NCBI RefSeq assembly: GCF_022984075.1
Contig: NZ_JALAAD010000002.1
Span: 1 to 64,000 of the forward strand
From: Synechococcus sp. C9
Lineage (GTDB): Bacteria; Cyanobacteriota; Cyanobacteriia; Gloeomargaritales; Gloeomargaritaceae
Direction: 5' to 3'
DNA length: 64,000 nucleotides
Positions 1 through 64,000 of this stretch are shown one piece after another; positions within the stretch are counted from its first letter, which is position 1, and each line of letters begins with the position of its first letter. Made by a program: the position numbers and the translations under genes. Below the pieces are notes generated by a model, which saw only the letters and a list, made by a program, of their open reading frames with translations, ran no database searches and was not told the origin of the DNA.

Positions 1-527
1 GTAGATGCGCCGATCCCCATCAGTTGAACTTCATCCATGACCCACAGGACATCGTTATTGAGTTGGGCGTATTGAATAGGCCAGCGATAGCGGCTCATGG
101 CATAGCCCCGATTGAGTGCCCGACTCACCAATTGGTCTTGGGTGCCAATAATAATGGCTGGTTTCTCGGGTTCCAAATCCCAGTTTTTAGCGACTGCGCC
201 GCCCATCAGCAACTCTAAATTGACCTCGTTGCCGAGGTTGAGGCGTTCCAGCCATACCTTTGCTTCCTCATACGCTTGTTCAACCAACGTGCGGGTCGGC
301 AAACAGTAGATCAAACGCAGGGGAGTTTTACAGCGAATATCTGGGGACGCATAGAACCGCCGCCAGAGCCAGCCGAGCACCACGGTGGCAAATTTCCCGA
401 GACCGGTTAGGACGGCGATAAGAATCGGCAGAGCAGGCATTTCAGCGAACTGCTTTTGATGAGCAAACGGCTCGTGGCCCGTGGCGGTCTGAAAAAAGCT
501 CCTAAAATCGGCGTAAAACATAGTCAT
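1..527 (-). CDS. cas3: Type I-G (formerly I-U) CRISPR helicase Cas3, N-terminal part
   Basis: Reading leftward from an ATG at 527 (or 521), the frame stays open to the window edge, so only about 175 N-terminal residues are visible. The order matches type I-G Cas3: an N-terminal segment with HEPFAHQKQFA, a Walker A region, WLWRRFYASP, an RLIYCLPTRTLVEQ motif, then SRALNRGYAMSRYRWP and the DExH-like box VMDEVQLMG. Cas3 unwinds and degrades DNA recruited by Cascade; any partner cas genes would lie left of the window. The Walker A reads TGLGKF where the family has TGLGKT, so the nucleotide-binding Thr/Ser is Phe. This could be a disabling mutation or a sequence error. Family assignment is firm; activity is uncertain. 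Confidence 0.8.
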   Translation of the reverse strand, partial: MTMFYADFRSFFQTATGHEPFAHQKQFAEMPALPILIAVLTGLGKFATVVLGWLWRRFYASPDIRCKTPLRLIYCLPTRTLVEQAYEEAKVWLERLNLGNEVNLELLMGGAVAKNWDLEPEKPAIIIGTQDQLVSRALNRGYAMSRYRWPIQYAQLNNDVLWVMDEVQLMGIGAS

Positions 528-602
528 CCGGGGTACAGGTTGGTTTGGTGGAGAGGGATTGGGGGGGACAAAGCCCCCCCAGGAGTCGCCTAGAAAACAG
601 CC

Positions 603-818
603 TTAAGCGGCGGAATTCAACCCAACGAGTTCAAAAAAGGTGTTTAACCAATGATCCCACTCCTTGCGGTAGGGTTGCAGATCCTCCTCCTTGGACAGAA
701 TCAGTAGATCGCCAGATCCGTTGCCATAGGCACAGGCAATGGCGACCCCAACCAACAACGGAACCTGATCCCGAAATCTCCGCACCAACACTTCCCAAAT
801 CTCAAAATGCGTAACCAT
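603..818 (-). CDS. Small hypothetical protein (71 aa)
   Basis: An ATG at 818, preceded by a purine-rich AAGGTG, opens a 71-residue frame that I do not recognise. A hydrophobic stretch near residues 19-30 (VPLLVGVAIACAY) is followed by an acidic, Trp-containing tail. It lies 76 bases upstream of cas3 on the same strand and downstream of the 280-aa gene, so the three could be co-transcribed. The 190-bp gap to the next gene contains a C-rich run and a short open fragment with no identifiable product. Confidence 0.45.
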   Translation of the reverse strand: MVTHFEIWEVLVRRFRDQVPLLVGVAIACAYGNGSGDLLILSKEEDLQPYRKEWDHWLNTFFELVGLNSAA

Positions 819-1008
819 AGTTCACCTTAAATAGATGTTCAGATACATACTAACTTAAAACTCGACTCTAGGTTGGGCGGAAAACCGAACCCGTTCTAAG
901 GGGAGACCGAGGGCGGTGGCGTAACGGGCATTCCCCATAAGAAGCAGAAATAATGCCCCCCCCCTTGGGGGGCTGGGCAACCAACTCACCACCACCCACT
1001 GTTGCACC

Positions 1009-1851
1009 CTAACTGGTTAGCTGAGCCTTCCAGTCCTTGATAATCTGTTCCAGGTATTTAAGGACTTCCGCCAGACTCTGACGGAAGGGACGGGGCAGGG
1101 ATAACAAGGCTAGCCGTCTGGCAGAGTCCAGGAGTTGGGTTTGAGCCTGCTGTTGGAGCACCTGATCGATCCCTATTGGTAGCTCAATGCTCCTGGTAAT
1201 CACTGGGTTGCAGACGGGTTCCAGCTCTTCCGGTGGTTCGTACTCGTAGGGGTCTTCCTCATAGAGGCAGGACTCCCTGCTACTCATGCCATGCTCTTCG
1301 ACTAAAATCGCCGCCTGATTCCTGAACTCCAGTCGCTGTTCCTCAGACAGCGCCTGTTCATACATTTCCTGCTCGAAACAGGTGAAGCAGGATGCTATGT
1401 GTAGGATCGGCTCCGGGTACTGGGTCACCAATCCGTAGCTCAGGTCTAACCCCTTCATCTGTGGGATGGCCGCCTCTACCTTCTCCCTGTCGCTGATGCT
1501 CAGCCAGGCAATCACCTTGAAAAAGAGCATACAACGGGTTTCGTTGAGAATCTCCTTGCGTAGGTTGACAAATCGGTTCCACCCGTCTTCTAGGTAGAAG
1601 TGCTCAAAGGTGGCACGCAAGGTCTCCATTGCCACCAGAAGCCGATAGAAGAAATCCTGGGCGTGGTCGCCCTCTGCATAGACATGCGTGAGCAGATTTG
1701 GGTGATCCAATGGCATGAACAGATACCTTGGTGAGCCGTAGAATTGCCACATCAGCTCGTTTGCTTCTGTCTTTTTTCCTAGGACGTAGTCCAAGGCAAT
1801 GTCCCGCAGAGTGAGGGGACTTACCCGCCCTGTACAGGGTTTGTATTTCAT
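1009..1851 (-). CDS. Hypothetical protein, mostly helical (280 aa)
   Basis: The ATG at 1851 is preceded by a strong AAGGAGG ribosome-binding site about 9 bases upstream, which fixes the start. I recognise no family. The protein looks soluble and largely alpha-helical. It has a Cys pair (CFTCF) near residues 157-161, an acidic linker around residues 198-212 (YEEDPYEYEPPEELEP), and a basic helical C-terminus. It is the first gene of the leftward group that ends in cas3, so a link to that locus is possible but unproven. Confidence 0.6.
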   Translation of the reverse strand: MKYKPCTGRVSPLTLRDIALDYVLGKKTEANELMWQFYGSPRYLFMPLDHPNLLTHVYAEGDHAQDFFYRLLVAMETLRATFEHFYLEDGWNRFVNLRKEILNETRCMLFFKVIAWLSISDREKVEAAIPQMKGLDLSYGLVTQYPEPILHIASCFTCFEQEMYEQALSEEQRLEFRNQAAILVEEHGMSSRESCLYEEDPYEYEPPEELEPVCNPVITRSIELPIGIDQVLQQQAQTQLLDSARRLALLSLPRPFRQSLAEVLKYLEQIIKDWKAQLTS

Positions 1852-2010
1852 TTAGGTTTACCCTCCTTGTTAATTTAGGGGTAATCCTCTGTGGATCACC
1901 TAAGTTGTAGGTTCACATCTCTGTAGTCTGCCCTTCGTTCCAAACTCTCTATGTCACTTACACTCGCACAGCCGAAAGAAATGCAGGTCGCAGAAAGGCA
2001 TCAACGCATC

Positions 2011-2113
2011 TATAGCTAGGTAGGTTAAGGTTGTCGCCTTAAGATTCTGGGAAACCAATGTGGGGCTACGCCCAGCGACCCATATCATGCCAACCTTTGC
2101 CTGCTTAGCTATA
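2011..2113 (+). repeat. MITE-B copy 1 (103 bp, TA-flanked, mariner/IS630-like)
   Basis: This 103-bp element recurs at 11951-12053 and, inverted, at 49038-49140. Its ends are inverted (TATAGCTAGG and the complement of TTAGCTATA) and it is flanked by TA. At 49038 the surrounding sequence is an uninterrupted repeat elsewhere in the window, so the insertion point and TA duplication can be read directly. It has no coding capacity and would need a transposase supplied in trans. Confidence 0.8.
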
Positions 2114-2577
2114 GTACCAGCAGAAGGGCAACTATATCATTTCTAGCACAGATACATTCGTGGATGCAAGTGCGACCAGGAGTTGTGGCGTGATTTCATT
2201 CGACATCCTCAAGCTCCCCACCTGTATGCAGGACTAACCAGGGAATGTGCCCTGCTGGTTGTGCCTGTTCTGCCTAACACCGGGGGGATACATAACCATC
2301 CTGCTTGAATATGGCAGAGCATCATCCCCACGAGCGTGGAACGGGGAATAGTCAGATTTTCCATCAGGTTCGCAAAACACGGGGTTCCGGGGGTAGCCCC
2401 TAGTGGGGGGGGGACAGCAGGGAAATCTTCCTATGCCCGGCCTGGATAACTGCTCTCGATCACGGGGTTCCTCTGTCCAGGAAGGCTCCGGGGTCGGTAC
2501 GTATTTTCCTAGACAGAAGGGGACTGACCTACTAGACCACTGGCTAGGTGCCTGCGGACAAACAAGATAAATGTAGG

Positions 2578-2694
2578 TACAGTCTATTTATCAATTAAAG
2601 GATACAAAAAGCCTCCATCATTCTCAAGGCTCAGAATAATTGACTCACGGCAAGTGGGGTTCAACTGTATCCCATAAGCACTTAAAAGACTGTA
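2578..2694. repeat. MITE-C copy 1 (117 bp)
   Basis: The ends are imperfect inverted repeats of about 29 bases (TACAGTCTATTTATC and, on the other strand, TACAGTCTTTTAAG), each followed inward by GGATACA. Related copies lie at 29442-29568 and 36870-36975, with end fragments near 36424-36452 and 50486-50516. No ORF is present. The parent transposase is not in the window. Confidence 0.65.
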
Positions 2695-2746
2695 AGACTT
2701 TCTCTCAAGCATTACAAAGATAGCACTACTGATTTTTAGCCATAGC

Positions 2747-3218
2747 TTAAGCTAACATCTCTAAAATTTTCTCTGGAACTGCACAATTTAAGCTGGCAAT
2801 GCCTAAAAAGTCTTTGATATTATAGGTCACTAAATAATCAACCTTGGCTCTGGTGGCAAGTGATGCTAATCGAATGTCAAATATTCTTGCAGAAGATACA
2901 TTATTGCTAACTGCTAATACTAGAGTTTGCTCTAAGTTTTGCGGATCGGGAAATAGTAGATCAAAATAATGATTGAGATAGGTGTCAAATATTAGTTTTT
3001 GTGCATCTTGAGGCCTTAAAGCTTTTCCTTTCATTACTACTTGATTTGTAAGCAATCGATAAAGTTCGATTAATTATATTTTGCTCAGCAATAATTCCAT
3101 GAATTTTATTTTGGAAAACCATTTCAAGTAGTCTTAATGAGGGAATATGATTACTGGAGGCTTGATTGTGAGCATAGGCTAGAACATTAGTATCAAATAA
3201 AACTTTAATCAAGCTCAT
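2747..3218 (-). pseudogene. PIN-domain toxin (VapC-like), frameshifted
   Basis: The N-terminal frame from 3218 carries the PIN signature (KVLFDTNVLAYAHNQ). The reading then jumps frame near 3060-3085, where the alternative frame continues as LIELYRLLTNQVVMKG to the stop at 2747 and includes the late acidic motif region VDYLVTYNIKDF. The two halves together make a PIN RNase of about 150 residues. A single frameshift in an AT-rich run breaks it. The antitoxin gene overlaps its start, as usual for VapBC pairs. Confidence 0.7.
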
Positions 3219-3417
3219 ACATATTTTCTCTGCTTAAATACTGTTCATCCATTTCTAGACTAAAAACGGGGAAGGGGTACTTGCCTTCGACTAACACTGT
3301 GTCCATGTTGTTGCTTTTATACTTTTCTCTGATGTGATATAAAAAATCTAGCACTTCTTGAATAATTGGCTCTGGGGTTTGCTCGATCTCTTGGATTAGT
3401 CTTTCTTTAGCAGTCAT
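3205..3417 (-). CDS. DUF2281-like antitoxin
   Basis: This 70-residue protein opens with MTAKERLIQEIEQTPEPI followed by IQEVLDFLYHIREK, the helical N-terminal pattern of DUF2281-type antitoxins. The C-terminal half (FPVFSLEMDEQYLSR) is the likely toxin-neutralising tail. It overlaps the start of the frameshifted PIN gene by 14 bases. With the toxin broken, it may be an orphan antitoxin. Confidence 0.65.
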   Translation of the reverse strand: MTAKERLIQEIEQTPEPIIQEVLDFLYHIREKYKSNNMDTVLVEGKYPFPVFSLEMDEQYLSRENMYELD

Positions 3418-3477
3418 CGCTTTTCTCCTTATTCGTTTAGTAACTATAGTAATATCGTATTTCCTGGGGAGTTTGCC

Positions 3478-3636
3478 ATGAATTACGAAGGTTACGGGGA
3501 GTTGATTGGAGTCTTGATCGTCGGCACCGTTTTTATTAGTTTCTTTTTGTTACAGTTCATTATCACCTGGGTTTTGCAGGTTCTAGTCGCACTCCTTAAA
3601 GCCGCTTATCGAATTATCTTAGCAGTTTGGCGTTAG
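3478..3636 (+). CDS. Small membrane protein (52 aa)
   Basis: A GGGGAG site sits 7 bases before the ATG. The 52-residue product is almost entirely hydrophobic after the first nine residues, with one or two transmembrane helices (VLIVGTVFISFFLLQFIITW, then a second stretch ending IILAVWR). The net charge at the C-terminus is positive. It stands alone between two leftward genes. No family is recognised; a type I toxin or small membrane peptide is possible. Confidence 0.45.
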   Translation: MNYEGYGELIGVLIVGTVFISFFLLQFIITWVLQVLVALLKAAYRIILAVWR

Positions 3637-3813
3637 CTTTTTAGTTGCCGGGAGGGGTCTGCCTGGTGTCAGCACCTGCGCAACTGGGTTCAGATCAACT
3701 TTGTAAAAATCTACATCCTTGAAACTGCTACAACAACTATTAAAATTGGATAAAATAACGATTAACTATCAGTACAAAAACATTCAACGAGAAGGTTTAT
3801 TCTCAAAAGTTCA

Positions 3814-5697
3814 TCACGGACTCATCCCCCGCCAATCCCCGGCGGGGATCATCCCTGACCAGTATTTGGGATGGGCATAATTCGGGCTTCTCAGCATGGT
3901 CAATTGGGCTTGCCGCAGGGCTTCCCCTCGCCCTTCCCCTTTGCTCAGCCGCTGGTAATAGTTCACCATCAAGTCCTTGGTGGCGTTGTCATCCACCCGC
4001 CACAGGCTCATCACCTGGGACTGCGCCCCGGCTAGGGTAAATGCCCGCCGTAACCCATACACCCCTTCCCCGCTCTGCACGTCCCCTAAACCCGTCTCAC
4101 AGGCGGACAGCACCACCAACTGGGTGCCCCGCAAGTCCATCCCGGTGATTTCCAAGGCGGTCAATACGCCGTCGTCTCCGCCCCCTTGCCGCACGTTGAA
4201 CCCGGAAAAGGCTAACCCGGAGCGCACCAACGGGTTCTCACTGGGGAGGTTGCGACTGCCATCTTGGGCTTGGGTGGTGGGGGCAGATTGCAAGAAAAAG
4301 CCGTGGGTGGCTAGGTGCAAGATGCGGGGGTTGTTACTGCTTTTCACCACTGCTTCCGTTGCCTGGGTCTGGGTGAATAACCGACTATTGGGTAATAGTT
4401 TGGCAATGGTTTCCCCCTCGATGGCGGTGGCGGGCAGGGAACCAAATTTCAGGGTGGCTAAATCTATCGAACGGGGATTGCTCCGGTCGGCACTGGCAAT
4501 TTGCACGGGATTACTGCCGGGTTTGTCAAAGGTGGGGTTGGCAACAATTAAGGGGGGATTGGCTTTGGGGGGCGTGGTCTGCAAGCGCAGTAAATCCCGC
4601 CCGGAAGTCAGGTAGGTAATTAGATAGTTTTCAATGAGATATTGGTTTTTTTCATCCACCAAACCGGCAAAAGCCACCAGGTTGAGTTACCCGTCAGGGG
4701 CGATGAGTAGGTGGTTAGCAGTGCTGACGAATTGCCGTACCGGTGCCATGATTTTGGCTGAGAGGGTACGGGCGGCGGCTTGGGCTTCGCTGAGAGGGCG
4801 TCTGGGGTCAAGGGTGGCACTGCGATACTGAGCCACCAAGGCATCTATCTCGCTGGCACTGCCCAAATCCGCAAACCGGGGTTCCCCACTGGAAGTCAGG
4901 ACATACACCGCATAGCGAGGTGCGCCAAAACCTTGACCCTGAGGGGCTTTGGGGTTGAAGGGTTCGTACTGGATAAACTCGACCAAAGCAGCGTTGGCAG
5001 GAATAGCTTTTTGGACGGCTTCCAGGGTGACTTTTGGGGTGGTTTGGGCAAAGGCGCTACTGCTCCGGTTGAGTTCCGCTTCAATTTGTTCCGCTTGGGT
5101 GTTCAAAAGTTGCAATTGCTGACGTTGCTGGTCGGCGGGGCTGAGTTGTTGCCGTAGCCGGATGAGGGATTGGCTGAGGGTGTCGAGTACCCGTCCTTTG
5201 CGTCGTAGAATCGTGGTCAGTGCCAGACGAGCCGATTGGAGGTTGGTCGGAGCAAATTGCAGGTGAAAGGAGATGGCTGTATCAGTTGAGCTGGCAAAAG
5301 TCTTGAGGTAAGCACGTTTGTCCGCTTCCGAGCCAATGACCAGATTCTGTGCTAGGTTAATGTCTCCGATGTCTAACGTCCGCACCAAACGGGTTAAGGC
5401 TGGTTCCGTTTGATTTTGGCTCCAATACAACCCCGCCAAGTTGTTGAGGGATGTAGCCACATCCGGGTGGTTGGCACCCAGGGCTTGTTCCCAAATCGCC
5501 AAACTGCGCTGAAATGACTCCAGAGCTTGAGCATATTGAGCTTTTTGGGATTGCTCAATTCACAATTGATTCAGCCGGTCGGCTTCTTGCAGCACTCCAG
5601 ACTGAGCTAGTACCGGCAGGGACGGATATACACCTACCGACACTCCGACTATTACACTCGCCGCCAACGCCCATCCCGCAAGATGCCTACTATTCAT
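3814..5697 (-). pseudogene. Secreted TPR-CHAT protease with two in-frame stops
   Basis: The frame from the ATG at 5697 starts with a signal peptide (hydrophobic WALAASVIVGVSVGVY, cleavage near VLAQSG). A tetratricopeptide region follows (WEQALGANHPDVATSLNNLA), and then a CHAT peptidase domain with the catalytic His in LHLATHGFF and Cys in VLSACETGLG. It is interrupted by TGA at 5562-5560 (codon 46) and TAA at 4689-4687 (codon 337). At the latter the family motif is PDGQLNL and only the Gln codon is changed (CAA to TAA). All 628 codons otherwise remain in one frame with no indels, so decay is recent. CHAT proteins are caspase-like proteases often tied to programmed responses in cyanobacteria. 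Confidence 0.85.
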
Positions 5698-5792
5698 CGT
5701 TCGCTGTTCCTTGCTGACTTGCCCCTATTCTAAACCCGCAGTTCCGAGACCCAAAGTGAGCGGCATTACCTCAGTTCACCCGCCTAGCGCAA

Positions 5793-5826
5793 CCCCTCTA
5801 TTTACCGGGTAAATAAAGCTGAGGGG
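5793..5826. promoter_or_regulatory. Inverted repeat between divergent genes
   Basis: CCCCTC and GAGGGG bracket an inner TTTACC-GGTAAA palindrome. It lies between the leftward CHAT gene and the rightward vapB45-like gene, so it is placed to be an operator or a short hairpin. No T-run follows, which argues against a rho-independent terminator. Confidence 0.35.
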
Positions 5827-5978
5827 CTTAACCTCGGATTAATCAAACCTGAGTTCAAATTACAGGTAGATTTTTAGTATTGCCATCACGTATCATATCT
5901 CTGTCCACCATGGCGAAGTTAAATGCCGTGGCGGTTATCCTTCCCTAATTTTGAGGCTCGAATCCTTTCACTGCCCCA

Positions 5979-6635
5979 ATGAATGATTCCCTCAACTATT
6001 TCCCGGCCTATACTATTACCGAAGTCGCCAAGTTTTTAGGCATCCCACCAGCCACAGTGAGGACATGGGTTAAGGGCAGAAAATATTCCAGCATGGCAGG
6101 AGAGTATTTTTCCAAACCGCTGATTTTGGGGGCAGGTAGTTCATTGCTATCCTTTACCAATTTGATAGAGGTTCATGTATTGAGGGTTATTCGTAAGGTA
6201 CATGGGGTGAGGTTAGACAAAGTGCGTACTGCCCTGGATTATTTGGAGCAGGAGTTTGGAGTTTCTCATCCCTTAGCTACTGTTAAGTTTAGGACCGACG
6301 GGGTAGATTTATTTGTTGAGTCACTAAATCAGTTGTTGAATGTATCCCGCTCCGGTCAATTGGCAATGCGTTCTGCCTTGGAAGGCTTACTAACCCAGGT
6401 GGAATATAACGCTCAAGAGGCGATTAGGTTTTATCCTGTAATTAAATCTATTGTCATAGACCCTACTATATCTTTTGGCAAACCGGTTGTAGTGGGAACA
6501 GGTGTACCTACAAGTTCCATTGTCAGCCTTTATAATGCTGGTGATGAAATTGAAGATATTGCCGATGAATTTAGCTGTGGCATAGAGCAAGTAAAAGCGG
6601 CTATTCATTATGAAGCTGAATTATTAGTAGCCTGA
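5979..6635 (+). CDS. VapB45-like antitoxin (HTH plus DUF433)
   Basis: The N-terminus has a MerR-like helix-turn-helix (YTITEVAKFLGIPPATVRTW, residues about 10-30). The C-terminal third is a DUF433 domain (FGKPVVVGTGVPTSSIVSLY, residues about 165-185, then a second HTH-like helix). This architecture is the antitoxin of VapBC45-type pairs. The PIN-like partner starts 16 bases downstream. The HTH makes autoregulation of the operon likely. Confidence 0.75.
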   Translation: MNDSLNYFPAYTITEVAKFLGIPPATVRTWVKGRKYSSMAGEYFSKPLILGAGSSLLSFTNLIEVHVLRVIRKVHGVRLDKVRTALDYLEQEFGVSHPLATVKFRTDGVDLFVESLNQLLNVSRSGQLAMRSALEGLLTQVEYNAQEAIRFYPVIKSIVIDPTISFGKPVVVGTGVPTSSIVSLYNAGDEIEDIADEFSCGIEQVKAAIHYEAELLVA

Positions 6636-6651
6636 AAAACTTTATTTTTAG

Positions 6652-7086
6652 ATGGGATCATCTAAGTTTAGTTTTGTACTATTTGTTGATAGAGCATTAG
6701 GGCGAAGTGCCGTTCCTAGTGCCCTCAAGTTGACAGGTGCGAACGTCGAAATACACATGGATCACTTTGCCCCAGATGCTCCTGATATAGAATGGTTATC
6801 TAAAGTTGCTGAAAGCGGTTGGGTTGTTCTTACCAAGGATAAAAATATTGGCAGAAACTATCTGGAGCTTAGAGCCGTAGCTCAATTCAAAATTAGGATG
6901 TTTGTTTTGGTTTCAGGAAATTTAACACGTCAGCAGATGGCAGACACTTTTGTTAAAGACTTTCCTAAGATGAATAACTTTTGTATAGGTAATAAGCCCC
7001 CTTTTATTGCCAAGATTTATTCTAGTGGCAAAATTCAAATGTGGAAAGACTGTGTAGAAATTATGAAACAATTTCCGAATACCTAA
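6652..7086 (+). CDS. VapC45-like PIN-domain toxin
   Basis: This 144-residue protein begins with FSFVLFVDRALG and carries the acidic PIN-like motifs DAPDIEWL and VVLTKDKNIGR, the latter typical of DUF5615/VapC45 PIN-like RNases. It follows its HTH-DUF433 antitoxin by 16 bases. The gene ends in a Lys-rich tail. Function as a ribonuclease toxin is inferred from the pair. Confidence 0.7.
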   Translation: MGSSKFSFVLFVDRALGRSAVPSALKLTGANVEIHMDHFAPDAPDIEWLSKVAESGWVVLTKDKNIGRNYLELRAVAQFKIRMFVLVSGNLTRQQMADTFVKDFPKMNNFCIGNKPPFIAKIYSSGKIQMWKDCVEIMKQFPNT

Positions 7087-7209
7087 ATACCAGAAGTACT
7101 CACTAAATGAACTGCCTCTCCAATGCTCAAGGGTTTTGATAGAAAAAAGCACTTAACCTACTATTAACCAACTAAATCCATACTGGATGCAAACGCTTCG
7201 GGTTTCACC

Positions 7210-8421
7210 ATGTCCCAATTCCCTATTATCATCAAGCCTTCCCTGCTGGAGCAGGCACTTACGGCTACGCCCAAGTCGGAGCCGTACCAGCCGCCGGTGA
7301 TACCCTCCCCCGGTGCCAAACCCAAACGGTTCAAGACAGGTTTGCTGGTGGCGCAGGGGGTGGTTTTCACGGTCATCGCCCTGGTGCCAGCGTTTTTCGG
7401 GGAGTTCATCCTGGCGGCGGTGCTGTTGGCGGCGACGGTCGGGGTCATCCTGGCACAGGTCAACAACCAGCGGGTCGAATACCCCCGCAAGCTCAGGATT
7501 TGGGAGGAGAAGGTGCGGGGCTACGAATATGAGATGCGGGTGGCGGAACAGAAGAAGAAAGCCCATGCGGAGCGCATGGCTCGGCTCAAAACCCCCGAAG
7601 GGATTCTTGAATACCGCCGTGAGCAGGTCAAGAAGGCTCTCGGCAACACCCGTCTGCCCGATGGGGATAACAGCGATGCACCCCTCGGCAATGCGGAGCG
7701 GTTCTTCCTGACTGTGCTGGAGCGGTACTTCCCCGGTAAGGTGTTCACCCGCAGGTACATCAACTCGCCACCGCCCTCTGACCGCTACTACACCCCGGAT
7801 TTCACCTTCATTGAGCCGGAGTACCGCCTGTTCATGGACATCGAGATTGACGAACCCTACGAATACAAGCGGGGCAAGCCCACCCATTTCATCGGCAGTG
7901 ACGATGAGCGCAACCGGCATATTTCCGAGCGATATGGGTGGGTGGTCATCCGCTTCACCGAGGAGCAGGTCATTCGCCAACCGGAAAGCTGTTGTAAGGT
8001 CATCGCCGGGGTGCTGGCGGAAATCACTCTGGCTTCCACGCCCCTCGAACCTTTTGCAGGGGTGCCCGACCTCCTGCCAGAACCCCAGTGGACAGAGGGG
8101 CAAGCCAACGCCAAAGCCATTGCCAAGTACCGGGACACTTACCAGCACCTTCTGCCCCAACCGGAGAAACGCAAGCCCAAACCACAGGAGCCAGTCAAAC
8201 CCAAAAAAGAGTTCCAGCCCTCCCATGCTCTACTTTCAATTTTGATACGGTCTGGGTCAACACCGTTTCTGTTATGGGAATATACTGTCTATGCTGGTCG
8301 TTTAGGTGGGCAATTCTTTCTTTTTGCAAAGGATAACGCATGGGTGAACCTCATCACGACATCACACCCATCCGCAGGACTAGAACCCGACGATTCTCAG
8401 GGATCACACATTATTATGTAA
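7210..8421 (+). CDS. Membrane-anchored nuclease-like protein with altered C-terminus
   Basis: Residues about 48-85 form two transmembrane helices, followed by a charged coiled segment (residues about 95-145). A PD-(D/E)XK-like core follows: PDFTFIEPEYRLFMDIEIDE at about residues 197-216, then ERYGWVVIRFTEEQV. The latter half resembles DUF559/Vsr-type endonucleases. After about residue 338 (8222) composition changes abruptly to an unrelated hydrophobic tail, so the natural end has probably been replaced by a junction. DNA cleavage is inferred; the substrate is unknown. Confidence 0.6.
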   Translation: MSQFPIIIKPSLLEQALTATPKSEPYQPPVIPSPGAKPKRFKTGLLVAQGVVFTVIALVPAFFGEFILAAVLLAATVGVILAQVNNQRVEYPRKLRIWEEKVRGYEYEMRVAEQKKKAHAERMARLKTPEGILEYRREQVKKALGNTRLPDGDNSDAPLGNAERFFLTVLERYFPGKVFTRRYINSPPPSDRYYTPDFTFIEPEYRLFMDIEIDEPYEYKRGKPTHFIGSDDERNRHISERYGWVVIRFTEEQVIRQPESCCKVIAGVLAEITLASTPLEPFAGVPDLLPEPQWTEGQANAKAIAKYRDTYQHLLPQPEKRKPKPQEPVKPKKEFQPSHALLSILIRSGSTPFLLWEYTVYAGRLGGQFFLFAKDNAWVNLITTSHPSAGLEPDDSQGSHIIM

Positions 8422-8479
8422 AAGTATTTATAGCTCTCACGTCAGATAGGCAGTGTTGTAATTCCTTACCATCGACTAA

Positions 8480-9349
8480 CTAGAACTCCAGTTGCTTTGA
8501 AAAAGGTTGATCTATAATCGGTGGTTCCTCACCGGGGAAGAATACAGACCAATCTTGCTTGAGGACTGCGTTAGCTTCTTTATAAAGATTTTGTGCCTTC
8601 TTAGTATTACCCACACTAATCATCACTTCAGCTTCACTTATTTTCTTTTTAGCTCTAAACCAAGCATCTTGTTCTTTGATACGCTTTATTTTTTGTTTGT
8701 ACTCTTCAGTTAGTTTACCACGCTTTTCTAACTCACTATGGGCTTGGATTAAAATTTTCTTACGCTGTTCACTGGCTCGTACGTTAATAGCCGTTTGCAT
8801 GAGTAATTGATCAATTTTATAGCAATGGATATAAACTTCAGCTTCGTCGGCAAGAAGAAAAGCCTGGGACTGCACCTCGTTAATCTCTTCCGAGTATTTC
8901 TCTAGTCCCTTTCGAAAGAAACCGAAATGTCTACCGTGAATGTTTTCTGCAGATTCTCGTAATCTTGTTACATCCCAAGGCTTGATTTCTAAATTTTGTT
9001 CCATTCGCATTTTTATAGATTGAATTTGTTTTTTCAATGTTTCTAAAATAGGTGGAGGTGGAACATCACTTGATTCTTCAATTGTACTTAACTCTTTACT
9101 ATGATTAGTGGAATTATGATTACTATAGTACTCTACTTGGCGACTAGATTCAGTTGGATAAATATCACCAAGCTCATTTAAATAATTAAGAAAGTTTTGC
9201 GCTTCCTGTGATTCAAGCAAAACACAATTTTCTAATGAATCAGAAAAAAATAACTTTATTGTAAAAGAACCCTGTTCCTTATTATCAATTTGTTCAAAGA
9301 ATAAGATTTCACTAAGGTTAATAAATTTGCTACCAACTTTGATAAACAT
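8480..9349 (-). CDS. Hypothetical AT-rich protein (289 aa)
   Basis: The start at 9349 is chosen because AAGGAG lies 7 bases before that ATG; an upstream ATG at 9394 lacks one. The first ~80 residues form a beta-rich module (FIKVGSKFINLSEILFFEQ) loosely like a LytTR-type or PH-like fold. A Pro-rich linker with PPPPIL follows, and then a long helical, coiled-coil-like region rich in Lys and Glu. Base composition is far more AT-rich than the upstream nuclease gene, suggesting separate acquisition. No family is recognised. Confidence 0.5.
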   Translation of the reverse strand: MFIKVGSKFINLSEILFFEQIDNKEQGSFTIKLFFSDSLENCVLLESQEAQNFLNYLNELGDIYPTESSRQVEYYSNHNSTNHSKELSTIEESSDVPPPPILETLKKQIQSIKMRMEQNLEIKPWDVTRLRESAENIHGRHFGFFRKGLEKYSEEINEVQSQAFLLADEAEVYIHCYKIDQLLMQTAINVRASEQRKKILIQAHSELEKRGKLTEEYKQKIKRIKEQDAWFRAKKKISEAEVMISVGNTKKAQNLYKEANAVLKQDWSVFFPGEEPPIIDQPFSKQLEF

Positions 9350-9587
9350 TAAGTTGCTCCTTGTAATTACATTTTCTAAAGTAAATTCTATCAATCCTCC
9401 TGAGTATTTGGTGGTAAGCAGAGTTTATATTTAAGCCCGGTAAGGGTTTCAGCTTCCCTAGAAGCAAAAAATGTATTTTCATATACAATATGAATTACAA
9501 ATTTAGGAGAGCTATTTTATCAAAGTCCAAAAGGAGTGATATTAATTAAAAATTGTACTTTAGCCATGAGTAGAACAGATGTCAAGT

Positions 9588-10699
9588 ATCACAAGTGTTG
9601 AATCCTGCAACAAAACTTTACATATTAAGACGGGGAATGACCCGATTTAGCCAATTGACAAAATTCAACTCCTGCCGTATTACAATTTGTATATATCTCA
9701 ACTTGCCTACTAATTTACTCCCGTACATCTGTGGAACTTTTAACAGTTGCAATATCAAATAGACTATTAAAATTACATAAATTTGAATGGTAATCCCATT
9801 CAAATTTTTACTCATCATTTTATCTAACTTCAAGTGCATCTTAAGAAACTTCCATAATACTTCTATTGCCCAGCGTTGTTTGTAGGCTTCTCCTATCTCT
9901 TCATTACTCATTATTTCCTCGGGAACATTGGTAGCTAAATAATATTCTATCTTCTGTTGAACATTCCCAAAACAAATCACTCTTACCTTGTCTTTTCCTG
10001 TAGCGATATGATAGTTTTCATCCCATTTCCAATTAGATTTAATACGGATAATGAAAAGAGTATTATTTTCGATAAATTTATCAAATAATTTGCGACTGCA
10101 AAACCCTCTATCCCCGACTGCAACTCCATTTTCCGGCAACATTCTCATAATCTCTTCACCAAAGTTAATCTCATGTTTCTGCCCAGGACTAATGATTAAA
10201 TGACCAGTGGATTTCGTGTCTTGATTCAAAGTAGTTATTAGCTTTACTTGACGATGGCCTTGGAGCCAAAATAACTTGCTCATCAGTGGTATTACGGTAG
10301 CATCAAAAGGACATAAAACTAGTTTCTTCTCAGGGTGAGCCTTCTCAATGTAATGTAATAATTTATGGTAAAGACCAAGAATAATTTGTGGGTCTCTTGT
10401 CTTGTTGGCCTTAGAAAATGTAGATAAGTCAACCTGAGTGCCTGTATGATTCAATTGGTAAAATAAGTCCCTTAAACTGTTGATTCCTTTGTCTAAAATA
10501 CCAGTAAACCAGATTGAACAAAATAAACGAGAATTTAGAACTGGATAATCATTAGTCGGCAAGTCTTTGAGTAAAAAGTTGACAATCCCCGGAAAAGAGT
10601 TTAATTTCATAGTTAATTGATTTTTAAATTTACAGGGGTAAGGATACCATATTCTGACCCCATTTTTTCTCTCTTTACCTATCGTTCAACACTTCTGAT
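9588..10699 (-). mobile_element. IS4-family insertion sequence
   Basis: The element is bounded by inverted repeats ATCACAAGTGTTGAA (9588-9602) and TTCAACACTTCTGAT (10685-10699), 15 bases with one mismatch. It contains one transposase gene that fills most of its roughly 1.1 kb. Direct target repeats were not clear. Confidence 0.75.
9618..10610 (-). CDS. IS4-family transposase
   Basis: The 330-residue protein carries IS4-type DDE motifs: CPFDATVIPL and VAVGDRGFCSRKLFDKFI, and the YREK signature as YKQRWAIEVLWKFLKMHLK near residue 243. Its length is near normal for short IS4 members and the frame is intact, so it may be active. It cuts and pastes the surrounding IS. Confidence 0.85.
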   Translation of the reverse strand: MKLNSFPGIVNFLLKDLPTNDYPVLNSRLFCSIWFTGILDKGINSLRDLFYQLNHTGTQVDLSTFSKANKTRDPQIILGLYHKLLHYIEKAHPEKKLVLCPFDATVIPLMSKLFWLQGHRQVKLITTLNQDTKSTGHLIISPGQKHEINFGEEIMRMLPENGVAVGDRGFCSRKLFDKFIENNTLFIIRIKSNWKWDENYHIATGKDKVRVICFGNVQQKIEYYLATNVPEEIMSNEEIGEAYKQRWAIEVLWKFLKMHLKLDKMMSKNLNGITIQIYVILIVYLILQLLKVPQMYGSKLVGKLRYIQIVIRQELNFVNWLNRVIPRLNM

Positions 10700-10926
10700 C
10701 CCAATTATTTAGATTAATTCCGTAAGGTATATCTGATAAAAATAAATCTATACTATTGTCTGCCAGTAGAGGCAAATGTTCTCTACAATCCCCAAGAGTA
10801 AGCTGATGGGCATATATGATTTCCCTTATCCCCATCTTTTTCTCTAAAGAGAAAGCAGCCAGAATCTAGTTCCCTCGCCCCTTAGAAAAGGGTTAGAGTA
10901 AGGGCAAATGTAAAATTCATACCTCT

Positions 10927-11151
10927 TGTCATTTCCAGAAATAGAAGCGACATTGCAGAAATAAAAGCGACAGAGGTGAAGGATAGGTTGGTATGAAGGG
11001 CATCCAGTTTGAGTTTTGTCGCATTTATTTATGGTAGATGAATGAGATGTCGCATCTATTTGTAGTAATTTTGTCGCATGTATTTCAGAAGATACCTACT
11101 GAAATCGAAGCCGGATGGGGCAACCTGTCGCATTAATTTCCAAAACTGACA
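10927..11151 (+). repeat. MITE-A copy 1, Tn7-like ends, 5-bp target duplication
   Basis: The 225-bp element starts TGTCATTTCC and ends AAACTGACA, and is flanked on both sides by CCTCT (10922-10926 and 11152-11156). Inside each end lie repeated words of the type GACA-N-GCGACA and TGTCGCATNTATTT, as in arrays of TnsB-type binding sites. TGT...ACA ends, 5-bp duplication and repeated internal sites are features of Tn7/Tn5053/CAST relatives. No coding capacity. Confidence 0.75.
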
Positions 11152-11396
11152 CCTCTGTTCAGCAACGCCGTAAAAACCTTTCTTTTGGGGGTTCGTCATC
11201 AGCAAGCATTATCACTACTTCAAGTTTATGGCTCTGAGCAGTGGGAAGAAGCTCGCAGAAATTACGCGGTTTCAGTTACTAATTGTTGCTAGCCAGAAAT
11301 CAAAATTTGTCCATGATTCCTATAACCTTGCCCGATGGTCAGGCGATTCAGCTTTCGTCAGGTGGTCAAAATATTTTAATTAATTTTCTGCGTACA

Positions 11397-11950
11397 TCTA
11401 GGAGCAGGAACCTGGGGTATATAAGGTTATCGTGTCTAGGAAAGGAGCAAGAACACATAACCATCTTATTAGCGTTTCCTAGACAGGGGCGACTAATGGA
11501 TAATCACTCTAGGCAATCACCCTCTTTATTTATATCTAGGAGCAGGAACCTGGGGTATATAAGGTTATCGTGTCTAGGAAAGGAGCAAGAACACATAACC
11601 ATCTTATTAGCGTTTCCTAGACAGGGGCGACTAATGGATAATCACTCTAGGCAATCACCCTCTTTATTTATATCTAGGAGCAGGAACCTGGGGTATATAA
11701 GGCTATCGTGTCTAGGAAAGGAGCAAGAACACATAACCATCTTATTAGCGTTTCCTAGACAGGGGCGACTAATGGATAATCACTTTAGGCAATCACCCTC
11801 TTTATTTATATCTAGGAGCAGGAACCTGGGGTATATAAGGTTATCGTGTCTAGGAAAGGAGCAAGAACACATAACCATCTTATTAGCGTTTCCTAGACAG
11901 GGGCGACTAATGGATAATCACTCTAGGCAATCACCCTCTTTATTTATATC
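11397..11950 (+). repeat. 138-bp tandem repeat array, four units plus start of a fifth
   Basis: Units begin TCTAGGAGCAGG at 11397, 11535, 11673, 11811 and 11949, exactly 138 bp apart and nearly identical. Because 138 is divisible by three, a frame from 11283 stays open through all units (46 codons each). Each unit holds the inverted pair GTGTCTAGGAAA and TTTCCTAGACAG. The fifth unit is split by MITE-B2 after its first TCTA. A second short array lies at 16374-16550. Confidence 0.9.
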
Positions 11951-12053
11951 TATAGCCAGGTAGGTTAAGGTTGTCGCCTTAAGATTCTGGGAAACCAATG
12001 TGGGGCTACGCCCAGCGACCCATATCATGCCAACCTTTGCCTGCTTAGCTATA
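11951..12053 (+). repeat. MITE-B copy 2 inserted in the 138-bp array
   Basis: It is nearly identical to 2011-2113. It sits inside the sequence TCTAGGAGCAGG of the fifth 138-bp unit, which reads TCTA, then the element, then TAGGAGCAGG, so the TA target duplication is plain. Confidence 0.85.
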
Positions 12054-12075
12054 GGAGCAGGAACCTGGGGTATAT

Positions 12076-12991
12076 AGAACCCATTTGAGATTTCAAGGAG
12101 GAGATGCGAGACGCTTCACCATAAGGCGAATAAAACATAGGTTTATTTTGGTGACGGCATGGGTCAGAGTTCGTTCAAAGTTCTTGACCAGACTCTTGCA
12201 CCGCTCCATCCAAGCATTCGACCGCTCAATTACCCACCTGGCTGTCACAGGCACAAAGCCTGATTTCTTTTGTTTTGACGGCTTCGTTGACAATTCAAAG
12301 CGGATTTTAGTCATAATTTCTGGATAAATCTGCTCCAATTCTTTGATTAAAAAGTTAATATGATACCCCCGGTCTAACAAAATCGTAATTTTGGGAATCG
12401 TCACCGGCTTGGCTCTAAAATAATCCATATTTAGGGTCAGCATTTCCACTAATCCCACATCATCCGATACATGGGCAGGCGTACAATGAGTGAAAAAAGG
12501 AAACCCAAGGGTATCTACAGCTAGATGTCGCTTGATACCATTAGTGGCTTTGTAGAAACAATATCCTTTAGAATCAATACTCGCATTACAAGTATTTTTT
12601 ACCGCTTGGGAGTCAATGATGATTAGGGTTGTCCATTGGGATTTTTTTTTACCTGTTCTCGTACTTGTTGGTGTAATCGGTGTATCAACTCGGTCAATAC
12701 TCCAGCGGCTCGCCATTGTTTATAGTGCCAGTAAACAGTTGAATAAGGGGGTAAGTCTCTAGGTAAGTCGCACCAATTACAACCATTTTTGAGTTGATAC
12801 AAGATGCCATTAATGATTTGTCTATTTGTCCATTTTGGGGGACGAGTTTTTTTCTTGTTAGGTAGCAATTCCAATAACAGCGGTTCAACAATCTCCCATT
12901 CTGCATCACTAAGGTCGCTGGAATACGCCATAACTATCTCCACTAAGTCCATGCAATTTCTCTATATTCTATAAGATGTCAAATGGGTTCT
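12076..12991 (-). mobile_element. IS5-family insertion sequence
   Basis: Perfect 13-bp inverted ends AGAACCCATTTGA (12076-12088) and TCAAATGGGTTCT (12979-12991) enclose a two-frame transposase. It interrupts the region just after the broken fifth 138-bp unit. Size (about 0.9 kb) and frame structure fit the small IS5 groups that use frameshifting. Confidence 0.8.
12093..12952 (-). CDS. IS5-family transposase, made by -1 frameshift
   Basis: The upstream frame (12952-12623, 109 aa) opens MAYSSDLSDAEWEIVEPLL, the DUF4096-type N-terminal domain. The downstream frame (to 12093) holds the DDE core, with SQAVKNT, a DRGYHIN block and WVIERSNAWMERCK. They overlap at a run of nine A (12642-12650, coding strand). 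There the first frame reads GTA AAA AAA and the second GGT AAA AAA, a -1 relation typical of programmed frameshifting. Both parts look intact, so the element may be functional. Confidence 0.8.
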
Positions 12992-13387
12992 ATAAGGAGA
13001 TTGGGAACCGCACCTATATCTTTGTTATTGATGATGTGAAAGTATTGCTAGTAAATAATGGCTCGTCCTTACAATTGAGAGCCGCTTTTAATGGCAATCA
13101 TTAACTTAGTAAAGCTAATGAGTGGAACGAGACAAAGCGTTTCACTCGATGCTATGTTGAATCGGATTGATCTATTGTTCTTGAGGCTGATTAATCATTT
13201 GATGTTGGATTTACTATTGAAAATTTAGCCAACTTCTTACAAATCTTTAGAGTATCACTTCAAACTTTTTGTTCAGAAGTTTTGTAGTTGCCTTTTCTGG
13301 CGCAACCTTTGAAACAGGTTCATGCTTTATCTACTCCTCCTGATTTTGCTAAAATTGTGGAAAGAGTTTTGTTTTCTGCGAGGGACT

Positions 13388-13618
13388 ATGCGTTCAATCG
13401 AGCAACTAACTGAAGAAATACTGTCCCTGCCTAGCGAGTTAAGAGCGCTCTTGGCTGACAAGTTAGTGGAAAGCTTGGAGTTCGATACCGACCCAACGAT
13501 TCAGGCAGTTTGGGTAACTGAAGCCAAGCGTCGGAGAGATGAGGTGCGAAATGGTTCTGTTCAACCAATTTCAGGCGAAGATGCTTTAGCGCAAGTCAGA
13601 CGGCTGATTGAGCGATGA
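13388..13618 (+). CDS. Addiction-module antitoxin (PF09720-like)
   Basis: The ATG at 13388 opens a 76-residue protein with the pattern SIEQLTEEILSLPSELRALL and LADKLVESL, typical of the short helical antitoxins that pair with RelE/ParE toxins. It overlaps the toxin start by four bases (ATGA). The pair ends 16 bases before an attC-like site, so it looks like a gene cassette. Confidence 0.8.
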   Translation: MRSIEQLTEEILSLPSELRALLADKLVESLEFDTDPTIQAVWVTEAKRRRDEVRNGSVQPISGEDALAQVRRLIER

Positions 13619-13905
13619 GGTATGTATTTCATCCTGAAGCGTTGAATGAATATGCCGAAGCAGTTCAGTACTACACAGAGCAGAGAGTTGAGGTTGCTCA
13701 AGCGTTCATAAACGCAATTGAGAATGCAGTTTATCGGATCAGGGAGTCTCCAACCCGTTATGCGGCAATTGATGAAGATGTTCGACGATGTATGGCGCGC
13801 AAGTTTCCTTATGGTGTTCTCTACACAATTGAGCAAGATTACATTCTGATTCTGGCGATCATGCATTGCAGCCGTAAGCCTGGGTACTGGAAAAGTCGCA
13901 AGTAA
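13615..13905 (+). CDS. RelE/ParE-family toxin
   Basis: The 96-residue protein matches the RelE/ParE fold: FHPEALNEYAEAVQYY at the N-terminus, a central RIRESPTRYA with conserved Arg, RRCMARKFPYGVLYTIE and the terminal strand ILILAIMHCSRKPGYW. It is full-length and follows its antitoxin with an ATGA overlap. The action (mRNA cleavage or gyrase inhibition) cannot be told from sequence alone. Confidence 0.85.
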   Translation: MRYVFHPEALNEYAEAVQYYTEQRVEVAQAFINAIENAVYRIRESPTRYAAIDEDVRRCMARKFPYGVLYTIEQDYILILAIMHCSRKPGYWKSRK

Positions 13906-13920
13906 TTGAAGCTGCCAGCC

Positions 13921-14006
13921 GCCTAACACTGCGCTGCAACGGACGGAACAGAAATCCCGGTTGAGTCCCAAGGGTAATTTGCCGCCGTTGAGCTTCACCG
14001 TTATGT
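13921..14006 (+). other. attC-like site 1 (integron cassette site)
   Basis: Left core GCCTAAC (fits RYYYAAC) and right core GTTATGT bracket 86 bases. Inside, GCTGCAACGG pairs with CCGTTGAGC leaving one extra unpaired G, which matches the extrahelical base that polarises attC folding. It lies 16 bases after the RelE-type toxin gene. Confidence 0.6.
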
Positions 14007-14098
14007 TGCCAGAGCCAGAGTTGTGCTTAGTCAGGGTTATTGGTGAAGGGGCGCTGGGGTTGGTGGGTAGTGCAGGCGATCAGTGAAAAATTTACACA

Positions 14099-14189
14099 AC
14101 ATAACAAATCACTGCACCCGACTTGGAGCTACGCTACACTTTAGTCATTACCCAAAACTACTGGTGGCGCGTGAGTTCAACCGTTATGT
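14099..14189 (+). other. attC-like site 2
   Basis: ACATAAC at the left and GTTATGT at the right are perfect inverses, 91 bases apart. Inner arms are ACTGCACCCG and CGCGTGAGT, again with one extra base on the left arm. The 92 bases between sites 1 and 2 (14007-14098) contain no gene. The next PIN gene starts 47 bases downstream. Confidence 0.6.
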
Positions 14190-14235
14190 GTCAGAATAAA
14201 TTTAAGTAGTTCAACATAAGTACATATATAAAGTT

Positions 14236-14679
14236 GTGCAGAAAGTTTATTTAGACCTCTGTAGTCTTCAAAGACCACTTAATACTAGGACCCAGATCAG
14301 GATAGCTATGGAAGCAGAAGCAGTTTTGGGTATAATAAAATTATGGGAACTAAGACAACTAGAGCTTGTTGCCTCTCAGTCTCTGTTATTTGAAGCAAAC
14401 CAAAATACAAATCCCGTGAGAAAATCTTACACCCTAGAAATACTGCAAAAGGTAGATCAATTTATTGACTTGAGTGATCAAATAGAAAATCGCTCAAGGA
14501 AATTTGTTGATATGGGAGTCAAGCCGATGGATTCGCTACATTTAGCATCTGCAATAGAAGCAAAAGCAGACTATTTTTGTACCTGTGATGATAGGTTTCT
14601 AAAAAGGGCAAAACTTCTTGACACAGAACCAACCAAAGTATTTAGTCCCTTAGAGCTTGCTTTGGAGTTAAATCTATGA
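14236..14679 (+). CDS. PIN-domain toxin
   Basis: This starts at GTG 14236 with KVYLDLCSLQRPLN, the first acidic PIN motif in the form common to cyanobacterial type II toxins. The second motif is MDSLHLASAIEAKADYF and the third TCDDRFLKRAK. Its 147 residues are full length. The putative antitoxin follows with a four-base overlap. The pair lies between two attC-like sites, as a cassette. RNase function is inferred. Confidence 0.75.
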   Translation: MQKVYLDLCSLQRPLNTRTQIRIAMEAEAVLGIIKLWELRQLELVASQSLLFEANQNTNPVRKSYTLEILQKVDQFIDLSDQIENRSRKFVDMGVKPMDSLHLASAIEAKADYFCTCDDRFLKRAKLLDTEPTKVFSPLELALELNL

Positions 14680-14873
14680 CAATTCAGACAACTTCCTTGT
14701 ATCAATTAACCCAACAAGCAATCCATATTCTTGTCAAAGAAGTTGGAGTCGCTGATACCCTAAGGTTTATTAGTCAGTTTTCTACAGGTTACGGCAACTA
14801 TACAGAAGAAAGAGAAGAGTTATTTAGAGATATTTCATTAGATGAGATAATTTCCCAAATAAGGAACACATAA
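14676..14873 (+). CDS. Putative antitoxin of the PIN pair
   Basis: This 65-residue helical protein has LYQLTQQAIHILVKEVGVAD and an acidic tail (LFRDISLDEIISQI), a pattern seen in small partners of PIN toxins. It overlaps the toxin stop and its own stop runs into the left core of attC-like site 3, as expected for a compact cassette. Confidence 0.6.
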   Translation: MTIQTTSLYQLTQQAIHILVKEVGVADTLRFISQFSTGYGNYTEEREELFRDISLDEIISQIRNT

Positions 14874-14953
14874 CAAATCACTGCACCTGCTCGTATGCTA
14901 GACTTTCCACATTATCCAAAGTTACTGACAGCGGGTGAGTTCAACCGCTGTAC
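14868..14953 (+). other. attC-like site 3, right core degenerate
   Basis: The left core ACATAAC and left arm ACTGCACCTG are intact. The right arm GCGGGTGAGT is present, but the right core reads GCTGTAC instead of GTTATGT. This damaged core would be expected to recombine poorly. Confidence 0.5.
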
Positions 14954-15007
14954 TGCTAGGGTACTCAAATTCCCTCAAAGCAAAGCAAGGCTTCAGTAGC
15001 TTCATAT

Positions 15008-15351
15008 TAATTTCAAACAAGCTTGCGACATTCGCCTTTACCCGCAAACCTTGTCTTAGGAGGGGATAGAACGATTGCAAATATATAAAAATGTCGCATT
15101 CTAAATCAAAATGCCTATAATTTTGGACAATGCACCGATTCATCGTAAGAAACGCATTCGAGAATTAGTGACAGCGGCGGGGCATATCGTATTATTTTTG
15201 CCAACTTATTCCCCAGACCTCAATGATATTGAGCATGACTTCAGCGCATTAAAAAAATTGAGGATGTACGCTCCCCCTGACACCACCATTGATGAAGTCA
15301 TCCATAATTATTGCACAAGTTAGTGTCGCATTCTAAACCGAAATGACTATA
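15008..15351 (+). mobile_element. IS630 remnant, internally deleted
   Basis: The left end TAATTTCAAACAAGCTTGCG and the right end AAATGACTATA match the ends of MITE-E (25415-25525, 38590-38706). Between them only the 3' part of an IS630 transposase remains. It is therefore a candidate parent of the MITE-E family. Confidence 0.65.
15111..15323 (+). pseudogene. IS630-family transposase, C-terminal fragment
   Basis: About 70 residues carry the DDE_3 hallmark: PIILDNAPIHRKKRI, then FLPTYSPDLNDIEHDFSALK with the final catalytic Glu position reading as DIEH. The N-terminal two thirds are missing. It cannot catalyse transposition. Confidence 0.8.
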
Positions 15352-15418
15352 TTTTTAGAGATGCCCTTTATCCAAATTTAAGTGCATCTTTAGCGCCTTT
15401 CAAAGCAGTTCAATTTAA

Positions 15419-15781
15419 TTAACTTAATGCCAGGATAGCGTCATGAAATTTACCAACGATATTCAAATGCGATCCCAAACCATTCCCTACCTTGGGATGT
15501 CCATTGAACACGCTATCACCAAGGCAGAAAACCGGACAGCCAAAAATCCGTGGTAGTTTCTCCGGGAGTATGCGGATGTAGGGTTCATAGAGAATGGGTG
15601 GCTCAATATGCGATCCTTTTTGAGTATCACGCTCTCGGATTTGTTCAAAAAAATCTAAAATCCGCTGATCCAGGTGCAAATCCCTCCCATGCGCCATCAT
15701 AAACGAGTGTAAGTCAGTTTTTTGGGTAAGAAAACGACCCAGTTGGTGATAATCGGCGGGGGAAAGATTAATTAAAATCAA
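15419..15781 (-). CDS. Hypothetical protein (120 aa)
   Basis: The frame begins ILINLSPADYHQLGRFL, which loosely resembles the small helical adaptor (effector-associated) domains of cyanobacterial conflict systems. The C-terminal half (residues 60-120) looks unlike a natural domain and may be out of frame. No confident family. It lies between an IS630 remnant and MITE-A copy 2. Confidence 0.3.
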   Translation of the reverse strand: MILINLSPADYHQLGRFLTQKTDLHSFMMAHGRDLHLDQRILDFFEQIRERDTQKGSHIEPPILYEPYIRILPEKLPRIFGCPVFCLGDSVFNGHPKVGNGLGSHLNIVGKFHDAILALS

Positions 15782-15903
15782 AAGGCTATTAAGTTCCCTG
15801 CGAAGTTTACCAAGTCAAACATAAATCAAGCCATCACTATTGTCTTTTTGGACATGAGTCAAAAGATGATCATAAAGCTCTAAGGGTACATTGGTGAGCT
15901 TAA

Positions 15904-16128
15904 TGTCATTTCCAGAAATAGAAGCGACATTGCAGAAATAAAAGCGACAGAGGTGAAGGATAGGTTGGTATGAAGGGCATCCAGTTTGAGTTTTGTCGCA
16001 TTTATTTATGGTAGATGAATGAGATGTCGCATCTATTTGTAGTAATTTTGTCGCATGTATTTCAGAAGATACCTACTGAAATCGAAGCCGGATGGGGCAA
16101 CCTGTCGCATTAATTTCCAAAACTGACA
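15904..16128 (+). repeat. MITE-A copy 2
   Basis: It is the same 225 bp as 10927-11151. The right flank is again CCTCT, continuing with the same following sequence as copy 1, but the left flank is CTTAA. The copy therefore came as part of a longer duplication (about 647 bp, offset 4977) and not by independent transposition. Confidence 0.85.
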
Positions 16129-16373
16129 CCTCTGTTCAGCAACGCCGTAAAAACCTTTCTTTTGGGGGTTCGTCATCAGCAAGCATTATCACTACTTCAA
16201 GTTTATGGCTCTGAGCAGTGGGAAGAAGCTCGCAGAAATTACGCGGTTTCAGTTACTAATTGTTGCTAGCCAGAAATCAAAATTTGTCCATGATTCCTAT
16301 AACCTTGCCCGATGGTCAGGCGATTCAGCTTTCGTCAGGTGGTCAAAATATTTTAATTAATTTTCTGCGTACA

Positions 16374-16550
16374 TCTAGGAGCAGGAACCTGGGGTATATA
16401 AGGTTATCGTGTCTAGGAAAGGAGCAAGAACACATAACCATCTTATTAGCGTTTCCTAGACAGGGGCGACTAATGGATAATCACTCTAGGCAATCACCCT
16501 CTTTATTTATATCTAGGAGCAGGAAGCTGGGGTATATAAGGCTATCGTGT
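16374..16550 (+). repeat. 138-bp repeat, second locus (one full and one partial unit)
   Basis: Units start at 16374 and 16512, 138 bp apart. They continue the duplication that begins with MITE-A copy 2. The partial unit stops at GTGTC, directly before the PIN gene, so this repeat now supplies the upstream region of that gene. Confidence 0.85.
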
Positions 16551-16552
16551 CG

Positions 16553-16855
16553 ATGAGATTTTTGCTAGACACAAATGTTGTAATTTACTTACAAAAAGGC
16601 GTTCTGAACGAATCTCTACCACCAGCATTCTATAGTATTTCTATAATTACGGAGATGGAACTACTGTCTTATCCAATGTTGAGCGATGAGGATATAAACT
16701 GGCTACATAGGTTTATTGGTTTGACCAAGGAAGTAAAAGAATTAGCTATAGAGTTAAGGCGCAGTCATAAATTAAGACTTCCTGATGCGATCGTTGCGGC
16801 TTCAGCATTACTCTATGATGCGGTGTTACTGTCTAATGAAAATCGTGGTTCATAA
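16553..16855 (+). CDS. PIN-domain toxin, C-terminally truncated
   Basis: The ATG at 16553 opens MRFLLDTNVVIYLQKG (first PIN Asp). SIITEMELLSYP and the second motif LRLPDAIVAASALLYDAVLL follow, and it stops abruptly at LLSNENRGS just where the last acidic motif should come. A DUF2283 frame starts within its end. The 5' boundary is the 138-bp repeat, so its native promoter is gone. Probably inactive. Confidence 0.6.
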   Translation: MRFLLDTNVVIYLQKGVLNESLPPAFYSISIITEMELLSYPMLSDEDINWLHRFIGLTKEVKELAIELRRSHKLRLPDAIVAASALLYDAVLLSNENRGS

Positions 16856-17033
16856 GGAAGATGATGCTCTTTATATTCGTCTTGATGATGGCGAAATTGT
16901 CGAGTCTGAAGAGGTGAGTGAAGGTATCATCTTAGACTTTAACAGTGATGGGAAAGTTATTGGGATTGAAATACTTTTTTTGAGTCAGCGAAGCCCTGAT
17001 ACCTTGAAAAAAATCATGTTGGAGGCTGTTTAA
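16836..17033 (+). CDS. DUF2283 protein
   Basis: The ATG at 16836 opens KIVVHKEDDALYIRLDDGEI and then SEEVSEGIILDFNSDGKVIG, the signature of DUF2283, a small beta-rich protein usually encoded beside DUF4258 as a TA-like pair. It overlaps the truncated PIN gene in another frame. The partner is missing here. Confidence 0.75.
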   Translation: MKIVVHKEDDALYIRLDDGEIVESEEVSEGIILDFNSDGKVIGIEILFLSQRSPDTLKKIMLEAV

Positions 17034-17108
17034 TAGATGGCTCAACTAGGTCAGGGTTGAAGTTTGATATAATCTAATCAACTCTCTTTGATGATCTGGA
17101 TTAGCTCT

Positions 17109-17351
17109 ATGCAGATATTGATTGACATAACTGATCCCCTCTCCCCTGAAGAGTTGGATAGCATCATTGCCAAGATTAAGAACCAACTGGAGGCAGTGGC
17201 TCACTCTATTGAAATAGCAGGCAGACCCAACCATCAGTCAGAGCCAAAGAATAATGAAGGTATAAAGAAGCTATTAGATTGGTGCGATCGTCACAAAGTG
17301 TTAGTAGATGACCTTAATCTGCCAAGTAGAGAAGAACGAAATGCAAGGTAA
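17109..17351 (+). CDS. Antitoxin-like small protein
   Basis: From the ATG at 17109 the protein reads MQILIDITDPLSPEELDSII and ends with a helix and tail (LLDWCDRHKVLVDDL, PSREERNAR) typical of small antitoxins that precede PIN toxins. The remains of a PIN start overlap its end. Partner lost. Confidence 0.5.
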   Translation: MQILIDITDPLSPEELDSIIAKIKNQLEAVAHSIEIAGRPNHQSEPKNNEGIKKLLDWCDRHKVLVDDLNLPSREERNAR

Positions 17352-17379
17352 ATCTTTTGTTGATACTAAGATTCTTTAA
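17341..17379 (+). pseudogene. PIN toxin N-terminal stub
   Basis: A 12-codon frame reads MQGKSFVDTKIL then stop, overlapping the antitoxin-like gene by 11 bases. This matches the start of PIN toxins (SFVDTNIL) before truncation. Too short to function. Confidence 0.5.
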
Positions 17380-17448
17380 TTATTTCTACTGCCCTGAGTG
17401 CTGATTGCTATAGGGTAATTACTGAAGATTTACAAGACCAGCAAGTTA

Positions 17449-17934
17449 TTGTTTATCAAGATAAACGAGTTCAAATCGTTAATCCTTTTTAGAGGAATGC
17501 TCTATGTATTGACTGCTGGTAAAACATTTATTCTTGGTTATACAGATGAGAATTTTGGAGTATTTCAAGATTTACCTGTGATTATATTTGACGATTTTAC
17601 GACAGCTAGTAGATTCATAGATTTTCCATTCAAAGTAAAATCATCTGCGATGAAGATGTTAAAAGCAAAAAGTAAGGAAGTAAATCTTAGGTTAGTTTAT
17701 GAACTAATGCAATTGATTGATTTCACAGTTGCAGATCACAAACGACATTGGATTAGTGAATATCAAAATCTTGAGATTGCAATTCCAGATTCACAAGAAC
17801 AACAAGCGATCGCTCAAGTTCTTTCAGATATGGATAGCGAGATTACTGCCTTAGAGCAACGGCGAGACAAGACAAAGGCACTCAAGCAGGGCATGATGCA
17901 AGCACTTCTTACGGGGCGGATTAGACTACACTAA
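17449..17934 (+). pseudogene. hsdS: Type I restriction specificity subunit HsdS, C-terminal fragment
   Basis: The end of this frame carries the HsdS conserved region: IPDSQEQQAIAQVLSDMD then EITALEQRRDKTKALKQG and MMQALLTGRIRL. The part before it (LPVIIFDDFTTASRFIDFPF) resembles the second target-recognition domain. The first recognition domain and central spacer are missing, and no hsdM or hsdR is seen. Acts, when whole, as the DNA-recognition subunit of the type I complex. Confidence 0.8.
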
Positions 17935-17965
17935 GAAACTACAATCACTTACGGAGAAAAATACC

Positions 17966-18229
17966 ATGACCCTAGACGAACTGCAAAAACAAGCCCTAAC
18001 CTTAACCGAAGCGGAGCGTCGCCAGTTAATTAACGCATTGTCTCAATCGCTTACCAATTCCCAAAAGCGTGCCCCCTATGGAAGGAACTGGAGAGATTTT
18101 AGAAGATACTGTTGCCCCTGCTCTGGCAGAATCAGAATGCATAATTTTAGCAAACCTCTCTCCCTGAAAGGATTTTGGGCGTTGATCACCATACGACATC
18201 ATTATTTACTTGAAACTCTCAGAAACTGA
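17966..18229 (+). pseudogene. Truncated antitoxin-like gene
   Basis: The first ~36 residues (TLDELQKQALTLTEAERRQL, INALSQSL) match short helical antitoxins. After GRNWRDF the sequence becomes unrelated because it runs into an 81-bp direct repeat (18140-18220). Start supported by GGAG upstream of 17966. Confidence 0.5.
18140..18220 (+). repeat. 81-bp direct repeat, left copy
   Basis: It is matched by 18922-19002 in direct orientation, nearly identical. The two copies bracket attC-like site 4 and its TA cassette (782-bp offset). Confidence 0.8.
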
Positions 18230-18264
18230 GAACCGATAGCTTGGTTAGGTGGACTATTCCTGTC

Positions 18265-18407
18265 AGTATAAGACTTTATTTTCCTAGAACTAATTTGTTC
18301 AAGAGGATAGAGGTGCTTCCAGTATCCGACTTTATTTTTGCAAGTCACGGAAAATTGGACGACAGAATCGGCATTTCCAGCTTTCTGAGTATACGACTTT
18401 ATTATTC
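18265..18407 (+). repeat. Three copies of AGTATNNGACTTTATT
   Basis: AGTATAAGACTTTATTTTCC at 18265, AGTATCCGACTTTATTTTTG at 18321 and AGTATACGACTTTATTATTC at 18388 point the same way, spaced 56 and 67 bp. The first is preceded by TGTC. The pattern is like the end of a Tn7-type element with several transposase-binding sites, but no opposite end was found. Confidence 0.5.
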
Positions 18408-18426
18408 GCATACAGCAGTGAATGAG

Positions 18427-18512
18427 GTATAACAAATCACTGCACCCGACCGTATGCTAGACTGTTTTTATCATCCAAAGTTATTGACGGCGGGTGAGTT
18501 CAGCCGTTATGT
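18427..18512 (+). other. attC-like site 4
   Basis: GTATAAC at the left and GTTATGT at the right are 86 bases apart. Inner arms ACTGCACCC and GGGTGAGT pair with one extra base on the left, and GACCG pairs near CGGCGG. A TA gene starts 21 bases after it. Confidence 0.65.
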
Positions 18513-18533
18513 TTTGAGGAGAGGTAGAAAGAT

Positions 18534-18761
18534 ATGATGTCCCCACTTCTAACTAGCGCATTGCAAAAAGCACAGACTCTTCCAAGAGCAGTTCAAGATG
18601 AACTAGCAGAGCAATTTATTGAAGACATAGAGAATGAGATTAAATGGCAAGAAACATTATCTAAGCCGCAGAATAGTTTAATTATCAAAAAGCTTGCTGA
18701 TAAAGCCATTTCAGACTCAGAAAAAGGACAGACCAAAGAAATGGGATTTGATGATCTATGA
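18534..18761 (+). CDS. Antitoxin of a RelE-like pair
   Basis: The 75-residue protein has a helical N-terminus (LLTSALQKAQTLPRAVQDEL) and an acidic, flexible tail (QTKEMGFDDL), the usual plan for antitoxins of RelE-like toxins. A GAGGAG-like site lies upstream. It overlaps the toxin start (ATGA) and sits right after an attC-like site. Confidence 0.65.
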   Translation: MMSPLLTSALQKAQTLPRAVQDELAEQFIEDIENEIKWQETLSKPQNSLIIKKLADKAISDSEKGQTKEMGFDDL

Positions 18762-18889
18762 AGTCGGAGATAAATCCAGATTTTATAGAGCTATTTCAAT
18801 ATCTTCCAGAAAGAGTTAAAAGAACAGCAAGAAAGAATTACAGACTATGGAAGGACAACCCATATCATCCGAGTTTAGAATTTAAGTAG
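18758..18889 (+). pseudogene. RelE-like toxin, truncated after 43 residues
   Basis: The frame reads PDFIELFQYLPERVKRTARK then NYRLWKDNPYHPSLEF, the N-terminal half of a RelE-like toxin, and stops. The C-terminal strands with catalytic residues are absent. Truncation lies 33 bases before the right copy of the 81-bp repeat. Confidence 0.65.
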
Positions 18890-18921
18890 GGGAGTTTCAT
18901 TTTACTAATGTTGGCATGGGA

Positions 18922-19002
18922 CATAATCTTAGCAAACCTCTCTCCCTGAAAGGATTTTGGGCGTTGATCACCATACGACATCATTATTTACTTGAAACTC
19001 TC
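18922..19002 (+). repeat. 81-bp direct repeat, right copy
   Basis: Matches 18140-18220. Between this copy and 19093 nothing coding is seen. Confidence 0.8.
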
Positions 19003-19092
19003 TGGCGTTTGAGTTTCAAGTTCTAATGTGACTATGATCGGATTAGCTGAATTTTATCTAGCTGTTGGGTTTCTTTGAAGGAGGATTAAATC

Positions 19093-19287
19093 ATGATGTT
19101 AAGAGCTGTGGAAGCGATCGTTGAACCAGACGGTACTATTCGCCCATTAGAGCCTTTGCAAGTTAAGGTTGCGACTAGGGCGATCGTAACTTTGCTGGAG
19201 GAGGAGATGGATAGCCCAGTGTGGCGAGCCTACCAAGAATCCAAGCAGGAACGAGGGGAGGTTTATCATCGCCTTGCTGAGTCCTAA
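19093..19287 (+). CDS. DUF104-like antitoxin (64 aa)
   Basis: GGAGG precedes the ATG. The protein reads VEAIVEPDGTIRPLEPLQVK, the beta-rich N-terminus of AF2212/DUF104-type antitoxins, followed by LLEEEMDSPVWRAYQESK. It overlaps a broken Doc-like toxin start, so the pair was antitoxin then Fic/Doc toxin. Confidence 0.65.
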   Translation: MMLRAVEAIVEPDGTIRPLEPLQVKVATRAIVTLLEEEMDSPVWRAYQESKQERGEVYHRLAES

Positions 19288-19341
19288 ATTTTTAACCAGA
19301 GAGGATGTCTTGCTGATTCATACCGATCAAAATAGTTTTAT
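19274..19341 (+). pseudogene. Fic/Doc-like toxin, N-terminal stub
   Basis: From TTG 19274 the frame reads LSPKFLTREDVLLIHTDQ, the conserved start of Doc-family toxins. It then runs into the antisense of a DUF2887 gene at about 19341. The Fic active-site region is absent. Confidence 0.6.
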
Positions 19342-19540
19342 CCTCACTTTGGGGCAGGAATACACCATCGAAGCGAAAGGCTTTTTCCTTCACTTCTACC
19401 GAGGTGAATTGATAACTGGCGATGCTAGTAGGGTCTTCCCCCAACAGCTCCAATGGCTAACGCCACGCTCCGCTATCAATAGGGTAGGAAAGGTCTGAAA
19501 CAGTTGATAGAAAATTGTGTCGGTACGCAACGGCTTTGTT
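19341..19540 (-). pseudogene. DUF2887 (Rpn-like) gene, N-terminal fragment
   Basis: This stretch is a diverged reverse-strand copy of the first ~150 bases of the intact gene at 45750, including its upstream region, with a small insertion in the SQTFPTLLM part. It is cut at the Doc stub. Confidence 0.7.
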
Positions 19541-19543
19541 TAA

Positions 19544-19828
19544 TTAGGTCAGCAAATTTTCCAACTCCTCCAGGGAAGAAACGTCAATGATGGCTTCCGC
19601 AACTACCCCCAGTTGCTCTAAGGATAACTGTTCCAGTTTTGTGCTGATGCTATCTGGCACACCGCCGAACTTGCGGGCGATTTGGCGGTAAAGGGTTTCC
19701 CGTAATGCTATGGTTCTACCCCTCTGCTCCCCTGCCTGCCACCCTTCCTTCCACCCTTCTTTCCAGCCTTCTTGGTGTCCTTCTTGCTTGGCTTCCTGAT
19801 ACACCCGCGTCTGCCGTAAATCTCCCAA
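19544..19828 (-). pseudogene. DUF2887 (Rpn-like) gene, C-terminal fragment
   Basis: It encodes GDLRQTRVYQEAKQEGHQEG through SSLEELENLL, nearly the same as the last 95 residues of the protein at 45750-46604. It lies upstream (in reading direction) of the N-terminal fragment, so the order is tail then head, as left by two tandem genes. The 196 bases up to 20024 contain no gene I can support. Confidence 0.75.
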
Positions 19829-20024
19829 GGTAAAGTGCTCAACGCCTTACGGCATCAAAGGAATTGGAACTTCTCAAAATTCGCTCTATTCCTACTTCAT
19901 AAGGGGCATAAGGGGAACGGTTTCCAAATGGTCAAACAATGCAGTTCTTCGCTAGTAAAATGTGGTGTAGTCATAAGCCTTTATCACATAGAATGAGAGC
20001 TAAAACCCACTCCACCCAAAAACC

Positions 20025-20282
20025 ATGATGCAAACCATTCACATCGAGCTACCAGACACGATATTTTCAGCCCTGCGTAAATCCCCTAACGAATTTGTCC
20101 AGGAAATGCGGATTGCCGCTGCCGTTAAATGGTACGAACTGGGGGAAATCTCTCAGGAAAAAGCCGCCGAAATCGCCGGACTGCACCGAGCCGACTTCAT
20201 CAACACCCTTCCCCGCTATCGGGTCTCGGTACTCCAGTACACCCCCGCCGAACTGGCTGAAGAACTCGCTGATGCCGATTAG
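20025..20282 (+). CDS. UPF0175 antitoxin
   Basis: The 85-residue protein shows the UPF0175 plan: IHIELPDTIFSALRKSPNEF, then the helix-turn-helix-like EISQEKAAEIAGLHRADFIN, ending VLQYTPAELAEELADAD. It overlaps the DUF3368 toxin gene by 11 bases. Such pairs are type II TA modules; the HTH suggests autoregulation. Confidence 0.85.
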   Translation: MMQTIHIELPDTIFSALRKSPNEFVQEMRIAAAVKWYELGEISQEKAAEIAGLHRADFINTLPRYRVSVLQYTPAELAEELADAD

Positions 20283-20727
20283 TCACGTCGTCATCAACGC
20301 TTCCCCCTTGATTGTCCTGTTCAAGAGCGGTCAAGCCGATTTACTCCCCCAACTTTTTGAGCAAATCATCGTTCCCCAAGCCGTCTATGACGAAATCACC
20401 GCTGTCAAGACCGATGCCGCCGCCACCCAACTCCCAGCCGTACCCTGGTCTCACTGCACCGCTGTCCCGATTAACCCGGCAATCCTCCCCTGGGACTTGG
20501 GTAACGGGGAGTCTGCCGTACTCAGCTTTGCCTTGGTGAATCCCGGCTATCGTGCCATGATAGATGATGCCGCTGCCAGACGCTGTACTCGTGCCTTAGG
20601 CATTGCAACTTTGGGGACTGGTGGTGCGATTGTGTTGGCAAAACGGCGTGGCTTGATCCCATCTGTAACCGAGGGGCTACGGCGCTTGCAGAATGCAGGA
20701 CTATGGTTATCAAAGAATTGGGTCTAA
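20272..20727 (+). CDS. DUF3368 PIN-like toxin, tail replaced by IS605 end
   Basis: The ATG at 20272 opens ISHVVINASPLIVLFKSG (first acidic motif region). LGNGESAVLSFAL and AMIDDAAARRCTRALGI follow, the DUF3368 signature. The last residues (SKNWV) and the stop codon lie in sequence shared with the outer edge of IS605 copy 2, so they come from the left end of IS605. The usual final helix is missing by about 12-15 residues when compared with the second family member at 22677. Confidence 0.75.
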   Translation: MPISHVVINASPLIVLFKSGQADLLPQLFEQIIVPQAVYDEITAVKTDAAATQLPAVPWSHCTAVPINPAILPWDLGNGESAVLSFALVNPGYRAMIDDAAARRCTRALGIATLGTGGAIVLAKRRGLIPSVTEGLRRLQNAGLWLSKNWV

Positions 20728-20759
20728 AACCCCGTCCAATGCCTCCGGCACGGCTACGC

Positions 20760-21158
20760 CTAGCAGGACGGCTTTTCTTGATTTTGGATGTAAGCAATCA
20801 GAACATGGAGAGGAGCGCCACCAACACTAGAAGCGAAATAGCTAGGACTCCACAGAGCTGTTTTGCCATAGGGTTTTGGTAACTTAGCCTGTCCGTATTT
20901 CCTACTAGAAACTCCTTTCAAGGCATTCACTATTTGGGAAATAGACCACTTAGGTGGGTAGGCAATCAGAAGGTGGATATGGTCTGTTTCCCCGTTGCAC
21001 TCCAATACCGCAAAATCCATCTTTTTTGCCACACCTTGGAAGGATTCCTCTATCAGTCTCAAACTTTCTTAAGTAAGTACTTTCCTTCTGTACTTGGTGA
21101 CGAATACCAGGTGAGCTTGCAGGCTAGATATGCTGTTGCGGTTTCTTCTAAATTCCAT
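20760..21158 (-). pseudogene. tnpA: IS200/IS605 TnpA (Y1 transposase) with nonsense codon
   Basis: From the ATG at 21158 the frame reads 29 residues (ending FVTKYRRKVLT), hits TAA, and then continues to 20760 for a total of 132 residues, the normal TnpA length. The HUH metal-binding motif reads DHIHLLI, and the catalytic Tyr lies in VLIAYIQNQ. A TTG at 21062 could restart translation after the stop but would omit the first strand. Copy 2 has the same stop. Confidence 0.8.
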
Positions 21159-21193
21159 GTGCTACAATAGACATACCGACTCAATTTTAGCGT

Positions 21194-22351
21194 ATGGTAG
21201 CCCGATATAAATACCGGTTCTATCCTACAGACCAACAGAAAAACAGCCTAGCTAAACTATTTGGTTGTGCTCGGTATGTTTGGAATGAGGCTTTAGCTCA
21301 TTGCCAGGCTGTTGGAAAGTATTTAGGGTACAACCAGCTATCGAGTCGGCTAACTAAGCTAAAAGAGTCGGTGCAGTGGTTGAAAGAGGTGTCGAGTGTG
21401 GCACTTCAACAATCATTGAGGCATTTAGAGGAAGCGTACCAAAAGTTTTTCAACAAGGAAGGAGGGGCACCACGATACAAGAAGAGAAAGACTAACCAAT
21501 CCGCAACCTTAATGAGTAATGCGTTTTCCCTGCAGGGGGAAGGCGTGTACCTTGCCAAGATAGGGGTCGTTAAGCCTATCTGGAGTCGACCATTACCCAG
21601 CAAACCAAGCTCTGTTACGGTCATCAAAGACAGTGCGGAGCGGTATTTTCTGAGTTTTGTCGTGGAGGTAGAACCGGAGAAAATTGAGGCTAAATCTGTT
21701 AGCATTGGAGTAGATTTAGGCATCAAAACCTTTGCTGCTTGTAGCGACGGGACTAAGTACCACAGCCCAGACTATGCTCCTTTGTACGACCGGATTGCTC
21801 AACTGCAAAAGCAGTTAGCCCGCCGGGTCAAAGGGTCAAATCGGTGGGAGCGTACCAGGTTGCGAATTGCTAAACTGCATTGTCGTATTGACGATATGCG
21901 GACGGATTTCTTGCACAAATTGTCAACCAAACTCACGAGCGAAAACCAAGTTATTTGTTTGGAAGACTTGAATGTGCGGGGAATGATGAAGAACCGCAAG
22001 TTGTCTAAAGCAATCAGCAGACAGGGATGGCGTAGGTTTCGTGAGTTGTGCAAGGCAAAAAGTGAAAAGTTCCAGCGGGAACTTCGCATTCTCGACCGAT
22101 GGGAGGCAACGAGCCAACATTGTTCTAAGTGCAACTGGCACTGGGGAAAACTAGACCTTTCCACCCGCATAGTGGTATGCGATGGATGTGGTGCAGTACA
22201 TTGTCGGGACGAAAATTCAGCGAAATATATAGAACAAGTCGGGATGGGGCATCGCCCGACTCAAAAACGGACGTGGAGATTGAGTAAGACCACTGAGCCG
22301 AAAGGTTCGGTGGCGTCGGTCTGTGAAGCGTCAAGAATCCCCTGTCTTTAG
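21194..22351 (+). CDS. tnpB: TnpB RNA-guided nuclease of IS605
   Basis: The 385-residue protein starts VARYKYRFYPTDQQKNSLAK (helical OrfB domain). RuvC motifs follow: the first Asp in IGVDLGIKTFAAC (about residue 177), Glu in ICLEDLNVRGM (about residue 257) and the last Asp in CRDENSAKYIEQVG, after a zinc ribbon (CSKCNWHW and CDGC). All catalytic residues are present. TnpB uses an omega RNA from the element end to cut DNA at the excision site. It diverges from tnpA with 35 bases between. Confidence 0.9.
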   Translation: MVARYKYRFYPTDQQKNSLAKLFGCARYVWNEALAHCQAVGKYLGYNQLSSRLTKLKESVQWLKEVSSVALQQSLRHLEEAYQKFFNKEGGAPRYKKRKTNQSATLMSNAFSLQGEGVYLAKIGVVKPIWSRPLPSKPSSVTVIKDSAERYFLSFVVEVEPEKIEAKSVSIGVDLGIKTFAACSDGTKYHSPDYAPLYDRIAQLQKQLARRVKGSNRWERTRLRIAKLHCRIDDMRTDFLHKLSTKLTSENQVICLEDLNVRGMMKNRKLSKAISRQGWRRFRELCKAKSEKFQRELRILDRWEATSQHCSKCNWHWGKLDLSTRIVVCDGCGAVHCRDENSAKYIEQVGMGHRPTQKRTWRLSKTTEPKGSVASVCEASRIPCL

Positions 22352-22434
22352 GCAGGGGGGTATGTCAAGTAGTCCTTTAGGATTGCTATAGGGTTCATCG
22401 GCGTAAAATAGTGAAGGTAGTAAGGGCTTTAGCT

Positions 22435-22680
22435 ATGAGTGTTACTATTCCTGATGAAATTTTAACGACAACTCGCATGACTGAGGCTGAAATGCGGCAA
22501 GAAATTGCTGTCATGCTCTTCGAGCGAGAAAAACTTACCCTTGCACAAGCGAGCCGATTTGCGAGGATGCATCCCGTTGCCTTTCAGCACCTCCTTGCCA
22601 GTCGCCGTATCCCAATGCACTATGGGATAGAAGATTTTGAACAGGACATTCAAACCCTCAGGCAGATGGGCAGACTGTGA
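22435..22680 (+). CDS. UPF0175 antitoxin, second pair
   Basis: The ATG at 22435 is preferred over an upstream GTG because MSVTIPDEIL is the normal family start. TEAEMRQEIAVMLFEREKLT, an HTH-like LAQASRFARMHP and DIQTLRQMGRL complete the UPF0175 plan. The stop overlaps the toxin start by four bases. Confidence 0.85.
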   Translation: MSVTIPDEILTTTRMTEAEMRQEIAVMLFEREKLTLAQASRFARMHPVAFQHLLASRRIPMHYGIEDFEQDIQTLRQMGRL

Positions 22681-23174
22681 TTATTGTCAGTGACACATCG
22701 CCTATCAATAATCTTAGTGCGATTGGTCATCTGCATCTTCTCCATCAACTCTACGGAACGGTTCTGATTCCTGAAGCTGTTTATCGAGAGCTAACGGACC
22801 CAAGTTTTCCCGTCGCTGGTGCGGCTGAAGTACGAACCTTGGTCTGGATTCAAACTCGTGCTGTGAGTAACCGCACACTGGTTGAAGCCCTGAGCAACGA
22901 ACTGGATATTGGAGAAGCAGAAGCCATTGCTCTGGCAGTCGAGGTTCAAGCTGAGCAGATTTTGATGGATGAACGTCGGGGGCGGCTAGTGGCAACAAGA
23001 CTAAACCTGCGACCCACGGGCATTTTAGGAATCTTGGTCGAAGCGAAGAATCGAGGTTTGGTTGCCAAGGTAAAGCCTTTATTGGATGCTCTAGTCAACG
23101 AGGCAGGATTTTGGGTTGCAGAACCTTTATACAACAGGGTTTTACAGCTTGTTCATGAAATTGACTCAGTCTGA
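22677..23174 (+). CDS. DUF3368 PIN-like toxin, full length
   Basis: The 165-residue protein reads IIVSDTSPINNLSAIGHL, ELDIGEAEAIALAVEV, LMDERRGRLVATRLNL and ends ARG-poor with LYNRVLQLVHEIDSV, an intact DUF3368. It gives the length standard against which the gene at 20272 is short. With the UPF0175 gene it forms a type II TA operon just upstream of parA locus 1, fitting plasmid maintenance. Confidence 0.85.
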   Translation: MIIVSDTSPINNLSAIGHLHLLHQLYGTVLIPEAVYRELTDPSFPVAGAAEVRTLVWIQTRAVSNRTLVEALSNELDIGEAEAIALAVEVQAEQILMDERRGRLVATRLNLRPTGILGILVEAKNRGLVAKVKPLLDALVNEAGFWVAEPLYNRVLQLVHEIDSV

Positions 23175-23292
23175 TTGCGGCATTGCTATCTTTAGGTCAC
23201 CTCCATTAATTCATGTCTAGACCTACTATGTAAGTACAAAAATCAATAAACAAAGGTTTCCTACTGATTCTGCTAAGGTTCCCAACCAGCAT

Positions 23293-23367
23293 TTTTACTA
23301 GAAATCTAGTTTCTATTTTTCCATCTATCTTGATTCTTGTAATCCATAGGATGGTTTACTATAATCT
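23293..23367. promoter_or_regulatory. parA1 upstream repeat array (15-bp phased)
   Basis: Read on the reverse strand from 23367, the 75 bases split into five 15-mers. The first is AGATTATAGTAAACC and the fifth AGATTTCTAGTAAAA, both close to the AGATTCTAGTAAAC unit inside the downstream gene (24104-24297). It ends 22 bases before the parA start, placing it as operator and possible centromere. Binding is inferred. Confidence 0.65.
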
Positions 23368-23389
23368 GACAGTAGGCTAGGATAACCCC

Positions 23390-23989
23390 ATGAAAGTCAT
23401 CACCGTCACAGGCTTCAAAGGGGGCTGTGGCAAATCCACCACCGCCATCAACCTGGCGACGTTCTTGAGCGAGCGGGGCAAAGTCCTGCTGGTGGATGGG
23501 GACCCCAACCGTACCGCCCTCAGTTGGAGCCAACGGGGAGCCTTGCCCTATCGGGTGGCGGATGAGCGGCAGAGCTTCAAGTGGGTGGCAGGCAATGACT
23601 TTTTGGTGATTGATACCCCGGCACGCCCGGACTCCAGCGACCTACAGGAACTTGCCAAGGGCTGTGACCTGCTGATTTTACCCACCCTGCCCGATGTGGT
23701 TTCCCTGGAACCGATGCTGGCGACCGCCCAGGCGTTGGGGGAAGCTACCTACCGAGTTTTGCTCACCATTGTGCCCCCGCCCCCCAGTCGAGAGGGTCAA
23801 CAGATGCAGACCGACTTGCAGGCATCCGGCATTCCCGTATTCCAGACCATGATTCGTCGGGCGGCGGGGTTTGGCAAGGCGGCTCTCGCTGGGGTTTCCA
23901 TCCGAGAGATGACCGGGCGTGACCGGCTCCCCTGGCAAGACTATCAAGCGTTAGGTAAAGAAATTCTGGAGGTACTGGCAGATGGCTAA
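23390..23989 (+). CDS. parA: ParA-family partition ATPase, locus 1
   Basis: The 199-residue protein has the deviant Walker A KGGCGKST (residues 10-17), a Walker A' region VLLVDGDPNRTA, and a Walker B DFLVIDTPARP. It lacks an N-terminal DNA-binding domain, so it is of the short type Ib class (ParF-like). Such ATPases segregate plasmids with a small centromere-binding partner. That partner overlaps its stop by eight bases. Repeats upstream suggest autoregulation by the partner. Confidence 0.9.
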   Translation: MKVITVTGFKGGCGKSTTAINLATFLSERGKVLLVDGDPNRTALSWSQRGALPYRVADERQSFKWVAGNDFLVIDTPARPDSSDLQELAKGCDLLILPTLPDVVSLEPMLATAQALGEATYRVLLTIVPPPPSREGQQMQTDLQASGIPVFQTMIRRAAGFGKAALAGVSIREMTGRDRLPWQDYQALGKEILEVLADG

Positions 23990-24530
23990 GTATGGGGACT
24001 TAATCCGCAAGGCGAGGGCAAGCACGGGCGGGACGGAGGAGATAGAAACTAGAAAAATGGAATCTAGTTTAGAAGATGTCAGTAATCAAGATTCTTCAAT
24101 AACAGATTCTAATAAACATCAAACAAGCATCTTAGATTCAAGCAAAACAGATTCATTTATAATAGATTCTAGTAAACAAGATTCTTTGATGCTAGATTCT
24201 GTAAAACAAGAAGCAAGTATCACAGATTCAAGTAAACTAGACTCATCTAAAGTAGATTCTATAAAACAGGATGCCAGTATGATAGATTCTGGTAAACAAG
24301 ATGCTTATGCCAAGGTGGCGATGCGCTTGAGTGCGGAAGCGGTGCAAAGGTTGAAGCGGTGGCGGTTACAGACGGGGTTGCCCTACGAAATTCTGGTGGA
24401 TGTGCTCATCCGGGGGCAGGATACCCCCACCCCAGCCCAGGTGGAGGAAGCTCGCAAAATCCGCCACTCCCGGTTGTTGGAGGGAAAGCGCAAGGCTTTG
24501 GACAATTCTCAGAGAAAACTTGACCAGTAG
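23982..24530 (+). CDS. ParB/ParG-like partner with coding-sequence iterons, locus 1
   Basis: The 182-residue protein has a short basic start, a low-complexity segment (about residues 30-107) of five-residue repeats such as DSSKQ and DSIKQ, then a ribbon-helix-helix-like domain (YAKVAMRLSAEAVQRLKRWR) and a charged tail. Position after parA and the RHH-like domain point to the centromere-binding adaptor. The low-complexity codons also make an exact 15-bp DNA repeat that matches the sequence upstream of parA. So the gene probably encodes both the binding protein and its binding sites. Role inferred, repeats directly seen. Confidence 0.7.
   Translation: MAKYGDLIRKARASTGGTEEIETRKMESSLEDVSNQDSSITDSNKHQTSILDSSKTDSFIIDSSKQDSLMLDSVKQEASITDSSKLDSSKVDSIKQDASMIDSGKQDAYAKVAMRLSAEAVQRLKRWRLQTGLPYEILVDVLIRGQDTPTPAQVEEARKIRHSRLLEGKRKALDNSQRKLDQ
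24074..24304 (+). repeat. 15-bp phased array inside the partner gene, locus 1
   Basis: AGATTC occurs exactly at 24089, 24104, 24134, 24149, 24164, 24179, 24194, 24224, 24254 and 24284, with one-mismatch forms at 24239 and 24299, all on one 15-bp grid. Longer units of the type AGATTCTAGTAAAC begin every 30 bp (24104 to 24284, seven in a row). 30 bp is close to three helical turns. Confidence 0.9.
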
Positions 24531-24579
24531 TTAGGTTTTATGGTTGTTTCATTCAGTGAAATCTGTTTTGGTGTCAGGG

Positions 24580-24939
24580 TCAGTTGCTTCTAATCCTGAA
24601 TTTATTGGGTTCGATGATGACGATTGCGCCAAGGATTTCCGATACATCAACCTGGTCAAGAAACTGTTCCAGGGCTAGGTAAATTTCAGTGGCAACTGCT
24701 CTAAACGGCATTCTCAGTATCACCAGTCCGCAATGGGTGTTTGGCGGATAGGTCAATATATTCGCCCAACCAAGGTCACGACTAATAATAATGCACTGTT
24801 CTTTTTGGGCAGATATGAATAAATCCCTATCTTTTAGACCACTTAATCCTGATATTTTAACATAAATTGCTGAATGGCCTTTATCGATAAGTAACCTTGC
24901 TAAACTGAGGGGACAATCTTCATCGACTAGAAATTTCAA
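24580..24939 (-). CDS. DUF5615 PIN-like toxin
   Basis: The 119-residue protein begins KFLVDEDCPLSLARLLIDKG, with IIISRDLGWANILTYPP in the middle, the signature of DUF5615 PIN-like proteins. It overlaps the upstream DUF433 antitoxin gene by four bases. The usual RNase motif Asp residues are present. A TA pair directly downstream of par locus 1 would aid plasmid stability. Confidence 0.8.
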   Translation of the reverse strand: MKFLVDEDCPLSLARLLIDKGHSAIYVKISGLSGLKDRDLFISAQKEQCIIISRDLGWANILTYPPNTHCGLVILRMPFRAVATEIYLALEQFLDQVDVSEILGAIVIIEPNKFRIRSN

Positions 24940-25187
24940 CTAGCTTGCTCCATCCTCAGGAGTTCACCACAATAAGCCAGTGCATCCAGAATTTGTTGAT
25001 GGGTGATGCCGTATTCGTGCATAACTTCTTCATAGGTCATGCCACCGGCGAGCGAGCCAATGACGACAGCGACAGACAGACGAGTACCTTTGATGACCGC
25101 TTGACCATGTTGGATGTGACTATCCACAACAATCTGGTTTGTTTTACCATCCATAGCATTGCTTATTTGGTGCCACGATAACCTCAT
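24936..25187 (-). CDS. DUF433 antitoxin
   Basis: The start at 25187 has AAGGA five bases before it; an internal ATG at 25154 (MDGKTNQ) has no such site. The core reads QAVIKGTRLSVAVVIGSLAGG then YEEVMHEYGITHQQILDALA, the DUF433 HTH-like domain. It pairs with the DUF5615 gene. Its upstream DNA is the orphan octamer array, and its Shine-Dalgarno sits beside that array, so the pair may now be driven by a former parA promoter. Confidence 0.8.
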   Translation of the reverse strand: MRLSWHQISNAMDGKTNQIVVDSHIQHGQAVIKGTRLSVAVVIGSLAGGMTYEEVMHEYGITHQQILDALAYCGELLRMEQAS

Positions 25188-25192
25188 TGTAT

Positions 25193-25248
25193 TCCTTCAC
25201 TCGGCATGATGAATATTTGCACTTTTGCGTACTCGTTAACTGTCTAGG
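25193..25248. promoter_or_regulatory. Orphan copy of the parA2 upstream octamer array
   Basis: Seven octamers in register read TCCTTCAC, TCGGCATG, ATGAATAT, TTGCACTT, TTGCGTAC, TCGTTAAC, TGTCTAGG. They align with the region upstream of parA2 (53942-53997), same orientation, and homology continues to GGGCAGAC. No parA follows; the DUF433 gene is there instead. Confidence 0.7.
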
Positions 25249-25414
25249 AATGGGCAGACTAGTGAGCGATGCACCTAAGGGGAAATGCTACAAAGCTGGA
25301 GATTGGGTACTGCACTTGGGGGAAGTAGGTTGGTTTTTGGGGATGTTTGGTCGGGAGCTAATCTGGGTAGAGCGATGGGTGTCGGGGTGTTTAACCGTAA
25401 TTCCATGTGTATGG

Positions 25415-25525
25415 TAATTTCAAACAAATTTGCGACATTCGCCTTTACCTGCAAACCTTGTCCTAGAAGGGGATACAGTGATTACCAGTGCCTCAAAGTG
25501 TTGCATTTTCTTGTGAAACGACTAT
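25415..25525. repeat. MITE-E copy 1 (IS630-derived)
   Basis: TAATTTCAAACAAATTTGCG at one end and TTGTGAAACGACTATA at the other match the IS630 remnant at 15008 and the inverted copy at 38590-38706. About 111 bp, no ORF. Around it (25249-25682) no gene is supported except the out-of-frame helicase tail at 25622-25717. Confidence 0.75.
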
Positions 25526-25682
25526 ATTTCACCGACTTTTTGCGGTGCGGAACCCCTTGGATTTATCCATGAGGAGTGCCGTTCTTGACCCAGTGCGCGA
25601 TAAAAACCTACTGTTAGCCTTTTAACTATGGAAATCCTGTATGAGTCTATCAATTCGTTGTAGCTGTGCTCCGTTGAGCCGT

Positions 25683-28600
25683 TCAAGTGCCTGGCGAATT
25701 TCTTCTCTGTGACAAGTTGCCAAAGATCATACGATACTGCTCCGCAAACGGCTCTTGCTGTCCGAGAAAAGCCAAATCTCCCACCCAAGCCTTATAGGTC
25801 TTTAGCAAAAATCGCTTGCGTTCCTTTTCCTTAGGACAGTAAGCCTCCAAATCATTCAACGCGCGCTGGAACTCTGTCAAAAATTCCTGCACACAGGTTT
25901 TCCATGTTTTCCATGTACCATCCGCACTTTTGGGACTGATTTTAACGCTCAACCAATTTCGTACCTGTACCAGTTTGTCAAAGCGTGACGGCTTGGCAGC
26001 TTCATTGCGGATGTCCAACATCAGCGCCACTAAGGGACTATAGTCAGGAATATCTCGGCAACCATTAAAGGTTTCACGGTACTGTTGTAGCTCCGACCAA
26101 GCTTCCGTTCTCCAGAAGCACTCCCAAGCGACTCGCTTACGATTTTTATCGGGCAGAGCTGACTTCTCTAACTTCAAGAACTCACGCCCTACCGATACCA
26201 AGATCATCTTAAGATTTTTATCGGGCGGAGCTGATTCCGCCAACTTCAACAACTCACGCCCTAGCGGTACCAAGCTCATGTGAAACTGCTCCGCAAACGG
26301 TTGCCGCTGTCCGAGAAAAGCCAGATGTCCCATCCAAGCCTCATAAGTCTCCTGCAAAAATCGCTTGCGTGCCTCTTCCTCAGGACAGTAAGCCTCCAAA
26401 TTGTTTAGCACGTGCTGGAACTCTGTCAAAAATTCCTGCACACAGGTTTTCCATGTTTTCCATGTACCATCCGCATTTTTGGGACTGATTTCAACACGCA
26501 ACCAATCTCGTACCCGTACCAGTTTGTCAAAGCGTGACGGCTTGGTAGCTTCATTGCGGATGTCCAACATCAGCGCCACTAAGGGACTATAGTCAGGAAT
26601 ATCCGGGCAACTAGCGAAGGTTTCACGGTACTGTTGTAGCTCCGACCAAGCTTCCGCTCTCCAGAAGCACTCCCAGGCTTCTCGCTTAAGATTTTTATCA
26701 GGTAGAGCTGACTTCTCTAACTTCACAAACTGATACCCTGCCGATATGTAGTCCCGCTGGAGCTTGAGGAGCCAAGTCTGACATTCTTGTTCCAAGCGCC
26801 AATCCTCTGCCTGCCGTGCAAATGTGCGTGCATCTTCCAAAAAATTTAGGTTTCCCTCCGCCACACCACGCTTAAGGAACTCCACAGCCAAACTCAGTAC
26901 CTCTTGCAGATTGGTATCTGTCCAATACTGGATACCCATGCTTTGGGTGGTGCTATTCAATACAGGGGGATGGGTTTGCCATTGGGATTGGTCCTGTTTC
27001 AGAGAAGGATGATTGAGCCAAAAGTCGGTTGCCAAATTCGGCTCCCAGAACTCTTGCCAACCACAAAAGGTATCCATAATCGCCAAAGCTTCTATAGGGC
27101 GCGTAATCCCAACATACAACTGGTTGAGAAAATACTGTAATTGCAGGGACACCTCGTTTTCAGTCCCTTTGGCATAATGCTTAAGCTGTTTTTTGAAACT
27201 GTGCTTATAGTAGTCCCCAAACTTGTAGAGGATTATTTTTTTGAACTCCATCCCCTTGACAGCCGTAACGGTTTGTAGCTGTGCTGGCTTCAGATTCTGT
27301 GCCAATTCTTCAGCAAATATCTTCTGAAGTTCTCGGTCCTGCGCCACATAACTTAGCTCCTCTCCCACACAACAGGGTAAGATACACACCGTACCAGTGC
27401 TTTTGCTGAGCATATTTTTCAGTTCCCCATCAGTTAAGTTTTTGCCCTGCCCATCCAGTACAAATTTTTGTACTGACCTGCTCTGTTCTTGCGGACGCCA
27501 GGGCAATTGTGGACCAATTTCCCGATTGTTGCTAAGAATACGTCGCCAGAGGTTAACTACATTACTGAAACGAGTAATCTGGGAGCCAGAGCGATAGTTA
27601 TTTTTTAATTCCTGGGGATCTTGAATCTCAAAGTGGTGGCTCGGTAGCAAGTACGCATGAATATGCTCATGGAGATATTTTTTTAGGGCGGCCCAACGGA
27701 AGCCTGTAGGATTAATCGTTTGCAAAGGGTCTCCAGCAAACGCATAAGGCAACCGCTCGATTGCCCAGTCTAGCTTGTATTTTCCCCAGGGAGATAGGCA
27801 AAAAATGACATTCAGTTCAATCTGAGTAAAGTCTTGAACTTCGTCACAAAAAATGACCGGATGAATCGGGTTGATTGTGCCATTTTTCAGCACATCTCTA
27901 ACCAAATCTTGGTCATCCCAATAACCCTCGTGGGTAGTTCGTTCCAGATAACCTGGCCACAATTCGCTGTAAATTTGGTCGAAAACGGCTATATCGACAC
28001 TGCGATCCGCTTCGGGCAATTCCCGGTAGCTATCGGGGTCCAGATAATCGCTGACCTCATAACCTTTGATCAACGTGCGTAGGGTATGCCAAGCGAGTTC
28101 TACATCACGGCGACCGCGGTACCAGCTCTGAAATTGGTAAAAATTGACATACTTATCCGGTTGATAGTGCTCTTGCCGCTCGGTTGGGAGACACCTGAAC
28201 AGATAATCCTGAAACGTGCTGAAAAAAGCGCGACACTGCTGAATCTCTGCTGGTGAGAAACTACGTTCATCTTGACGATAGCGGTGGCTGACGCGCAAAA
28301 TTACACTCACCTTCTCCCAGGCTTGTTGGACTAAAGCCGGGCTGTAGGTCAAAAACAGAGGGTAGTACTGGGGCGATTCCTGTCTTGCAGTTTTCAGGTA
28401 GTGACTGCAATATTCGGCAAAGCAATAGTACAACATCAGGGATTTACCGCTACCAGCCCGCCCGTTGATGAGCAAGGGCATGGAGCGGCTCTGGAGGACT
28501 GCTTCCTCCTCCATAGACAAAGCTAAGTTTCCCTCCTTAGTCTCTTGCATCTCCAACCAAATGGTCTCATCCGCCACCATGTAATCTGGGTAGGCACGAT

Positions 28601-29417
28601 AGCTATACTGTTTCCACACTTCCAACGGTTGAGGATGCCGAAGTATATCGGGCTGGTCAGCTCCGATCCCAAATAGACGGGTTTGGCGCCCCAAAGCAAA
28701 TCGTTCCTTTTGTTCTGGAGCGTGGTCATAAATTCCAATGAGGAACGGAAACCGTTTCCCCTGGTACTCACGCACCTGCACCAAACTGACCGCTAGATGG
28801 AGCGACCCCGCCTGCCAACATCTGATTTCCGCCCCTTGATAAAAGCTGGGGAGTTGCTGGTATAACCTACCCTCCTCCTCGTCAACCAACTGTATCACCG
28901 CCTGATAAGCCTGACGCCGTTGTACCACCGTCAGCGCTTGTCCTTGCCGAACCCATTCCCCGCTTTCCAACACTAGCCGCTCTTTGGAATGGGGAGCATT
29001 CAAAAACTGTGTCCATGCAAAAAGTGCTTCCGGCAGAGCAGGTAGTAGGTTTTGCGAATGTTCTTGTTGCCGTTGCGCCAACCAAACCTGCAACACATCA
29101 TCGGGCACCAAGTCTTTCACCCACTTTTGATAATCAGGATTCTGCCGTTGCTTGAGGAAGTAGTGGTACTCATGACTACCTCTTAGCCAGAGTGCAAACA
29201 AGACCAAAACCGGTACCTCTCCGAGATAGCGCAACTGACCCAACAAACGAATATTTTTGCGGAGGTTGTACTTCCAATAGGGATAGCGGATGTCAAATAA
29301 CTGACTTAACAGGATGCGATCTCCCCTCTCCAGGCGAGTGATCAATTTACTTAAGTGTTTCTCTACGTTGTATGGGGCACTGTCACCTCGAACCCACGTT
29401 GGACAATATACATACAT
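25683..29417 (-). CDS. Large UvrD/Rep-like SF1 helicase with duplicated C-terminal module
   Basis: The 1244-residue protein has an N-terminal ~320-residue region of unknown fold, then SF1A helicase motifs: Walker A NGRAGSGKSLML, motif II VIFCDEVQDF, motif III FAGDPLQTINP, motif IV NNYRSGSQITRF, motif V QTVTAVKGMEFK and motif VI LYVGITRPIEALAI. The C-terminal ~400 residues contain two copies of a helical module starting EKSALPDKN, each with WKTWKTCVQEFLTEFQ. The last residues look frameshifted: an adjacent frame continues REEIRQALERLNGAQLQRID to a stop at 25622. Such helicases with unknown flanks are common in phage defence; function here is inferred. Confidence 0.8.
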   Translation of the reverse strand: MYVYCPTWVRGDSAPYNVEKHLSKLITRLERGDRILLSQLFDIRYPYWKYNLRKNIRLLGQLRYLGEVPVLVLFALWLRGSHEYHYFLKQRQNPDYQKWVKDLVPDDVLQVWLAQRQQEHSQNLLPALPEALFAWTQFLNAPHSKERLVLESGEWVRQGQALTVVQRRQAYQAVIQLVDEEEGRLYQQLPSFYQGAEIRCWQAGSLHLAVSLVQVREYQGKRFPFLIGIYDHAPEQKERFALGRQTRLFGIGADQPDILRHPQPLEVWKQYSYRAYPDYMVADETIWLEMQETKEGNLALSMEEEAVLQSRSMPLLINGRAGSGKSLMLYYCFAEYCSHYLKTARQESPQYYPLFLTYSPALVQQAWEKVSVILRVSHRYRQDERSFSPAEIQQCRAFFSTFQDYLFRCLPTERQEHYQPDKYVNFYQFQSWYRGRRDVELAWHTLRTLIKGYEVSDYLDPDSYRELPEADRSVDIAVFDQIYSELWPGYLERTTHEGYWDDQDLVRDVLKNGTINPIHPVIFCDEVQDFTQIELNVIFCLSPWGKYKLDWAIERLPYAFAGDPLQTINPTGFRWAALKKYLHEHIHAYLLPSHHFEIQDPQELKNNYRSGSQITRFSNVVNLWRRILSNNREIGPQLPWRPQEQSRSVQKFVLDGQGKNLTDGELKNMLSKSTGTVCILPCCVGEELSYVAQDRELQKIFAEELAQNLKPAQLQTVTAVKGMEFKKIILYKFGDYYKHSFKKQLKHYAKGTENEVSLQLQYFLNQLYVGITRPIEALAIMDTFCGWQEFWEPNLATDFWLNHPSLKQDQSQWQTHPPVLNSTTQSMGIQYWTDTNLQEVLSLAVEFLKRGVAEGNLNFLEDARTFARQAEDWRLEQECQTWLLKLQRDYISAGYQFVKLEKSALPDKNLKREAWECFWRAEAWSELQQYRETFASCPDIPDYSPLVALMLDIRNEATKPSRFDKLVRVRDWLRVEISPKNADGTWKTWKTCVQEFLTEFQHVLNNLEAYCPEEEARKRFLQETYEAWMGHLAFLGQRQPFAEQFHMSLVPLGRELLKLAESAPPDKNLKMILVSVGREFLKLEKSALPDKNRKRVAWECFWRTEAWSELQQYRETFNGCRDIPDYSPLVALMLDIRNEAAKPSRFDKLVQVRNWLSVKISPKSADGTWKTWKTCVQEFLTEFQRALNDLEAYCPKEKERKRFLLKTYKAWVGDLAFLGQQEPFAEQYRMIFGNLSQRRNSPGT

Positions 29418-29441
29418 AGGCGCATTATTGCATTAAGCATC

Positions 29442-29568
29442 TGCAGTCTATTTATTAATTTTATTAATTAAAAGGATACAACAAACCTTGATTATCCCAA
29501 TGGCTCAACATGATTAACCTGCGATAAGTGGGGTGCAAATGTATTTCATATCCACTCAAAAGACTGTA
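29442..29568. repeat. MITE-C copy 3
   Basis: GCAGTCTATTTATTAAT and, inverted, CTCAAAAGACTGTA form the ends, with AAAGGATACA and GTATTTCATA inside. It lies just upstream of the helicase start, where it may carry or disrupt its promoter. Confidence 0.6.
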
Positions 29569-29621
29569 AATTAAAATACCATTTTAGTCCGGGGCAACCA
29601 ATGTATTCTGGGTACCTCTAT

Positions 29622-29890
29622 AGCAATCCTAAATGAGAATGGAACAGGGGTCGCAGGGGCCCCGCCCCCGGTACTGGGTTCTGAAAAATTTCCGTTTCTG
29701 AATACAGTGTGCCTCTTCTTCCGGTGTGCAGGGTATTTCCCGCACCGCTTGCTCCGTCACAATCCCCTGGAAGTGGTATAAACAACTGATGTTCCGCTAG
29801 TGCCCGCAATAATTAATTCTGCCGGTGTGAAAACTTGTTCCCCAACCCGTAAAACCGCTGTTTTTGTGACCACATCCATCGATGACCGAT
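29622..29890 (-). pseudogene. Peptidylprolyl-isomerase-like remnant joined to a MITE-F fragment
   Basis: The reverse strand from about 29880 reads VVTKTAVLRVGEQVFTPAEL, then after a frame change IVTEQAVREIPCTPEEEAHC, as in the N-terminal domain of parvulin-like proteins near cyanobacterial secretion loci. It is cut at about 29690 by sequence matching MITE-F (29622-29680). Only ~70 codons remain. The 204 bases to 30094 hold no gene. Confidence 0.45.
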
Positions 29891-30094
29891 TCTCCCATTT
29901 TATTGCGCTCCTAGAGGTCAGGCAAGAGCAATAGCAATCCCACTAATTCAACCCTAAAACTTATCCTTGGTGATCCTCATCACCGGTTGTCGCTTGGCTG
30001 GATCACTTATCCCGCAAATAGATGGCTTTAGATTAGGCGTAGTAGGGTTTTACCCCTGAAAAAAACACAGTCCTACCAAAGGAGTAAATCGGTT

Positions 30095-33000
30095 ATGCTG
30101 TCCACCGCCCAAAATACGGTTTTGCCCTTAGAGCCGAATCCAAATACTATTACTAGCAATAGCTTCAATGTGGCTCTTGGGGTACTGAATAGTGATTTGT
30201 TGAGTCCTGTCCAAACACGTTTGCAAGCGATTGCCAGCAGTGATGATTTCTTTACTCGGGTACTTGGTGAAAAAACCAATACTGCGGAAATCCAGGCGAT
30301 TCGTTCCCAATGGGCGGTTGGTGATTTTTCGGTCTTTCCCAAGCTCCAAATTTTAGATGCGGCGGTGCTCGGAGAGGCTTTTGGTGCCTACAGTGAGACC
30401 ACTCAAACGATTTATTTGTCTTCTGCGCTCCTGGCGAGTGAGGCAGATGACTGTATGTTTGGGGCGACCGGGGTTTTGATTGAGGAGACCTTCCACTGGT
30501 TGGATAGTTTAGTGGGAGACGATACCCCTGGGGATGAGGGCGAACTGGCTCGTCATCTCATCTTTGGGGTCACACCTAGTGGGGAAGAATTAGCCCGAAT
30601 TGGTCAAGAGCAAGACCAAGGGCTTCTCTGGCTGAACGGGCAAGCTACGCCTGTGGAACTTTCAAGTGATTTCGCTGGCAACACCTTTGCAACTGCCCGG
30701 AATATCACTTTGGGTTCGACCCCTAGGACCTTCAGAGATTGGGTGGGCAGTACGGATACGCTGGACTACTATCGGTTCACCCTAAATCAGACCAGCACGG
30801 TCAATCTCTTCCTGACGGGCTTGAGTGCTAATGCCCAGTTGGGTTTACTCGATGCTAACGGGCGTTGGCTGGCGTGGGATTGGCGGTCAGGAACTGAGTC
30901 GGAAAGAATTACTCAGGATTTGAATGCGGGTACCTACTTTATTGAGGTACAACAAGGGAGTGGGGACACCTCCTACACCCTCACTGCTTCAGCTGACCCA
31001 CTGCCTGCTGACTTGGCCGGAAATACCTTTGCGACCGCCCGCAATATTACCTTAGGTTCGCCCCCCACGACCTTCAGAGATTGGGTGGGCAGTACGGATA
31101 TGCTGGATTACTATCGGTTCACCCTAAATCAGACCAGCACTGTCAATCTCTCCTTGACGGGTTTGAGTGCCGATGCCCAGTTGGGTTTACTCGATGCTAA
31201 CGGGCGTTGGCTGGCGTGGGATTGGCGGTCAGGAACTGAGTCGGAAAGAATTACTCAGGATTTGAATGCGGGTACCTACTTTATTGAGGTGCGGCAATGG
31301 AGCGGGTTTACCAACTACAACCTCACTGCTTCGGCAACCCCAACTCTGCCAACGGTAACCATTGCGGCGACGGATGCGGAAGCGGCAGAAACTAACCCTG
31401 GGCAAACCCCCAACCCTGGTCGCTTTACCTTGACCCGCACGGGGAGTACCACCCATGCGCTGACGGTGAACTACTCCATCGGTGGGACGGCGACCAATGG
31501 CAGTGACTTCAACCGTTTGACCGGGACGGTCACCTTTGCCGCAGGTGCAAGTACGGCGTTCATTGACATTAATCCCATCAATGACAGTGAGTTTGAAGAC
31601 CCGGAAACCGTCATCCTCACCCTTGTCAATAGCTCGAATTACCTAGTTGGGACAAGCAACAGGGCGACGGTGACCATCCTGGATAATGACCTGCCAACGG
31701 TAACCATTGCGGCGACGGATGCGGAAGCGGCAGAAACTAACCCTGGGCAAACCCCCAACCCTGGTCGCTTTACCTTGACCCGCACGGGGAGTACCACCCA
31801 TGCGCTGACGGTGAACTACTCCATCGGTGGGACGGCGACCAATGGCAGTGACTTCAACCGTTTGACCGGGACGGTCACGTTTGCCGCAGGTGCAAGTACG
31901 GCGTTCATTGATATCAATCCCGTCAATGACACTCTGGTTGAACCCTCGGAGACGGTTATTCTCACCCTTGTTAATAGCTCGAATTACCTAGTTGGGACAA
32001 GCAACAGGGCGACGGTGACCATCCTGGATAATGATGTATTGCCAACGGTAACCATTGCGGCGACGGATGCGGAAGCGGCAGAAACTAACCCTGGGCAAAC
32101 CCCCAACCCTGGTCGCTTTACCTTGACCCGCACGGGGAGTACCAGCTCTGCGCTGACGGTGAACTACTCCATCGGTGGGACGGCGACCAATGGCAGTGAC
32201 TTCAACCGTTTGACCGGGACGGTCACCTTTGCCGCAGGTGCAAGTACGGCGTTCATTGACATTAATCCCATCAATGACAGTGAGTTTGAAGACCCGGAAA
32301 CCGTCATCCTCACCCTTGTCAATAGCTCGAATTACCTAGTTGGGACAAGCAACAGGGCGACGGTGACCATCCTGGATAATGACCTGCCAACGGTAACCAT
32401 TGCGGCGACGGATGCGGAAGCGGCAGAAACTAACCCTGGGCAAACCCCCAACCCTGGTCGCTTTACCTTGACCCGCACGGGGAGTACCACCCATGCGCTG
32501 ACGGTGAACTACTCCATCGGTGGGACGGCTACTGGGGGTACAGGTAACAACGCAGACTACACCATCGGGGGTACGTCCACCAGCGTAAACTTCATTAACC
32601 GAACTGGGACGGTCACCTTTGCCGCAGGCTCTAGCACGGCGGTCATTGACATCAACCCCATTGATGACACTCTGGTTGAACCCTCGGAGACGGTTATTCT
32701 CACCCTTCTGGGCAGTTCTACCTACCAAATTGGCACCAGTAAGACTGCCACGGTGACCATCCTGGATAATGATGTCCCCACCGTGATTATTTCCCCCAAT
32801 ATCATTCGAGGGACACTTAGAGCTGATACCTTCACCTATACTCCAACCCATGCCCGCACCGTTTTCATCGGGAATGGCAATGTGGACTACGGCGCTGGAA
32901 GACGGGATGAAATAGACCTGAGTACAGTGTCCTACGGAACAGTCACCTTTAACCTTGCCAACACGAATGGAGGGGGCGTAGTGTTCAATCCAGGGAATGG

Positions 33001-34105
33001 CAATCGCATTTTCGATGCACTCACGCTCAATGACGGCAAAGAAATTCTGTTTGAGGGCATCGAGCGCATCCGATTTGCTGATCGAACCCTTGACCTATCT
33101 GTGACACCCAACGACCCGCACTTTAACCAGCAGTGGAACCTGCACATGATCGGGGTGCACCACGCCTGGCGCTTTACCACTGGCTCCAGTAATGTACTGA
33201 TTGGCATCCAAGACAGTGGCTTGGGAGTTGATAGTCAGGATCAGGACAAAGTTCACCAAGAGATAGATATAAGAAGGACAACCTTTCTTCCTTCTAACTA
33301 TCGGGATGAGTTTGGGAAGCCAAGTTCTCACGGAACAGCCGTTCAGGGGATTATCGCCGCAAAAAGTAACAATGGTAGCGGGATAGCTGGAATCAACTGG
33401 AACTCTAATGTGTTCCACATTGATGTGCTGGATAATGATGGCAACGATTTATCCCTCCACGATGCGGCACAACGGATGATTAACAGTGCCAAAAATTCAG
33501 GTCAGAAGTTGGTCATCAACATGAGTTTGGGTGCTAATCCTACTACTTTTGGAGAGGACTTGGGTTGGCGAATAGGAGATGTTGTGAAGAATAATCAGGA
33601 TGTGTTGTTTGTCATATCCTCTGGTAATGATGGGCACAAAAGAGAAGGTATCGGTTACCCCGCCTTCTTGGCTAGTAAGTACAACAATGTGATGGCAGTG
33701 GGAGCAGTTCACGGGACGAAAAACGCCTATGGTCAGGCAACCACTCCAGGTACTCGTATTGAATACTCTGGGTGGTGGGGTTCCCAGTACGGCACTGGGT
33801 TAACCCTAATGGCTCCCTCGGAAGTCTATACCACGAAGGCTACTCGTAATCCTACGGGTTCTGTCAGCTTTAGTTACGACGAAAAATTTAATGGCACATC
33901 AGCGGCGGCACCTCATGTGACTGGTGTAGCTTCCCTCATTTGGAGCGTCAACCCCAATCTCACAGCCGCTCAACTCAAAACCATCATGTCGGACACTGCC
34001 TATAAGGGTGTTCCTGACTATAGCAAACGCTACTATGGGGAAGGGGTAGTCAATGCTGATGCTGCTGTGCGGAGGGCGATGGCAATGGCTCGTGGGTCTG
34101 CCTAG
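30095..34105 (+). CDS. Multidomain subtilisin-like protease with PPC and Calx-beta repeats
   Basis: The 1336-residue protein has an N-terminal cyanobacterial domain with an EETFHWLD motif (residues about 1-190). Two PPC domains follow (about 190-304 and 305-415), then four Calx-beta repeats (about 417-892), nearly identical at the DNA level, a beta-rich linker (about 893-1003) and an S8 peptidase domain. The catalytic triad is visible: Asp in QDSGLG (about 1039), His in SSHGTAV (about 1078) and Ser in NGTSAAAPH (about 1267). No classical signal peptide is seen, so export may use type I secretion, as for many Calx-beta proteins. A PrcB-like lipoprotein gene follows. Confidence 0.9.
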   Translation: MLSTAQNTVLPLEPNPNTITSNSFNVALGVLNSDLLSPVQTRLQAIASSDDFFTRVLGEKTNTAEIQAIRSQWAVGDFSVFPKLQILDAAVLGEAFGAYSETTQTIYLSSALLASEADDCMFGATGVLIEETFHWLDSLVGDDTPGDEGELARHLIFGVTPSGEELARIGQEQDQGLLWLNGQATPVELSSDFAGNTFATARNITLGSTPRTFRDWVGSTDTLDYYRFTLNQTSTVNLFLTGLSANAQLGLLDANGRWLAWDWRSGTESERITQDLNAGTYFIEVQQGSGDTSYTLTASADPLPADLAGNTFATARNITLGSPPTTFRDWVGSTDMLDYYRFTLNQTSTVNLSLTGLSADAQLGLLDANGRWLAWDWRSGTESERITQDLNAGTYFIEVRQWSGFTNYNLTASATPTLPTVTIAATDAEAAETNPGQTPNPGRFTLTRTGSTTHALTVNYSIGGTATNGSDFNRLTGTVTFAAGASTAFIDINPINDSEFEDPETVILTLVNSSNYLVGTSNRATVTILDNDLPTVTIAATDAEAAETNPGQTPNPGRFTLTRTGSTTHALTVNYSIGGTATNGSDFNRLTGTVTFAAGASTAFIDINPVNDTLVEPSETVILTLVNSSNYLVGTSNRATVTILDNDVLPTVTIAATDAEAAETNPGQTPNPGRFTLTRTGSTSSALTVNYSIGGTATNGSDFNRLTGTVTFAAGASTAFIDINPINDSEFEDPETVILTLVNSSNYLVGTSNRATVTILDNDLPTVTIAATDAEAAETNPGQTPNPGRFTLTRTGSTTHALTVNYSIGGTATGGTGNNADYTIGGTSTSVNFINRTGTVTFAAGSSTAVIDINPIDDTLVEPSETVILTLLGSSTYQIGTSKTATVTILDNDVPTVIISPNIIRGTLRADTFTYTPTHARTVFIGNGNVDYGAGRRDEIDLSTVSYGTVTFNLANTNGGGVVFNPGNGNRIFDALTLNDGKEILFEGIERIRFADRTLDLSVTPNDPHFNQQWNLHMIGVHHAWRFTTGSSNVLIGIQDSGLGVDSQDQDKVHQEIDIRRTTFLPSNYRDEFGKPSSHGTAVQGIIAAKSNNGSGIAGINWNSNVFHIDVLDNDGNDLSLHDAAQRMINSAKNSGQKLVINMSLGANPTTFGEDLGWRIGDVVKNNQDVLFVISSGNDGHKREGIGYPAFLASKYNNVMAVGAVHGTKNAYGQATTPGTRIEYSGWWGSQYGTGLTLMAPSEVYTTKATRNPTGSVSFSYDEKFNGTSAAAPHVTGVASLIWSVNPNLTAAQLKTIMSDTAYKGVPDYSKRYYGEGVVNADAAVRRAMAMARGSA

Positions 34106-34210
34106 TTTAACCTTCACTGCTTAGCTACAAAATGGGGTGGGCACCACTGTTCACCCCTGCTCTATTCCTCCCTAAATTGTGAACGTAAAACTCCAAAGCT
34201 GATCGAGCCA

Positions 34211-34840
34211 ATGTCTCAACCAAGGAATGCCCAAAAGATTATCGAGAGGAAGAGGTTTAGTCTCAAATTACAGGAGAGCTATTCACTTCTTGCAAAAATT
34301 TTGAGATTTATTTCCATCATTGGAATTACAGTCTCTTTAAGTAGCTGTCATCCATCTTTTTTGAGAAAGTTTCCAAGTCTCGGATCGCATTTTTCTTCTG
34401 CTGAGGTTTCTATGTCTGCAACAATTCCTTTTCAAACGATTGATTTCGGTTACACACCCCTGGAAGAGCAATTTATCCCCCAACCACAAGTGTTTATTTT
34501 TACGAACCATGTAACATGGGAGCAGTTGTGGCAAAGTAGTAAAATTTTAGACCTCAATTTACAAAAACCACCAGCTCCTCAGTTTGATTTTAAGCGACAA
34601 ACTCTTATTGGACTGACATCTGGCTCCCGTTCAACAGGAGGTTATGCCCTACGCATTGATAAAATTGAAGTTGTAACAAGTGCTGAGGGTGATTCCTGGA
34701 TACTACATTACACGGAGTTGGTGCCTGGTAGAAATTGCCTAGTTACCCAATCTCCCACTACACCTACAGCTTTTATTGCAGTTGAGGTGCCTGTTTTACC
34801 GATCAAGCTACAGGGGAAAACAGTTTCTATGGAGTGTTAG
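34211..34840 (+). CDS. PrcB-like lipoprotein
   Basis: The N-terminus has a basic region and a hydrophobic segment ending in a lipobox (ISIIGITVSLSSC, Cys about 46), indicating a lipid-anchored exported protein. The C-terminal ~100 residues match the PrcB_C domain: GSRSTGGYALRIDKIEVV then LHYTELVPGRNCLVTQSP. In Treponema dentilisin, PrcB is an accessory of a subtilisin-family protease. Here the gene follows a subtilase by about 105 bases on the same strand, so partnership is a fair inference. Confidence 0.7.
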   Translation: MSQPRNAQKIIERKRFSLKLQESYSLLAKILRFISIIGITVSLSSCHPSFLRKFPSLGSHFSSAEVSMSATIPFQTIDFGYTPLEEQFIPQPQVFIFTNHVTWEQLWQSSKILDLNLQKPPAPQFDFKRQTLIGLTSGSRSTGGYALRIDKIEVVTSAEGDSWILHYTELVPGRNCLVTQSPTTPTAFIAVEVPVLPIKLQGKTVSMEC

Positions 34841-34862
34841 TAGTCATTTTCCGGCATTGCTG

Positions 34863-36348
34863 ATTCTATGGCACGGGAGCTGGAAGTGCGCCGGGGGTTC
34901 TCCGTATTTCTGAATTTGGTTCCACGTTCGTCAGCAATGGTGAGGACAAGAATAATCTTCTCGCTTTCATTGGCAATACCATCACTTTGAGTGATGTCAC
35001 CGATAAAAGTACCAAAGTTCTCAGGACAGAACTGGACGTGGCAACCGAGGAGGGGATTTTCTCCCTGGATGTGGCCTTCGGTGCGGAGTTTGCCAACTAT
35101 TTGGGGGTGAAAGCCGCCAACACCCTGCGTTCCGCTGCGGATGTCCAGGCACTTCTACAGAACATCTACAAACAAACGGGGCGCAAAACGGCTATTGTCT
35201 ATTGGGTGTTGGATCAGATCAACCTAAGTATCGTAATGCTCACCCCAGGCATTCCCCAAGGCGTTGCCCAAAACCAGGGCGTCACGGTGGCCTCGGTTGA
35301 TTTGGCAACAGGTCTGGTTCAGCAACCGAAAACTGCACCGCTTGTCTATCGGGGGGTGCCCAGTGCCCGCCGGGATGAAGTTCTCAGGGTGATCAGTCGC
35401 TTCCGCAATCAAGTGGCAGACCGTCGCTGGGTAGGGGGCAAAAAATACCTCCAAGATGCGCAAACCCTCTACCGCTGGCTAATTGAGCCGATTGAGCCAG
35501 AATTGCAAGCGCAAGGGATTGATAGCCTACTGGTGGTACCGGATAGGGGGATTCGCCTCCTGCCGTTGGCCGCTCTCCATGACGGTAAGCAATTCTTAAT
35601 TGAGAAGTACAATCTGGCAATCACCCCCAGTATCAACCTCATTTCGACCCAGTATCGTCCTCTCCAGGGGGCGCAGGTGCTGGCAATGGGAGCCTCCACC
35701 TTTACAAATGAAAGCCCCCTGCCCTCCGTGCCCACAGAATTGAAGACCATTACCAGCGTCTGGCCGGGTCGCTATTTCCTCAACCAAGACTTTACCCCAG
35801 AGCGGTTGATCCAAGAGCGCAAGTCGGGGCAATTTCGGATGGTGCATTTGGCCACCCACGCCACCTTCAAACCTGGGGATTTGCGTGATTCTTACATCGT
35901 ATTTGGCAACAATCAGAACCTGCCCGTCACCCAATTGCCCCAACTCTCCCTACAGGGGGTAGAATTACTGACCTTGGGGGCGTGTCGCACACTGATCGGA
36001 GACATAACTGACCCAACGGTAGAATTTGGCTTTGCGGGTTTGGCGGTGAAAACCGGTGTGCAAACCGCAGTGGCCTCGCTATGGAATGTGGATGATACCT
36101 CTACTTTTGCTTTGATGGCAGAATTTTACACCAACCTCCAGAGTACCCCGATTAAAGCAGAAGCTCTACGGCAAGCCCAACTGGCATTACTACGGGGTCA
36201 AACCAAAGTGGAAGGCGGTCAACTGCGTTTGGTGACCCAGAGAGGACAGAGCATTCCTTTGCCCCCAGAACTGGCTCAAGTGAAAGGACTAGACTTTGCC
36301 CACCCCTACTTCTGGTCTGGGTTTAGTATGATTGGTAGCCCCTGGTAA
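34863..36348 (+). pseudogene. CHAT-domain protein lacking its N-terminus
   Basis: The frame opens right after a TGA near 34860 with no good start (TTG at 34987 is possible). The first ~40 codons (RISEFGSTFVSNGEDKNN) look like the tail of a repeat-rich exported domain. The CHAT peptidase domain is complete, with His in VHLATHATF and Cys in LLTLGACRTLIGD. It may be an N-terminally deleted gene that still yields a CHAT protease. It shares a general plan with the pseudogene at 3814 but not close sequence. Confidence 0.75.
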
Positions 36349-36502
36349 GGCGGAGGATGCTTTTGCGCCATACTTAGTCTGTCGTCTCGCAGGCATTCGT
36401 CTATTTCTATCTGGGAAAAGAGGTTTACAGCCGTATCCTGTAACCACTTAAAAGGCTGTCTCTCCCTGTTTACTCACCAGAATTTAATCCAATTGAGATG
36501 AT

Positions 36503-36853
36503 ATGGTCAGTCCTAAAAAATTTTATCAAGTGCAAATTCGTGGCGTGGATGTCTTTCACCCCCAAACTGGGGAAGTACGCTCCAGCAATGGGGATGAGAT
36601 TGCCTGTTGGTTCCTAGACACCAACTACAACCATGAGAGCTTTTTTGTCCGTCATGCCTATTTTATTGGAGCCAGTAGCGACCCCTACAAAGCCCTGAAA
36701 AACTCCCTCAGAGCCGAAATAGACGAAGCCACCTGGGACACACTGAGAAGCGACACCTCCCGCCCCTTCCCCAAACCCACATCGGGTAATATCGCTGTGA
36801 AAGTCATCAACCACCTGGGCGATGAAGTCTTGAAAGTCTTTAGAGTGGAGTAG
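36503..36853 (+). CDS. Orphan C-terminal domain of a site-specific DNA methyltransferase
   Basis: The 116-residue protein opens KKFYQVQIRGVDVFHPQTGE, has NHESFFVRHAYFIGASSDPY and ends IAVKVINHLGDEVLKVFRVE. I recognise this as the tail of adenine-specific (type III Mod-like) methyltransferases. The catalytic domain (DPPY and FxGxG motifs) is absent, so no methylation is expected from this piece. It has its own ATG but no clear ribosome-binding site. Confidence 0.5.
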   Translation: MVSPKKFYQVQIRGVDVFHPQTGEVRSSNGDEIACWFLDTNYNHESFFVRHAYFIGASSDPYKALKNSLRAEIDEATWDTLRSDTSRPFPKPTSGNIAVKVINHLGDEVLKVFRVE

Positions 36854-36869
36854 AATCGCTTGAAGGATA

Positions 36870-36975
36870 TACAGTTTATTTGTCAATTAAAGGATACAAA
36901 AAGCCTTGATTATTCTAATTCTAATAAAATTAGCATGATTGACCAATGTATCCTATAATTACTTAAAAGATTGTA
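36870..36975. repeat. MITE-C copy 2
   Basis: TACAGTTTATTTGTC and the inverse of ACTTAAAAGATTGTA bound 106 bp, with AAAGGATACA inside. The following 36976-37138 holds a MITE-F end (TATAGCAATCCTA) and a 45-base match to the antitoxin gene at 63700-63760, a relic of that TA family. Confidence 0.6.
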
Positions 36976-37153
36976 TAGCAATCCTATTGGAGAGTACAAC
37001 AGTAATTGCATGAGAGGTATGCTGTCAGCTGGTTTCTGTAAGTGTCTGTCTAACAATGACTTGGGCACTTTCGACAGAACTCGACAGCATCAGTCTTCCC
37101 CAGCTTGTTGCTTGAGTAGGTTAATGACATCCTCAGTTGACATACCCCCCTGC

Positions 37154-37300
37154 CTAAAGACAGGGGATTCTTGACGCTTCACAGACCGACGCCACCGAAC
37201 CTTTCGGCTCAGTGGTCTTACTCAATCTCCACGTCCGTTTTTGAGTCGGGCGATGCCCCATCCCGACTTGTTCTATATATTTCGCTGAATTTTTCTGAAG
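37154..37300 (-). pseudogene. tnpB: tnpB C-terminal fragment (copy 2)
   Basis: It encodes NSAKYIEQVGMGHRPTQKR to the stop, the last ~46 residues of TnpB, separated from the rest of the gene at 38876. The right-end hairpin overlaps its 3' end. Confidence 0.85.
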
Positions 37301-37498
37301 ACCCCAATGTCTTACTACATGACAAGGAAAAAAGAACACCAACAACAAAGTTTTAGATGTTAAGATATAGGAATCTTAGATTCTATGACGTATAATAAGT
37401 GTGACTGTAACCCATCACATCCTCCGCCATTTTCTCTGTATCTTTTATCCGTATCTCCCCTGACATCAGCTTGGGTAACAGGCGATCGCTTATTTCCT

Positions 37499-37753
37499 CT
37501 ATTGGTAGTTATGGTTAGCGATTTTTGCATAAAGCACAACAGGATCGAGGTCTGCGCCATTCTCCTAGCAAATTGTTCCTAAATCTGGATTGACTCTAAC
37601 AGTAGCAAAATATACTGAGTCTTGTAGTGGTTCAAAGATGCCGCTAAATTTAATAATTTCTGCTAGATCAACAATGCCCTCTATACCATCTTCAAAGGTA
37701 AGATGCAGTTGATAGTCTTTTATTGGTTTTACGGCAGTAATATCTTTCACCAT
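37499..37753 (-). pseudogene. DUF2442 protein with a Trp-to-stop change
   Basis: The frame reads VKDITAVKPIKDYQLHLTFE and EPLQDSVYFATVRVNPDLG, stops at TAG after GTIC, then continues ENGADLDPVVLYAKIA to 37499. The family has GTICWPNGADLDPD-type sequence here, so TGG became TAG. The stop removes about 20 residues. It overlaps the next DUF2442 gene by seven bases. Confidence 0.75.
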
Positions 37754-38007
37754 TGGGATATGTTTTGCGGTTGTAGGTTATTAGCTAAGCGAATCAAACC
37801 GTCAATGGATAGGTCTTCATCAATGGTGAACCAGTGGATACCATAGCCAGATGGGGAAATTTTATAGAGGTTTCGTTCTGCTTCGGTAGCTTGAGCTAGC
37901 CGTTTGGATGTTCGATCAATAGGAATGTGATAGGTCGAGCCATCCACCGTTAAAATCATATTCTCTTGGTCAAAAGTGAGGCTTTGCACTATGTGATGTT
38001 TACTCAT
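37747..38007 (-). CDS. DUF2442 protein
   Basis: The ATG at 38007 follows GGAG and overlaps the DUF4160 stop (ATGA). The 86-residue protein reads SKHHIVQSLTFDQENMILTV then ASGYG-like SPSGYGIHWFTIDEDLSIDG, a DUF2442 domain. DUF4160 and DUF2442 genes are often paired in cyanobacteria in TA-like operons; the biochemical role is unknown. Confidence 0.75.
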   Translation of the reverse strand: MSKHHIVQSLTFDQENMILTVDGSTYHIPIDRTSKRLAQATEAERNLYKISPSGYGIHWFTIDEDLSIDGLIRLANNLQPQNISQW

Positions 38008-38357
38008 AGCTGATCTCCAAAATAAGTGTTCCAAGCTTCCACAATTTCATCAAAATTTTGTAGAATAATTTTACGCACCTCTCTAGTATCTCGCTTAGTC
38101 ATATTATAAGCATAGGCTTCTCGAATGTCATATATAGCAATCCTACTTGATTAGTGAACAGAGATTCCCCAGAACCAAGGACGGGGGCGGTGCCCCTGCG
38201 ACCCCTATTCCATTCTCATTTAGGACTGCTATAGTTCCAAATCGAGCCAATATTTGCATTCAGCTTCTCCCTTTTGGGCGTGGATGTGGATTGGTTCTGC
38301 TCCTTCGTTGGAATAGAAATGAAATCTCCAGCCACGCAAATATAGAACGGTTGGCAC
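38004..38357 (-). pseudogene. DUF4160 gene interrupted by MITE-F
   Basis: From GTG 38357 the frame reads PTVLYLRGWRFHFYSNEGAE and KYWLDLEL, is broken by MITE-F (38133-38233), and resumes YDIREAYAYNMTKRDTREVR to a stop overlapping the DUF2442 start. Removing the MITE plus one TA restores one open frame of about 84 residues, so the insertion is simple and recent. Confidence 0.75.
38133..38233. repeat. MITE-F copy 1 (TA duplication)
   Basis: The ends are TATAGCAATCCTA and TAGGACTGCTATA (inverted, one mismatch), about 101 bp, with a G/C-rich centre. TA is duplicated at the insertion in the DUF4160 gene. Fragments lie at 29622, 36975, 22375 and 49421. Confidence 0.75.
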
Positions 38358-38545
38358 TACAGCACATCCTTCACCGGTTGCTCTGCTACCCGAATCTCCC
38401 CTGACATTAGCTTGGGAAATTTTAATAGCCATTCCTGCTCGATCGTTTTAAGAGATTCCAGCATTGCAGTTAGATCACCGTTAAATTGAGCATCTCGATC
38501 GGCTCGGATTTTATGTAGTTCCTCGATAATTGGATCATTCCACAT
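38357..38545 (-). CDS. Small antitoxin-like protein
   Basis: The ATG at 38545 is chosen because AGGAG lies six bases upstream; an earlier ATG at 38551 overlaps that site. MWNDPIIEELHKIRADRDAQ is a start common to a family of small cyanobacterial proteins next to DUF4160 genes. Its C-terminus (KLMSGEIRVAEQPVKDVL) overlaps the DUF4160 start. A relic of the same tail is visible at 37380-37480. Confidence 0.55.
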   Translation of the reverse strand: MWNDPIIEELHKIRADRDAQFNGDLTAMLESLKTIEQEWLLKFPKLMSGEIRVAEQPVKDVL

Positions 38546-38589
38546 GGTCATCTCCTAAAAGTTCTTCAGGTGTACCGATAATCGAGGGT

Positions 38590-38706
38590 TATAGTCGTTT
38601 CACAAGAAAATGCAACACTTTGAAGCACTGGTAATCACTGTATCCCCTTCTAGGAAAGGGTTTGCAGGTAAAGGCGAATGTCGCAAACTTGTTTGAAATT
38701 ACTATA
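38590..38706. repeat. MITE-E copy 2
   Basis: TATAGTCGTTTCACAAG to TTTGAAATTACTATA, the inverse of copy 1 at 25415-25525. The rest of 38707-38875 up to the tnpB junction shows no gene. Confidence 0.75.
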
Positions 38707-38875
38707 TTTTCTATCACAGGGCGTTTATTAGCATTGGCAACTGGATAAGAGCCATTCTGAGGGTTATCAGTCCATGCTCTAGAGGAAAGCTACATCAGAA
38801 GGGGCTACATCGTGGAAAATAGAGACTATTCTTTTGGCTACACAAGACTTTCACGATATGGAGTATACATAAGCA

Positions 38876-39897
38876 TTCTCGTCCCGACAATGTACTGCAC
38901 CACATCCATCGCATACCACTATGCGGGTGGAAAGGTCTAGTTTTCCCCAGTGCCAGTTGCACTTAGAACAATGTTGGCTCGTTGCCTCCCATCGGTCGAG
39001 AATGCGAAGTTCCCGCTGGAACTTTTCACTTTTTGCCTTGCACAACTCACGAAACCTACGCCATCCCTGTCTGCTGATTGCTTTAGACAACTTGCGGTTC
39101 TTCATCATTCCCCGCACATTCAAGTCTTCCAAACAAATAACTTGGTTTTCGCTCGTGAGTTTGGTTGACAATTTGTGCAAGAAATCCGTCCGCATATCGT
39201 CAATACGACAATGCAGTTTAGCAATTCGCAACCTAGTACGCTCCCACCGATTTGACCCTTTGACCCGGCGGGCTAACTGCTTTTGCAGTTGAGCAATCCG
39301 GTCGTACAAAGGAGCATAGTCCGGGCTATGGTATTTAGTCTCGTCGCTACAAGCAGCAAAGGTTTTGATGCCTAAATCTACTCCAATGCTGGGAGATTTA
39401 GCCTCAATGTTCTCCAGTTCTACCTCCACGACAAAACTCAGAAAATACCGCTCCGCACTGTCTTTGATGACCGTAACAGAGCTTGGCTTGCTGGGTAATG
39501 GTCGGCTCCAGATAGGCTTAACGACCCCTATCTTGGCAAGGTACACGCCTTCCCCCTGCAGGGAAAACGCATTACTCATTAAGGTTGCGGATTGGTTAGT
39601 CTTTCTCTTCTTGTATCGTGGTGCCCCTCCTTCCTTGTTGAAAAACTTTTGGTACGCTTCCTCTAAATGCCTCAATGATTGTTGAAGTGCCACACTCGAC
39701 ACCTCTTTCAACCACTGCACCGACTCTTTTAGCTTAGTTAGCCGACTCGATAGCTGGTTGTACCCTAAATACTTTCCAACAGCCTGGCAATGAGCTAAAG
39801 CCTCATTCCAAACATACCGAGCACAACCAAATAGTTTAGCTAGGCTGTTTTTCTGTTGGTCTGTAGGATAGAACCGGTATTTATATCGGGCTACCAT
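38876..39897 (-). pseudogene. tnpB: tnpB, 5' part (copy 2)
   Basis: It encodes the first ~340 residues of TnpB, identical to copy 1 except for a few changes, through the zinc ribbon and VHCRDEN. It loses the C-terminal ~45 residues at the insertion junction. Since the last RuvC Asp (CRDEN) is just retained, a shortened protein could be made, but the end of the RuvC fold is missing. Confidence 0.85.
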
Positions 39898-39932
39898 ACG
39901 CTAAAATTGAGTCGGTATGTCTATTGTAGCAC

Positions 39933-40331
39933 ATGGAATTTAGAAGAAACCGCAACAGCATATCTAGCCTGCAAGCTCACCTGGTATTCGTCACCAAGTA
40001 CAGAAGGAAAGTACTTACTTAAGAAAGTTTGAGACTGATAGAGGAATCCTTCCAAGGTGTGGCAAAAAAGATGGATTTTGCGGTATTGGAGTGCAACGGG
40101 GAAACAGACCATATCCACCTTCTGATTGCCTACCCACCTAAGTGGTCTATTTCCCAAATAGTGAATGCCTTGAAAGGAGTTTCTAGTAGGAAATACGGAC
40201 AGGCTAAGTTACCAAAACCCTATGGCAAAACAGCTCTGTGGAGTCCTAGCTATTTCGCTTCTAGTGTTGGTGGCGCTCCTCTCCATGTTCTGATTGCTTA
40301 CATCCAAAATCAAGAAAAGCCGTCCTGCTAG
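39933..40331 (+). pseudogene. tnpA: tnpA (copy 2) with the same nonsense codon
   Basis: It is the same 133-codon frame as at 20760-21158, with TAA at codon 30 in both. The HUH and Tyr motifs are intact after the stop. Confidence 0.8.
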
Positions 40332-40671
40332 GCGTAGCCGTGCCGGAGGCATTGGACGGGATTTTAGACCCAATTCTTTGATAACAGGTACTCACAGAAA
40401 TCAGGTTCCGGCGCGCTTCCCATGTGGTTACTGTTTCAATCTCCGATAGGTTTGCTTTAGCCTCGTCCCTTCAGCCGGGATAGTGCAGAAAGCTTGTAGC
40501 AATCTCACTTAAATTGTGAATAAAACTTTTATGCTCAGAGCGTATGTTGCAAGGCGTTGCCCTATTTTGATGGCTTGTGTGGCGTAGCCATGTAACCTTG
40601 CTATCAAAGCCTATGATAGTTTTTCGATAAAATTGATAGGAAAAATGTTACTTTAATTTTCACCATCATCC
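40332..40671. other. Gene-free region upstream of the replication genes
   Basis: After the IS605 left end no gene is seen. Near the 3' side, CTATCAAAGCCTATGATAG (40601-40619) is an imperfect palindrome, followed by GATAAAATTGATAGG, with AT-rich sequence up to the start of the 285-aa gene. These are plausible operator or iteron-like sites for the replicon, but no tandem iteron series is present. Confidence 0.35.
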
Positions 40672-41529
40672 ATGAGCGCATCGCAACTTGGAAAAACCAA
40701 GCCACCAACGGAGTGGCGGGAGTACCCGGAACCGATTGATAACCAGCAGGTCATCCGCACCCTGGAGCAAGCGCTGCAGGATTTGGAGAAAATAGGGGAT
40801 GTTACCATTCCCAAGGAAACGCATCTCGCCATCCGTGAGATTGAAGATGCAAAACTCAGAGAGGAACGCATTTTTGCAGTCCTAGAAGCGGCGGGGGTAG
40901 CCTCCCTCCCCTTTAGTACACCTCTATCCCTACTGTTTTTGCTGTTGGGTTGGCGACAGGGGGTGCGCTATGAGAAGGTGCGGCGACTTGTGGCGTTGAT
41001 GAAGGAGTTGGATGAGGCGTTCAAAGAACAAGGGATAGAAATGACCGCCCTGGTGGAACATCCGACCAACGAGCCTGTGGACCTTTTGCTGAGGTTTCCC
41101 GGCAAGCATTTCTTTTTGCTTTGCATCCGTTCTTATGGGGATGCGGAGGTGGTTTTTAATGAAAAGCGGCAAAGATTCTTCCAAAAAAAGCCCGATGACA
41201 AGGGTTTACGCTCAATTCTTTTAGACCCGGTTGACACTTTAATGCAACACGTTGTCTGGTTGCAAAAACACTACCGCCCATTTTTCGGCGGGACTTCCCG
41301 CGCTGCCAAACGACCTTTGCCCCGCATCCTGGTGATCTGGAAGCCCAGCCGTTTAGCACAACATCGGGAGGAATTGTATGAAACCTTTGGGGAAGCGAAG
41401 GTTTTGTCAGCTCGTTATGAAAAAGGTGGTAGCCTCTTTGCGGTGAACCGGGAGGATGTGGTAGTCTTTGTCAAAGAGTATTTAGCATTTCGTATCAACA
41501 AGGAGCGAGGCGATGAGCGGGTAGATTGA
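40672..41529 (+). CDS. Hypothetical protein upstream of the replication gene (285 aa)
   Basis: The protein has a charged helical N-terminal half, one hydrophobic segment (LPFSTPLSLLFLLLGW, about residues 77-92), and a beta/alpha C-terminal half with VDLLLRFPGKHFFLLCIRSY and a basic RQRFFQKK. The latter loosely suggests a nuclease-like fold, but I see no certain catalytic set. It is 200 bases upstream of the CyRepA1 gene in the same direction, so a role in plasmid copy control or maintenance is possible. Confidence 0.5.
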   Translation: MSASQLGKTKPPTEWREYPEPIDNQQVIRTLEQALQDLEKIGDVTIPKETHLAIREIEDAKLREERIFAVLEAAGVASLPFSTPLSLLFLLLGWRQGVRYEKVRRLVALMKELDEAFKEQGIEMTALVEHPTNEPVDLLLRFPGKHFFLLCIRSYGDAEVVFNEKRQRFFQKKPDDKGLRSILLDPVDTLMQHVVWLQKHYRPFFGGTSRAAKRPLPRILVIWKPSRLAQHREELYETFGEAKVLSARYEKGGSLFAVNREDVVVFVKEYLAFRINKERGDERVD

Positions 41530-41731
41530 AAAATTCTTTTGAAATAGGGGGAAGAGATTAGGTCTGGTTCAGACACTCTCTCCCGATTAGGTTGCGCCCA
41601 CCAGTGAAAGGGCTTGCAAAAAAACACCAATCTCTTTGCCAGGGGATTTAGGTGTTATTTGCACTATAGCATAAGCAAGCATCTTTTCGTAGTGGTGGCG
41701 TGACGCAGGCAAAAATCCTGACCAGTCACCA

Positions 41732-44700
41732 GTGATGCTTCCCAGAATTGTTCCCCAAACCATAGAGAGTGTTGTCGCACCTGCCCTACCCGAGCCGGTA
41801 CTGCGGGAGTTTCGGGCATCCGCCATCCCCGATGACCTGACCCTCGCCAATATCGCAATCCTCACCGGGGAGCCTTTACTCGAGGAGTTGACCGGGAGTG
41901 CGCTCGGCGAGTTGGGCGGTCACAGCCAGCAGTACTGCACCCAGGCAGTCAAGAAAATCCTCGCCAAATATGAAACGGTAGCGGCAGGGGGAGCCTGGGT
42001 CTGTTACGGGCAGACGCTCGACGGGGAGAAGGGGAGCATCCCGGTCATCAAACCCTTTCGCCCCCGCAGGGTCACCCAGGGCACCGGCATCACCCAAAAA
42101 CAGAAGGTCATCAAGTATGAAACGCCCGTCGGTGCCAAAGGCACGCCCATCCTACCCGTTGTCCCAGAGAAATATATTCAACTCATTGAACAGCGATTTG
42201 GGGTGAGGATTCCCCGGGAGATACCCTTCTGGCAGGCAGTTTTAGCCAATCCCGCCATCCCCTTGTCCATTCACGAGGGACCCAAAAAAGCCCTAACCGC
42301 CATTGCCCAGGGTCTGCCTGCCATTGCCATCCGGGGGGTGACCATGTGGCGGTTGAAAGGCACGGATTTCCTTAGCGATGAATTGGAAACCTTTGCCCAG
42401 AAGGGACGCCGGATTTTCCTGTTTTTTGACCAGGACAGCGCCCCCAAGACCCGTAGAAATGTGTTCAAGCAGGCGGTGAAACTGGGGCAAGCCTTCACCC
42501 GCCACGGTTGTGATTTCCGTGCCGTCACCTGGGAACCGACCCTCGGCAAAGGCATTGATGATGTACTGTTCACGATTGCCCCGGAACACCGCTGGGAGTG
42601 GTTGGGCACCCTGTTGGACAACACCCGCAACATCCGCCAACTCAACCGGGAACAGGCGGTGGAAACGGCTCTGACCCGCCTGGAATCTTCACAAAAATTA
42701 ACCTACCCGGTGGAACGGCATACGGAGTCAGCCTATCTGCCGGAATTGCCTGCTTTGTCTGCCCATGCCATTCACGGGTTATGCGCCCCCATGAACAGCG
42801 GCAAAACCTATCGGATTGGGCAGGATTGGGTGTCGGCTTGGAAAGCCCAACGGGAGCATTTTGTGATTGTGCTGACTCCCTTGAACAGTTTGGGGGAACA
42901 GACGGCACAGCACTGGGGCTTGCCCCACATCCACAGCTTCCCCAACAGCGAGGCGGGGCAAAAAGGGTTGGAAGCCTGTATGCGCCATGCAGGGGGGTTG
43001 GTGTTGTGCCCCGATTCCCTGCACCGGCTCCCGGAGTGGGTGTGGAGTCAGCAAATCTTGCTGGTGCTGGATGAGGCCAACCAGGTTTTGGAACACCTGG
43101 TGCGGGGGCAAACCTTGGGCAAGCGTTGGTCGTGGATTAATTGTCGGTTTGTCCAACTAGCGCAGAGTGCCCAAGCCATCGTCGCTTCCGAAGCCAATTT
43201 GCCCGACCGTGCCCTCGACCTGCTCAAAGTGCTGAGCAAAAAAGAGACGGTGCGGCTGTTTACGCATAGGAAACACCAACAACCCTGGCAAATCACCTTT
43301 TATACCGGCTGTAGTCAGCACAACTCTGGGTTCTTTGCCGAATTGCTGGCGCAATTGCAAGCGGGTCACAAGCTGATGTTTGTGAGTAGCTCGAAATTTG
43401 CGGGGCAGAGGCTCGAGGGGATGGTGCAGGCGGTACTCCCCCAGCTGAAGGTGGTGCGGATTGATTCGGATACTAATGAGGGCAGTGCCTTCACGGACTT
43501 TTTTGAGCAACCCGACCAATGGCTGGAAGACCAGCAACCCGATATACTCATCTGTTCCCCGTCGGTGAAATCGGGGGTGAGTATCCAGGGGGGTCTGCCG
43601 CCAGAACAAGCCTACTTCCATTCGGTGTGGGGTTATTTCCCCTCGGGCACCACCGATATTCATCTGCAATTGTTGGGGCGATTCCGTCCTGCCGTGCCTC
43701 GTCATATTTATTGTCCGCCGGTGGTGTTCTCCGACTCGGATGAGAGTAGCCTGTCTGCCCAGGTGATTGGGCGGGAATTACGCAAGACAGCCCAGGCACT
43801 CACCCAATGGCTGGGTTTGAGTCATTTACTGGACATCCCGGATGAAGCAACCGAGCGCATCCAAAATGCCCTGTTTGAGTTTTACGCCCAATCCCATGCG
43901 GTTCACGGTGCCATGCGGCGGGCGAGTTTGGACTACCTGGTTCAGCGATTGCAACAGGACGGACATCAAATCACCTACCAAGCCCTGCAACTGTCTGCCC
44001 CAATCAGGGAATTGATGGGCACCGTGCACCGTGCCATCGAGTACCAGAAAGCGGAAAACCTGGCAAACGCCCACCTGGAGCCAGAACACACGGTGGACTG
44101 GGCACAGCAAACGCTCCAATCCCAGTGCAGTTTGGCGGACCGCTACCGTGCCCAAAAGGTGTTGTTGCAACAGGACTTTCCCGGGGTGGATTTCAACGAT
44201 GTGGGTATCTGCCTGCAAGCGGTGGTGGAGGACTACAGTGCCCTCCTCAAGGGGGTGAAGTTGCAGGTGCACGCCGAAAACCCGGAACTGGTGAAACTCC
44301 AGGATGCCTACAAAGTGCGGGAGATTTTGCACAACCAAACCCTCAAGGGCATCCACAAACTGCCCAAGGGCACCATCTGCGCCCTGCTCATTAACACCTT
44401 GCGGGTCTTGGAACTGTTGGACAAGACGTACAGCAACCAGAGTGCCCTGGTGCAGGAGATAAAGGCACTGGCGTTGCATCACCGGCGCTTGATTGAGCGA
44501 TACCTGCATTTGCACATCAAGCCAGAGCAAACCGGGGTGCATATCGTCAATAAACTCCTGAGACGTTTGGGGTTAGAGCCAAAAGCGATTGCCCGCCCGG
44601 GCACCAAAGAGCGGGAACGGCATTACCAAGTGGTAGGGAGCGAATTGCGGCGTGCCTTGTTGTCCGCCTACCGCAGTCGGTTGTCCAGCCTACGTCCACC

Positions 44701-44842
44701 GTTTTCATCCAATAATCTGGAGGTAAACCTAAATCGTGGACGGGGTGTCAGTACAGAACTCCCACATCCGGGTGGGGGAACGGAAAATGCAGTACAACAG
44801 CCCAATCCACCGCCGGGGAGGGAAGACATTTCTCCCTGTTGA
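41732..44842 (+). CDS. CyRepA1-family plasmid replication protein
   Basis: The 1036-residue protein has the cyanobacterial Rep plan. The N-terminal DUF3854 (toprim-like) domain includes IPLSIHEGPKKALTAIAQGL, the acidic FLFFDQDSAPKTRRN and LGKGIDDVL. A helicase domain follows, with Walker A GLCAPMNSGKTYRI (about residue 350), a DEAN box LVLDEANQVLE and a motif near LLGRFRPAVPRHIYCP. The C-terminus is helical and ends in a low-complexity Pro-rich tail. It would prime and unwind at the plasmid origin. It supports the view that the window is, or derives from, a plasmid. Confidence 0.8.
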   Translation: MMLPRIVPQTIESVVAPALPEPVLREFRASAIPDDLTLANIAILTGEPLLEELTGSALGELGGHSQQYCTQAVKKILAKYETVAAGGAWVCYGQTLDGEKGSIPVIKPFRPRRVTQGTGITQKQKVIKYETPVGAKGTPILPVVPEKYIQLIEQRFGVRIPREIPFWQAVLANPAIPLSIHEGPKKALTAIAQGLPAIAIRGVTMWRLKGTDFLSDELETFAQKGRRIFLFFDQDSAPKTRRNVFKQAVKLGQAFTRHGCDFRAVTWEPTLGKGIDDVLFTIAPEHRWEWLGTLLDNTRNIRQLNREQAVETALTRLESSQKLTYPVERHTESAYLPELPALSAHAIHGLCAPMNSGKTYRIGQDWVSAWKAQREHFVIVLTPLNSLGEQTAQHWGLPHIHSFPNSEAGQKGLEACMRHAGGLVLCPDSLHRLPEWVWSQQILLVLDEANQVLEHLVRGQTLGKRWSWINCRFVQLAQSAQAIVASEANLPDRALDLLKVLSKKETVRLFTHRKHQQPWQITFYTGCSQHNSGFFAELLAQLQAGHKLMFVSSSKFAGQRLEGMVQAVLPQLKVVRIDSDTNEGSAFTDFFEQPDQWLEDQQPDILICSPSVKSGVSIQGGLPPEQAYFHSVWGYFPSGTTDIHLQLLGRFRPAVPRHIYCPPVVFSDSDESSLSAQVIGRELRKTAQALTQWLGLSHLLDIPDEATERIQNALFEFYAQSHAVHGAMRRASLDYLVQRLQQDGHQITYQALQLSAPIRELMGTVHRAIEYQKAENLANAHLEPEHTVDWAQQTLQSQCSLADRYRAQKVLLQQDFPGVDFNDVGICLQAVVEDYSALLKGVKLQVHAENPELVKLQDAYKVREILHNQTLKGIHKLPKGTICALLINTLRVLELLDKTYSNQSALVQEIKALALHHRRLIERYLHLHIKPEQTGVHIVNKLLRRLGLEPKAIARPGTKERERHYQVVGSELRRALLSAYRSRLSSLRPPFSSNNLEVNLNRGRGVSTELPHPGGGTENAVQQPNPPPGREDISPC

Positions 44843-45162
44843 GACCCCAAACAAGGGAATTTGAAGGGATTTCCCCCTGCTGGATAGCTGAGGGGACCAG
44901 GGGAATGTGTGGGTTGGGTCCCTGTTCAAGGATGTATGTCGTCACCGGTGCATCTGTTCACCTAGGTTGGGGGAGCAACGGGCAATCCCCATCGGCAAAA
45001 CATGGGGTTTTCTCTCATGGAAGTAGTCAGAATAGAGGAGTGAGGGTGGAGGTGTGAGATGGCGGCTTAAAGAAGGGCGCAAGGATGTGGAAGTTCGAAA
45101 ATGTCCACAGAGAATATGCTAATTTATGTCAAAACATACTTGGCTGGGATTAATAAATATCC
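44843..45162. other. Intergenic region after the replication gene
   Basis: No gene is supported. A short inverted pair around 44845-44876 (GGGAATTTGAAGGG and TTCCCCC) and GC-rich to AT-rich transition before 45163 are the only structures seen. It could hold the origin, but nothing decisive is visible. Confidence 0.3.
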
Positions 45163-45726
45163 ATGCAGGAAGTACTCACCCAACATCTTTCCACCGCCGA
45201 ATACTTGGCATGGGAGGAGCAACAAGAAGAGAAACATGAATACGAAGACGGCAGAATTTATGCCATGGCGGGAGCCAGCGAAAATCACATCATTATCACC
45301 GATAACTGCACCGCCTTCCTTGTCCCGAAACTGCGAAGTGGTCCGTGTCGCTCCTTTTCCTCAGATATGCGGGTTAACATAACCGAAAACATCTATTACT
45401 ATCCCGACCTGCTAATTACCTGTGACGAGCGGGACCGCCTGCATAGAAATCACAAAAGCTATCCTTGCCTGATTATGGAAGTACTATCGGAATCCACAGA
45501 AGCACGGGACCGGGGTGTGAAATTTGCCCACTATCAAACCATTGAATCTTTACAAGAATATGTTCTCATCAGTCAATCAGCACAACGAATAGAAGTCTTT
45601 CGCCGTTACAATAGCAAACTATGGCTTCTGCAAACCTACACTACAGGGGAAACCATTCAACTACAGAGCATCAATCTGGAGATTCCTATTGCTGAAATTT
45701 ATGCAGGCATTGACTTTGGGGATTAA
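45163..45726 (+). CDS. Uma2-family endonuclease
   Basis: The 187-residue protein reads LSTAEYLAWEEQQEEKHEY, then YYYPDLLITC and YPCLIMEVLSESTEARDRG, then FAHYQTIESLQEYVLISQ, the Uma2 (DUF820) PD-(D/E)XK signature. These are abundant in cyanobacteria and often mobile. Length is normal. It is 24 bases before the DUF2887 gene. Confidence 0.9.
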   Translation: MQEVLTQHLSTAEYLAWEEQQEEKHEYEDGRIYAMAGASENHIIITDNCTAFLVPKLRSGPCRSFSSDMRVNITENIYYYPDLLITCDERDRLHRNHKSYPCLIMEVLSESTEARDRGVKFAHYQTIESLQEYVLISQSAQRIEVFRRYNSKLWLLQTYTTGETIQLQSINLEIPIAEIYAGIDFGD

Positions 45727-45749
45727 ACCTAACAACTTAAACAAATCCG

Positions 45750-46604
45750 TTGCGTACTGACACGATTTTCTATCAACTGTCTCAGACCTTTCCCACCCTA
45801 TTGATGGAGCTATTGGGGGAAGACCCTGCCAGCATCGCCAGCTATCAGTTCACCTCGGTAGAAGTGAAGGAAAAAGCCTTTCGCTTCGATGGGATATTCC
45901 TGCCCCAAAGTGAGGATAAAACTATTTGGTTTGTAGAAGTGCAGTTCCAAAAGGTGAATGAATTTTACAGCCAGTTATTTAGCGAGATATTTCTATTTTT
46001 GCAACAGTACCGCCCGGTGCAGGATTGGGGGGTGTTGGTGTTGTTTCCAGACCGGCAGGCGGAACCAGCTCTAAGTAAGCAATATCGGGAATTGCAGGGG
46101 AGAGTGCGGGCTATTTATCTGAATGAATTAGAACCGGGGACATCGGTGATATTGGGGCTGGTGAAATTAGTCGTTACCCCAGAAACGGAAGTTATTAAAG
46201 CGGCACAGGCGTTGGTGGCAATGGGGCAGGGGGTGGATGGTTTGCTAGAATTTGTGGAGACGATATTGATTTACAAGTTAAAGACCTTGAGCCGAGAGGA
46301 GATAGAGCGGATGTTTACCCTAGGAGATTTACGGCAGACGCGGGTGTATCAAGAAGCCAAGCAAGAAGGACACCAAGAAGGCTGGAAAGAAGGGTGGAAG
46401 GAAGGGTGGCACGCAGGGGAGCAGAGGGGTAGAACCATAGCATTACGGGAAACCCTTTACCGCCAAATCGCCCGCAAGTTTGGCAGGGTGCCAGATAGCA
46501 TCAGCACTAAACTAGAACAGTTATCCTTAGAGCAACTGGGGGCATTTGCGGAAGCCATCATTGACATCTCTTCCCTGGAGGAGTTGGAAAATCTCAAGTT
46601 GTAA
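45750..46604 (+). CDS. Rpn/DUF2887 recombination-promoting nuclease-like protein
   Basis: It starts at TTG 45750 with RTDTIFYQLSQTFPTLLMEL, followed by the PD-(D/E)XK core FRFDGIFLP and IWFVEVQFQK, and ends with the usual Gly/Lys/Glu heptad-like GHQEGWKEGWKEGW repeat. The 284 residues are full length. It belongs to the Rpn-like proteins thought to promote recombination or transposition. Two fragments of a relative lie at 19341-19828. Confidence 0.85.
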   Translation: MRTDTIFYQLSQTFPTLLMELLGEDPASIASYQFTSVEVKEKAFRFDGIFLPQSEDKTIWFVEVQFQKVNEFYSQLFSEIFLFLQQYRPVQDWGVLVLFPDRQAEPALSKQYRELQGRVRAIYLNELEPGTSVILGLVKLVVTPETEVIKAAQALVAMGQGVDGLLEFVETILIYKLKTLSREEIERMFTLGDLRQTRVYQEAKQEGHQEGWKEGWKEGWHAGEQRGRTIALRETLYRQIARKFGRVPDSISTKLEQLSLEQLGAFAEAIIDISSLEELENLKL

Positions 46605-46633
46605 GTCGTATATCAGGAAGGTGAATTAGGGAG

Positions 46634-46963
46634 ATGAATATAGATTACTCTGTATATCCAGATCAGGAATTGGTTAGTTTAGATACGGACGAGGACAAGG
46701 CGGATTACCTGCACCGGATTTGTGCCGCTTGGGACTTTGGTATTTTGCCTACAGAGGATACCTTCAAATTATTTGCGAATTGGGAGCATATTTTCCGCAA
46801 ATATCCTTGTTATGGCTCCCCAGCTTACCAAGCATTTCAAGAATACTTTGGTTGGGAATTATTGGAGGATACCAATGTGTATTACGGATTGAAAGATTAT
46901 TGGAAAGAGGTAGATAACATTGATGGTAGATGTTATCCTGACCCTTGTGAACATATGATCTAA
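46634..46963 (+). CDS. Hypothetical protein (109 aa)
   Basis: An acidic, aromatic-rich protein (YSVYPDQELVSLDTDEDK at the start, FGWELLEDTNVYYGLKDYW later). A GGGAGATG site precedes the ATG. No family is recognised. It lies four bases before the AbiEii-like gene, so they may be co-transcribed. Confidence 0.5.
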   Translation: MNIDYSVYPDQELVSLDTDEDKADYLHRICAAWDFGILPTEDTFKLFANWEHIFRKYPCYGSPAYQAFQEYFGWELLEDTNVYYGLKDYWKEVDNIDGRCYPDPCEHMI

Positions 46964-46967
46964 ATTC

Positions 46968-47441
46968 ATGCAACCATTTATCCCCCAAAATCTTGACCCA
47001 ATTGCTCTAGGTATTCTTAATGTACTTACGCAACATTCTGAGTCTAATTATATAATTCTTGGAGAATATTTTGCCTTGAAACATTACTTGGATTATCGTG
47101 ATACTAATTACCATGACCAAAAAAAAGAGCCTGCTCCCCGTAACTTTGCCCAGAGTTGCTTAGATTTACACAACAGCGGTGACTCCAAGGGACCAGAACG
47201 ACGGTTCCGCTCGCTACTCGATACTGACTTGGTGGATATTCAATCACCGATCACGGCTCTAGTACGACAAATCAAGAGCAAAAAGGATAGAAAAATAGAG
47301 GTTTATTATCCCGAACTCATCGCCGATTTGAGAAATTGGGATCCTCCTGATCAATTTATCCAAGACAAGTGGGCTAAAACTTTCTGGGGAGTGGCATCAT
47401 CTCCAGACATACCGGTTGAAGAAACAGAGGAAGAAGTATGA
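46968..47441 (+). pseudogene. AbiEii-like nucleotidyltransferase remnant
   Basis: The opening PIALGILNVLTQHSESNYII and LGEYFALKHYLDYRDTNYHD match the start of AbiEii/DUF1814 nucleotidyltransferase-type toxins. The middle is missing and the rest (about 80 residues, KIEVYYPELIADLRNW) resembles only the end. At 157 residues it is about half the usual length. Probably an in-frame deletion. Confidence 0.5.
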
Positions 47442-47701
47442 ATCAAATCCGATTTACAACTCATGCCTTGGAAGAAATGCGCCGTCGGGGTATCACTCAA
47501 GAACAGGTAAAAGCGGTTCTTGCCAGTCCGGGACAAATCTTACCAGGACGAAATCAACGCATGATCTATCAGTCAAAGATGGAATGGGGCAGTGGCAAAC
47601 CCTATTTACTGCGAGTATTCGTAGATGAAAGGGAGTCCCCAAGTCTGGTAATTACCGTTTACCGCACCAGCAAAATTCAAAAGTATTGGAGGATGCCATG
47701 A
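47438..47701 (+). CDS. DUF4258 protein (toxin-like)
   Basis: The 87-residue protein reads IRFTTHALEEMRRRGITQEQ, VKAVLASPGQI and LVITVYRTSKIQKYW, a clean DUF4258 domain (RelE-like fold). It overlaps the following DUF2283 gene by four bases, giving a common TA-like pair. Confidence 0.85.
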   Translation: MNQIRFTTHALEEMRRRGITQEQVKAVLASPGQILPGRNQRMIYQSKMEWGSGKPYLLRVFVDERESPSLVITVYRTSKIQKYWRMP

Positions 47702-47907
47702 AAATCATTTACGACCCAGAAGTGGATGTGTTGAGAATTTTATTTCAAGACATACCCATTAGTGACAGTGACGAAGATGAAACTGGTATCATTTTTGACT
47801 TTGATGACCAGGGTAATGTAATTGGATTGGAAGTGTTAGATGCTTCTAAACGTATTGATGACCCCCAAACTGTCAGCTACATGATTGCAAGACCCACAAC
47901 TCATTGA
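47698..47907 (+). CDS. DUF2283 protein (antitoxin-like)
   Basis: The 69-residue protein opens KIIYDPEVDVLRILFQD and has GIIFDFDDQGNVIGLEVLDA, the DUF2283 signature. It pairs with the DUF4258 gene. It is related to the orphan DUF2283 at 16836. Confidence 0.85.
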   Translation: MKIIYDPEVDVLRILFQDIPISDSDEDETGIIFDFDDQGNVIGLEVLDASKRIDDPQTVSYMIARPTTH

Positions 47908-47930
47908 TTCACGTAAATAAGGAGGCAACG

Positions 47931-47966
47931 ATGCACCAACTCGCTGTTGTTATTGAAAAGGGGTAG
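47931..47966 (+). pseudogene. HicB-like antitoxin, N-terminal stub
   Basis: An AAGGAGG site six bases upstream is followed by MHQLAVVIEKG and a stop. This is the start of HicB-type proteins, cut after 11 codons. The next 330 bases (47967-48300) show no gene. Confidence 0.45.
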
Positions 47967-48349
47967 TACTCTCTTTGTAATGCTCAAGAAATGGTGACAA
48001 GGACTCTGTAGCGGGTAGGTAGCTTTACTTCTCCAGGGAGAAGCATCACGGGGTAGGGTTAGACATTGCTCAAATATCCATGAGATAAGGCTTTGCGGGA
48101 ATTAACTCCCTAGAACTTAGAGAGCCTACCGTCTGGAATGGTATCCACTCCCTTGGGAAGGCATGGTGCTGATTGTGGTATTATTGTAATAACAAACAAT
48201 TACTTGGATAGCACTACCGACTTTCCGTAATTCCACCTTCACCAACGCTAGAAATATCGATGTACTCAATCCATTCTGCCTTAAAGCTCTTGTCTACTGT
48301 TGCAGGATTGATCTGTTTGACATACTCGCCTGTCCTAAAGGACAGGGAT

Positions 48350-48980
48350 TCTTGACGCTTCGCAGACCGACGCTGGCAAGCCAGTCTGACTCAGTCTCCA
48401 CGTCCGTTTTAGAGTCGGGCGTTCGCCTCTGGCGGCGCGGAGCGCTTTGCCCCATCCCGACTTGTTCTATGTTCCGAGGAGTTCTCATCCCTGTCATGGA
48501 CGGCCCCGCATCCGTCACAAACCACAACACGGGTAGCCAGATCGAGCTTGCCCCAGTGCCAACCACACTTCGAGCAGGTTTGGCTTGTCGCTACCCAACG
48601 ATCAATGACCCGTACTTCTCTGCCGTACTTGTTGCCTTTGGCATGGCACAAAGCACGAAACGCTGCCCACCCTTGCCGACTAATTGCCTTCGACAATTTG
48701 CGGTTTTTCAACATCCTTCTCACATTGAGGTCTTCCAAACACACGACTTGGTTTTCGACCGCGAGCTTGGTTGAGACCTTGTGCAGGAAGTCTAACCGCA
48801 TGTCGGCAATGCGAGCGTGCAGCTTGGCAATCCTGAACCGGGTTCGCTCCCACCGCTTGGACCCCTTCACCCGCCTAGCCAGTTGCTTCTGCAACCGGGC
48901 TATGCGCTGGTACAAAGGCTCGTAGTTAGGGCTGTGGTACTTAACTCCGTTGCTCGCAACAGCAAAGGTTTTAATACCCA
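48350..48980 (-). pseudogene. tnpB: Third tnpB relic, cut by MITE-A
   Basis: The reverse frame from 48980 reads GIKTFAVASNGVKYHSPNYE, then VCLEDLNVRRMLKN and the zinc ribbon (CSKCGWHW, CDGC), with DRDENSSEH. It then frameshifts before the C-terminal end (WLASVGLRSVKNPC). It is about 75% like copies 1 and 2 and more GC-rich. The N-terminal half is lost at the MITE-A3 junction. A right-end hairpin CCTGTCCTAAAGGACAGG lies near 48329-48346. Confidence 0.85.
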
Positions 48981-49251
48981 TGTCAGTTTTGGAAATTAAT
49001 GCGACAGGTTGCCCCATCCGGCTTCGATTTCAGTAGGTATAGCTAAACATACAAAGGTTGACATGATATGGGTCGCAGGGCGTAGCCCCACATTGGTTTC
49101 CCAGAATCTTAAGGCGACAACCTTAACCTACCTAGCTATATCTTCCGAAATAAATGCGACAAAACTCAAACTGGATGCCCTTCATACCAACCTATCCTTC
49201 ACCTCTGTCGCTTTTATTTCTGCAATGTCGCTTCTATTTCTGGAAATGACA
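48981..49251 (-). repeat. MITE-A copy 3, inverted, with MITE-B nested inside
   Basis: The ends match copies 1 and 2 on the opposite strand (TGTCAGTTTTGG and GGAAATGACA). An internal segment of about 57 bp is deleted between two repeat words, and MITE-B copy 3 is inserted, giving 271 bp. Its 5-bp flanks differ (ACCCA and CCACC) and it joins two unrelated broken genes, so DNA was lost or rearranged across it. Confidence 0.85.
49038..49140 (-). repeat. MITE-B copy 3, nested
   Basis: 103 bp, inserted at GTAGGTA in MITE-A copy 3 with TA on both sides. The uninterrupted form of the site is visible in MITE-A copies 1 and 2. Confidence 0.9.
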
Positions 49252-49425
49252 CCACCATTGCCAGCGGTATTAAAAGCTATGATGCTATTGCGAATTGTGC
49301 CGCCATTATTAGTCCAAATCCCCCCGCCACTGAAACTAGCCGTATTGCCCGACACGGTGGCGTTGGTGAGGGTGACATCATTATCAGAGTAAATCCCTCC
49401 GCCAAAGCTACCAGCCGTTAGGATT
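49252..49425 (-). pseudogene. Beta-helix repeat protein fragment
   Basis: The reverse strand reads GSFGGGIYSDNDVTLTNATV, SGNTASFSGGGIWTNNGGT and IRNSIIAFNTAGNG, the short repeats of exported right-handed beta-helix proteins. Only ~57 codons remain, cut by MITE-A3 at one side and a MITE-F end (about 49421) at the other. Confidence 0.6.
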
Positions 49426-49439
49426 GCTATAGCACTACC

Positions 49440-50408
49440 CTAGGGGCAATCATGCTCAAACTCACTGAGTTCTTTGGCAAAAAATTGCACCAATTCGTGA
49501 CAATGTTTTTCCACATTTTTCCAGTCTTGCCAGTAGGGAATAAGTTGTTTATAGGTTGACAAATCTGTACTATCCAAATCAAAAGGTAATGGCTGGGCAA
49601 GCTGACGTAATAATTGCTGTAAAACTGATTGATGATTCGGCTGTGGATAGTATTCATCAAGTTGTTGTAATGCTAGATAACTTTGGTGTGTTCCCAATAG
49701 ATTCGCCAGAGCAACCGTATCCAGATAATCCCGCGTCGCATTACGGCGGATGACCAAAAAGCTCTTGATACGCAACATTTCCGGTAGGGTTGGCACCCTA
49801 ACCATACCCCCTGGCGTGTCCATGACTTGGGTTTCTAAAGGTCGGGAACGTATTAATTGTCGAATGCCTGTTTCAATGCCATCCAAAGAACCGAGGATGA
49901 GAACGGGTCGCCTGCATCGTGCGGTCTGCCATCCCGATACACTTTCCAAATCGCTGAGAACTTCATCAAAAATACTCTGCAAATTAGGGAGAATATGGTC
50001 AGTATCAAAAGAGATACGATGCTGGGCATACAGAGCACTTGCTGTACCACCTACTAGAACTGCATCGGGAAGAACACCTTGCAAGCGAGAAGCCACTGAT
50101 AATAAGTCTTCCCAAGTAAAGTCGGTCATTGTTAAATGTAAAATGGTAGCTAACCAATTCCATTCTAATTCAGGTGGTTTTCCACGGGGTTCCCCCTCAA
50201 GAACTCGCTCAAAAAAACGATAGGATTGTTCACTTTCACTAGGATAATTGCGAATGACCTGCTTCAGTTTATTACGAACCATTGCTTGGGATTGCAGTGC
50301 CCGTAATAATTCTATCCAATCACTTAAAGAACCCCGACTAATCACATCATCTATAGCCGCCAAACACCATCTATTTTTTTCGTTTAATTCTAAATGTCTG
50401 TGCTTCAT
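49440..50408 (-). CDS. AbiEii-like nucleotidyltransferase, fused to its upstream partner
   Basis: From the ATG at 50408 (the longer open frame to 50699 runs through MITE DNA), the first ~90 residues (KHRHLELNEKNRWCLAAIDD, then IELLRALQSQA) look like a small separate partner protein. From TMTDFTWEDLLSVASRLQ onward it is a nucleotidyltransferase of AbiEii type: PDAVLVGGTASALYAQH, RISFDTDH and VRVPTLPEMLRIKSFLV. In the family these two parts are usually separate genes; here they are one frame. The NTase would act as a TA toxin. Confidence 0.65.
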   Translation of the reverse strand: MKHRHLELNEKNRWCLAAIDDVISRGSLSDWIELLRALQSQAMVRNKLKQVIRNYPSESEQSYRFFERVLEGEPRGKPPELEWNWLATILHLTMTDFTWEDLLSVASRLQGVLPDAVLVGGTASALYAQHRISFDTDHILPNLQSIFDEVLSDLESVSGWQTARCRRPVLILGSLDGIETGIRQLIRSRPLETQVMDTPGGMVRVPTLPEMLRIKSFLVIRRNATRDYLDTVALANLLGTHQSYLALQQLDEYYPQPNHQSVLQQLLRQLAQPLPFDLDSTDLSTYKQLIPYWQDWKNVEKHCHELVQFFAKELSEFEHDCP

Positions 50409-50485
50409 CCAACTGTACCCAGAATTATTTTGATTCCTGAGAAAATCTAGGTATTTACTAGTGCGATTAATATCATTGTAGCATA

Positions 50486-50516
50486 CAGCCTGTTCACAAA
50501 TTAAAGGATACAAAAA
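50486..50516. repeat. MITE-C end fragment
   Basis: TACAGCCTGTTCACAAAT and AAAGGATACAAAA match the outer 30 bases of MITE-C. It marks the 5' break of the AbiEii-like gene. Confidence 0.5.
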
Positions 50517-50543
50517 ATTGTGTTTCCAAGGCTTGACCTCCAT

Positions 50544-50745
50544 TGTCATTTGCGGAAATAAATGCGACTTTGCAGAAATAAATGAGACACCAAGGGCTAG
50601 AACTTCGGTATTATCGGCAGAAACACTTGCGAGCGTTGCATTTATTTCAAGTAAATAGGCGATGGAGTCGCACTTATTTCTGCTCCGCAGTGCTACCACC
50701 CTAGAGCAACCGATAGTGCCGTCGCATTAATTTTTGAAACTGACA
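50544..50745 (+). repeat. MITE-A copy 4 (diverged, 202 bp)
   Basis: It begins TGTCATTTGCGGAAATAAAT and ends AATTTTTGAAACTGACA, with internal words GCGACTTTGCAGAAATAAAT and GTCGCACTTATTTC. It is related to copies 1-3 by ends and repeat words but not by centre, so a sister family member. Flanks (TCCAT, GTGGT) do not match. Part of its left end recurs at 51005-51036. Confidence 0.65.
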
Positions 50746-50861
50746 GTGGTTTATCAAATCGAACCCGCCGCACTGTCCCTGCTACGCACCTTCGGTACCC
50801 GCTCTGAAAGACCTATACAACGGTGATGGCTCTCTATTGGTGTCTAGGAAAAGGTTACCTG

Positions 50862-50990
50862 TGATGTTCTAGGAAAGGGCAAGTAACAGAGAACTGTTCC
50901 AATAGTCTTTCCTAGACATGAAGTATGGTTAACTAGCGATGAGCAAGGGTGATGGTTCTTGATTAGTGTCTAGGAAAAGGCTATCTGCGG
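50862..50990. repeat. Cluster of TGTCTAGGAAA words
   Basis: TGTCTAGGAAAAGG near 50861 and 50968, TTCTAGGAAAGG near 50888 and the inverse TTTCCTAGACA near 50919 lie within 130 bases. The same word pair is in each 138-bp unit at 11397-11950. The region 50746-51002 has no gene. Confidence 0.55.
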
Positions 50991-51036
50991 TGTATAGAGT
51001 AATTGCTATTTGCAGAAATAGATGAGACACCAAGGG

Positions 51037-51258
51037 CTATCACGGTATTTTTATAGTCGCAGGATTAGAGGTGAGTTCAAGGAGTACCTCGACAAAATTG
51101 ACTGGAAAGATGCTTTGTGGAATGAGTCGTACTTCATCACTTCATGCGGAGGCGTGACAGTTTCGGTGTTGCGTCAGTATATTGAGAACCAAAACATCCC
51201 CGCCTCTCATCCCGACTCTGACCCTGCGGGTACAGGGCGGGGCTTCTCGGCGGTCTAG
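51037..51258 (+). pseudogene. tnpA: IS200/IS605 TnpA C-terminal fragment (different subtype)
   Basis: It reads RGEFKEYLDKIDWKDALWNE, SYFITSCGGVTVSVLRQYIE, the final part of a Y1 transposase including the catalytic Tyr helix. It is fused at its 5' side to the MITE-A4-like fragment (51005-51036). The HUH half is absent. A right-end-like palindrome follows the coding part (51200-51245). Confidence 0.7.
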
Positions 51259-51280
51259 CTAATTCAAGGGAAGAAAAACT

Positions 51281-51889
51281 ATGACTGCTGCTGTGTCTTC
51301 TCAGCCAATGACGTTTGCCGAGTTCTTAGCGTGGAAGCCCAACAGACGCTACGAACTACACAACGGAGTTGCGGTTGAGCTACAACCCACCGGGAAACAT
51401 GATGAAATCAGTGGTTTTCTTGCCAGCGAATTAGCATTAGAAATCCGCAGGTGCAACCTCCCTTATTTTCTAGGTCGGGACACCTTAATCAAAGCACCGG
51501 AAGGGGATAGCGCCTACGCTCCTGATGGAGTGGTGATTGACCGTACCGCCTTGGCGCGGGAACCCCTGTGGCAGAAATCCTCGACGCTCATCCACGGCAC
51601 CTCCATTCCTCTTGTCATTGAAATCACCAGCAACAACTGGCGAGATGACTACTGGCATAAACTCAGTGACTACGAGACGTTAGGCATTGCCGAATACTGG
51701 ATTGTTGACTACCAAGCGTTGGGGGGTCGTCGGTACATTGGTGAGCCGAAAGTCCCCACAATTTCGGTTTTTCAATTGGTCAATGAAGAATATCAAACGC
51801 AATTATTTCGGGGTCATGACCGGATTCGCTCTAAAGTTTTCCCGGAATTAAACCTCACGGCAGAGCAGGTTTTTCAAGCTGGAGCCTAG
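51281..51889 (+). CDS. Uma2-family endonuclease
   Basis: The 202-residue protein reads MTFAEFLAWKPNRRYELHNG, YAPDGVVIDRTAL, SIPLVIEITSNNWRDDYWHK and GIAEYWIVDYQALGG, the Uma2 core with PD and ExT motifs. GGGAAG precedes the ATG. A short frame relic (ALPSASTQGVFDIDDDFKAL) fills the gap to the next Uma2 gene. Confidence 0.9.
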   Translation: MTAAVSSQPMTFAEFLAWKPNRRYELHNGVAVELQPTGKHDEISGFLASELALEIRRCNLPYFLGRDTLIKAPEGDSAYAPDGVVIDRTALAREPLWQKSSTLIHGTSIPLVIEITSNNWRDDYWHKLSDYETLGIAEYWIVDYQALGGRRYIGEPKVPTISVFQLVNEEYQTQLFRGHDRIRSKVFPELNLTAEQVFQAGA

Positions 51890-51998
51890 CACGGTCAAGG
51901 CACTTCCGTCCGCATCAACCCAAGGGGTGTTTGATATTGATGATGACTTCAAGGCTTTGATTGACCAACTACTCCATACTGTTGCCTAAGGAGATGCG

Positions 51999-52640
51999 AT
52001 GACTACGACACTTACCCTACGCAAAACCTACACCCTAGAGGAATACTTTGCCCTGGAAGCTGAATCAGAACGCACCGGGGGCATCCGCCGTGAATTTTAC
52101 AATGGAGTAATTATCGAAATGACTGGAGGAACACCCGTTCACAGCCAACTAATTACCAGTATTAATGCCCTACTTTGGTTCAAACTCAGGGGCACGGGTT
52201 TCTCGGTCTTTTTTCCTGATCTCAGGCTTTACATACCGGCTTTTGAGCAGTATGTCTATCCCGATGGCATGGTGATCCAAAATCCGATACAGCTCAAAGA
52301 AGGGCGCAAAGATACGGTTATCAATCCCATCTTGATTATGGAAGTGCTGTCTCCTGCTACAGAAAGCTACGACCGGGGGGCGAAGTTTGCGGCTTATCGC
52401 TCTATCCCGACTTTACAGGAGTATTTACTGGTTGACCAATCCCAACTTCGGGTAGAGCACTATCGCCGCCAGGGGAATGTCGAGTGGATATTTAGGGACT
52501 ATCACGCCCTGGATGACACGGTTGCACTGCCATCTCTGAATGTCACCTTTTCCCTGGCAGACATTTATAGTGGGATTGAGTTAGAGCCGGTTCCTAATAT
52601 CACCCAACCCCTGCATGACCCTGCGCCTGCTGATGAGTAG
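51999..52640 (+). CDS. Uma2-family endonuclease
   Basis: The 213-residue protein reads YTLEEYFALEAESERTGGIR then FYNGVIIEMTGG, YVYPDGMVIQNP, PILIMEVLSPATESYDRG and LQEYLLVDQSQLRVEHYRR, a typical Uma2. AAGGAG lies five bases before the ATG. It converges with the locus 2 partner gene. Confidence 0.9.
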   Translation: MTTTLTLRKTYTLEEYFALEAESERTGGIRREFYNGVIIEMTGGTPVHSQLITSINALLWFKLRGTGFSVFFPDLRLYIPAFEQYVYPDGMVIQNPIQLKEGRKDTVINPILIMEVLSPATESYDRGAKFAAYRSIPTLQEYLLVDQSQLRVEHYRRQGNVEWIFRDYHALDDTVALPSLNVTFSLADIYSGIELEPVPNITQPLHDPAPADE

Positions 52641-52672
52641 AAATCCTCAACCTTGTGAATAAGAGGCGGTTT

Positions 52673-53323
52673 CTATTCCCTGGTGAGCCAGCCTTCGAGC
52701 AACTCTTGCATCAGCGTGGAAAAGTCACCCCCGTCCTGTGCCAACAAGCGCATTTTGACCCGCCGGTAGGTCTCCTTGCGGATGTAAGCCGTCACTTGCT
52801 CATAAGCCGGGTCAGAACGTTTCCCCCTTTTCGCTCTCCCGCCACCCGGTACATCCGAGTTGTCAGCTACCCGATAAACCGGACTTTCATCTTTTTGCGT
52901 ACTCGCCTTGTTCCACTTTTGAGTTTCCATACTGTCAGATATTTGCGTATCTGAACTTTCAGAAGGTTGACTACTCCCGTTGTCAGATGTTTGCAATGTT
53001 GAACTTTTGCGTATTTGCTCTTTCACCCCATCAGATATTTGCATATCTGAACGTTCAGCAGGTTGACTACTTGCATTGTCATCTGTCTGCAATGTCGGAC
53101 TTGTGTATATTTGCGTTTTCACCCCATCAGATGTTTGCGTACTCGAATGTTCGTCATGCCGTATATCTGGACTTTTGCCCTTTCGCCTACTCGCCTTGCT
53201 GTATTGTTGCGTTGTCGCACCTTTGGATGTTTGAGTTGGTGCATCTTCAACAGGGGCAATGTCTCCATCTCCTGGAGATTGTGGATGCTCTGAGGTCTCA
53301 AACAGTTTCCCAAACCGGCTCAT
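52673..53323 (-). CDS. ParB/ParG-like partner with coding-sequence octamer array, locus 2
   Basis: The 216-residue protein overlaps the parA2 stop by four bases. Residues about 23-155 are low complexity with an eight-residue period (for example TQTSDGVK, TQIYTSPT, LQTDDNAS, SQPAERSD). The last ~50 residues (AYEQVTAYIRKETYRRVKMR, then LMQELLEGWL) fit a ribbon-helix-helix domain, as in ParG-type centromere binders. The low-complexity codons create a strict 8-bp DNA repeat identical in phase and words to the sequence upstream of parA2. ParG of TP228 binds ACTC boxes spaced by 8 bp, a useful parallel. Role inferred. Confidence 0.7.
   Translation of the reverse strand: MSRFGKLFETSEHPQSPGDGDIAPVEDAPTQTSKGATTQQYSKASRRKGKSPDIRHDEHSSTQTSDGVKTQIYTSPTLQTDDNASSQPAERSDMQISDGVKEQIRKSSTLQTSDNGSSQPSESSDTQISDSMETQKWNKASTQKDESPVYRVADNSDVPGGGRAKRGKRSDPAYEQVTAYIRKETYRRVKMRLLAQDGGDFSTLMQELLEGWLTRE
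52855..53254. repeat. 8-bp phased array inside the partner gene, locus 2
   Basis: On the + strand, TTGC words occur at 52895, 52943, 52991, 53007, 53015, 53039, 53071, 53111, 53135, 53175 and 53207, all equal modulo 8. Split into octamers, the 400 bases give 50 units, of which by my count 46 begin YYR (TTG, TCG, TCA, CTG, CCG). Recurrent octamers include TTGCGTAC, TTGCGTAT, TCAGATAT, CTGAACTT and TTGACTAC. Confidence 0.85.
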
Positions 53324-53913
53324 AGGTTAATCTCCTTCATCAGTTGTTGATAGTCCCACCAGGCGTTGATGGCATTCCCATCCGCCACGTCGCATACCAG
53401 ACAGCCCTCTAATCCCGCCTTCTGAAAGGCAACGTAGCGGCGGATGACTTGTTCAAAAACTGGTATTTTTTGTCTTTTGAGGGTTTGCTGGGCTTCGGCT
53501 CCCGCTTGGCTGGGATAGGGGGGCACCACCGTCAGCAAGACTTTGTAGCGTTCCGTCGCCAGTTGTCGCAGGGTGGTGATGGTCATCAGCAGGGCATCCA
53601 GAGCCAAGGCATCGGGGGTGGTTGGCAGAATCAACAGGTCGCATCCTTCGCTCAGGTCTTTTAATTCTTCCATTGAGGGACGTGCCGGGGTATCAATCAC
53701 AATATATTCGTGTTCGCGCATTCGTTTGGGAGCTTGATTCTCCGTCACGACCAAGAAGGGGAGTTGTCCCCGTTGCGCCCAACGCAGGGCGGAACGGTTT
53801 GGGTCCCCATCCACAAGCAAGGTTTTGCCGCGCCGATGCAGTAGCCCCGCCAGGTGGATGGCTGTGGTGGTCTTGCCGACGCCACCCTTGAAACCCGCTA
53901 GCGTGATAATCAT
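53320..53913 (-). CDS. parA: ParA-family partition ATPase, locus 2
   Basis: The 197-residue protein has the deviant Walker A KGGVGKTTT (residues 9-17), TLLVDGDPNRSALRW and the Walker B EYIVIDTPARPS. Like the locus 1 protein it has no N-terminal HTH and is of type Ib. The two ParAs share the same plan but differ along their length, so they are separate partition systems, possibly from two fused plasmids. The partner gene follows with a four-base overlap. Confidence 0.9.
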   Translation of the reverse strand: MIITLAGFKGGVGKTTTAIHLAGLLHRRGKTLLVDGDPNRSALRWAQRGQLPFLVVTENQAPKRMREHEYIVIDTPARPSMEELKDLSEGCDLLILPTTPDALALDALLMTITTLRQLATERYKVLLTVVPPYPSQAGAEAQQTLKRQKIPVFEQVIRRYVAFQKAGLEGCLVCDVADGNAINAWWDYQQLMKEINL

Positions 53914-53933
53914 GCCGTTATGTTACCAAATAT

Positions 53934-53997
53934 TTGCGTATGGAAAAACTCAGCATGATGAGTACCTGAACTTTTGCGTACTCGTTAACTGTTCTAG
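53934..53997. promoter_or_regulatory. parA2 upstream octamer array
   Basis: From 53934 the sequence divides into TTGCGTAT, GGAAAAAC, TCAGCATG, ATGAGTAC, CTGAACTT, TTGCGTAC, TCGTTAAC, TGTTCTAG. Four of these octamers, or near matches, recur inside the partner gene and all lie in one 8-bp register. It is 21 bases from the parA2 start. Likely operator and possible centromere; binding is inferred. Confidence 0.65.
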
Positions 53998-54055
53998 TGT
54001 GGGCAGACCGGTAGTGGGGTAGGAGACTCTTGTTGTTAGAGATAATGGTGGTCAG

Positions 54056-54460
54056 CTACTTGAACTCAATCGTCTTCAAGAACTCATCTGGGCTAATCAC
54101 TACCACTTCACGGAATGGATGCAATACCAGCAAGTCCTGATCGCCACTGATGATGGACTGGGCTTGCCCATTCAACCCTAACTCCAAATCATCTTTCGGG
54201 TCACGACATTCTTGCACCTTTTCGGTTATTTCGACCAAAACGGCTCGCTCTATTGAAGCTTCTAAAAATTCCTCCCGCTCTTCCGTAGTTAAATACCGAT
54301 TAAGTCTTTTGCGCCCAAGAACTTCATCCAACTCCTCCAATAGGTCAAGTGATAGTAATACTTCTCCATTCGCTAGAGCATATCGAAATGCTTGAGCAGG
54401 TTTGCTGTTCTCCAACAAAAGCGCACTGATCAGCACATTTGTATCAAAAACGCAGCGCAC
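54056..54460 (-). CDS. PIN-family toxin (COG1569-like)
   Basis: The 134-residue protein opens RCVFDTNVLISALLLENSKP, has SLDLLEELDEVLGRKRLNRY and ends with SIISGDQDLLVLHPF, the plan of the 'putative toxin component, PIN family' group. The usual DNKFLELA motif is altered to DPKDDLELGLNGQA. One base separates it from its antitoxin. Confidence 0.8.
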   Translation of the reverse strand: MRCVFDTNVLISALLLENSKPAQAFRYALANGEVLLSLDLLEELDEVLGRKRLNRYLTTEEREEFLEASIERAVLVEITEKVQECRDPKDDLELGLNGQAQSIISGDQDLLVLHPFREVVVISPDEFLKTIEFK

Positions 54461-54461
54461 T

Positions 54462-54689
54462 TCATTCTTGATCTAGAATTGAGTGCAAGATTTCTGGGGT
54501 TAACCCTCGTGCTTGAGCATTTCGACTAATGTCACTCATCACTTCTTCCAGAAGTCTTTTGCGTCGCGTTACATCCCCAAGTTTGAGGCTGAGTAATGCT
54601 TCTAATTTGCGACGTTCCTCTTCAGATGCCGCCTCAAAAATACGGGCGACCTCAGCATTAACGCGAATTGTGATCGTCTTGGTTTCCAT
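54462..54689 (-). CDS. Antitoxin of the PIN pair
   Basis: The 75-residue protein begins ETKTITIRVNAEVARIFEAA, a ribbon-helix-helix start, followed by SEEERRKLEALLSLKLGDV and an acidic tail. It is the expected partner of the PIN toxin downstream and may autoregulate the pair. The CRISPR-like repeats start 15 bases upstream of its start codon. Confidence 0.75.
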   Translation of the reverse strand: METKTITIRVNAEVARIFEAASEEERRKLEALLSLKLGDVTRRKRLLEEVMSDISRNAQARGLTPEILHSILDQE

Positions 54690-54703
54690 AGCTGTTATTT
54701 AGT

Positions 54704-54797
54704 CGGTTCACCCCCACGGGTGTGGAGACAACGCTCAGAGCCATAGCAGGCCTTTCATGGTAGCATCGGTTCACCCCCACGGGTGAGGAATTGGAAC
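54704..54797. CRISPR. Two-repeat CRISPR-like unit
   Basis: CGGTTCACCCCCACGGGTG (19 bases) occurs at 54704 and 54767, 63 bases apart. The first continues TGGAGACAAC, giving a 29-base repeat like type I-E repeats; the second continues AGGAATTGGA and is degenerate, as terminal repeats often are. The 34-base spacer is 54733-54766. CACCC and GGGTG form the stem. No cas genes adjoin. Confidence 0.45.
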
Positions 54798-54930
54798 CAA
54801 CTAAGCATTGGTAGTGATTCTAGTCTAATGCTAAAATATGTTTCCATTCAATCCACAACAAAAGTTAATCTTCTATTCACTTTTCAAGGCACCTCGACTC
54901 AATCTACTAAGATATACAAATTTAGACCCT

Positions 54931-55593
54931 ATGAATGAACTTGTACTAAGTGGACGTTATGAAATTGTGAAGCCTCTTGGAGGCGGGGGATTTGGACAAA
55001 CTTACCTTGCAAAGGATCGCTATCTGCCTGAGCAACCCCTTTGTGTCGTCAAGCAACTCAAGCCCCGCTCGAATGATCCTCGAATACTTGAAGTAGCAAA
55101 ACAATTGTTTGAACGAGAAGCAAAAATGCTTTATATTTTGGGGGATCGCTGTGATGCTATTCCTCGCTTGTTGGCTCACTTTGATGAAGGTGGCGAGTTT
55201 TATTTAGTGCAAGAATACATTCAGGGTAGAACCTTGGACAGCATCATCCTCCCAGGCGAACGGTTCTCGGAAAGCAAAGTCATGGAACTTTTAGGAAAAA
55301 TTTTAGAGCCTTTGTCAGTGGTACATCAAGCCCGGGTAATTCACCGTGACATCAAACCAGCAAATCTAATTTGGCGCAATTGTGACAGTAAAATTGTGTT
55401 GATTGATTTTGGCGCAGTGAAGGCATTGCGGGCAGTGGACAGTGACTGTCCCGACACGACTGCACTTACTGTAGCGGTTGGTTCTCCAGGCTATATGCCA
55501 AGCGAACAACTAGCCGGTTACCCACAACTAAGTAGCGACATTTACGCCGTTGGTACAATCTGCGTTCAAGCATTGAGAATTTCAAGTAAATAA
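54931..55593 (+). pseudogene. Serine/threonine protein kinase, truncated by MITE-D
   Basis: The ATG at 54931 opens NELVLSGRYEIVKPLGGGGFG (P-loop). The Lys is in CVVKQLK, the catalytic loop is VIHRDIKPANLIW, DFG is in LIDFGAVKA, and an activation segment ends SPGYMPSEQ. The frame stops at about residue 220 (QALRISSK), just where MITE-D begins, so the C-terminal lobe and any sensor domain are missing. This Hanks-type kinase class is common in cyanobacteria. Confidence 0.75.
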
Positions 55594-55596
55594 TGA

Positions 55597-55720
55597 TGGG
55601 TACCTCTACATAATTCATGATTATTGAGAATGACCCCTGTGTTATTGATAATTACCAACGAGAGAATGGGGCTTCCGAGCCTGCCGTGTAAGTACAAAAA
55701 TCAATAAGTAGAGGTACCCA
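55597..55720. repeat. MITE-D (124 bp)
   Basis: Perfect 13-bp inverted ends TGGGTACCTCTAC and GTAGAGGTACCCA. End fragments lie near 29598 and 55987, and an internal piece near 23225. It interrupts the kinase gene. The 285 bases to 56005 have no gene. Confidence 0.75.
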
Positions 55721-56005
55721 CATATATCTGATACATAGCACTATACGTTGTTAACAGAGTGGGTATGTTGCATGGGGTAGACTTTCTCAATCTCTTAGTA
55801 AAACGAGGGGTTCAATTCCCGGAAACCTTCATCCCGTACACATTTGAGCAATATCTAACCCTATGGTTCACATATGGTTACTTCTGGTGGGTTACTTAGA
55901 TGTACGGAACAACCTAACTCTCTGACAGTCCTTGTTGCCCTATTTTTGAGTATTATAAAGATAGCATTACCCAGAAAACAATAAATAGAGGTACCTTATA
56001 TGGTA

Positions 56006-56809
56006 TCATTCTGTCCAAATCACTAAAATCCCCTGATAGATCAATAAGTCAATATAATCAATCATTTGTTTACTTAGTTTTTCACTTTGTATCAAAACAC
56101 CCAATTCCATATTCAGAGAGAGAGCATAATCAGTCAAATTTGCGCTAGTGATAAAAAGTTTTTTTTGGTCAACTATTGCCCCTTTTATATGCAATGAACC
56201 ATAACGTCCTTCTCTATCCAATAAACGCCGCTCCTTGGGCCAAATGAAAACTTCGGATTGATTAAGAACATCACTTCCTAGGGTAGATTCAATTCCGAAT
56301 TTAATTTTGTTGTCCCCTGATGCAGGGGTTTCCGCAATAATCCGCAAGTGGATACCGCGCTCCAAGGCTTTCAACAGAGCTTTGGTAATTTCAGGAATTT
56401 TATAAAACGCAAAACTGATCAAGGTCATATGCTGATGGCATTCTTCAATTAGTTGTAATAAAACCTGCTCCGTCCTTCGGATGGTAACATTGGCAAATTC
56501 AGGACCAGTCCAGACAAGTTCAATGGCCAGGTCTTTTTGAATTGAGTTTCTTGTATATGAGGCACTTTCCAAAGCCATTGCAACTGCTCTGCTAGTGGAT
56601 TCTGGTTGTTCATTTTTCCAGACATTGAACATATCAACAACAGCTCGTCTAAACTGTAAATTGACCAGTGAATTGAGTACACGCTTGGTTAAAGCTTCAT
56701 TATAAAATTCATCATTTTCAGCCAATATTTTTACAACTTGGCTCAAAATAGAAGGTGGAAGTAAATCGGTAATTCGATAAATTTCAGCAAGTAGTTTAGA
56801 ATTCACCAT
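56006..56809 (-). CDS. drmC: DrmC-like phospholipase D-family protein (DISARM)
   Basis: The start at 56809 (MVNSKLLAEIYRITD) overlaps the end of drmB by 14 bases. The 267-residue protein has a helical N-terminal half, then a PLD domain with ISFAFYKIPEITKALLKAL and one HxK motif in LHIKGAIVDQKKLFITSANL. One HKD is typical of DrmC-like proteins. It follows drmA and drmB in the order seen in DISARM loci. Its role in defence is unclear in known systems. Confidence 0.8.
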   Translation of the reverse strand: MVNSKLLAEIYRITDLLPPSILSQVVKILAENDEFYNEALTKRVLNSLVNLQFRRAVVDMFNVWKNEQPESTSRAVAMALESASYTRNSIQKDLAIELVWTGPEFANVTIRRTEQVLLQLIEECHQHMTLISFAFYKIPEITKALLKALERGIHLRIIAETPASGDNKIKFGIESTLGSDVLNQSEVFIWPKERRLLDREGRYGSLHIKGAIVDQKKLFITSANLTDYALSLNMELGVLIQSEKLSKQMIDYIDLLIYQGILVIWTE

Positions 56810-58682
56810 CTGGGAGGGCGAAGAAGTGAAGGTTATCTGATGCAAAGGTTGGTATTAAGGTGGAGCGGTCGAGGTATTTATTGCCCCGCTCACAGGATGT
56901 TTCAGGGCTGAATAGGCACGCATGACAAGCTGCCCAGTGGAGGGAGGGAATGCCTTGATTGGGATCATGATCCGCACAGAGTGGGTCGGAGGCACAGAGG
57001 CGGATGCTTGTCAGGGCTTGGGAGATGTGGTACCCCAGGGTGTCGGGTTCGCCCAGATTGACCAGCCCGCCCAGGGTTCCCTCGCTATCAGGGGCGGCAG
57101 TATAGATCAATAATCCTGCCTGTGGACCATGTTCCTCGTGGGGTGATTTGGCAAAGAGACGTTCACGCAAACTGGCGGCATTGTATCCACATTCAATGGC
57201 AAGTTGGCGCATCAAGGCATGGGAAAACGAATGAATCAGCACATATCGCATGGATGGCACTGGGATCTTGGCGGGGTCAAGGTTCCGAATCCGTAGCCAT
57301 CGTTTCTGCGCCTCGAGGGTCAGTTGGGCGCGCTTGAGCACTGCGGGAGAGGTCTCCCATGCTTGGAGTTGGGATTCATTGAACTGGAGAAAAATCCCCT
57401 CTCCTTTGACTTCCGAGGCAGGTACCCAGGAGGGGGCGTTGCGACTGATGCGAACTCGATATTCCGAGGGAATTTCCCCAGTATCATCGAAGTCGCCAGG
57501 GGATTGGATGCGGGTGAATCCAATCAGGGCGCGTACTTCCCGAATGCGCTCCACAAGAACGGTGCGAGTGAAGAATTGTTCGTAGCCCTTGGGAGAGCTG
57601 ACCGGACGTAACTGGAATTCCTGGCTCGTGGGGGTGGGTACCGAGAGAGATAACACTTGCCACTCCGGCGTTTTTAGGTCTTGGGCATGATCCTGCTTAT
57701 TTTGCCCCTGACGGAATTGCTCGATGCTTGCCCAAATTTCCTCGTGCGTGTATTTGAGAAATTCTAGTAACTGACCCGTTCTCTGTGCCATCCCCAGGGA
57801 AAAAGCGAGGGTCTGTGGGTCTGGAGCGTCCCCCAGAATGTCCCAATGTTTTTGAACCAACTGGGCTAAAGGACTGGCATGAAGCGGGATAGACAGGGCT
57901 GAGAGGGTGATGGGAAACCAGCTATTGGAAGCCCCCAGGAGCATCGCCTCCATCTGTTGGTCACACTCATCATCAAAATCCCGGAGATGGGGATGCCGCC
58001 CGCGACATTTGGGCATATTTTGTTTGCCGTTTTCCCCAAATGCGTCAGATAATCGGCGTGACCTTTGACAGCCCTCACAGCGGACCACAATGTCTGAAGC
58101 GGCGCCGGTCACCCCGTACTCTTCAAACCGCAGTACCCCCTGGCAATCGGATGCCCCCTGATGGACAAAGTAATGCCAAGGGAAGTCATCTAGGTGTCCA
58201 TGTTGGCACGCCACTAAAAAACGGGCGGGAACGACTGCTGGAGGTTTGCGAGATTTTGGGCAGTTTTTGTGAACATAGCGAGTCTCATTGATGCGGTAGG
58301 GCGAAGACTTCAGTTCAAATAATCCCGATTGGAGGGGAGCGAGTAAGCGACACTGGGGACAAACCATCCAGGTCGGAAATGGGGATACGGGTACGCCGAT
58401 ACGAGCGGCTTCGTCAAAAGGATTGGCAGATTCTTCATCCTCCTGCGGGATTGGGGGAGAACAGAGTTCCTTGACTTGGGTACCTAACTCTCTTCGCACT
58501 GCCGCGAGCAGGCGGGGTTCGCTCAGTAGGGTGGTGGTGGCGGGGTTTTTATCCCATCCATCAAGTCCCATGACCATCACCGAGAGGTGGGGCAGATCGG
58601 CAATCGAGCCAATCCCAAAGGTGTAAAGAATCTGGCTGGGGCGGAGTTCTCCCACCTTATAGCGGTACGGGGAGCCGGTCAT
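56796..58682 (-). CDS. drmB: DrmB-like DUF1998 protein (DISARM)
   Basis: The 628-residue protein opens SPYRYKVGELRPSQILYTFG, has Cys pairs typical of a zinc-binding part (CPQCRLLAPL, CEGCQRSRRL) and a C-terminal DUF1998 domain with VLIHSFSHALMRQLAIECG and GLLIYTAAPDSEGTLGGLV, plus CHACLFSPETSCERGN. Start ATG overlaps the drmA stop (ATGA). In DISARM, DrmAB loads on DNA and recognises unmethylated or 5'-overhang DNA. Confidence 0.85.
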   Translation of the reverse strand: MTGSPYRYKVGELRPSQILYTFGIGSIADLPHLSVMVMGLDGWDKNPATTTLLSEPRLLAAVRRELGTQVKELCSPPIPQEDEESANPFDEAARIGVPVSPFPTWMVCPQCRLLAPLQSGLFELKSSPYRINETRYVHKNCPKSRKPPAVVPARFLVACQHGHLDDFPWHYFVHQGASDCQGVLRFEEYGVTGAASDIVVRCEGCQRSRRLSDAFGENGKQNMPKCRGRHPHLRDFDDECDQQMEAMLLGASNSWFPITLSALSIPLHASPLAQLVQKHWDILGDAPDPQTLAFSLGMAQRTGQLLEFLKYTHEEIWASIEQFRQGQNKQDHAQDLKTPEWQVLSLSVPTPTSQEFQLRPVSSPKGYEQFFTRTVLVERIREVRALIGFTRIQSPGDFDDTGEIPSEYRVRISRNAPSWVPASEVKGEGIFLQFNESQLQAWETSPAVLKRAQLTLEAQKRWLRIRNLDPAKIPVPSMRYVLIHSFSHALMRQLAIECGYNAASLRERLFAKSPHEEHGPQAGLLIYTAAPDSEGTLGGLVNLGEPDTLGYHISQALTSIRLCASDPLCADHDPNQGIPSLHWAACHACLFSPETSCERGNKYLDRSTLIPTFASDNLHFFALPDGEF

Positions 58683-61600
58683 GGTTTGGCGATGTAGGGC
58701 TGGGGAATCCGGGCAAAGTCATCGTCAGGGGGCTGATCCGTCAGCACTAAATTGACTGTGGGTTCGACGTTGCGAAGGGAGTTGAGGCAAGTAAATTCTT
58801 CCCAGTCTCTTCTACCCGCAGAGGTGAGTAAGCTGACCGAAATGCCATCTCTGGCGGTGACCTGATACTTCAATTGTGCACCGCCGACAACCCTTTGCAC
58901 GCACGCCAGCCAGCGATCAATTTTCCCCTCCAATTCACTGCGAAGGCGTTGTGCAGTTTGGGCATTGCCCACCAGTTCTGCACGGCGCACAATGGCATCC
59001 ACCGCCGCCCGCACGTAGGGATGGTTCCGCTCAATCGCCCCCGCCTGCTCGTTGCCATTCAGTTCCTCACTGGCGAGGCGCACTAGAGCAACGAGGATGG
59101 CACTGAGACCCCGGTAAAGGGCACCCGACGAAAAGGGCGTCACGGACAAAGCCTCCACATTTTGATAGAAGGTGGCATGGTAGTGGGCAAACCGCTCGTA
59201 ATGGGAGAGATCCCGCGGGCGTGCCCAGTTGTAAACGGTGAGAACCAGTCCAGGATGGCTTCTCCCCACCCGTGAGGTCGCCTGGATGTACTCGGCGGTG
59301 TTTTTCGGTTGCCCACAGACCACCATCACCCCAAGACGGCGCACGTCAACGCCCACCGAGATCATGTTGGTAGCCAGGAGGACATCCAGAGGGTCAGGTT
59401 GTTCCAGTCGTTGCCCCGCCTTGCGCCTGGCTTGATTTCTCTGGAGTAATTCAGGGTCAAACGGGGTTTCCAGGCGGTCAAGAATCCCCGGAATTTCCGT
59501 AGAGTCTTTGCGGGCGGTGAGTTCATCCACATCCGTTGCCTGCAGACGACGGTTAGCCAAGCCCCGTTGGTGCATCTTGGTCAAGCGGGTGCGAATATCA
59601 TCTTCCACCAGCCGACGGGTGCCTCCCAATTCCCGCACCGAGTTGAAATAACCCACCAGGGTCATCCAGGGGTCAGCGGCAATCCCGTACTTGTTGTAAA
59701 GCATTTGTGCGGCGGAGAGCACAGCCAAATAGACCCGAATCATGGTGGCTTTCAGCCGACGCCCGGGGGCACAGATACCGACATAGCGTCGCCCAGGACT
59801 ATAGCGTGCGGAAGTAGGGTCGTTGTCCCGTTGTCGAGAGAAAAAGTTATCCCTGATGTCGAGTCCCTGGGGGGGAAATACGGCCAGTTTTCTCACGAAC
59901 AGGTTGTTGACCTGCGCCTCCGCTTGGCGAATGGTGGCAGTGGAAGCAATCACTTTGGGACGCACGGGCTGCCCATCCACGTCCCAGGTGCAAAGGTAAT
60001 CCACCGCAGTCTCGTACAGCCCAACTAAGGTGCCGAGCGGGCCGCTGATCAGGTGCAACTCGTCCTGGATAATCAGGTCTGGAGGACGCAGTTTAGGGTG
60101 AGGGATAGTCTTGGCGGCAGGGAAATTACCCACCCGGTTGTGTCGGTCACTATCTTCAATGTCAGGAGAACGAAACCCGTGCCGTTCGCAGTAGCCGTTG
60201 ACCTGACCAAACACCATTTGCACTTCCCCTTTCCAGGGCATTTGGGCAAATTTATCTACCGTTGCGATCACTAAGGTGGGCAAGCGGCGATAAATTTCCT
60301 CATCCACAACAATCACAGGCAGTCCTTCACCCTTGGAAAAGGGGCATTTCCCTAGATCGTCCCCGCATTTAATAAATGTGCGCCCCCGACCTCTTTCAAA
60401 AAGCTCGACCTGAATATGGCAACCGGGATGAATCTTGGCACCACACCAGGGACAGTTGGTGAGTTGATGGGGGGTTCCCCGGCCACGGGGTCGGGATTCC
60501 CGATGTTGTTTGATCGCCTCATCGCTGTCGGCGGTCTTGTTGGGGGTGTTTTTCTGCCCCACCCATAGCCCAATGCGAAAGGGTTCTTGCCCCCACTGGG
60601 CTTCGTCTTCCCGACGGATCACTTCACAGGCACAGATCAGGGCGGTCGCCCGTTGGAATTGCTGGAGGGTGAGCAGTCGCAGGGTATAGCGCATGAGAAC
60701 CGCCACCCCGTGTTCCCCATCTCGACCCGCCACCCGCCCCTGGAGGCGACGGAGACCGATAGTGTAGGCGGTCAATCCCAGATAGGCCTCGGTTTTGCCC
60801 CCACCGGTGGGAAACCACAGCAAATCAGCCACCGCTTCGGTTGGGTGGGAACGGTCAGGGTGGTGTACATCCGTGATAGACGGCACATTGAGCAGGATAA
60901 ATGCCAGTTGGAAGGGATACCAACTCCGGTTTTCGGGTCGGTCAAGGTCGTTAAGGGATACATTTTCACCCCGCCGCCGTTGCTCCGCATAAAGGGTGTG
61001 GATGCGCTGGAGGTACATTGCCCGATTCATGAAGCGAAACGCCCTAAAGGCATGGATGTTGTTCTCCAGGGTGGTGATACCCTCTTGGATACGGCGGAGG
61101 GTGTGACGACAACGGTCGAGTGCCTTCTGCGCCACATCCTGGTAGGGTGACAGTCCCTCATCGGGATCACTAAGGCGGCTTTCCTGTTGGGTGATCCAGG
61201 TGTCGTAGGCGGCGGCTAGGGGTTGCAGGACGGTGCGGAGGTCTGTGGGGCTGGCAATCTCAGAAAGGTGCTTCATGTCCAAGACCAGACCCGCTAATCC
61301 GGGAATTTCCCGTACTGTGGGGGGTTTGGTGGCTGGTACTTCGTAGGTGGGAACGACTCTGGTGGATAGCCGGACGGCTCGGCAGGGGTTGCCAGGGGCG
61401 ACCTCAGCATGAACCCCAACCCCATGACCGACGGCAAATTCTACATGGTGGCGGTAGAGCATCGCCATCGCCCGATTTTCGTCACGGATCACCGGATCAA
61501 GGACGGAAGCACGGTCGTCCAGGGGCTTTTTTTGAAAAATGTCTGCGACATTGGCATCTGCCGAACTGACGGAAATTTCCGGTTGGAACAGCCAAGCCGT

Positions 61601-62566
61601 ATCTTTGGACTCATTAGGTTCGGTTTGCTCATTGACTAAAAAGATGGTGACGATCCAATCCCCATCTGCCAGTGGGCGCATCCGGGTTCGCAAAACAACG
61701 GCAGGGGCTTGATCTGGCGCAGGGGGGGTAGCCGTATCTCCCTCGACCAGGGGTTGAACGATGGTGCCGCTGATGGGATAACGCTTCCAGACGGTTTTGG
61801 GATTGCCCTTGTCGGTGAGGAATTGCTCGCTGGTTTGCCGCTCGTACCGCCCCCAGGAAGCAGTGATGCAGAGGGCTTTAGCTCGTTTATCCACACAGAA
61901 GGTCATCCCCAGTGAGGACGGGAAGATGCTACTGGTGGACACAAGGGCATCGGTAGCACCCTCTTCGGGGTTTTCCTTGTCGGCGATGGCAATGTCATCA
62001 AGCTGTTCCGGCTCCCCATCCCCAGTCTGGTTACGTTTTTGGGGGGCGATCACCCCAAGGAGGTACCGTTCGGTCATCCGCGCCTCGTTCACTTCCTCTT
62101 CTTCACCACCGGCGGGACCATACAGGTCTTTGATGATGGCAGATTCTAGCTCGGCTCTCAGTTCACTCGGGGTGGGGGGGTTGAGGATTTTTGAAGGTAG
62201 CTGATCTGGCATCGGTGCCGGTTCAAAATGTTCGTCTAGGGTATCATCTGTTTCTATTTCTTCTATTTCTTCACTCGGTTCGGGAATGTTAAGGTCTTGA
62301 ATGAGTGGGTCGGATGGCAATGGCTCGCTGTGTCTTTGGTAGTATTGGGCGATGGCATTAATAATGTATTCGGCGGGGGGATGTTCCTCAATTCCTAAAC
62401 AGGAATCATCGGGGCGAATACCGTTAAGCAGTTGGGCAAGGGCATGGTCGGGAGCGGAGATCACTGACCCCCAATCCAAACGGGCAGACCCGGACAGGAG
62501 TTTTTGGTTTACCTCATTGAGGTCAAGGTCGCCGGGGAGAATGGGTGGGAGTTTGATCCGTTCCAT
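58679..62566 (-). CDS. drmA: DrmA-like DISARM helicase
   Basis: The 1295-residue protein has an acidic N-terminal ~540-residue region, then SF2 helicase motifs: Walker A LLWFPTGGGKTEAYLG (about residue 585), the DExH box LIIQDELHLISGPLG, motif III ASTATIRQAE, and the C-terminal motifs LLATNMISVGVDVRRLGV and AEYIQATSRVGRSHPGL. Two Cys pairs (CPWCGAKIHPGC) suggest a zinc ribbon. It is the first gene of a drmA-drmB-drmC operon. No methyltransferase, drmD or drmE gene adjoins it in the window. Confidence 0.88.
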   Translation of the reverse strand: MERIKLPPILPGDLDLNEVNQKLLSGSARLDWGSVISAPDHALAQLLNGIRPDDSCLGIEEHPPAEYIINAIAQYYQRHSEPLPSDPLIQDLNIPEPSEEIEEIETDDTLDEHFEPAPMPDQLPSKILNPPTPSELRAELESAIIKDLYGPAGGEEEEVNEARMTERYLLGVIAPQKRNQTGDGEPEQLDDIAIADKENPEEGATDALVSTSSIFPSSLGMTFCVDKRAKALCITASWGRYERQTSEQFLTDKGNPKTVWKRYPISGTIVQPLVEGDTATPPAPDQAPAVVLRTRMRPLADGDWIVTIFLVNEQTEPNESKDTAWLFQPEISVSSADANVADIFQKKPLDDRASVLDPVIRDENRAMAMLYRHHVEFAVGHGVGVHAEVAPGNPCRAVRLSTRVVPTYEVPATKPPTVREIPGLAGLVLDMKHLSEIASPTDLRTVLQPLAAAYDTWITQQESRLSDPDEGLSPYQDVAQKALDRCRHTLRRIQEGITTLENNIHAFRAFRFMNRAMYLQRIHTLYAEQRRRGENVSLNDLDRPENRSWYPFQLAFILLNVPSITDVHHPDRSHPTEAVADLLWFPTGGGKTEAYLGLTAYTIGLRRLQGRVAGRDGEHGVAVLMRYTLRLLTLQQFQRATALICACEVIRREDEAQWGQEPFRIGLWVGQKNTPNKTADSDEAIKQHRESRPRGRGTPHQLTNCPWCGAKIHPGCHIQVELFERGRGRTFIKCGDDLGKCPFSKGEGLPVIVVDEEIYRRLPTLVIATVDKFAQMPWKGEVQMVFGQVNGYCERHGFRSPDIEDSDRHNRVGNFPAAKTIPHPKLRPPDLIIQDELHLISGPLGTLVGLYETAVDYLCTWDVDGQPVRPKVIASTATIRQAEAQVNNLFVRKLAVFPPQGLDIRDNFFSRQRDNDPTSARYSPGRRYVGICAPGRRLKATMIRVYLAVLSAAQMLYNKYGIAADPWMTLVGYFNSVRELGGTRRLVEDDIRTRLTKMHQRGLANRRLQATDVDELTARKDSTEIPGILDRLETPFDPELLQRNQARRKAGQRLEQPDPLDVLLATNMISVGVDVRRLGVMVVCGQPKNTAEYIQATSRVGRSHPGLVLTVYNWARPRDLSHYERFAHYHATFYQNVEALSVTPFSSGALYRGLSAILVALVRLASEELNGNEQAGAIERNHPYVRAAVDAIVRRAELVGNAQTAQRLRSELEGKIDRWLACVQRVVGGAQLKYQVTARDGISVSLLTSAGRRDWEEFTCLNSLRNVEPTVNLVLTDQPPDDDFARIPQPYIAKP

Positions 62567-62618
62567 GCTGGGGAAATGGGGCTGGCGGCATCTTTAACTT
62601 AACGGTATGATAGCCAAC

Positions 62619-62819
62619 TTATCCTGGGTCTGCCTGGGGGGATATGTCCCGATGAGCAAATTTATCTTGCCGGGTGGTGACCGGAATGACGATGCGAAGG
62701 GGAATTGGGGCAAAGAGATCGGTACTAATGACCAGGACAGGACGGGTTTTCTGGATTTCTTGACCACGGGCGGGGTCGAGATTGACGAGCTAGATTTCGC
62801 CACGCTTAGGGTTCAACAC
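62619..62819 (-). pseudogene. MazF/PemK toxin with early stop
   Basis: From GTG 62819 the frame reads LNPKRGEI, then TAG where the family has Tyr, then LVNLDPARGQEIQKTRPVLV and TTRQDKFAHRDISPQ before ending PG-stop at about two thirds of normal length. Two lesions make it nonfunctional. It overlaps the antitoxin end. Confidence 0.75.
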
Positions 62820-63102
62820 CAGGAAACTCCCAGTCTTCGCTATCTAAGACAGCAAATTCGGTGAGGGCTGGATCGGTTTGGAAGTCTGTGGCAGTATCGG
62901 CGATAAAGGGAGCTAATGCCTGATGGCGTTGGGATAGGGGTAGTCTCGCTATCTGCTGGAGAGAGGGCTGAATGGGTCGTGGGGGTGACGGGGAGACTTT
63001 TTTTCGGAGAAATTCCACAAAGTCTAAAACTTCTTGCTGTTTTTCCGGGGGTAGTTGGCGCAGGTGGGTGAGGATGGCTTGTTCTAGGGATGTGGTTGTC
63101 AT
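62806..63102 (-). CDS. DUF2281-like antitoxin of the MazF-like pair
   Basis: The ATG at 63102 opens TTTSLEQAILTHLRQLPPEK then QQEVLDFVEFLRKK, the DUF2281 pattern. The tail (ALTEFAVLDSEDWEFPGVEP) is acidic as in MazF antitoxins. It overlaps the toxin start by 14 bases. Confidence 0.7.
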   Translation of the reverse strand: MTTTSLEQAILTHLRQLPPEKQQEVLDFVEFLRKKVSPSPPRPIQPSLQQIARLPLSQRHQALAPFIADTATDFQTDPALTEFAVLDSEDWEFPGVEP

Positions 63103-63144
63103 ATCAAGACTTTCGGTTGAATTTATGAAATTAATCAACCCAAG

Positions 63145-63199
63145 GCGATATTCTGGGGTATTGCTATTTATCCTAACTGGGGATGGGGCTGGTCAGGGG
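63145..63199 (+). repeat. 55-bp direct repeat, left copy
   Basis: GGGGTATTGCTATTTATCCT and the following GGGGATGGGGCTGGTCAGGG recur at 63946-64000 with two mismatches. The copies bracket the VapBC pair at 63268-63883. Confidence 0.8.
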
Positions 63200-63267
63200 G
63201 AGCGTTTTTCGAGCTTTCTTCTAGGGTGAGGTTTTTGGTTTGAGTTGACTTAATGAAATTGCTAAGG

Positions 63268-63651
63268 CTACCGAATTACTCGAATTTCTATTGCTAAGGA
63301 CAGCCTGCTCCACGTCTGATCACTGGTTATGACGGGCAAATTTAGGCTCATCCCTAAAGCAAGGCAAGCTCGGTCGCCGAGGGAAAGCCCTTGGGATTTG
63401 GTGAGTGGTCGTAACAGACCAGTGGTCAGTGCTTGTTGATCGTTAAAGGCAATGACTTCTAAATTTAAGTGTTTAAGAATTTGGTGAATGCTGGCTTCAG
63501 GGATACCTGCGTCTGCTAGTTTGGCAATTACTTCGGATAAATTCACAGCACTGATAACGGACTGGGGAATGAGGGGTGCAATCCCATCACTGCCTGCTTC
63601 CTGATTGAGTAAGACTAAGACGGCGGAGGCATCGAGAACCACCCTACTCAT
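63268..63651 (-). CDS. vapC: VapC-type PIN toxin
   Basis: The 127-residue protein has SRVVLDASAVLVLLNQEAGS, SAVNLSEVIAKLADAGIPEA, GLSLGDRACLALG and PVITSDQTWSRL, the four acidic motif regions of VapC RNases (Asp, Glu, Asp, Asp). Full length. It overlaps the antitoxin stop by eight bases. Confidence 0.85.
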   Translation of the reverse strand: MSRVVLDASAVLVLLNQEAGSDGIAPLIPQSVISAVNLSEVIAKLADAGIPEASIHQILKHLNLEVIAFNDQQALTTGLLRPLTKSQGLSLGDRACLALGMSLNLPVITSDQTWSRLSLAIEIRVIR

Positions 63652-63883
63652 GGCTGGCTTCCTGGCGGCGTTCTTGGATCAGTTCTTGGGAAAGGTTGCG
63701 ATTGGCTGAAATGTATTGTCTAACAATGGCTTGGGCACTTTCGACAGAACTTGGAGCGGACAGTAGGGGTTGCTCATCGATCACCAGGATCGCTTTGTAA
63801 GCTCCTGTGGGAATGTCGAGAGGGGGATTGATGGAAAGCTGCCCATCATTGGAAACTGTAACAATTACTTCTAAGCTTTTCAT
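63644..63883 (-). CDS. VapB-type antitoxin
   Basis: The 79-residue protein begins KSLEVIVTVSNDGQLSINPP and ends SQELIQERRQEASHE, as in cyanobacterial antitoxins preceding VapC. A relic of its gene (about 45 bases) lies at 37047-37091. Confidence 0.75.
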   Translation of the reverse strand: MKSLEVIVTVSNDGQLSINPPLDIPTGAYKAILVIDEQPLLSAPSSVESAQAIVRQYISANRNLSQELIQERRQEASHE

Positions 63884-63945
63884 GGTGGGGAACTTAATAG
63901 GTAGTTTTCCAAACCATTGCCCCTGGGTGGGGTCGGGATCGCCTT

Positions 63946-64000
63946 GCGGTATTCCGGGGTATTGCTATTTATCCTAACTGGGGATGGGGCTGGTCAGGGG
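63946..64000 (+). repeat. 55-bp direct repeat, right copy (reaches window edge)
   Basis: Matches 63145-63199 and may continue past the window. Confidence 0.8.

Follow-up and report, generated by a model that had tools for sequence, protein, structure and literature searches.

A 64-bp segment of the DNA upstream of the partition gene parA2, with part of its octamer array, is found a second time about 28 kb away, immediately upstream of a putative toxin-antitoxin (TA) pair of the DUF433-DUF5615 type. This orphan copy retains the 8-bp register of the array and its conserved core motif, and it meets the TA module at a sharp junction. Judging from its sequence, the partner protein ParB2 probably still binds the orphan, and a regulatory capture of the TA pair is plausible. 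We favor the interpretation of the orphan as an outlying ParB2 operator that would put the DUF433-DUF5615 pair under the control of a partition protein, and regard the chance that it is right as about even.

The plasmid and its two partition loci

The window, i.e. the whole stretch of 64,000 bases analyzed here, is the start of contig C2 (86,895 bp), one of the four contigs of a cyanobacterial genome of 2.96 Mb. C2 is regarded as a plasmid because of its length and the par loci on it. Its partition features are the following:

23390-24530, plus strand: parA1-parB1 (locus 1)
53913-52673, minus strand: parA2-parB2 (locus 2)
53320-53913, minus strand: parA2, encoding a Walker-type ParA ATPase (CbiA, 5e-14; CbiA/AAA_31 in Pfam)
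53917-53989, minus strand: array of in-register octamers upstream of parA2, the putative operator/centromere
52673-53323, minus strand: parB2, encoding a putative RHH centromere-binding partner whose C-terminal domain is homologous to the products of ParA-locus partner genes
52839-53239, minus strand: about 50 in-register octamers within the coding part of parB2 (z=42 for period 8 in a comparison with shuffled codons)

Locus 2 shows two hallmarks of type Ib partition, namely a Walker-type ParA and an array of short direct repeats upstream of parA. ParA2 is 52% identical to ParA1, and it matches the NF041546 ParA_partition model with 3.5e-27, under the cut-off of that model. Searches of ParB2 against Pfam and NCBIfam yielded no match. 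A profile of 15 ParB2 homologues found a RHH CopG-family protein as its best match in the PDB (E 0.0064), and the AlphaFold2 model of the partner has a coil-helix-helix arrangement (pLDDT 84), which suggests that ParB2 is likely to belong to the RHH proteins. Foldseek returned no significant match for the 56-aa partner monomer, with RHH antitoxins among the weak ones, and this monomer is too small for the comparison to be informative.

The internal array of parB2 spans nucleotides 85-480 of the gene in a single register that runs across the codon frame, an apparent centromere encoded inside the gene of its own putative binding protein. Intragenic octamers are also present in plasmid5 of Aulosira laxa NIES-50 (L169) and in a plasmid of Tolypothrix PCC 7910 (L170), with z of about 20, and were not seen in most relatives. 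The parB1 coding sequence has internal repeats as well (24081-24306), with a period of 15 (z=14), an array type unlike that of locus 2. Elsewhere in the window, tandem repeats of 138 bp (11396-11952; 4.0 copies, 99% matches) carry the inverted motifs TGTCTAGGAAA...TTTCCTAGACA, and related motifs occur at 50840-50980, with a piece, TCTAGGAANGGGCA, in the flank of the orphan.

A copied block joined to a TA module

The features around the orphan are the following:

24580-24939, minus strand: DUF5615 gene, PIN-like putative toxin (PF18480, 9.9e-17)
24936-25187, minus strand: DUF433 gene, VapB10-like putative antitoxin (PF04255, 2.8e-17)
25197-25202, minus strand: junction GAGTGA between the copied block and the TA module, from the alignment with the TA flank of genome G004
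25199-25262, minus strand: copied block, homologous to 53948-54014 upstream of parA2 (BLAST and extended alignment)
25201-25240, minus strand: five in-register octamers, GTTAACGA GTACGCAA AAGTGCAA ATATTCAT CATGCCGA, from the register and a matrix of the intragenic octamers
25226-25234, minus strand: core motif GAGTACGCA, which is conserved ahead of parA genes that have AYIR-type partners
25241-25262, minus strand: homologous distal flank outside the array, about 20 bp (GTCTGCCCA..CTAG)

In a BLAST search against the window and its own genome, 25199-25259 aligned with 53948-54008 at 85% identity (E 9.8e-12), and the orphan and the parA2 upstream region are the only two places in the 2.96 Mb at which the block is present. 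The octamers upstream of parA2 that correspond to those of the orphan are GTTAACGA GTACGCAA AAGTTCAG GTACTCAT CATGCTGA, and both the 8-bp register and the strand relative to the downstream gene are the same in the two arrays. The initial annotation counted seven octamers in register; the register is confirmed, and the count has to be lowered to the five that form the common array. The octamer at 25241-25248 lies in the homologous flank, contains a 1-bp indel and does not fit the array matrix. The one at 25193-25200 is not homologous to the parA2 array and is assigned to the TA module, because the G004 copy of this TA pair aligns over it. The approximately 20 further homologous bases noticed earlier are indeed there, as the distal flank aligns with the parA2 side up to 25262. 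It is also correct that parA is missing downstream; on the same strand, DUF433 comes next and then DUF5615. A piece of the orphan flank, TCTAGGAANGGGCA, recurs at 50868; a dispersed repeat as the carrier of the block was considered and rejected, the rest of the block being absent there. A repeat that is dispersed (about 117 bp, with about 35 further copies, mostly chromosomal) is located at 25410-25526, 150 bp beyond the orphan, and resembles a miniature mobile element.

The DUF433 and DUF5615 genes are convergent to locus 1 and overlap by 4 bp, and both Pfam scores are above the cut-off. Their arrangement is that of a VapBC-type TA system of the PIN-COG2442 (DUF433) kind, putative as judged from the genes. 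The same pair is found in a genome of the same genus, G004, on a single contig of 3.0 Mb near a psaC-like reading frame; the toxin gene of that locus (L045) is frameshifted by a 4-base deletion, and the plasmid copy is intact. Coding-type conservation between the two pairs starts only at codon 12 of the DUF433 frame, which makes the ATG at 25154 the probable start of the antitoxin. Measured from this codon, the octamers of the orphan are 47-86 bp upstream, and the matching octamers of parA2 are 35-76 bp upstream of their gene.

The locus of G004, the only TA homologue that can be aligned at the nucleotide level, delimits the copied block. The homology of the two TA loci starts at GAG(T/C)GAAGG, precisely where the homology to the parA2 region stops, and upstream of this point they are unrelated (P=0.84). 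Since the array and the TA homologies meet at one point, upstream of which G004 has unrelated DNA, the region is a chimeric joint rather than a decayed par locus. The junction reads CTGAGT on the parA2 side and ATGAGC in G004, hence a microhomology joint at TGAG/GAGT accounts for the chimera. The earlier proposal that the TA pair had taken the place of parA is unsupported, as the pair is an independent module that is also present in G004, and nothing specific speaks for a scar of plasmid fusion, the junction resembling a short microhomology joint. The initial annotation had named, as an observation that would count against it, a relative with the same TA pair behind an unrelated upstream region and with equal expression; the DNA half of this observation is what G004 provides.

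The orphan as a probable binding site and arrays in relatives

The core GAGTACGCA was found upstream of parA at all six loci whose partner has an AYIR strand (locus 2 of the window and L013, L060, L062, L172 and L173), which are not fully independent because the par loci of pSYSM and pSYSX from Synechocystis PCC 6803, both in this group, are nearly identical, and at none of the 23 other loci, most of which have TTAATC-type octamers instead. The partner strand, AYIR or GAYIP, predicts whether the array motif is GAGTACGCA or of the TTAATC type. From this correlation we infer that GAGTACGCA is the recognition motif of the ParB2 family, and it is possible that the correlation represents a recognition code for cyanobacterial plasmid partition. 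On the plasmid, the four occurrences of the core are in the orphan, upstream of parA2 and, twice, in parB2. The same four places are matched in the whole genome by ACGAGTACGCAAA with at most one mismatch; as reversed ACGAGTACGCAAA, used as a control, likewise gave four chance matches, the evidence rests on the locations and not on the count. The core is absent from all 28 other DUF433 homologue loci examined, and a search for the TA pair in a plasmid collection found none. The exact 23-base core pattern had no match in the 84,980 genomes scanned, and the parA2 upstream array, compared at the DNA level with 194 related genomes, had one weak match of 32 bases and nothing more. One match in a scan of viral contigs (L058) was attributed to chance, the surrounding DNA being otherwise unlike the plasmid.

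A scoring matrix was built from the octamers inside parB2, to which neither upstream copy contributed; with it, the orphan scores 16.1, as against 8.9 for the parA2 copy. Outside parB2, the orphan is the sole 40-bp window on the 86.9-kb plasmid that reaches at least 16.1; chance maxima over an 87-kb plasmid go up to 17 (null with six octamers), a caveat softened by the position of the orphan having been fixed in advance by homology. If the ancestor was like the parA2 copy, five random substitutions would score this high with P=0.005; with the orphan as the ancestor and the parA2 copy changed, the test gives no support (P=0.56). The identical run of 23 bases, considered as a signal of selection through its clustering, was not significant (P=0.06-0.19). 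Where the orphan departs from the parA2 copy, the changes do not have the appearance of decay.

The latter point bears on the alternative that survives best, in which the block would be an inert scar, carried along by rearrangement or plasmid fusion and perhaps touched by ParB2 without consequence, while the TA pair would use a promoter of its own. The microhomology at the junction and the 15% divergence from the parA2 copy are in line with such a history, and the presence of two par loci on one plasmid is compatible with fusion. The own promoter would include TACAAT at 25186-25191, an element conserved in G004 and thus common to both genomes; a scan of the orphan segment for consensus promoters found none. 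The array part, however, is undegraded relative to the family motif and even outscores the parA2 copy, and we consider an inert scar rather unlikely, albeit to be taken seriously. TACAAT is a candidate -10 element also if the orphan acts as an operator, in which case the array would sit at about -22 to -61.

Arrays of period 8 upstream of parA are general in cyanobacterial relatives (z above 10 in several loci), where several of them are grouped around each par locus, and they exhibit no consistent association with TA operons. A total of 73 of the 76 arrays called in relatives are within 5 kb of parA, a count limited by some contigs being short. Arrays far from par loci in G235, G140 and G147 are likely due to chance, two being within coding sequence and one AT-rich. 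The array at 50949 in G340 was rejected as a second, independent orphan, being within the repeated par region of a gapped contig; at about 50.9 kb of this contig (C10, L128), an RHH-like partner gene and a DUF4258 gene flank an octamer array, and another array adjoins a possibly toxin-like gene. In several relatives an array is found inside the parA coding sequence (G084 C45, 11149; G312 C667, 27439-27539; G235 C39, 39351). A model-free scan for period 8 was dropped, swamped by runs of N and coding repeats.

The grouping of several arrays at each par locus lends some credit to the possibility that the orphan is a second, distant centromere, i.e. a place where a further ParB2 nucleoprotein complex would assist segregation or the pairing of plasmids, and which would be located at the TA pair incidentally. 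With five repeats in a row, the orphan also surpasses the four that pSM19035 requires (PMC9499535). Nonetheless, this is unlikely, because nearly all arrays called in relatives stay near parA, and parB2 already contains about 50 octamers, to which five more at a distance of 28.7 kb would contribute little. That the block serves ParA1-ParB1 is highly improbable: the genes of locus 1 are only 0.7 kb away and arrays of relatives are often directly downstream of parB, but the block is homologous to the DNA upstream of parA2 and not of parA1, the repeats in parB1 have a period of 15 rather than 8, and the presumed strand of ParB1 is unlike the AYIR type.

A proposed control of the TA pair by a partition protein

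The outlying ParB2 operator is favored because RHH partition proteins bind short repeats and control the promoters that these overlap. Their binding to contiguous repeats is cooperative, and in pSM19035 full stimulation of ParA needs at least four of them (PMC9499535); the orphan has five. In that plasmid the RHH ParB protein omega has parS sites that overlap the promoters of omega, delta and copS (PMC9499535), and it regulates the epsilon-zeta TA genes in an omega-epsilon-zeta operon (PMC4803016). Here, as there, contiguous short repeats precede both a TA pair and parA on one plasmid. On the other hand, the repeats are 8-bp octamers instead of heptads, the TA family is unrelated, the putative site is a copied fragment, and the regulator gene, which in omega-epsilon-zeta is part of the TA operon, is 28 kb away from the TA pair.

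Similarities to TP228 ParF-ParG-parH include a ParA with a small partner of the RHH type (putative in our case) and degenerate short boxes upstream of parA, which in TP228 are both centromere and parFG operator, ParG repressing parFG; the parts of that account on which we draw (PMC7308502) make no mention of a distant copy beside a TA operon, and the partner gene of the window differs in harboring about 50 further octamers. Synechocystis pSYSM and pSYSX (NC_005229, NC_005232) are similar in sequence, with a ParA 57% identical, a small RHH-like partner with the nearly identical strand AYIRKETYR, and GAGTACGCA, there in the reading TGCGTACTC, ahead of parA; unlike ParB2, their partner is short, and its gene has no intragenic array. 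As for the TA pair, Synechocystis VapBC10 (PIN-COG2442/DUF433) likewise combines in one operon a DUF433 antitoxin and a PIN-fold toxin, but its antitoxin activates its own promoter via an upstream inverted repeat (PMC3834315), whereas here the par array fills the upstream region, so that self-control of this kind would be replaced.

What makes regulatory capture plausible is that the block directly adjoins the 5' end of the TA pair, where G004 has unrelated DNA, and that its distance to the gene start resembles that of the parA2 array. We infer ParB2 binding, the position of the promoter and the direction of regulation, and propose the following scenario. A 64-bp piece of the parA2 operator/centromere region would have been copied or rearranged to the 5' side of a mobile TA module and joined to it at 3-4 bp of microhomology (GAGT). 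ParB2 would bind the five contiguous octamers cooperatively via the intact core, over the expected -35 region of the antitoxin gene, and would set TA transcription, most likely by repression, in place of antitoxin autoregulation. The TA pair would thereby be tied to the level of the partition protein, like epsilon-zeta to omega on pSM19035. It is tantalizing, though doubtful, to consider that a fall of ParB2 upon failed segregation or a drop in copy number changes TA expression, which would make segregation and post-segregational killing a single circuit in this cyanobacterium.

If ParB2 binds the orphan, the plasmid would exemplify independently what is known of pSM19035, where one repeat-binding partition protein governs addiction as well as segregation. 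Here this would have come about with a different TA family and through the copying of 64 bp of DNA. It would also mean that centromere arrays can relocate and serve anew as operators. Finally, the correlation between the AYIR strand and GAGTACGCA offers a protein-DNA code that can be put to the test in the partition systems of cyanobacterial plasmids, on which there has been little work, including the laboratory plasmids pSYSM and pSYSX.

Follow-up and report, generated by a model that had tools for sequence, protein, structure and literature searches.

The par locus and its genes

The analysed window comprised 64,000 bp (positions 1 to 64,000 of contig NZ_JALAAD010000002.1, assembly GCF_022984075.1) of Synechococcus sp. 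C9 and belongs to an 86,895-bp plasmid contig of a 2.96-Mb genome in 4 contigs. The two smaller contigs and positions 84001-86895 of the plasmid were not part of the analysis. On the minus strand a parA-type gene (parA2) is followed, with an ATGA overlap, by a 216-aa partner gene that holds a long array of phased 8-bp units within its coding sequence. The following features were distinguished:

53320..53913 (-): parA2, a 197-aa ParA-type Walker ATPase with the P-loop at the very N-terminus
52673..53323 (-): gene of the ParA partner (216 aa), its start overlapping the parA2 stop
53300..53323 (-): conserved N-terminal motif MSRFGKLF of the partner, presumed ParA-contacting tail
52855..53254: in-gene array of 50 phased octamers, about TYRNMTWK on the + strand and about NYRAAYAT on the coding strand
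52676..52828 (-): C-terminal domain of the partner, with profile matches to ribbon-helix-helix (RHH) proteins
53934..53997: short phased octamer array upstream of parA2, presumed operator and part of the centromere
25193..25250: further copy of the segment upstream of parA2, in front of a DUF433/DUF5615 gene pair (24580-25187, -), its association with this system being inferred

ParA2 begins with MIITLAGFKGGVGKTTT, in keeping with a short ParA-type ATPase with deviant Walker A motif and without N-terminal HTH domain. It matched Pfam CbiA (5.1e-14) and AAA_31 (8e-12) and the ParA-like PHROG 164 (1.3e-30), while the match to NCBIfam ParA_partition NF041546 (3.5e-27) stayed below the cut-off of this model (95 against 180 bits). 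Among 894 plasmid records with a relative of this ParA, most of the 60 best listed were cyanobacterial. A promoter scan found no sigma-70-like site at the locus.

The partner consists of the short N-terminal motif, a long linker rich in Q, S, T and D, and the C-terminal domain. The MSRF-type motif and the C-terminal domain were shared with 23 other partner proteins, with F4 invariant in all 24 sequences, and the role of the N-terminal tail was inferred by analogy with type Ib proteins. The single sequence showed no RHH match and no ParB-type match in Pfam, NCBIfam or PHROGs. A profile of the C-terminal domain, however, matched the solved RHH proteins ParG (1p94, 1.8e-4) and a CopG-family protein (9kkd, 1.7e-4). 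AlphaFold2 left the linker at low confidence and predicted for the domain alone two helices after an extended stretch (mean pLDDT 85), as expected for an RHH monomer. Structure searches with Foldseek gave no match at E <= 0.001 and the best VIA-align Z was 4.0; as a monomer model cannot show the dimeric ribbon, this comparison speaks neither for nor against an RHH fold. The directly downstream position of the partner gene, its C-terminal domain and its flexible N-terminal part are those of a type Ib (ParA + RHH) plasmid partition locus.

Octamer periodicity within the partner gene

Within 52855-53254, 46 of 50 octamers began with YYR (the exceptions being TTCCACTT, TCCCGTTG, GTGTATAT and GTGCATCT), with Y at position 1 in 48 of 50, Y at position 2 in 50 of 50 and R at position 3 in 48 of 50 octamers. 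Of 12 TTGC words 11 shared one register, the one at 53196 being the exception. The 8-bp grid described in the first-pass annotation is therefore real, although its statement that all TTGC words share one register was slightly wrong. Comparison with codon-shuffled sequences had been named there as a test, and we found an 8-bp information of 211 bits against 108 +/- 8 for synonymous permutation within the region and 86 +/- 9 for resampling by the codon usage of the window, with 0 of 5000 sequences as high in either case. The peptide thus carries about half of the 8-bp signal and synonymous choice the rest, so that the earlier argument that an 8-bp period cannot arise simply from codon selection on one peptide repeat needed this control. 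Among 40 non-overlapping ORFs of at least 120 aa in the window this gene had by far the strongest signal (z 9.7, best 402-bp stretch), followed by one with z 4.1.

Seen from the coding strand the rule is YRR at octamer positions 6-8. Because 8 and 3 share no factor, each octamer position falls on all three codon positions, and the rule held in each of them (15 of 17, 16 of 16 and 15 of 17; total 46 against 31.3 +/- 2.4, 0 of 5000). Where a third codon position on these sites could be purine or pyrimidine, the required class was found in 30 of 30 cases, although this count is somewhat flattered as register and rule were read from the same data.

The octamers upstream of parA2 (53934-53997) exist and are phased among themselves, but only 5 of the 8 begin with YYR and, contrary to the first-pass annotation, they are not in the register of the gene array (offset 7 mod 8). 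Tested as a 300-bp upstream region with a matrix built from the gene array, this stretch was unequalled in 200 shuffles, which fits the tandem short repeats upstream of type Ib operons. In a scan of 84 kb of the plasmid with the same matrix it was not exceptional (9.0 and 13.0 on the two strands; mean null maximum per strand 13.4). The highest hit outside the gene was the copy at 25193-25250 with 16.2, within the range of the null maxima (largest of 20, 18.9). This segment of about 60 bp aligned with the one upstream of parA2, octamers included, and shares TTGCGTACTCGTTAAC with it, the only two exact places in the genome. Its position in front of the DUF433/DUF5615 pair suggests possible shared control of a toxin-antitoxin-like pair by the partition protein.

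The octamer motif in non-coding flanks of related loci

We collected 75 distinct loci (numbered with the prefix L) with a ParA2- or ParA1-like gene, 10 from named plasmids, 62 from a sample of 386 genomes of the phylum, the two of the window (WIN1 and WIN2), and L027 from a further set of 80 loci, of which only L027-L029 were taken on and only L027 passed the score and completeness limits. WIN2, L127, L132 and L158 were left out of the counts, the last three lacking upstream sequence, which makes the upstream values of L158 an artefact. An RHH partner was defined as a tblastn match to one of three query domains next to parA; the 34 other loci include some with partners of other types (among them WIN1, L111, L131 and L137), and L108, L110 and L138 were reassigned after first being classed as partnerless.

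The matrix built only from the coding array of the window found a phased run, unequalled in 200 shuffles, within the 300 bp upstream of parA in 28 of 37 loci with an RHH partner and in 1 of 34 others, the latter (L111) having a partner of a related type. Downstream of the partner, runs were found in 12 of 37 against 0 of 34 loci. Stretches 900-1200 bp upstream and 700-1000 bp downstream, used as distal controls, gave 1 of 36 and 4 of 36 in loci with RHH partner and 0 of 33 and 0 of 34 in the others; runs are thus not confined to the flanks of the operon, the positive loci being L147 upstream of parA and L017, L018, L026 and L113 downstream of the partner. As the loci are related to each other, some closely, we also grouped them at more than 80% ParA identity, and 14 of 21 groups held at least one upstream run. 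Eight of the 37 loci showed no run of this motif on either flank, though two of them (L024 and L130) had 8-bp arrays of another motif. Apart from L022, L023 and L147, described below, the partner genes showed little 8-bp signal of their own, with codon-shuffle z of 2.6 or less (highest in L148, 2.6, called with an extended start, L119, 2.5, and L131, 2.4). An 8-bp array beside parA is therefore common in this family, and the window carries most of it inside the gene. In L131 (genome G100, contig C1, parA at 1889975-1890547), a ParA1-type locus, octamers of another motif (ACCAGAAA-like) lie inside the partner gene and on both flanks, which makes it a possible third case of an in-gene array, with z of only 2.4 at 8 bp and 4.7 at 4 bp.

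In-gene arrays in a Nostocaceae clade

L022 (Aulosira), L023 (Tolypothrix), L147 (Nostoc) and relatives found in 19 of 217 genomes of that family encoded an RHH partner whose linker ranged from 29 to 233 aa. A matrix made from 22 octamers of the non-coding array upstream of parA in L023 scored the in-gene linkers above all 500 codon shuffles in 19 of 21 distinct linkers. The failures were L183 (29-aa linker) and L189, which is more distant and has runs outside the gene, as seen for its twin L187. Among the 21 linkers, L181 runs off its contig, L170 has a truncated reading frame, and L178 and L022 share ancestry with the training array. L022 and L023 carry a long upstream array of the same octamers (some 35, read by eye), and in L023 a 222-bp stretch of it is 71% and 85% identical to two stretches of the in-gene array, so that for these two the test is not independent. 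A fixed-phase test failed for L179, L182, L184, L185 and L186 (z 0.7-2.0) because their register shifts, and a piecewise test recovered all five. The same non-coding matrix scored the gene of the window at 58.3 in one phase of eight on the coding strand, against -68.9 +/- 15.5 (0 of 1000 codon shuffles), and the motif is thus shared across the two branches.

A comparison of homologues had likewise been called for beforehand, and here substitutions followed the 8-bp grid rather than the codon grid. In five equal-length linkers 17 of 176 core octamer sites varied against 40 of 176 other sites (p 0.0006, permuting within codon position), while the three codon positions varied alike (19/117, 16/117, 22/118). 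With 11 aligned linkers the figures were 73 of 177 against 132 of 172 (0 of 10000 permutations within codon position), with codon positions at 68/116, 62/116 and 75/117, and third positions with a choice obeyed the octamer in 404 of 415 cases over 12 linkers. The core positions (1, 2, 3 and 7) were taken from the non-coding matrix; the linkers are related, so that the counts are not independent events. Length steps in the register-keeping set were mostly 24, 48, 120 and 144 bp, multiples of both 8 and 3, with a 12-bp step in L173 outside the array and a few odd gaps seen once each, which we take for alignment noise. L188 differs by 156 bp, which keeps the frame but shifts the register by 4 bp. 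Both the codon-shuffle and the homologue comparison therefore came out for selection on DNA.

The substitution test was possible only in this clade, as the locus of the window has no close relative: we found no second genome at E <= 1e-55 among the 8 of its order, none for the partner among the 7 of its genus, and none by a short-pattern scan of viral contigs. In a tree of 65 ParAs the ParA of the window sat apart from the Nostocaceae in-gene clade, on a long branch of unsure place. On a reduced tree of 27 ParAs, holding the window together with the Nostocaceae in-gene rows was rejected (AU p 0.00039), but not when L189, which has no in-gene array, was added (p 0.41). Two gains, or one gain and one loss, fit these results.

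A putative centromere inside the gene of its binding protein

We propose, with a probability of about 0.75, that this is a type Ib-like plasmid partition locus whose centromere-like DNA lies mostly inside the coding sequence of the centromere-binding protein. In this view, dimers of the RHH partner sit on successive 8-bp units, as ParG and omega do on their repeats, both on the short array upstream of parA2 (operator, autorepression, and part of the centromere) and on the 400-bp array in its own gene (the main partition-complex site), and ParA2 would act on the bound partner through its N-terminal tail. The linker between this tail and the RHH domain would be disordered and tolerant, so that the array could grow there in steps that keep both octamer register and reading frame (24 bp), and the linker peptide would follow the DNA. 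The array, its constraint as DNA, its match to non-coding arrays of relatives and its recurrence in a Nostocaceae clade were demonstrated computationally, whereas binding by the partner, partition and autorepression were deduced, as neither binding (the gel shift suggested beforehand included) nor plasmid stability was measured here. Most relatives keep the array outside the gene, so the in-gene position is not needed for the family. The interpretation given in the first-pass annotation, selection on DNA binding and a centromere inside the gene for its own binding protein, was thus supported in part, with the corrections on the peptide contribution and the upstream register given above and that on the novelty of the design given below.

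Beyond this, it appears more likely than not that in at least two branches of cyanobacterial plasmid partition loci the main centromere is the coding sequence of the centromere-binding protein, with the linker peptide dictated by the DNA grid (three 8-bp units equal eight codons) rather than by protein function. Gene and site could then not easily be separated by recombination, assembly of the partition complex on the gene may feed back on its own expression, and the same protein may also control the DUF433/DUF5615 pair through a copied operator. This would show a protein-coding stretch shaped mainly by a DNA-binding lattice, and would turn unannotated hypothetical proteins on cyanobacterial plasmids (pSYSM, pSYSX, Nostoc, Planktothrix) into predicted centromere-binding proteins with predicted sites. 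Synonymous recoding should in this case destroy the proposed centromere without touching the protein.

An alternative, which we consider unlikely, is that the in-gene octamers bind the partner but serve only regulation (autorepression or a transcription roadblock), with the centromere proper being the short array upstream of parA2 or a site elsewhere. The upstream array alone resembles the usual type Ib layout (PMC5016525), and the copy in front of the DUF433/DUF5615 pair points to promoter control. However, there are fifty octamers in the gene against eight upstream, a repressor needs few sites, and in L022 and L023 the array exists a second time as a long non-coding array. Even less likely, the array might be a passive product of slippage or unequal crossing-over at a tolerated linker. 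Tandem arrays grow this way, and octamer slippage plus the frame would also give the length steps observed, but the constraint is position-specific within the octamer and blind to codon position, and the same motif is kept in non-coding flanks of loci whose ParAs are only about half identical. Similarly improbable is binding of another protein, such as a plasmid replication initiator or a nucleoid protein; iterons are also short phased repeats, but the arrays track the presence of the RHH partner next to parA. Selection on an eight-residue peptide repeat alone, although about half of the 8-bp information survives synonymous permutation, was rejected by the codon controls and the third-position counts, and relatives with short partners lack the peptide and keep an array outside the gene.

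Comparison with known partition systems

The TP228 ParF-ParG-parH system (type Ib) shares the small ParA, the downstream RHH partner with unstructured N-terminal tail and the short repeated boxes, and ParG was among the best PDB profile matches (PMC7308502, PMC5016525). Its parH and operator lie outside parG, and ParG has 76 aa in 1p94 against 216 aa of the partner described here. The parH site consists of tetramer boxes with AT-rich spacers; we observed an 8-bp period and, in L022, L023 and L024, a 4-bp sub-period, but without a parH sequence for comparison this does not settle whether the arrays are of that kind. In pSM19035 the RHH protein omega of the delta/omega system binds tandem short repeats (PMC5016525). 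These are 7-bp heptads outside coding sequence, and omega was only a marginal profile match (0.38 and 0.47). The par loci of the Synechocystis plasmids pSYSM and pSYSX encode the closest partner domains on plasmids (65% and 62% identity over 48-49 aa) and a ParA with 57% identity, and have octamer runs upstream of parA, but their 77-aa partner is without array.

Type Ib centromeres are placed upstream of the operon (PMC5016525). Single parS sites inside genes of their own binding proteins are already described, namely B. subtilis parS-359 within parB (PMC4442127), SCP2 parS within parT (PMC12260392) and SCP1 parS1 within parB1 (PMC13245405), so the design is less distinct than the first-pass annotation had supposed. 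In repABC replicons parS also lies within other ORFs, for which positive selection has been suggested (PMC9040568). Those are single sites of non-RHH proteins (an 18-bp inverted repeat in SCP2), whereas the partner described here had no ParB-type match in Pfam, NCBIfam or PHROGs, and its gene holds, instead of a palindromic parS, a direct array of 50 phased 8-bp units in the disordered linker of an RHH protein. In searches of open-access full text, which miss most subscription papers, we recognized no report of a phased array in the coding sequence of an RHH partner, and this extended array is what appears to be new.

Further repeats on the plasmid

A second par locus was found at 23390-24530 (+), with a ParA 52% identical to ParA2 and a 15/30-bp repeat at about 24086-24310 within its partner gene. 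Synonymous choice favoured the 15-bp period (z 6.0, 0 of 1000), but as a multiple of three it is less easily told from a peptide repeat, and the array was not traced convincingly outside its gene. At 54705-54785 two copies of GGTTCACCCCCACGGGTG lie 63 bp apart, looking like a remnant of a CRISPR array of the I-E kind. Four 138-bp tandem copies at 99% matches were found at 11396-11952.
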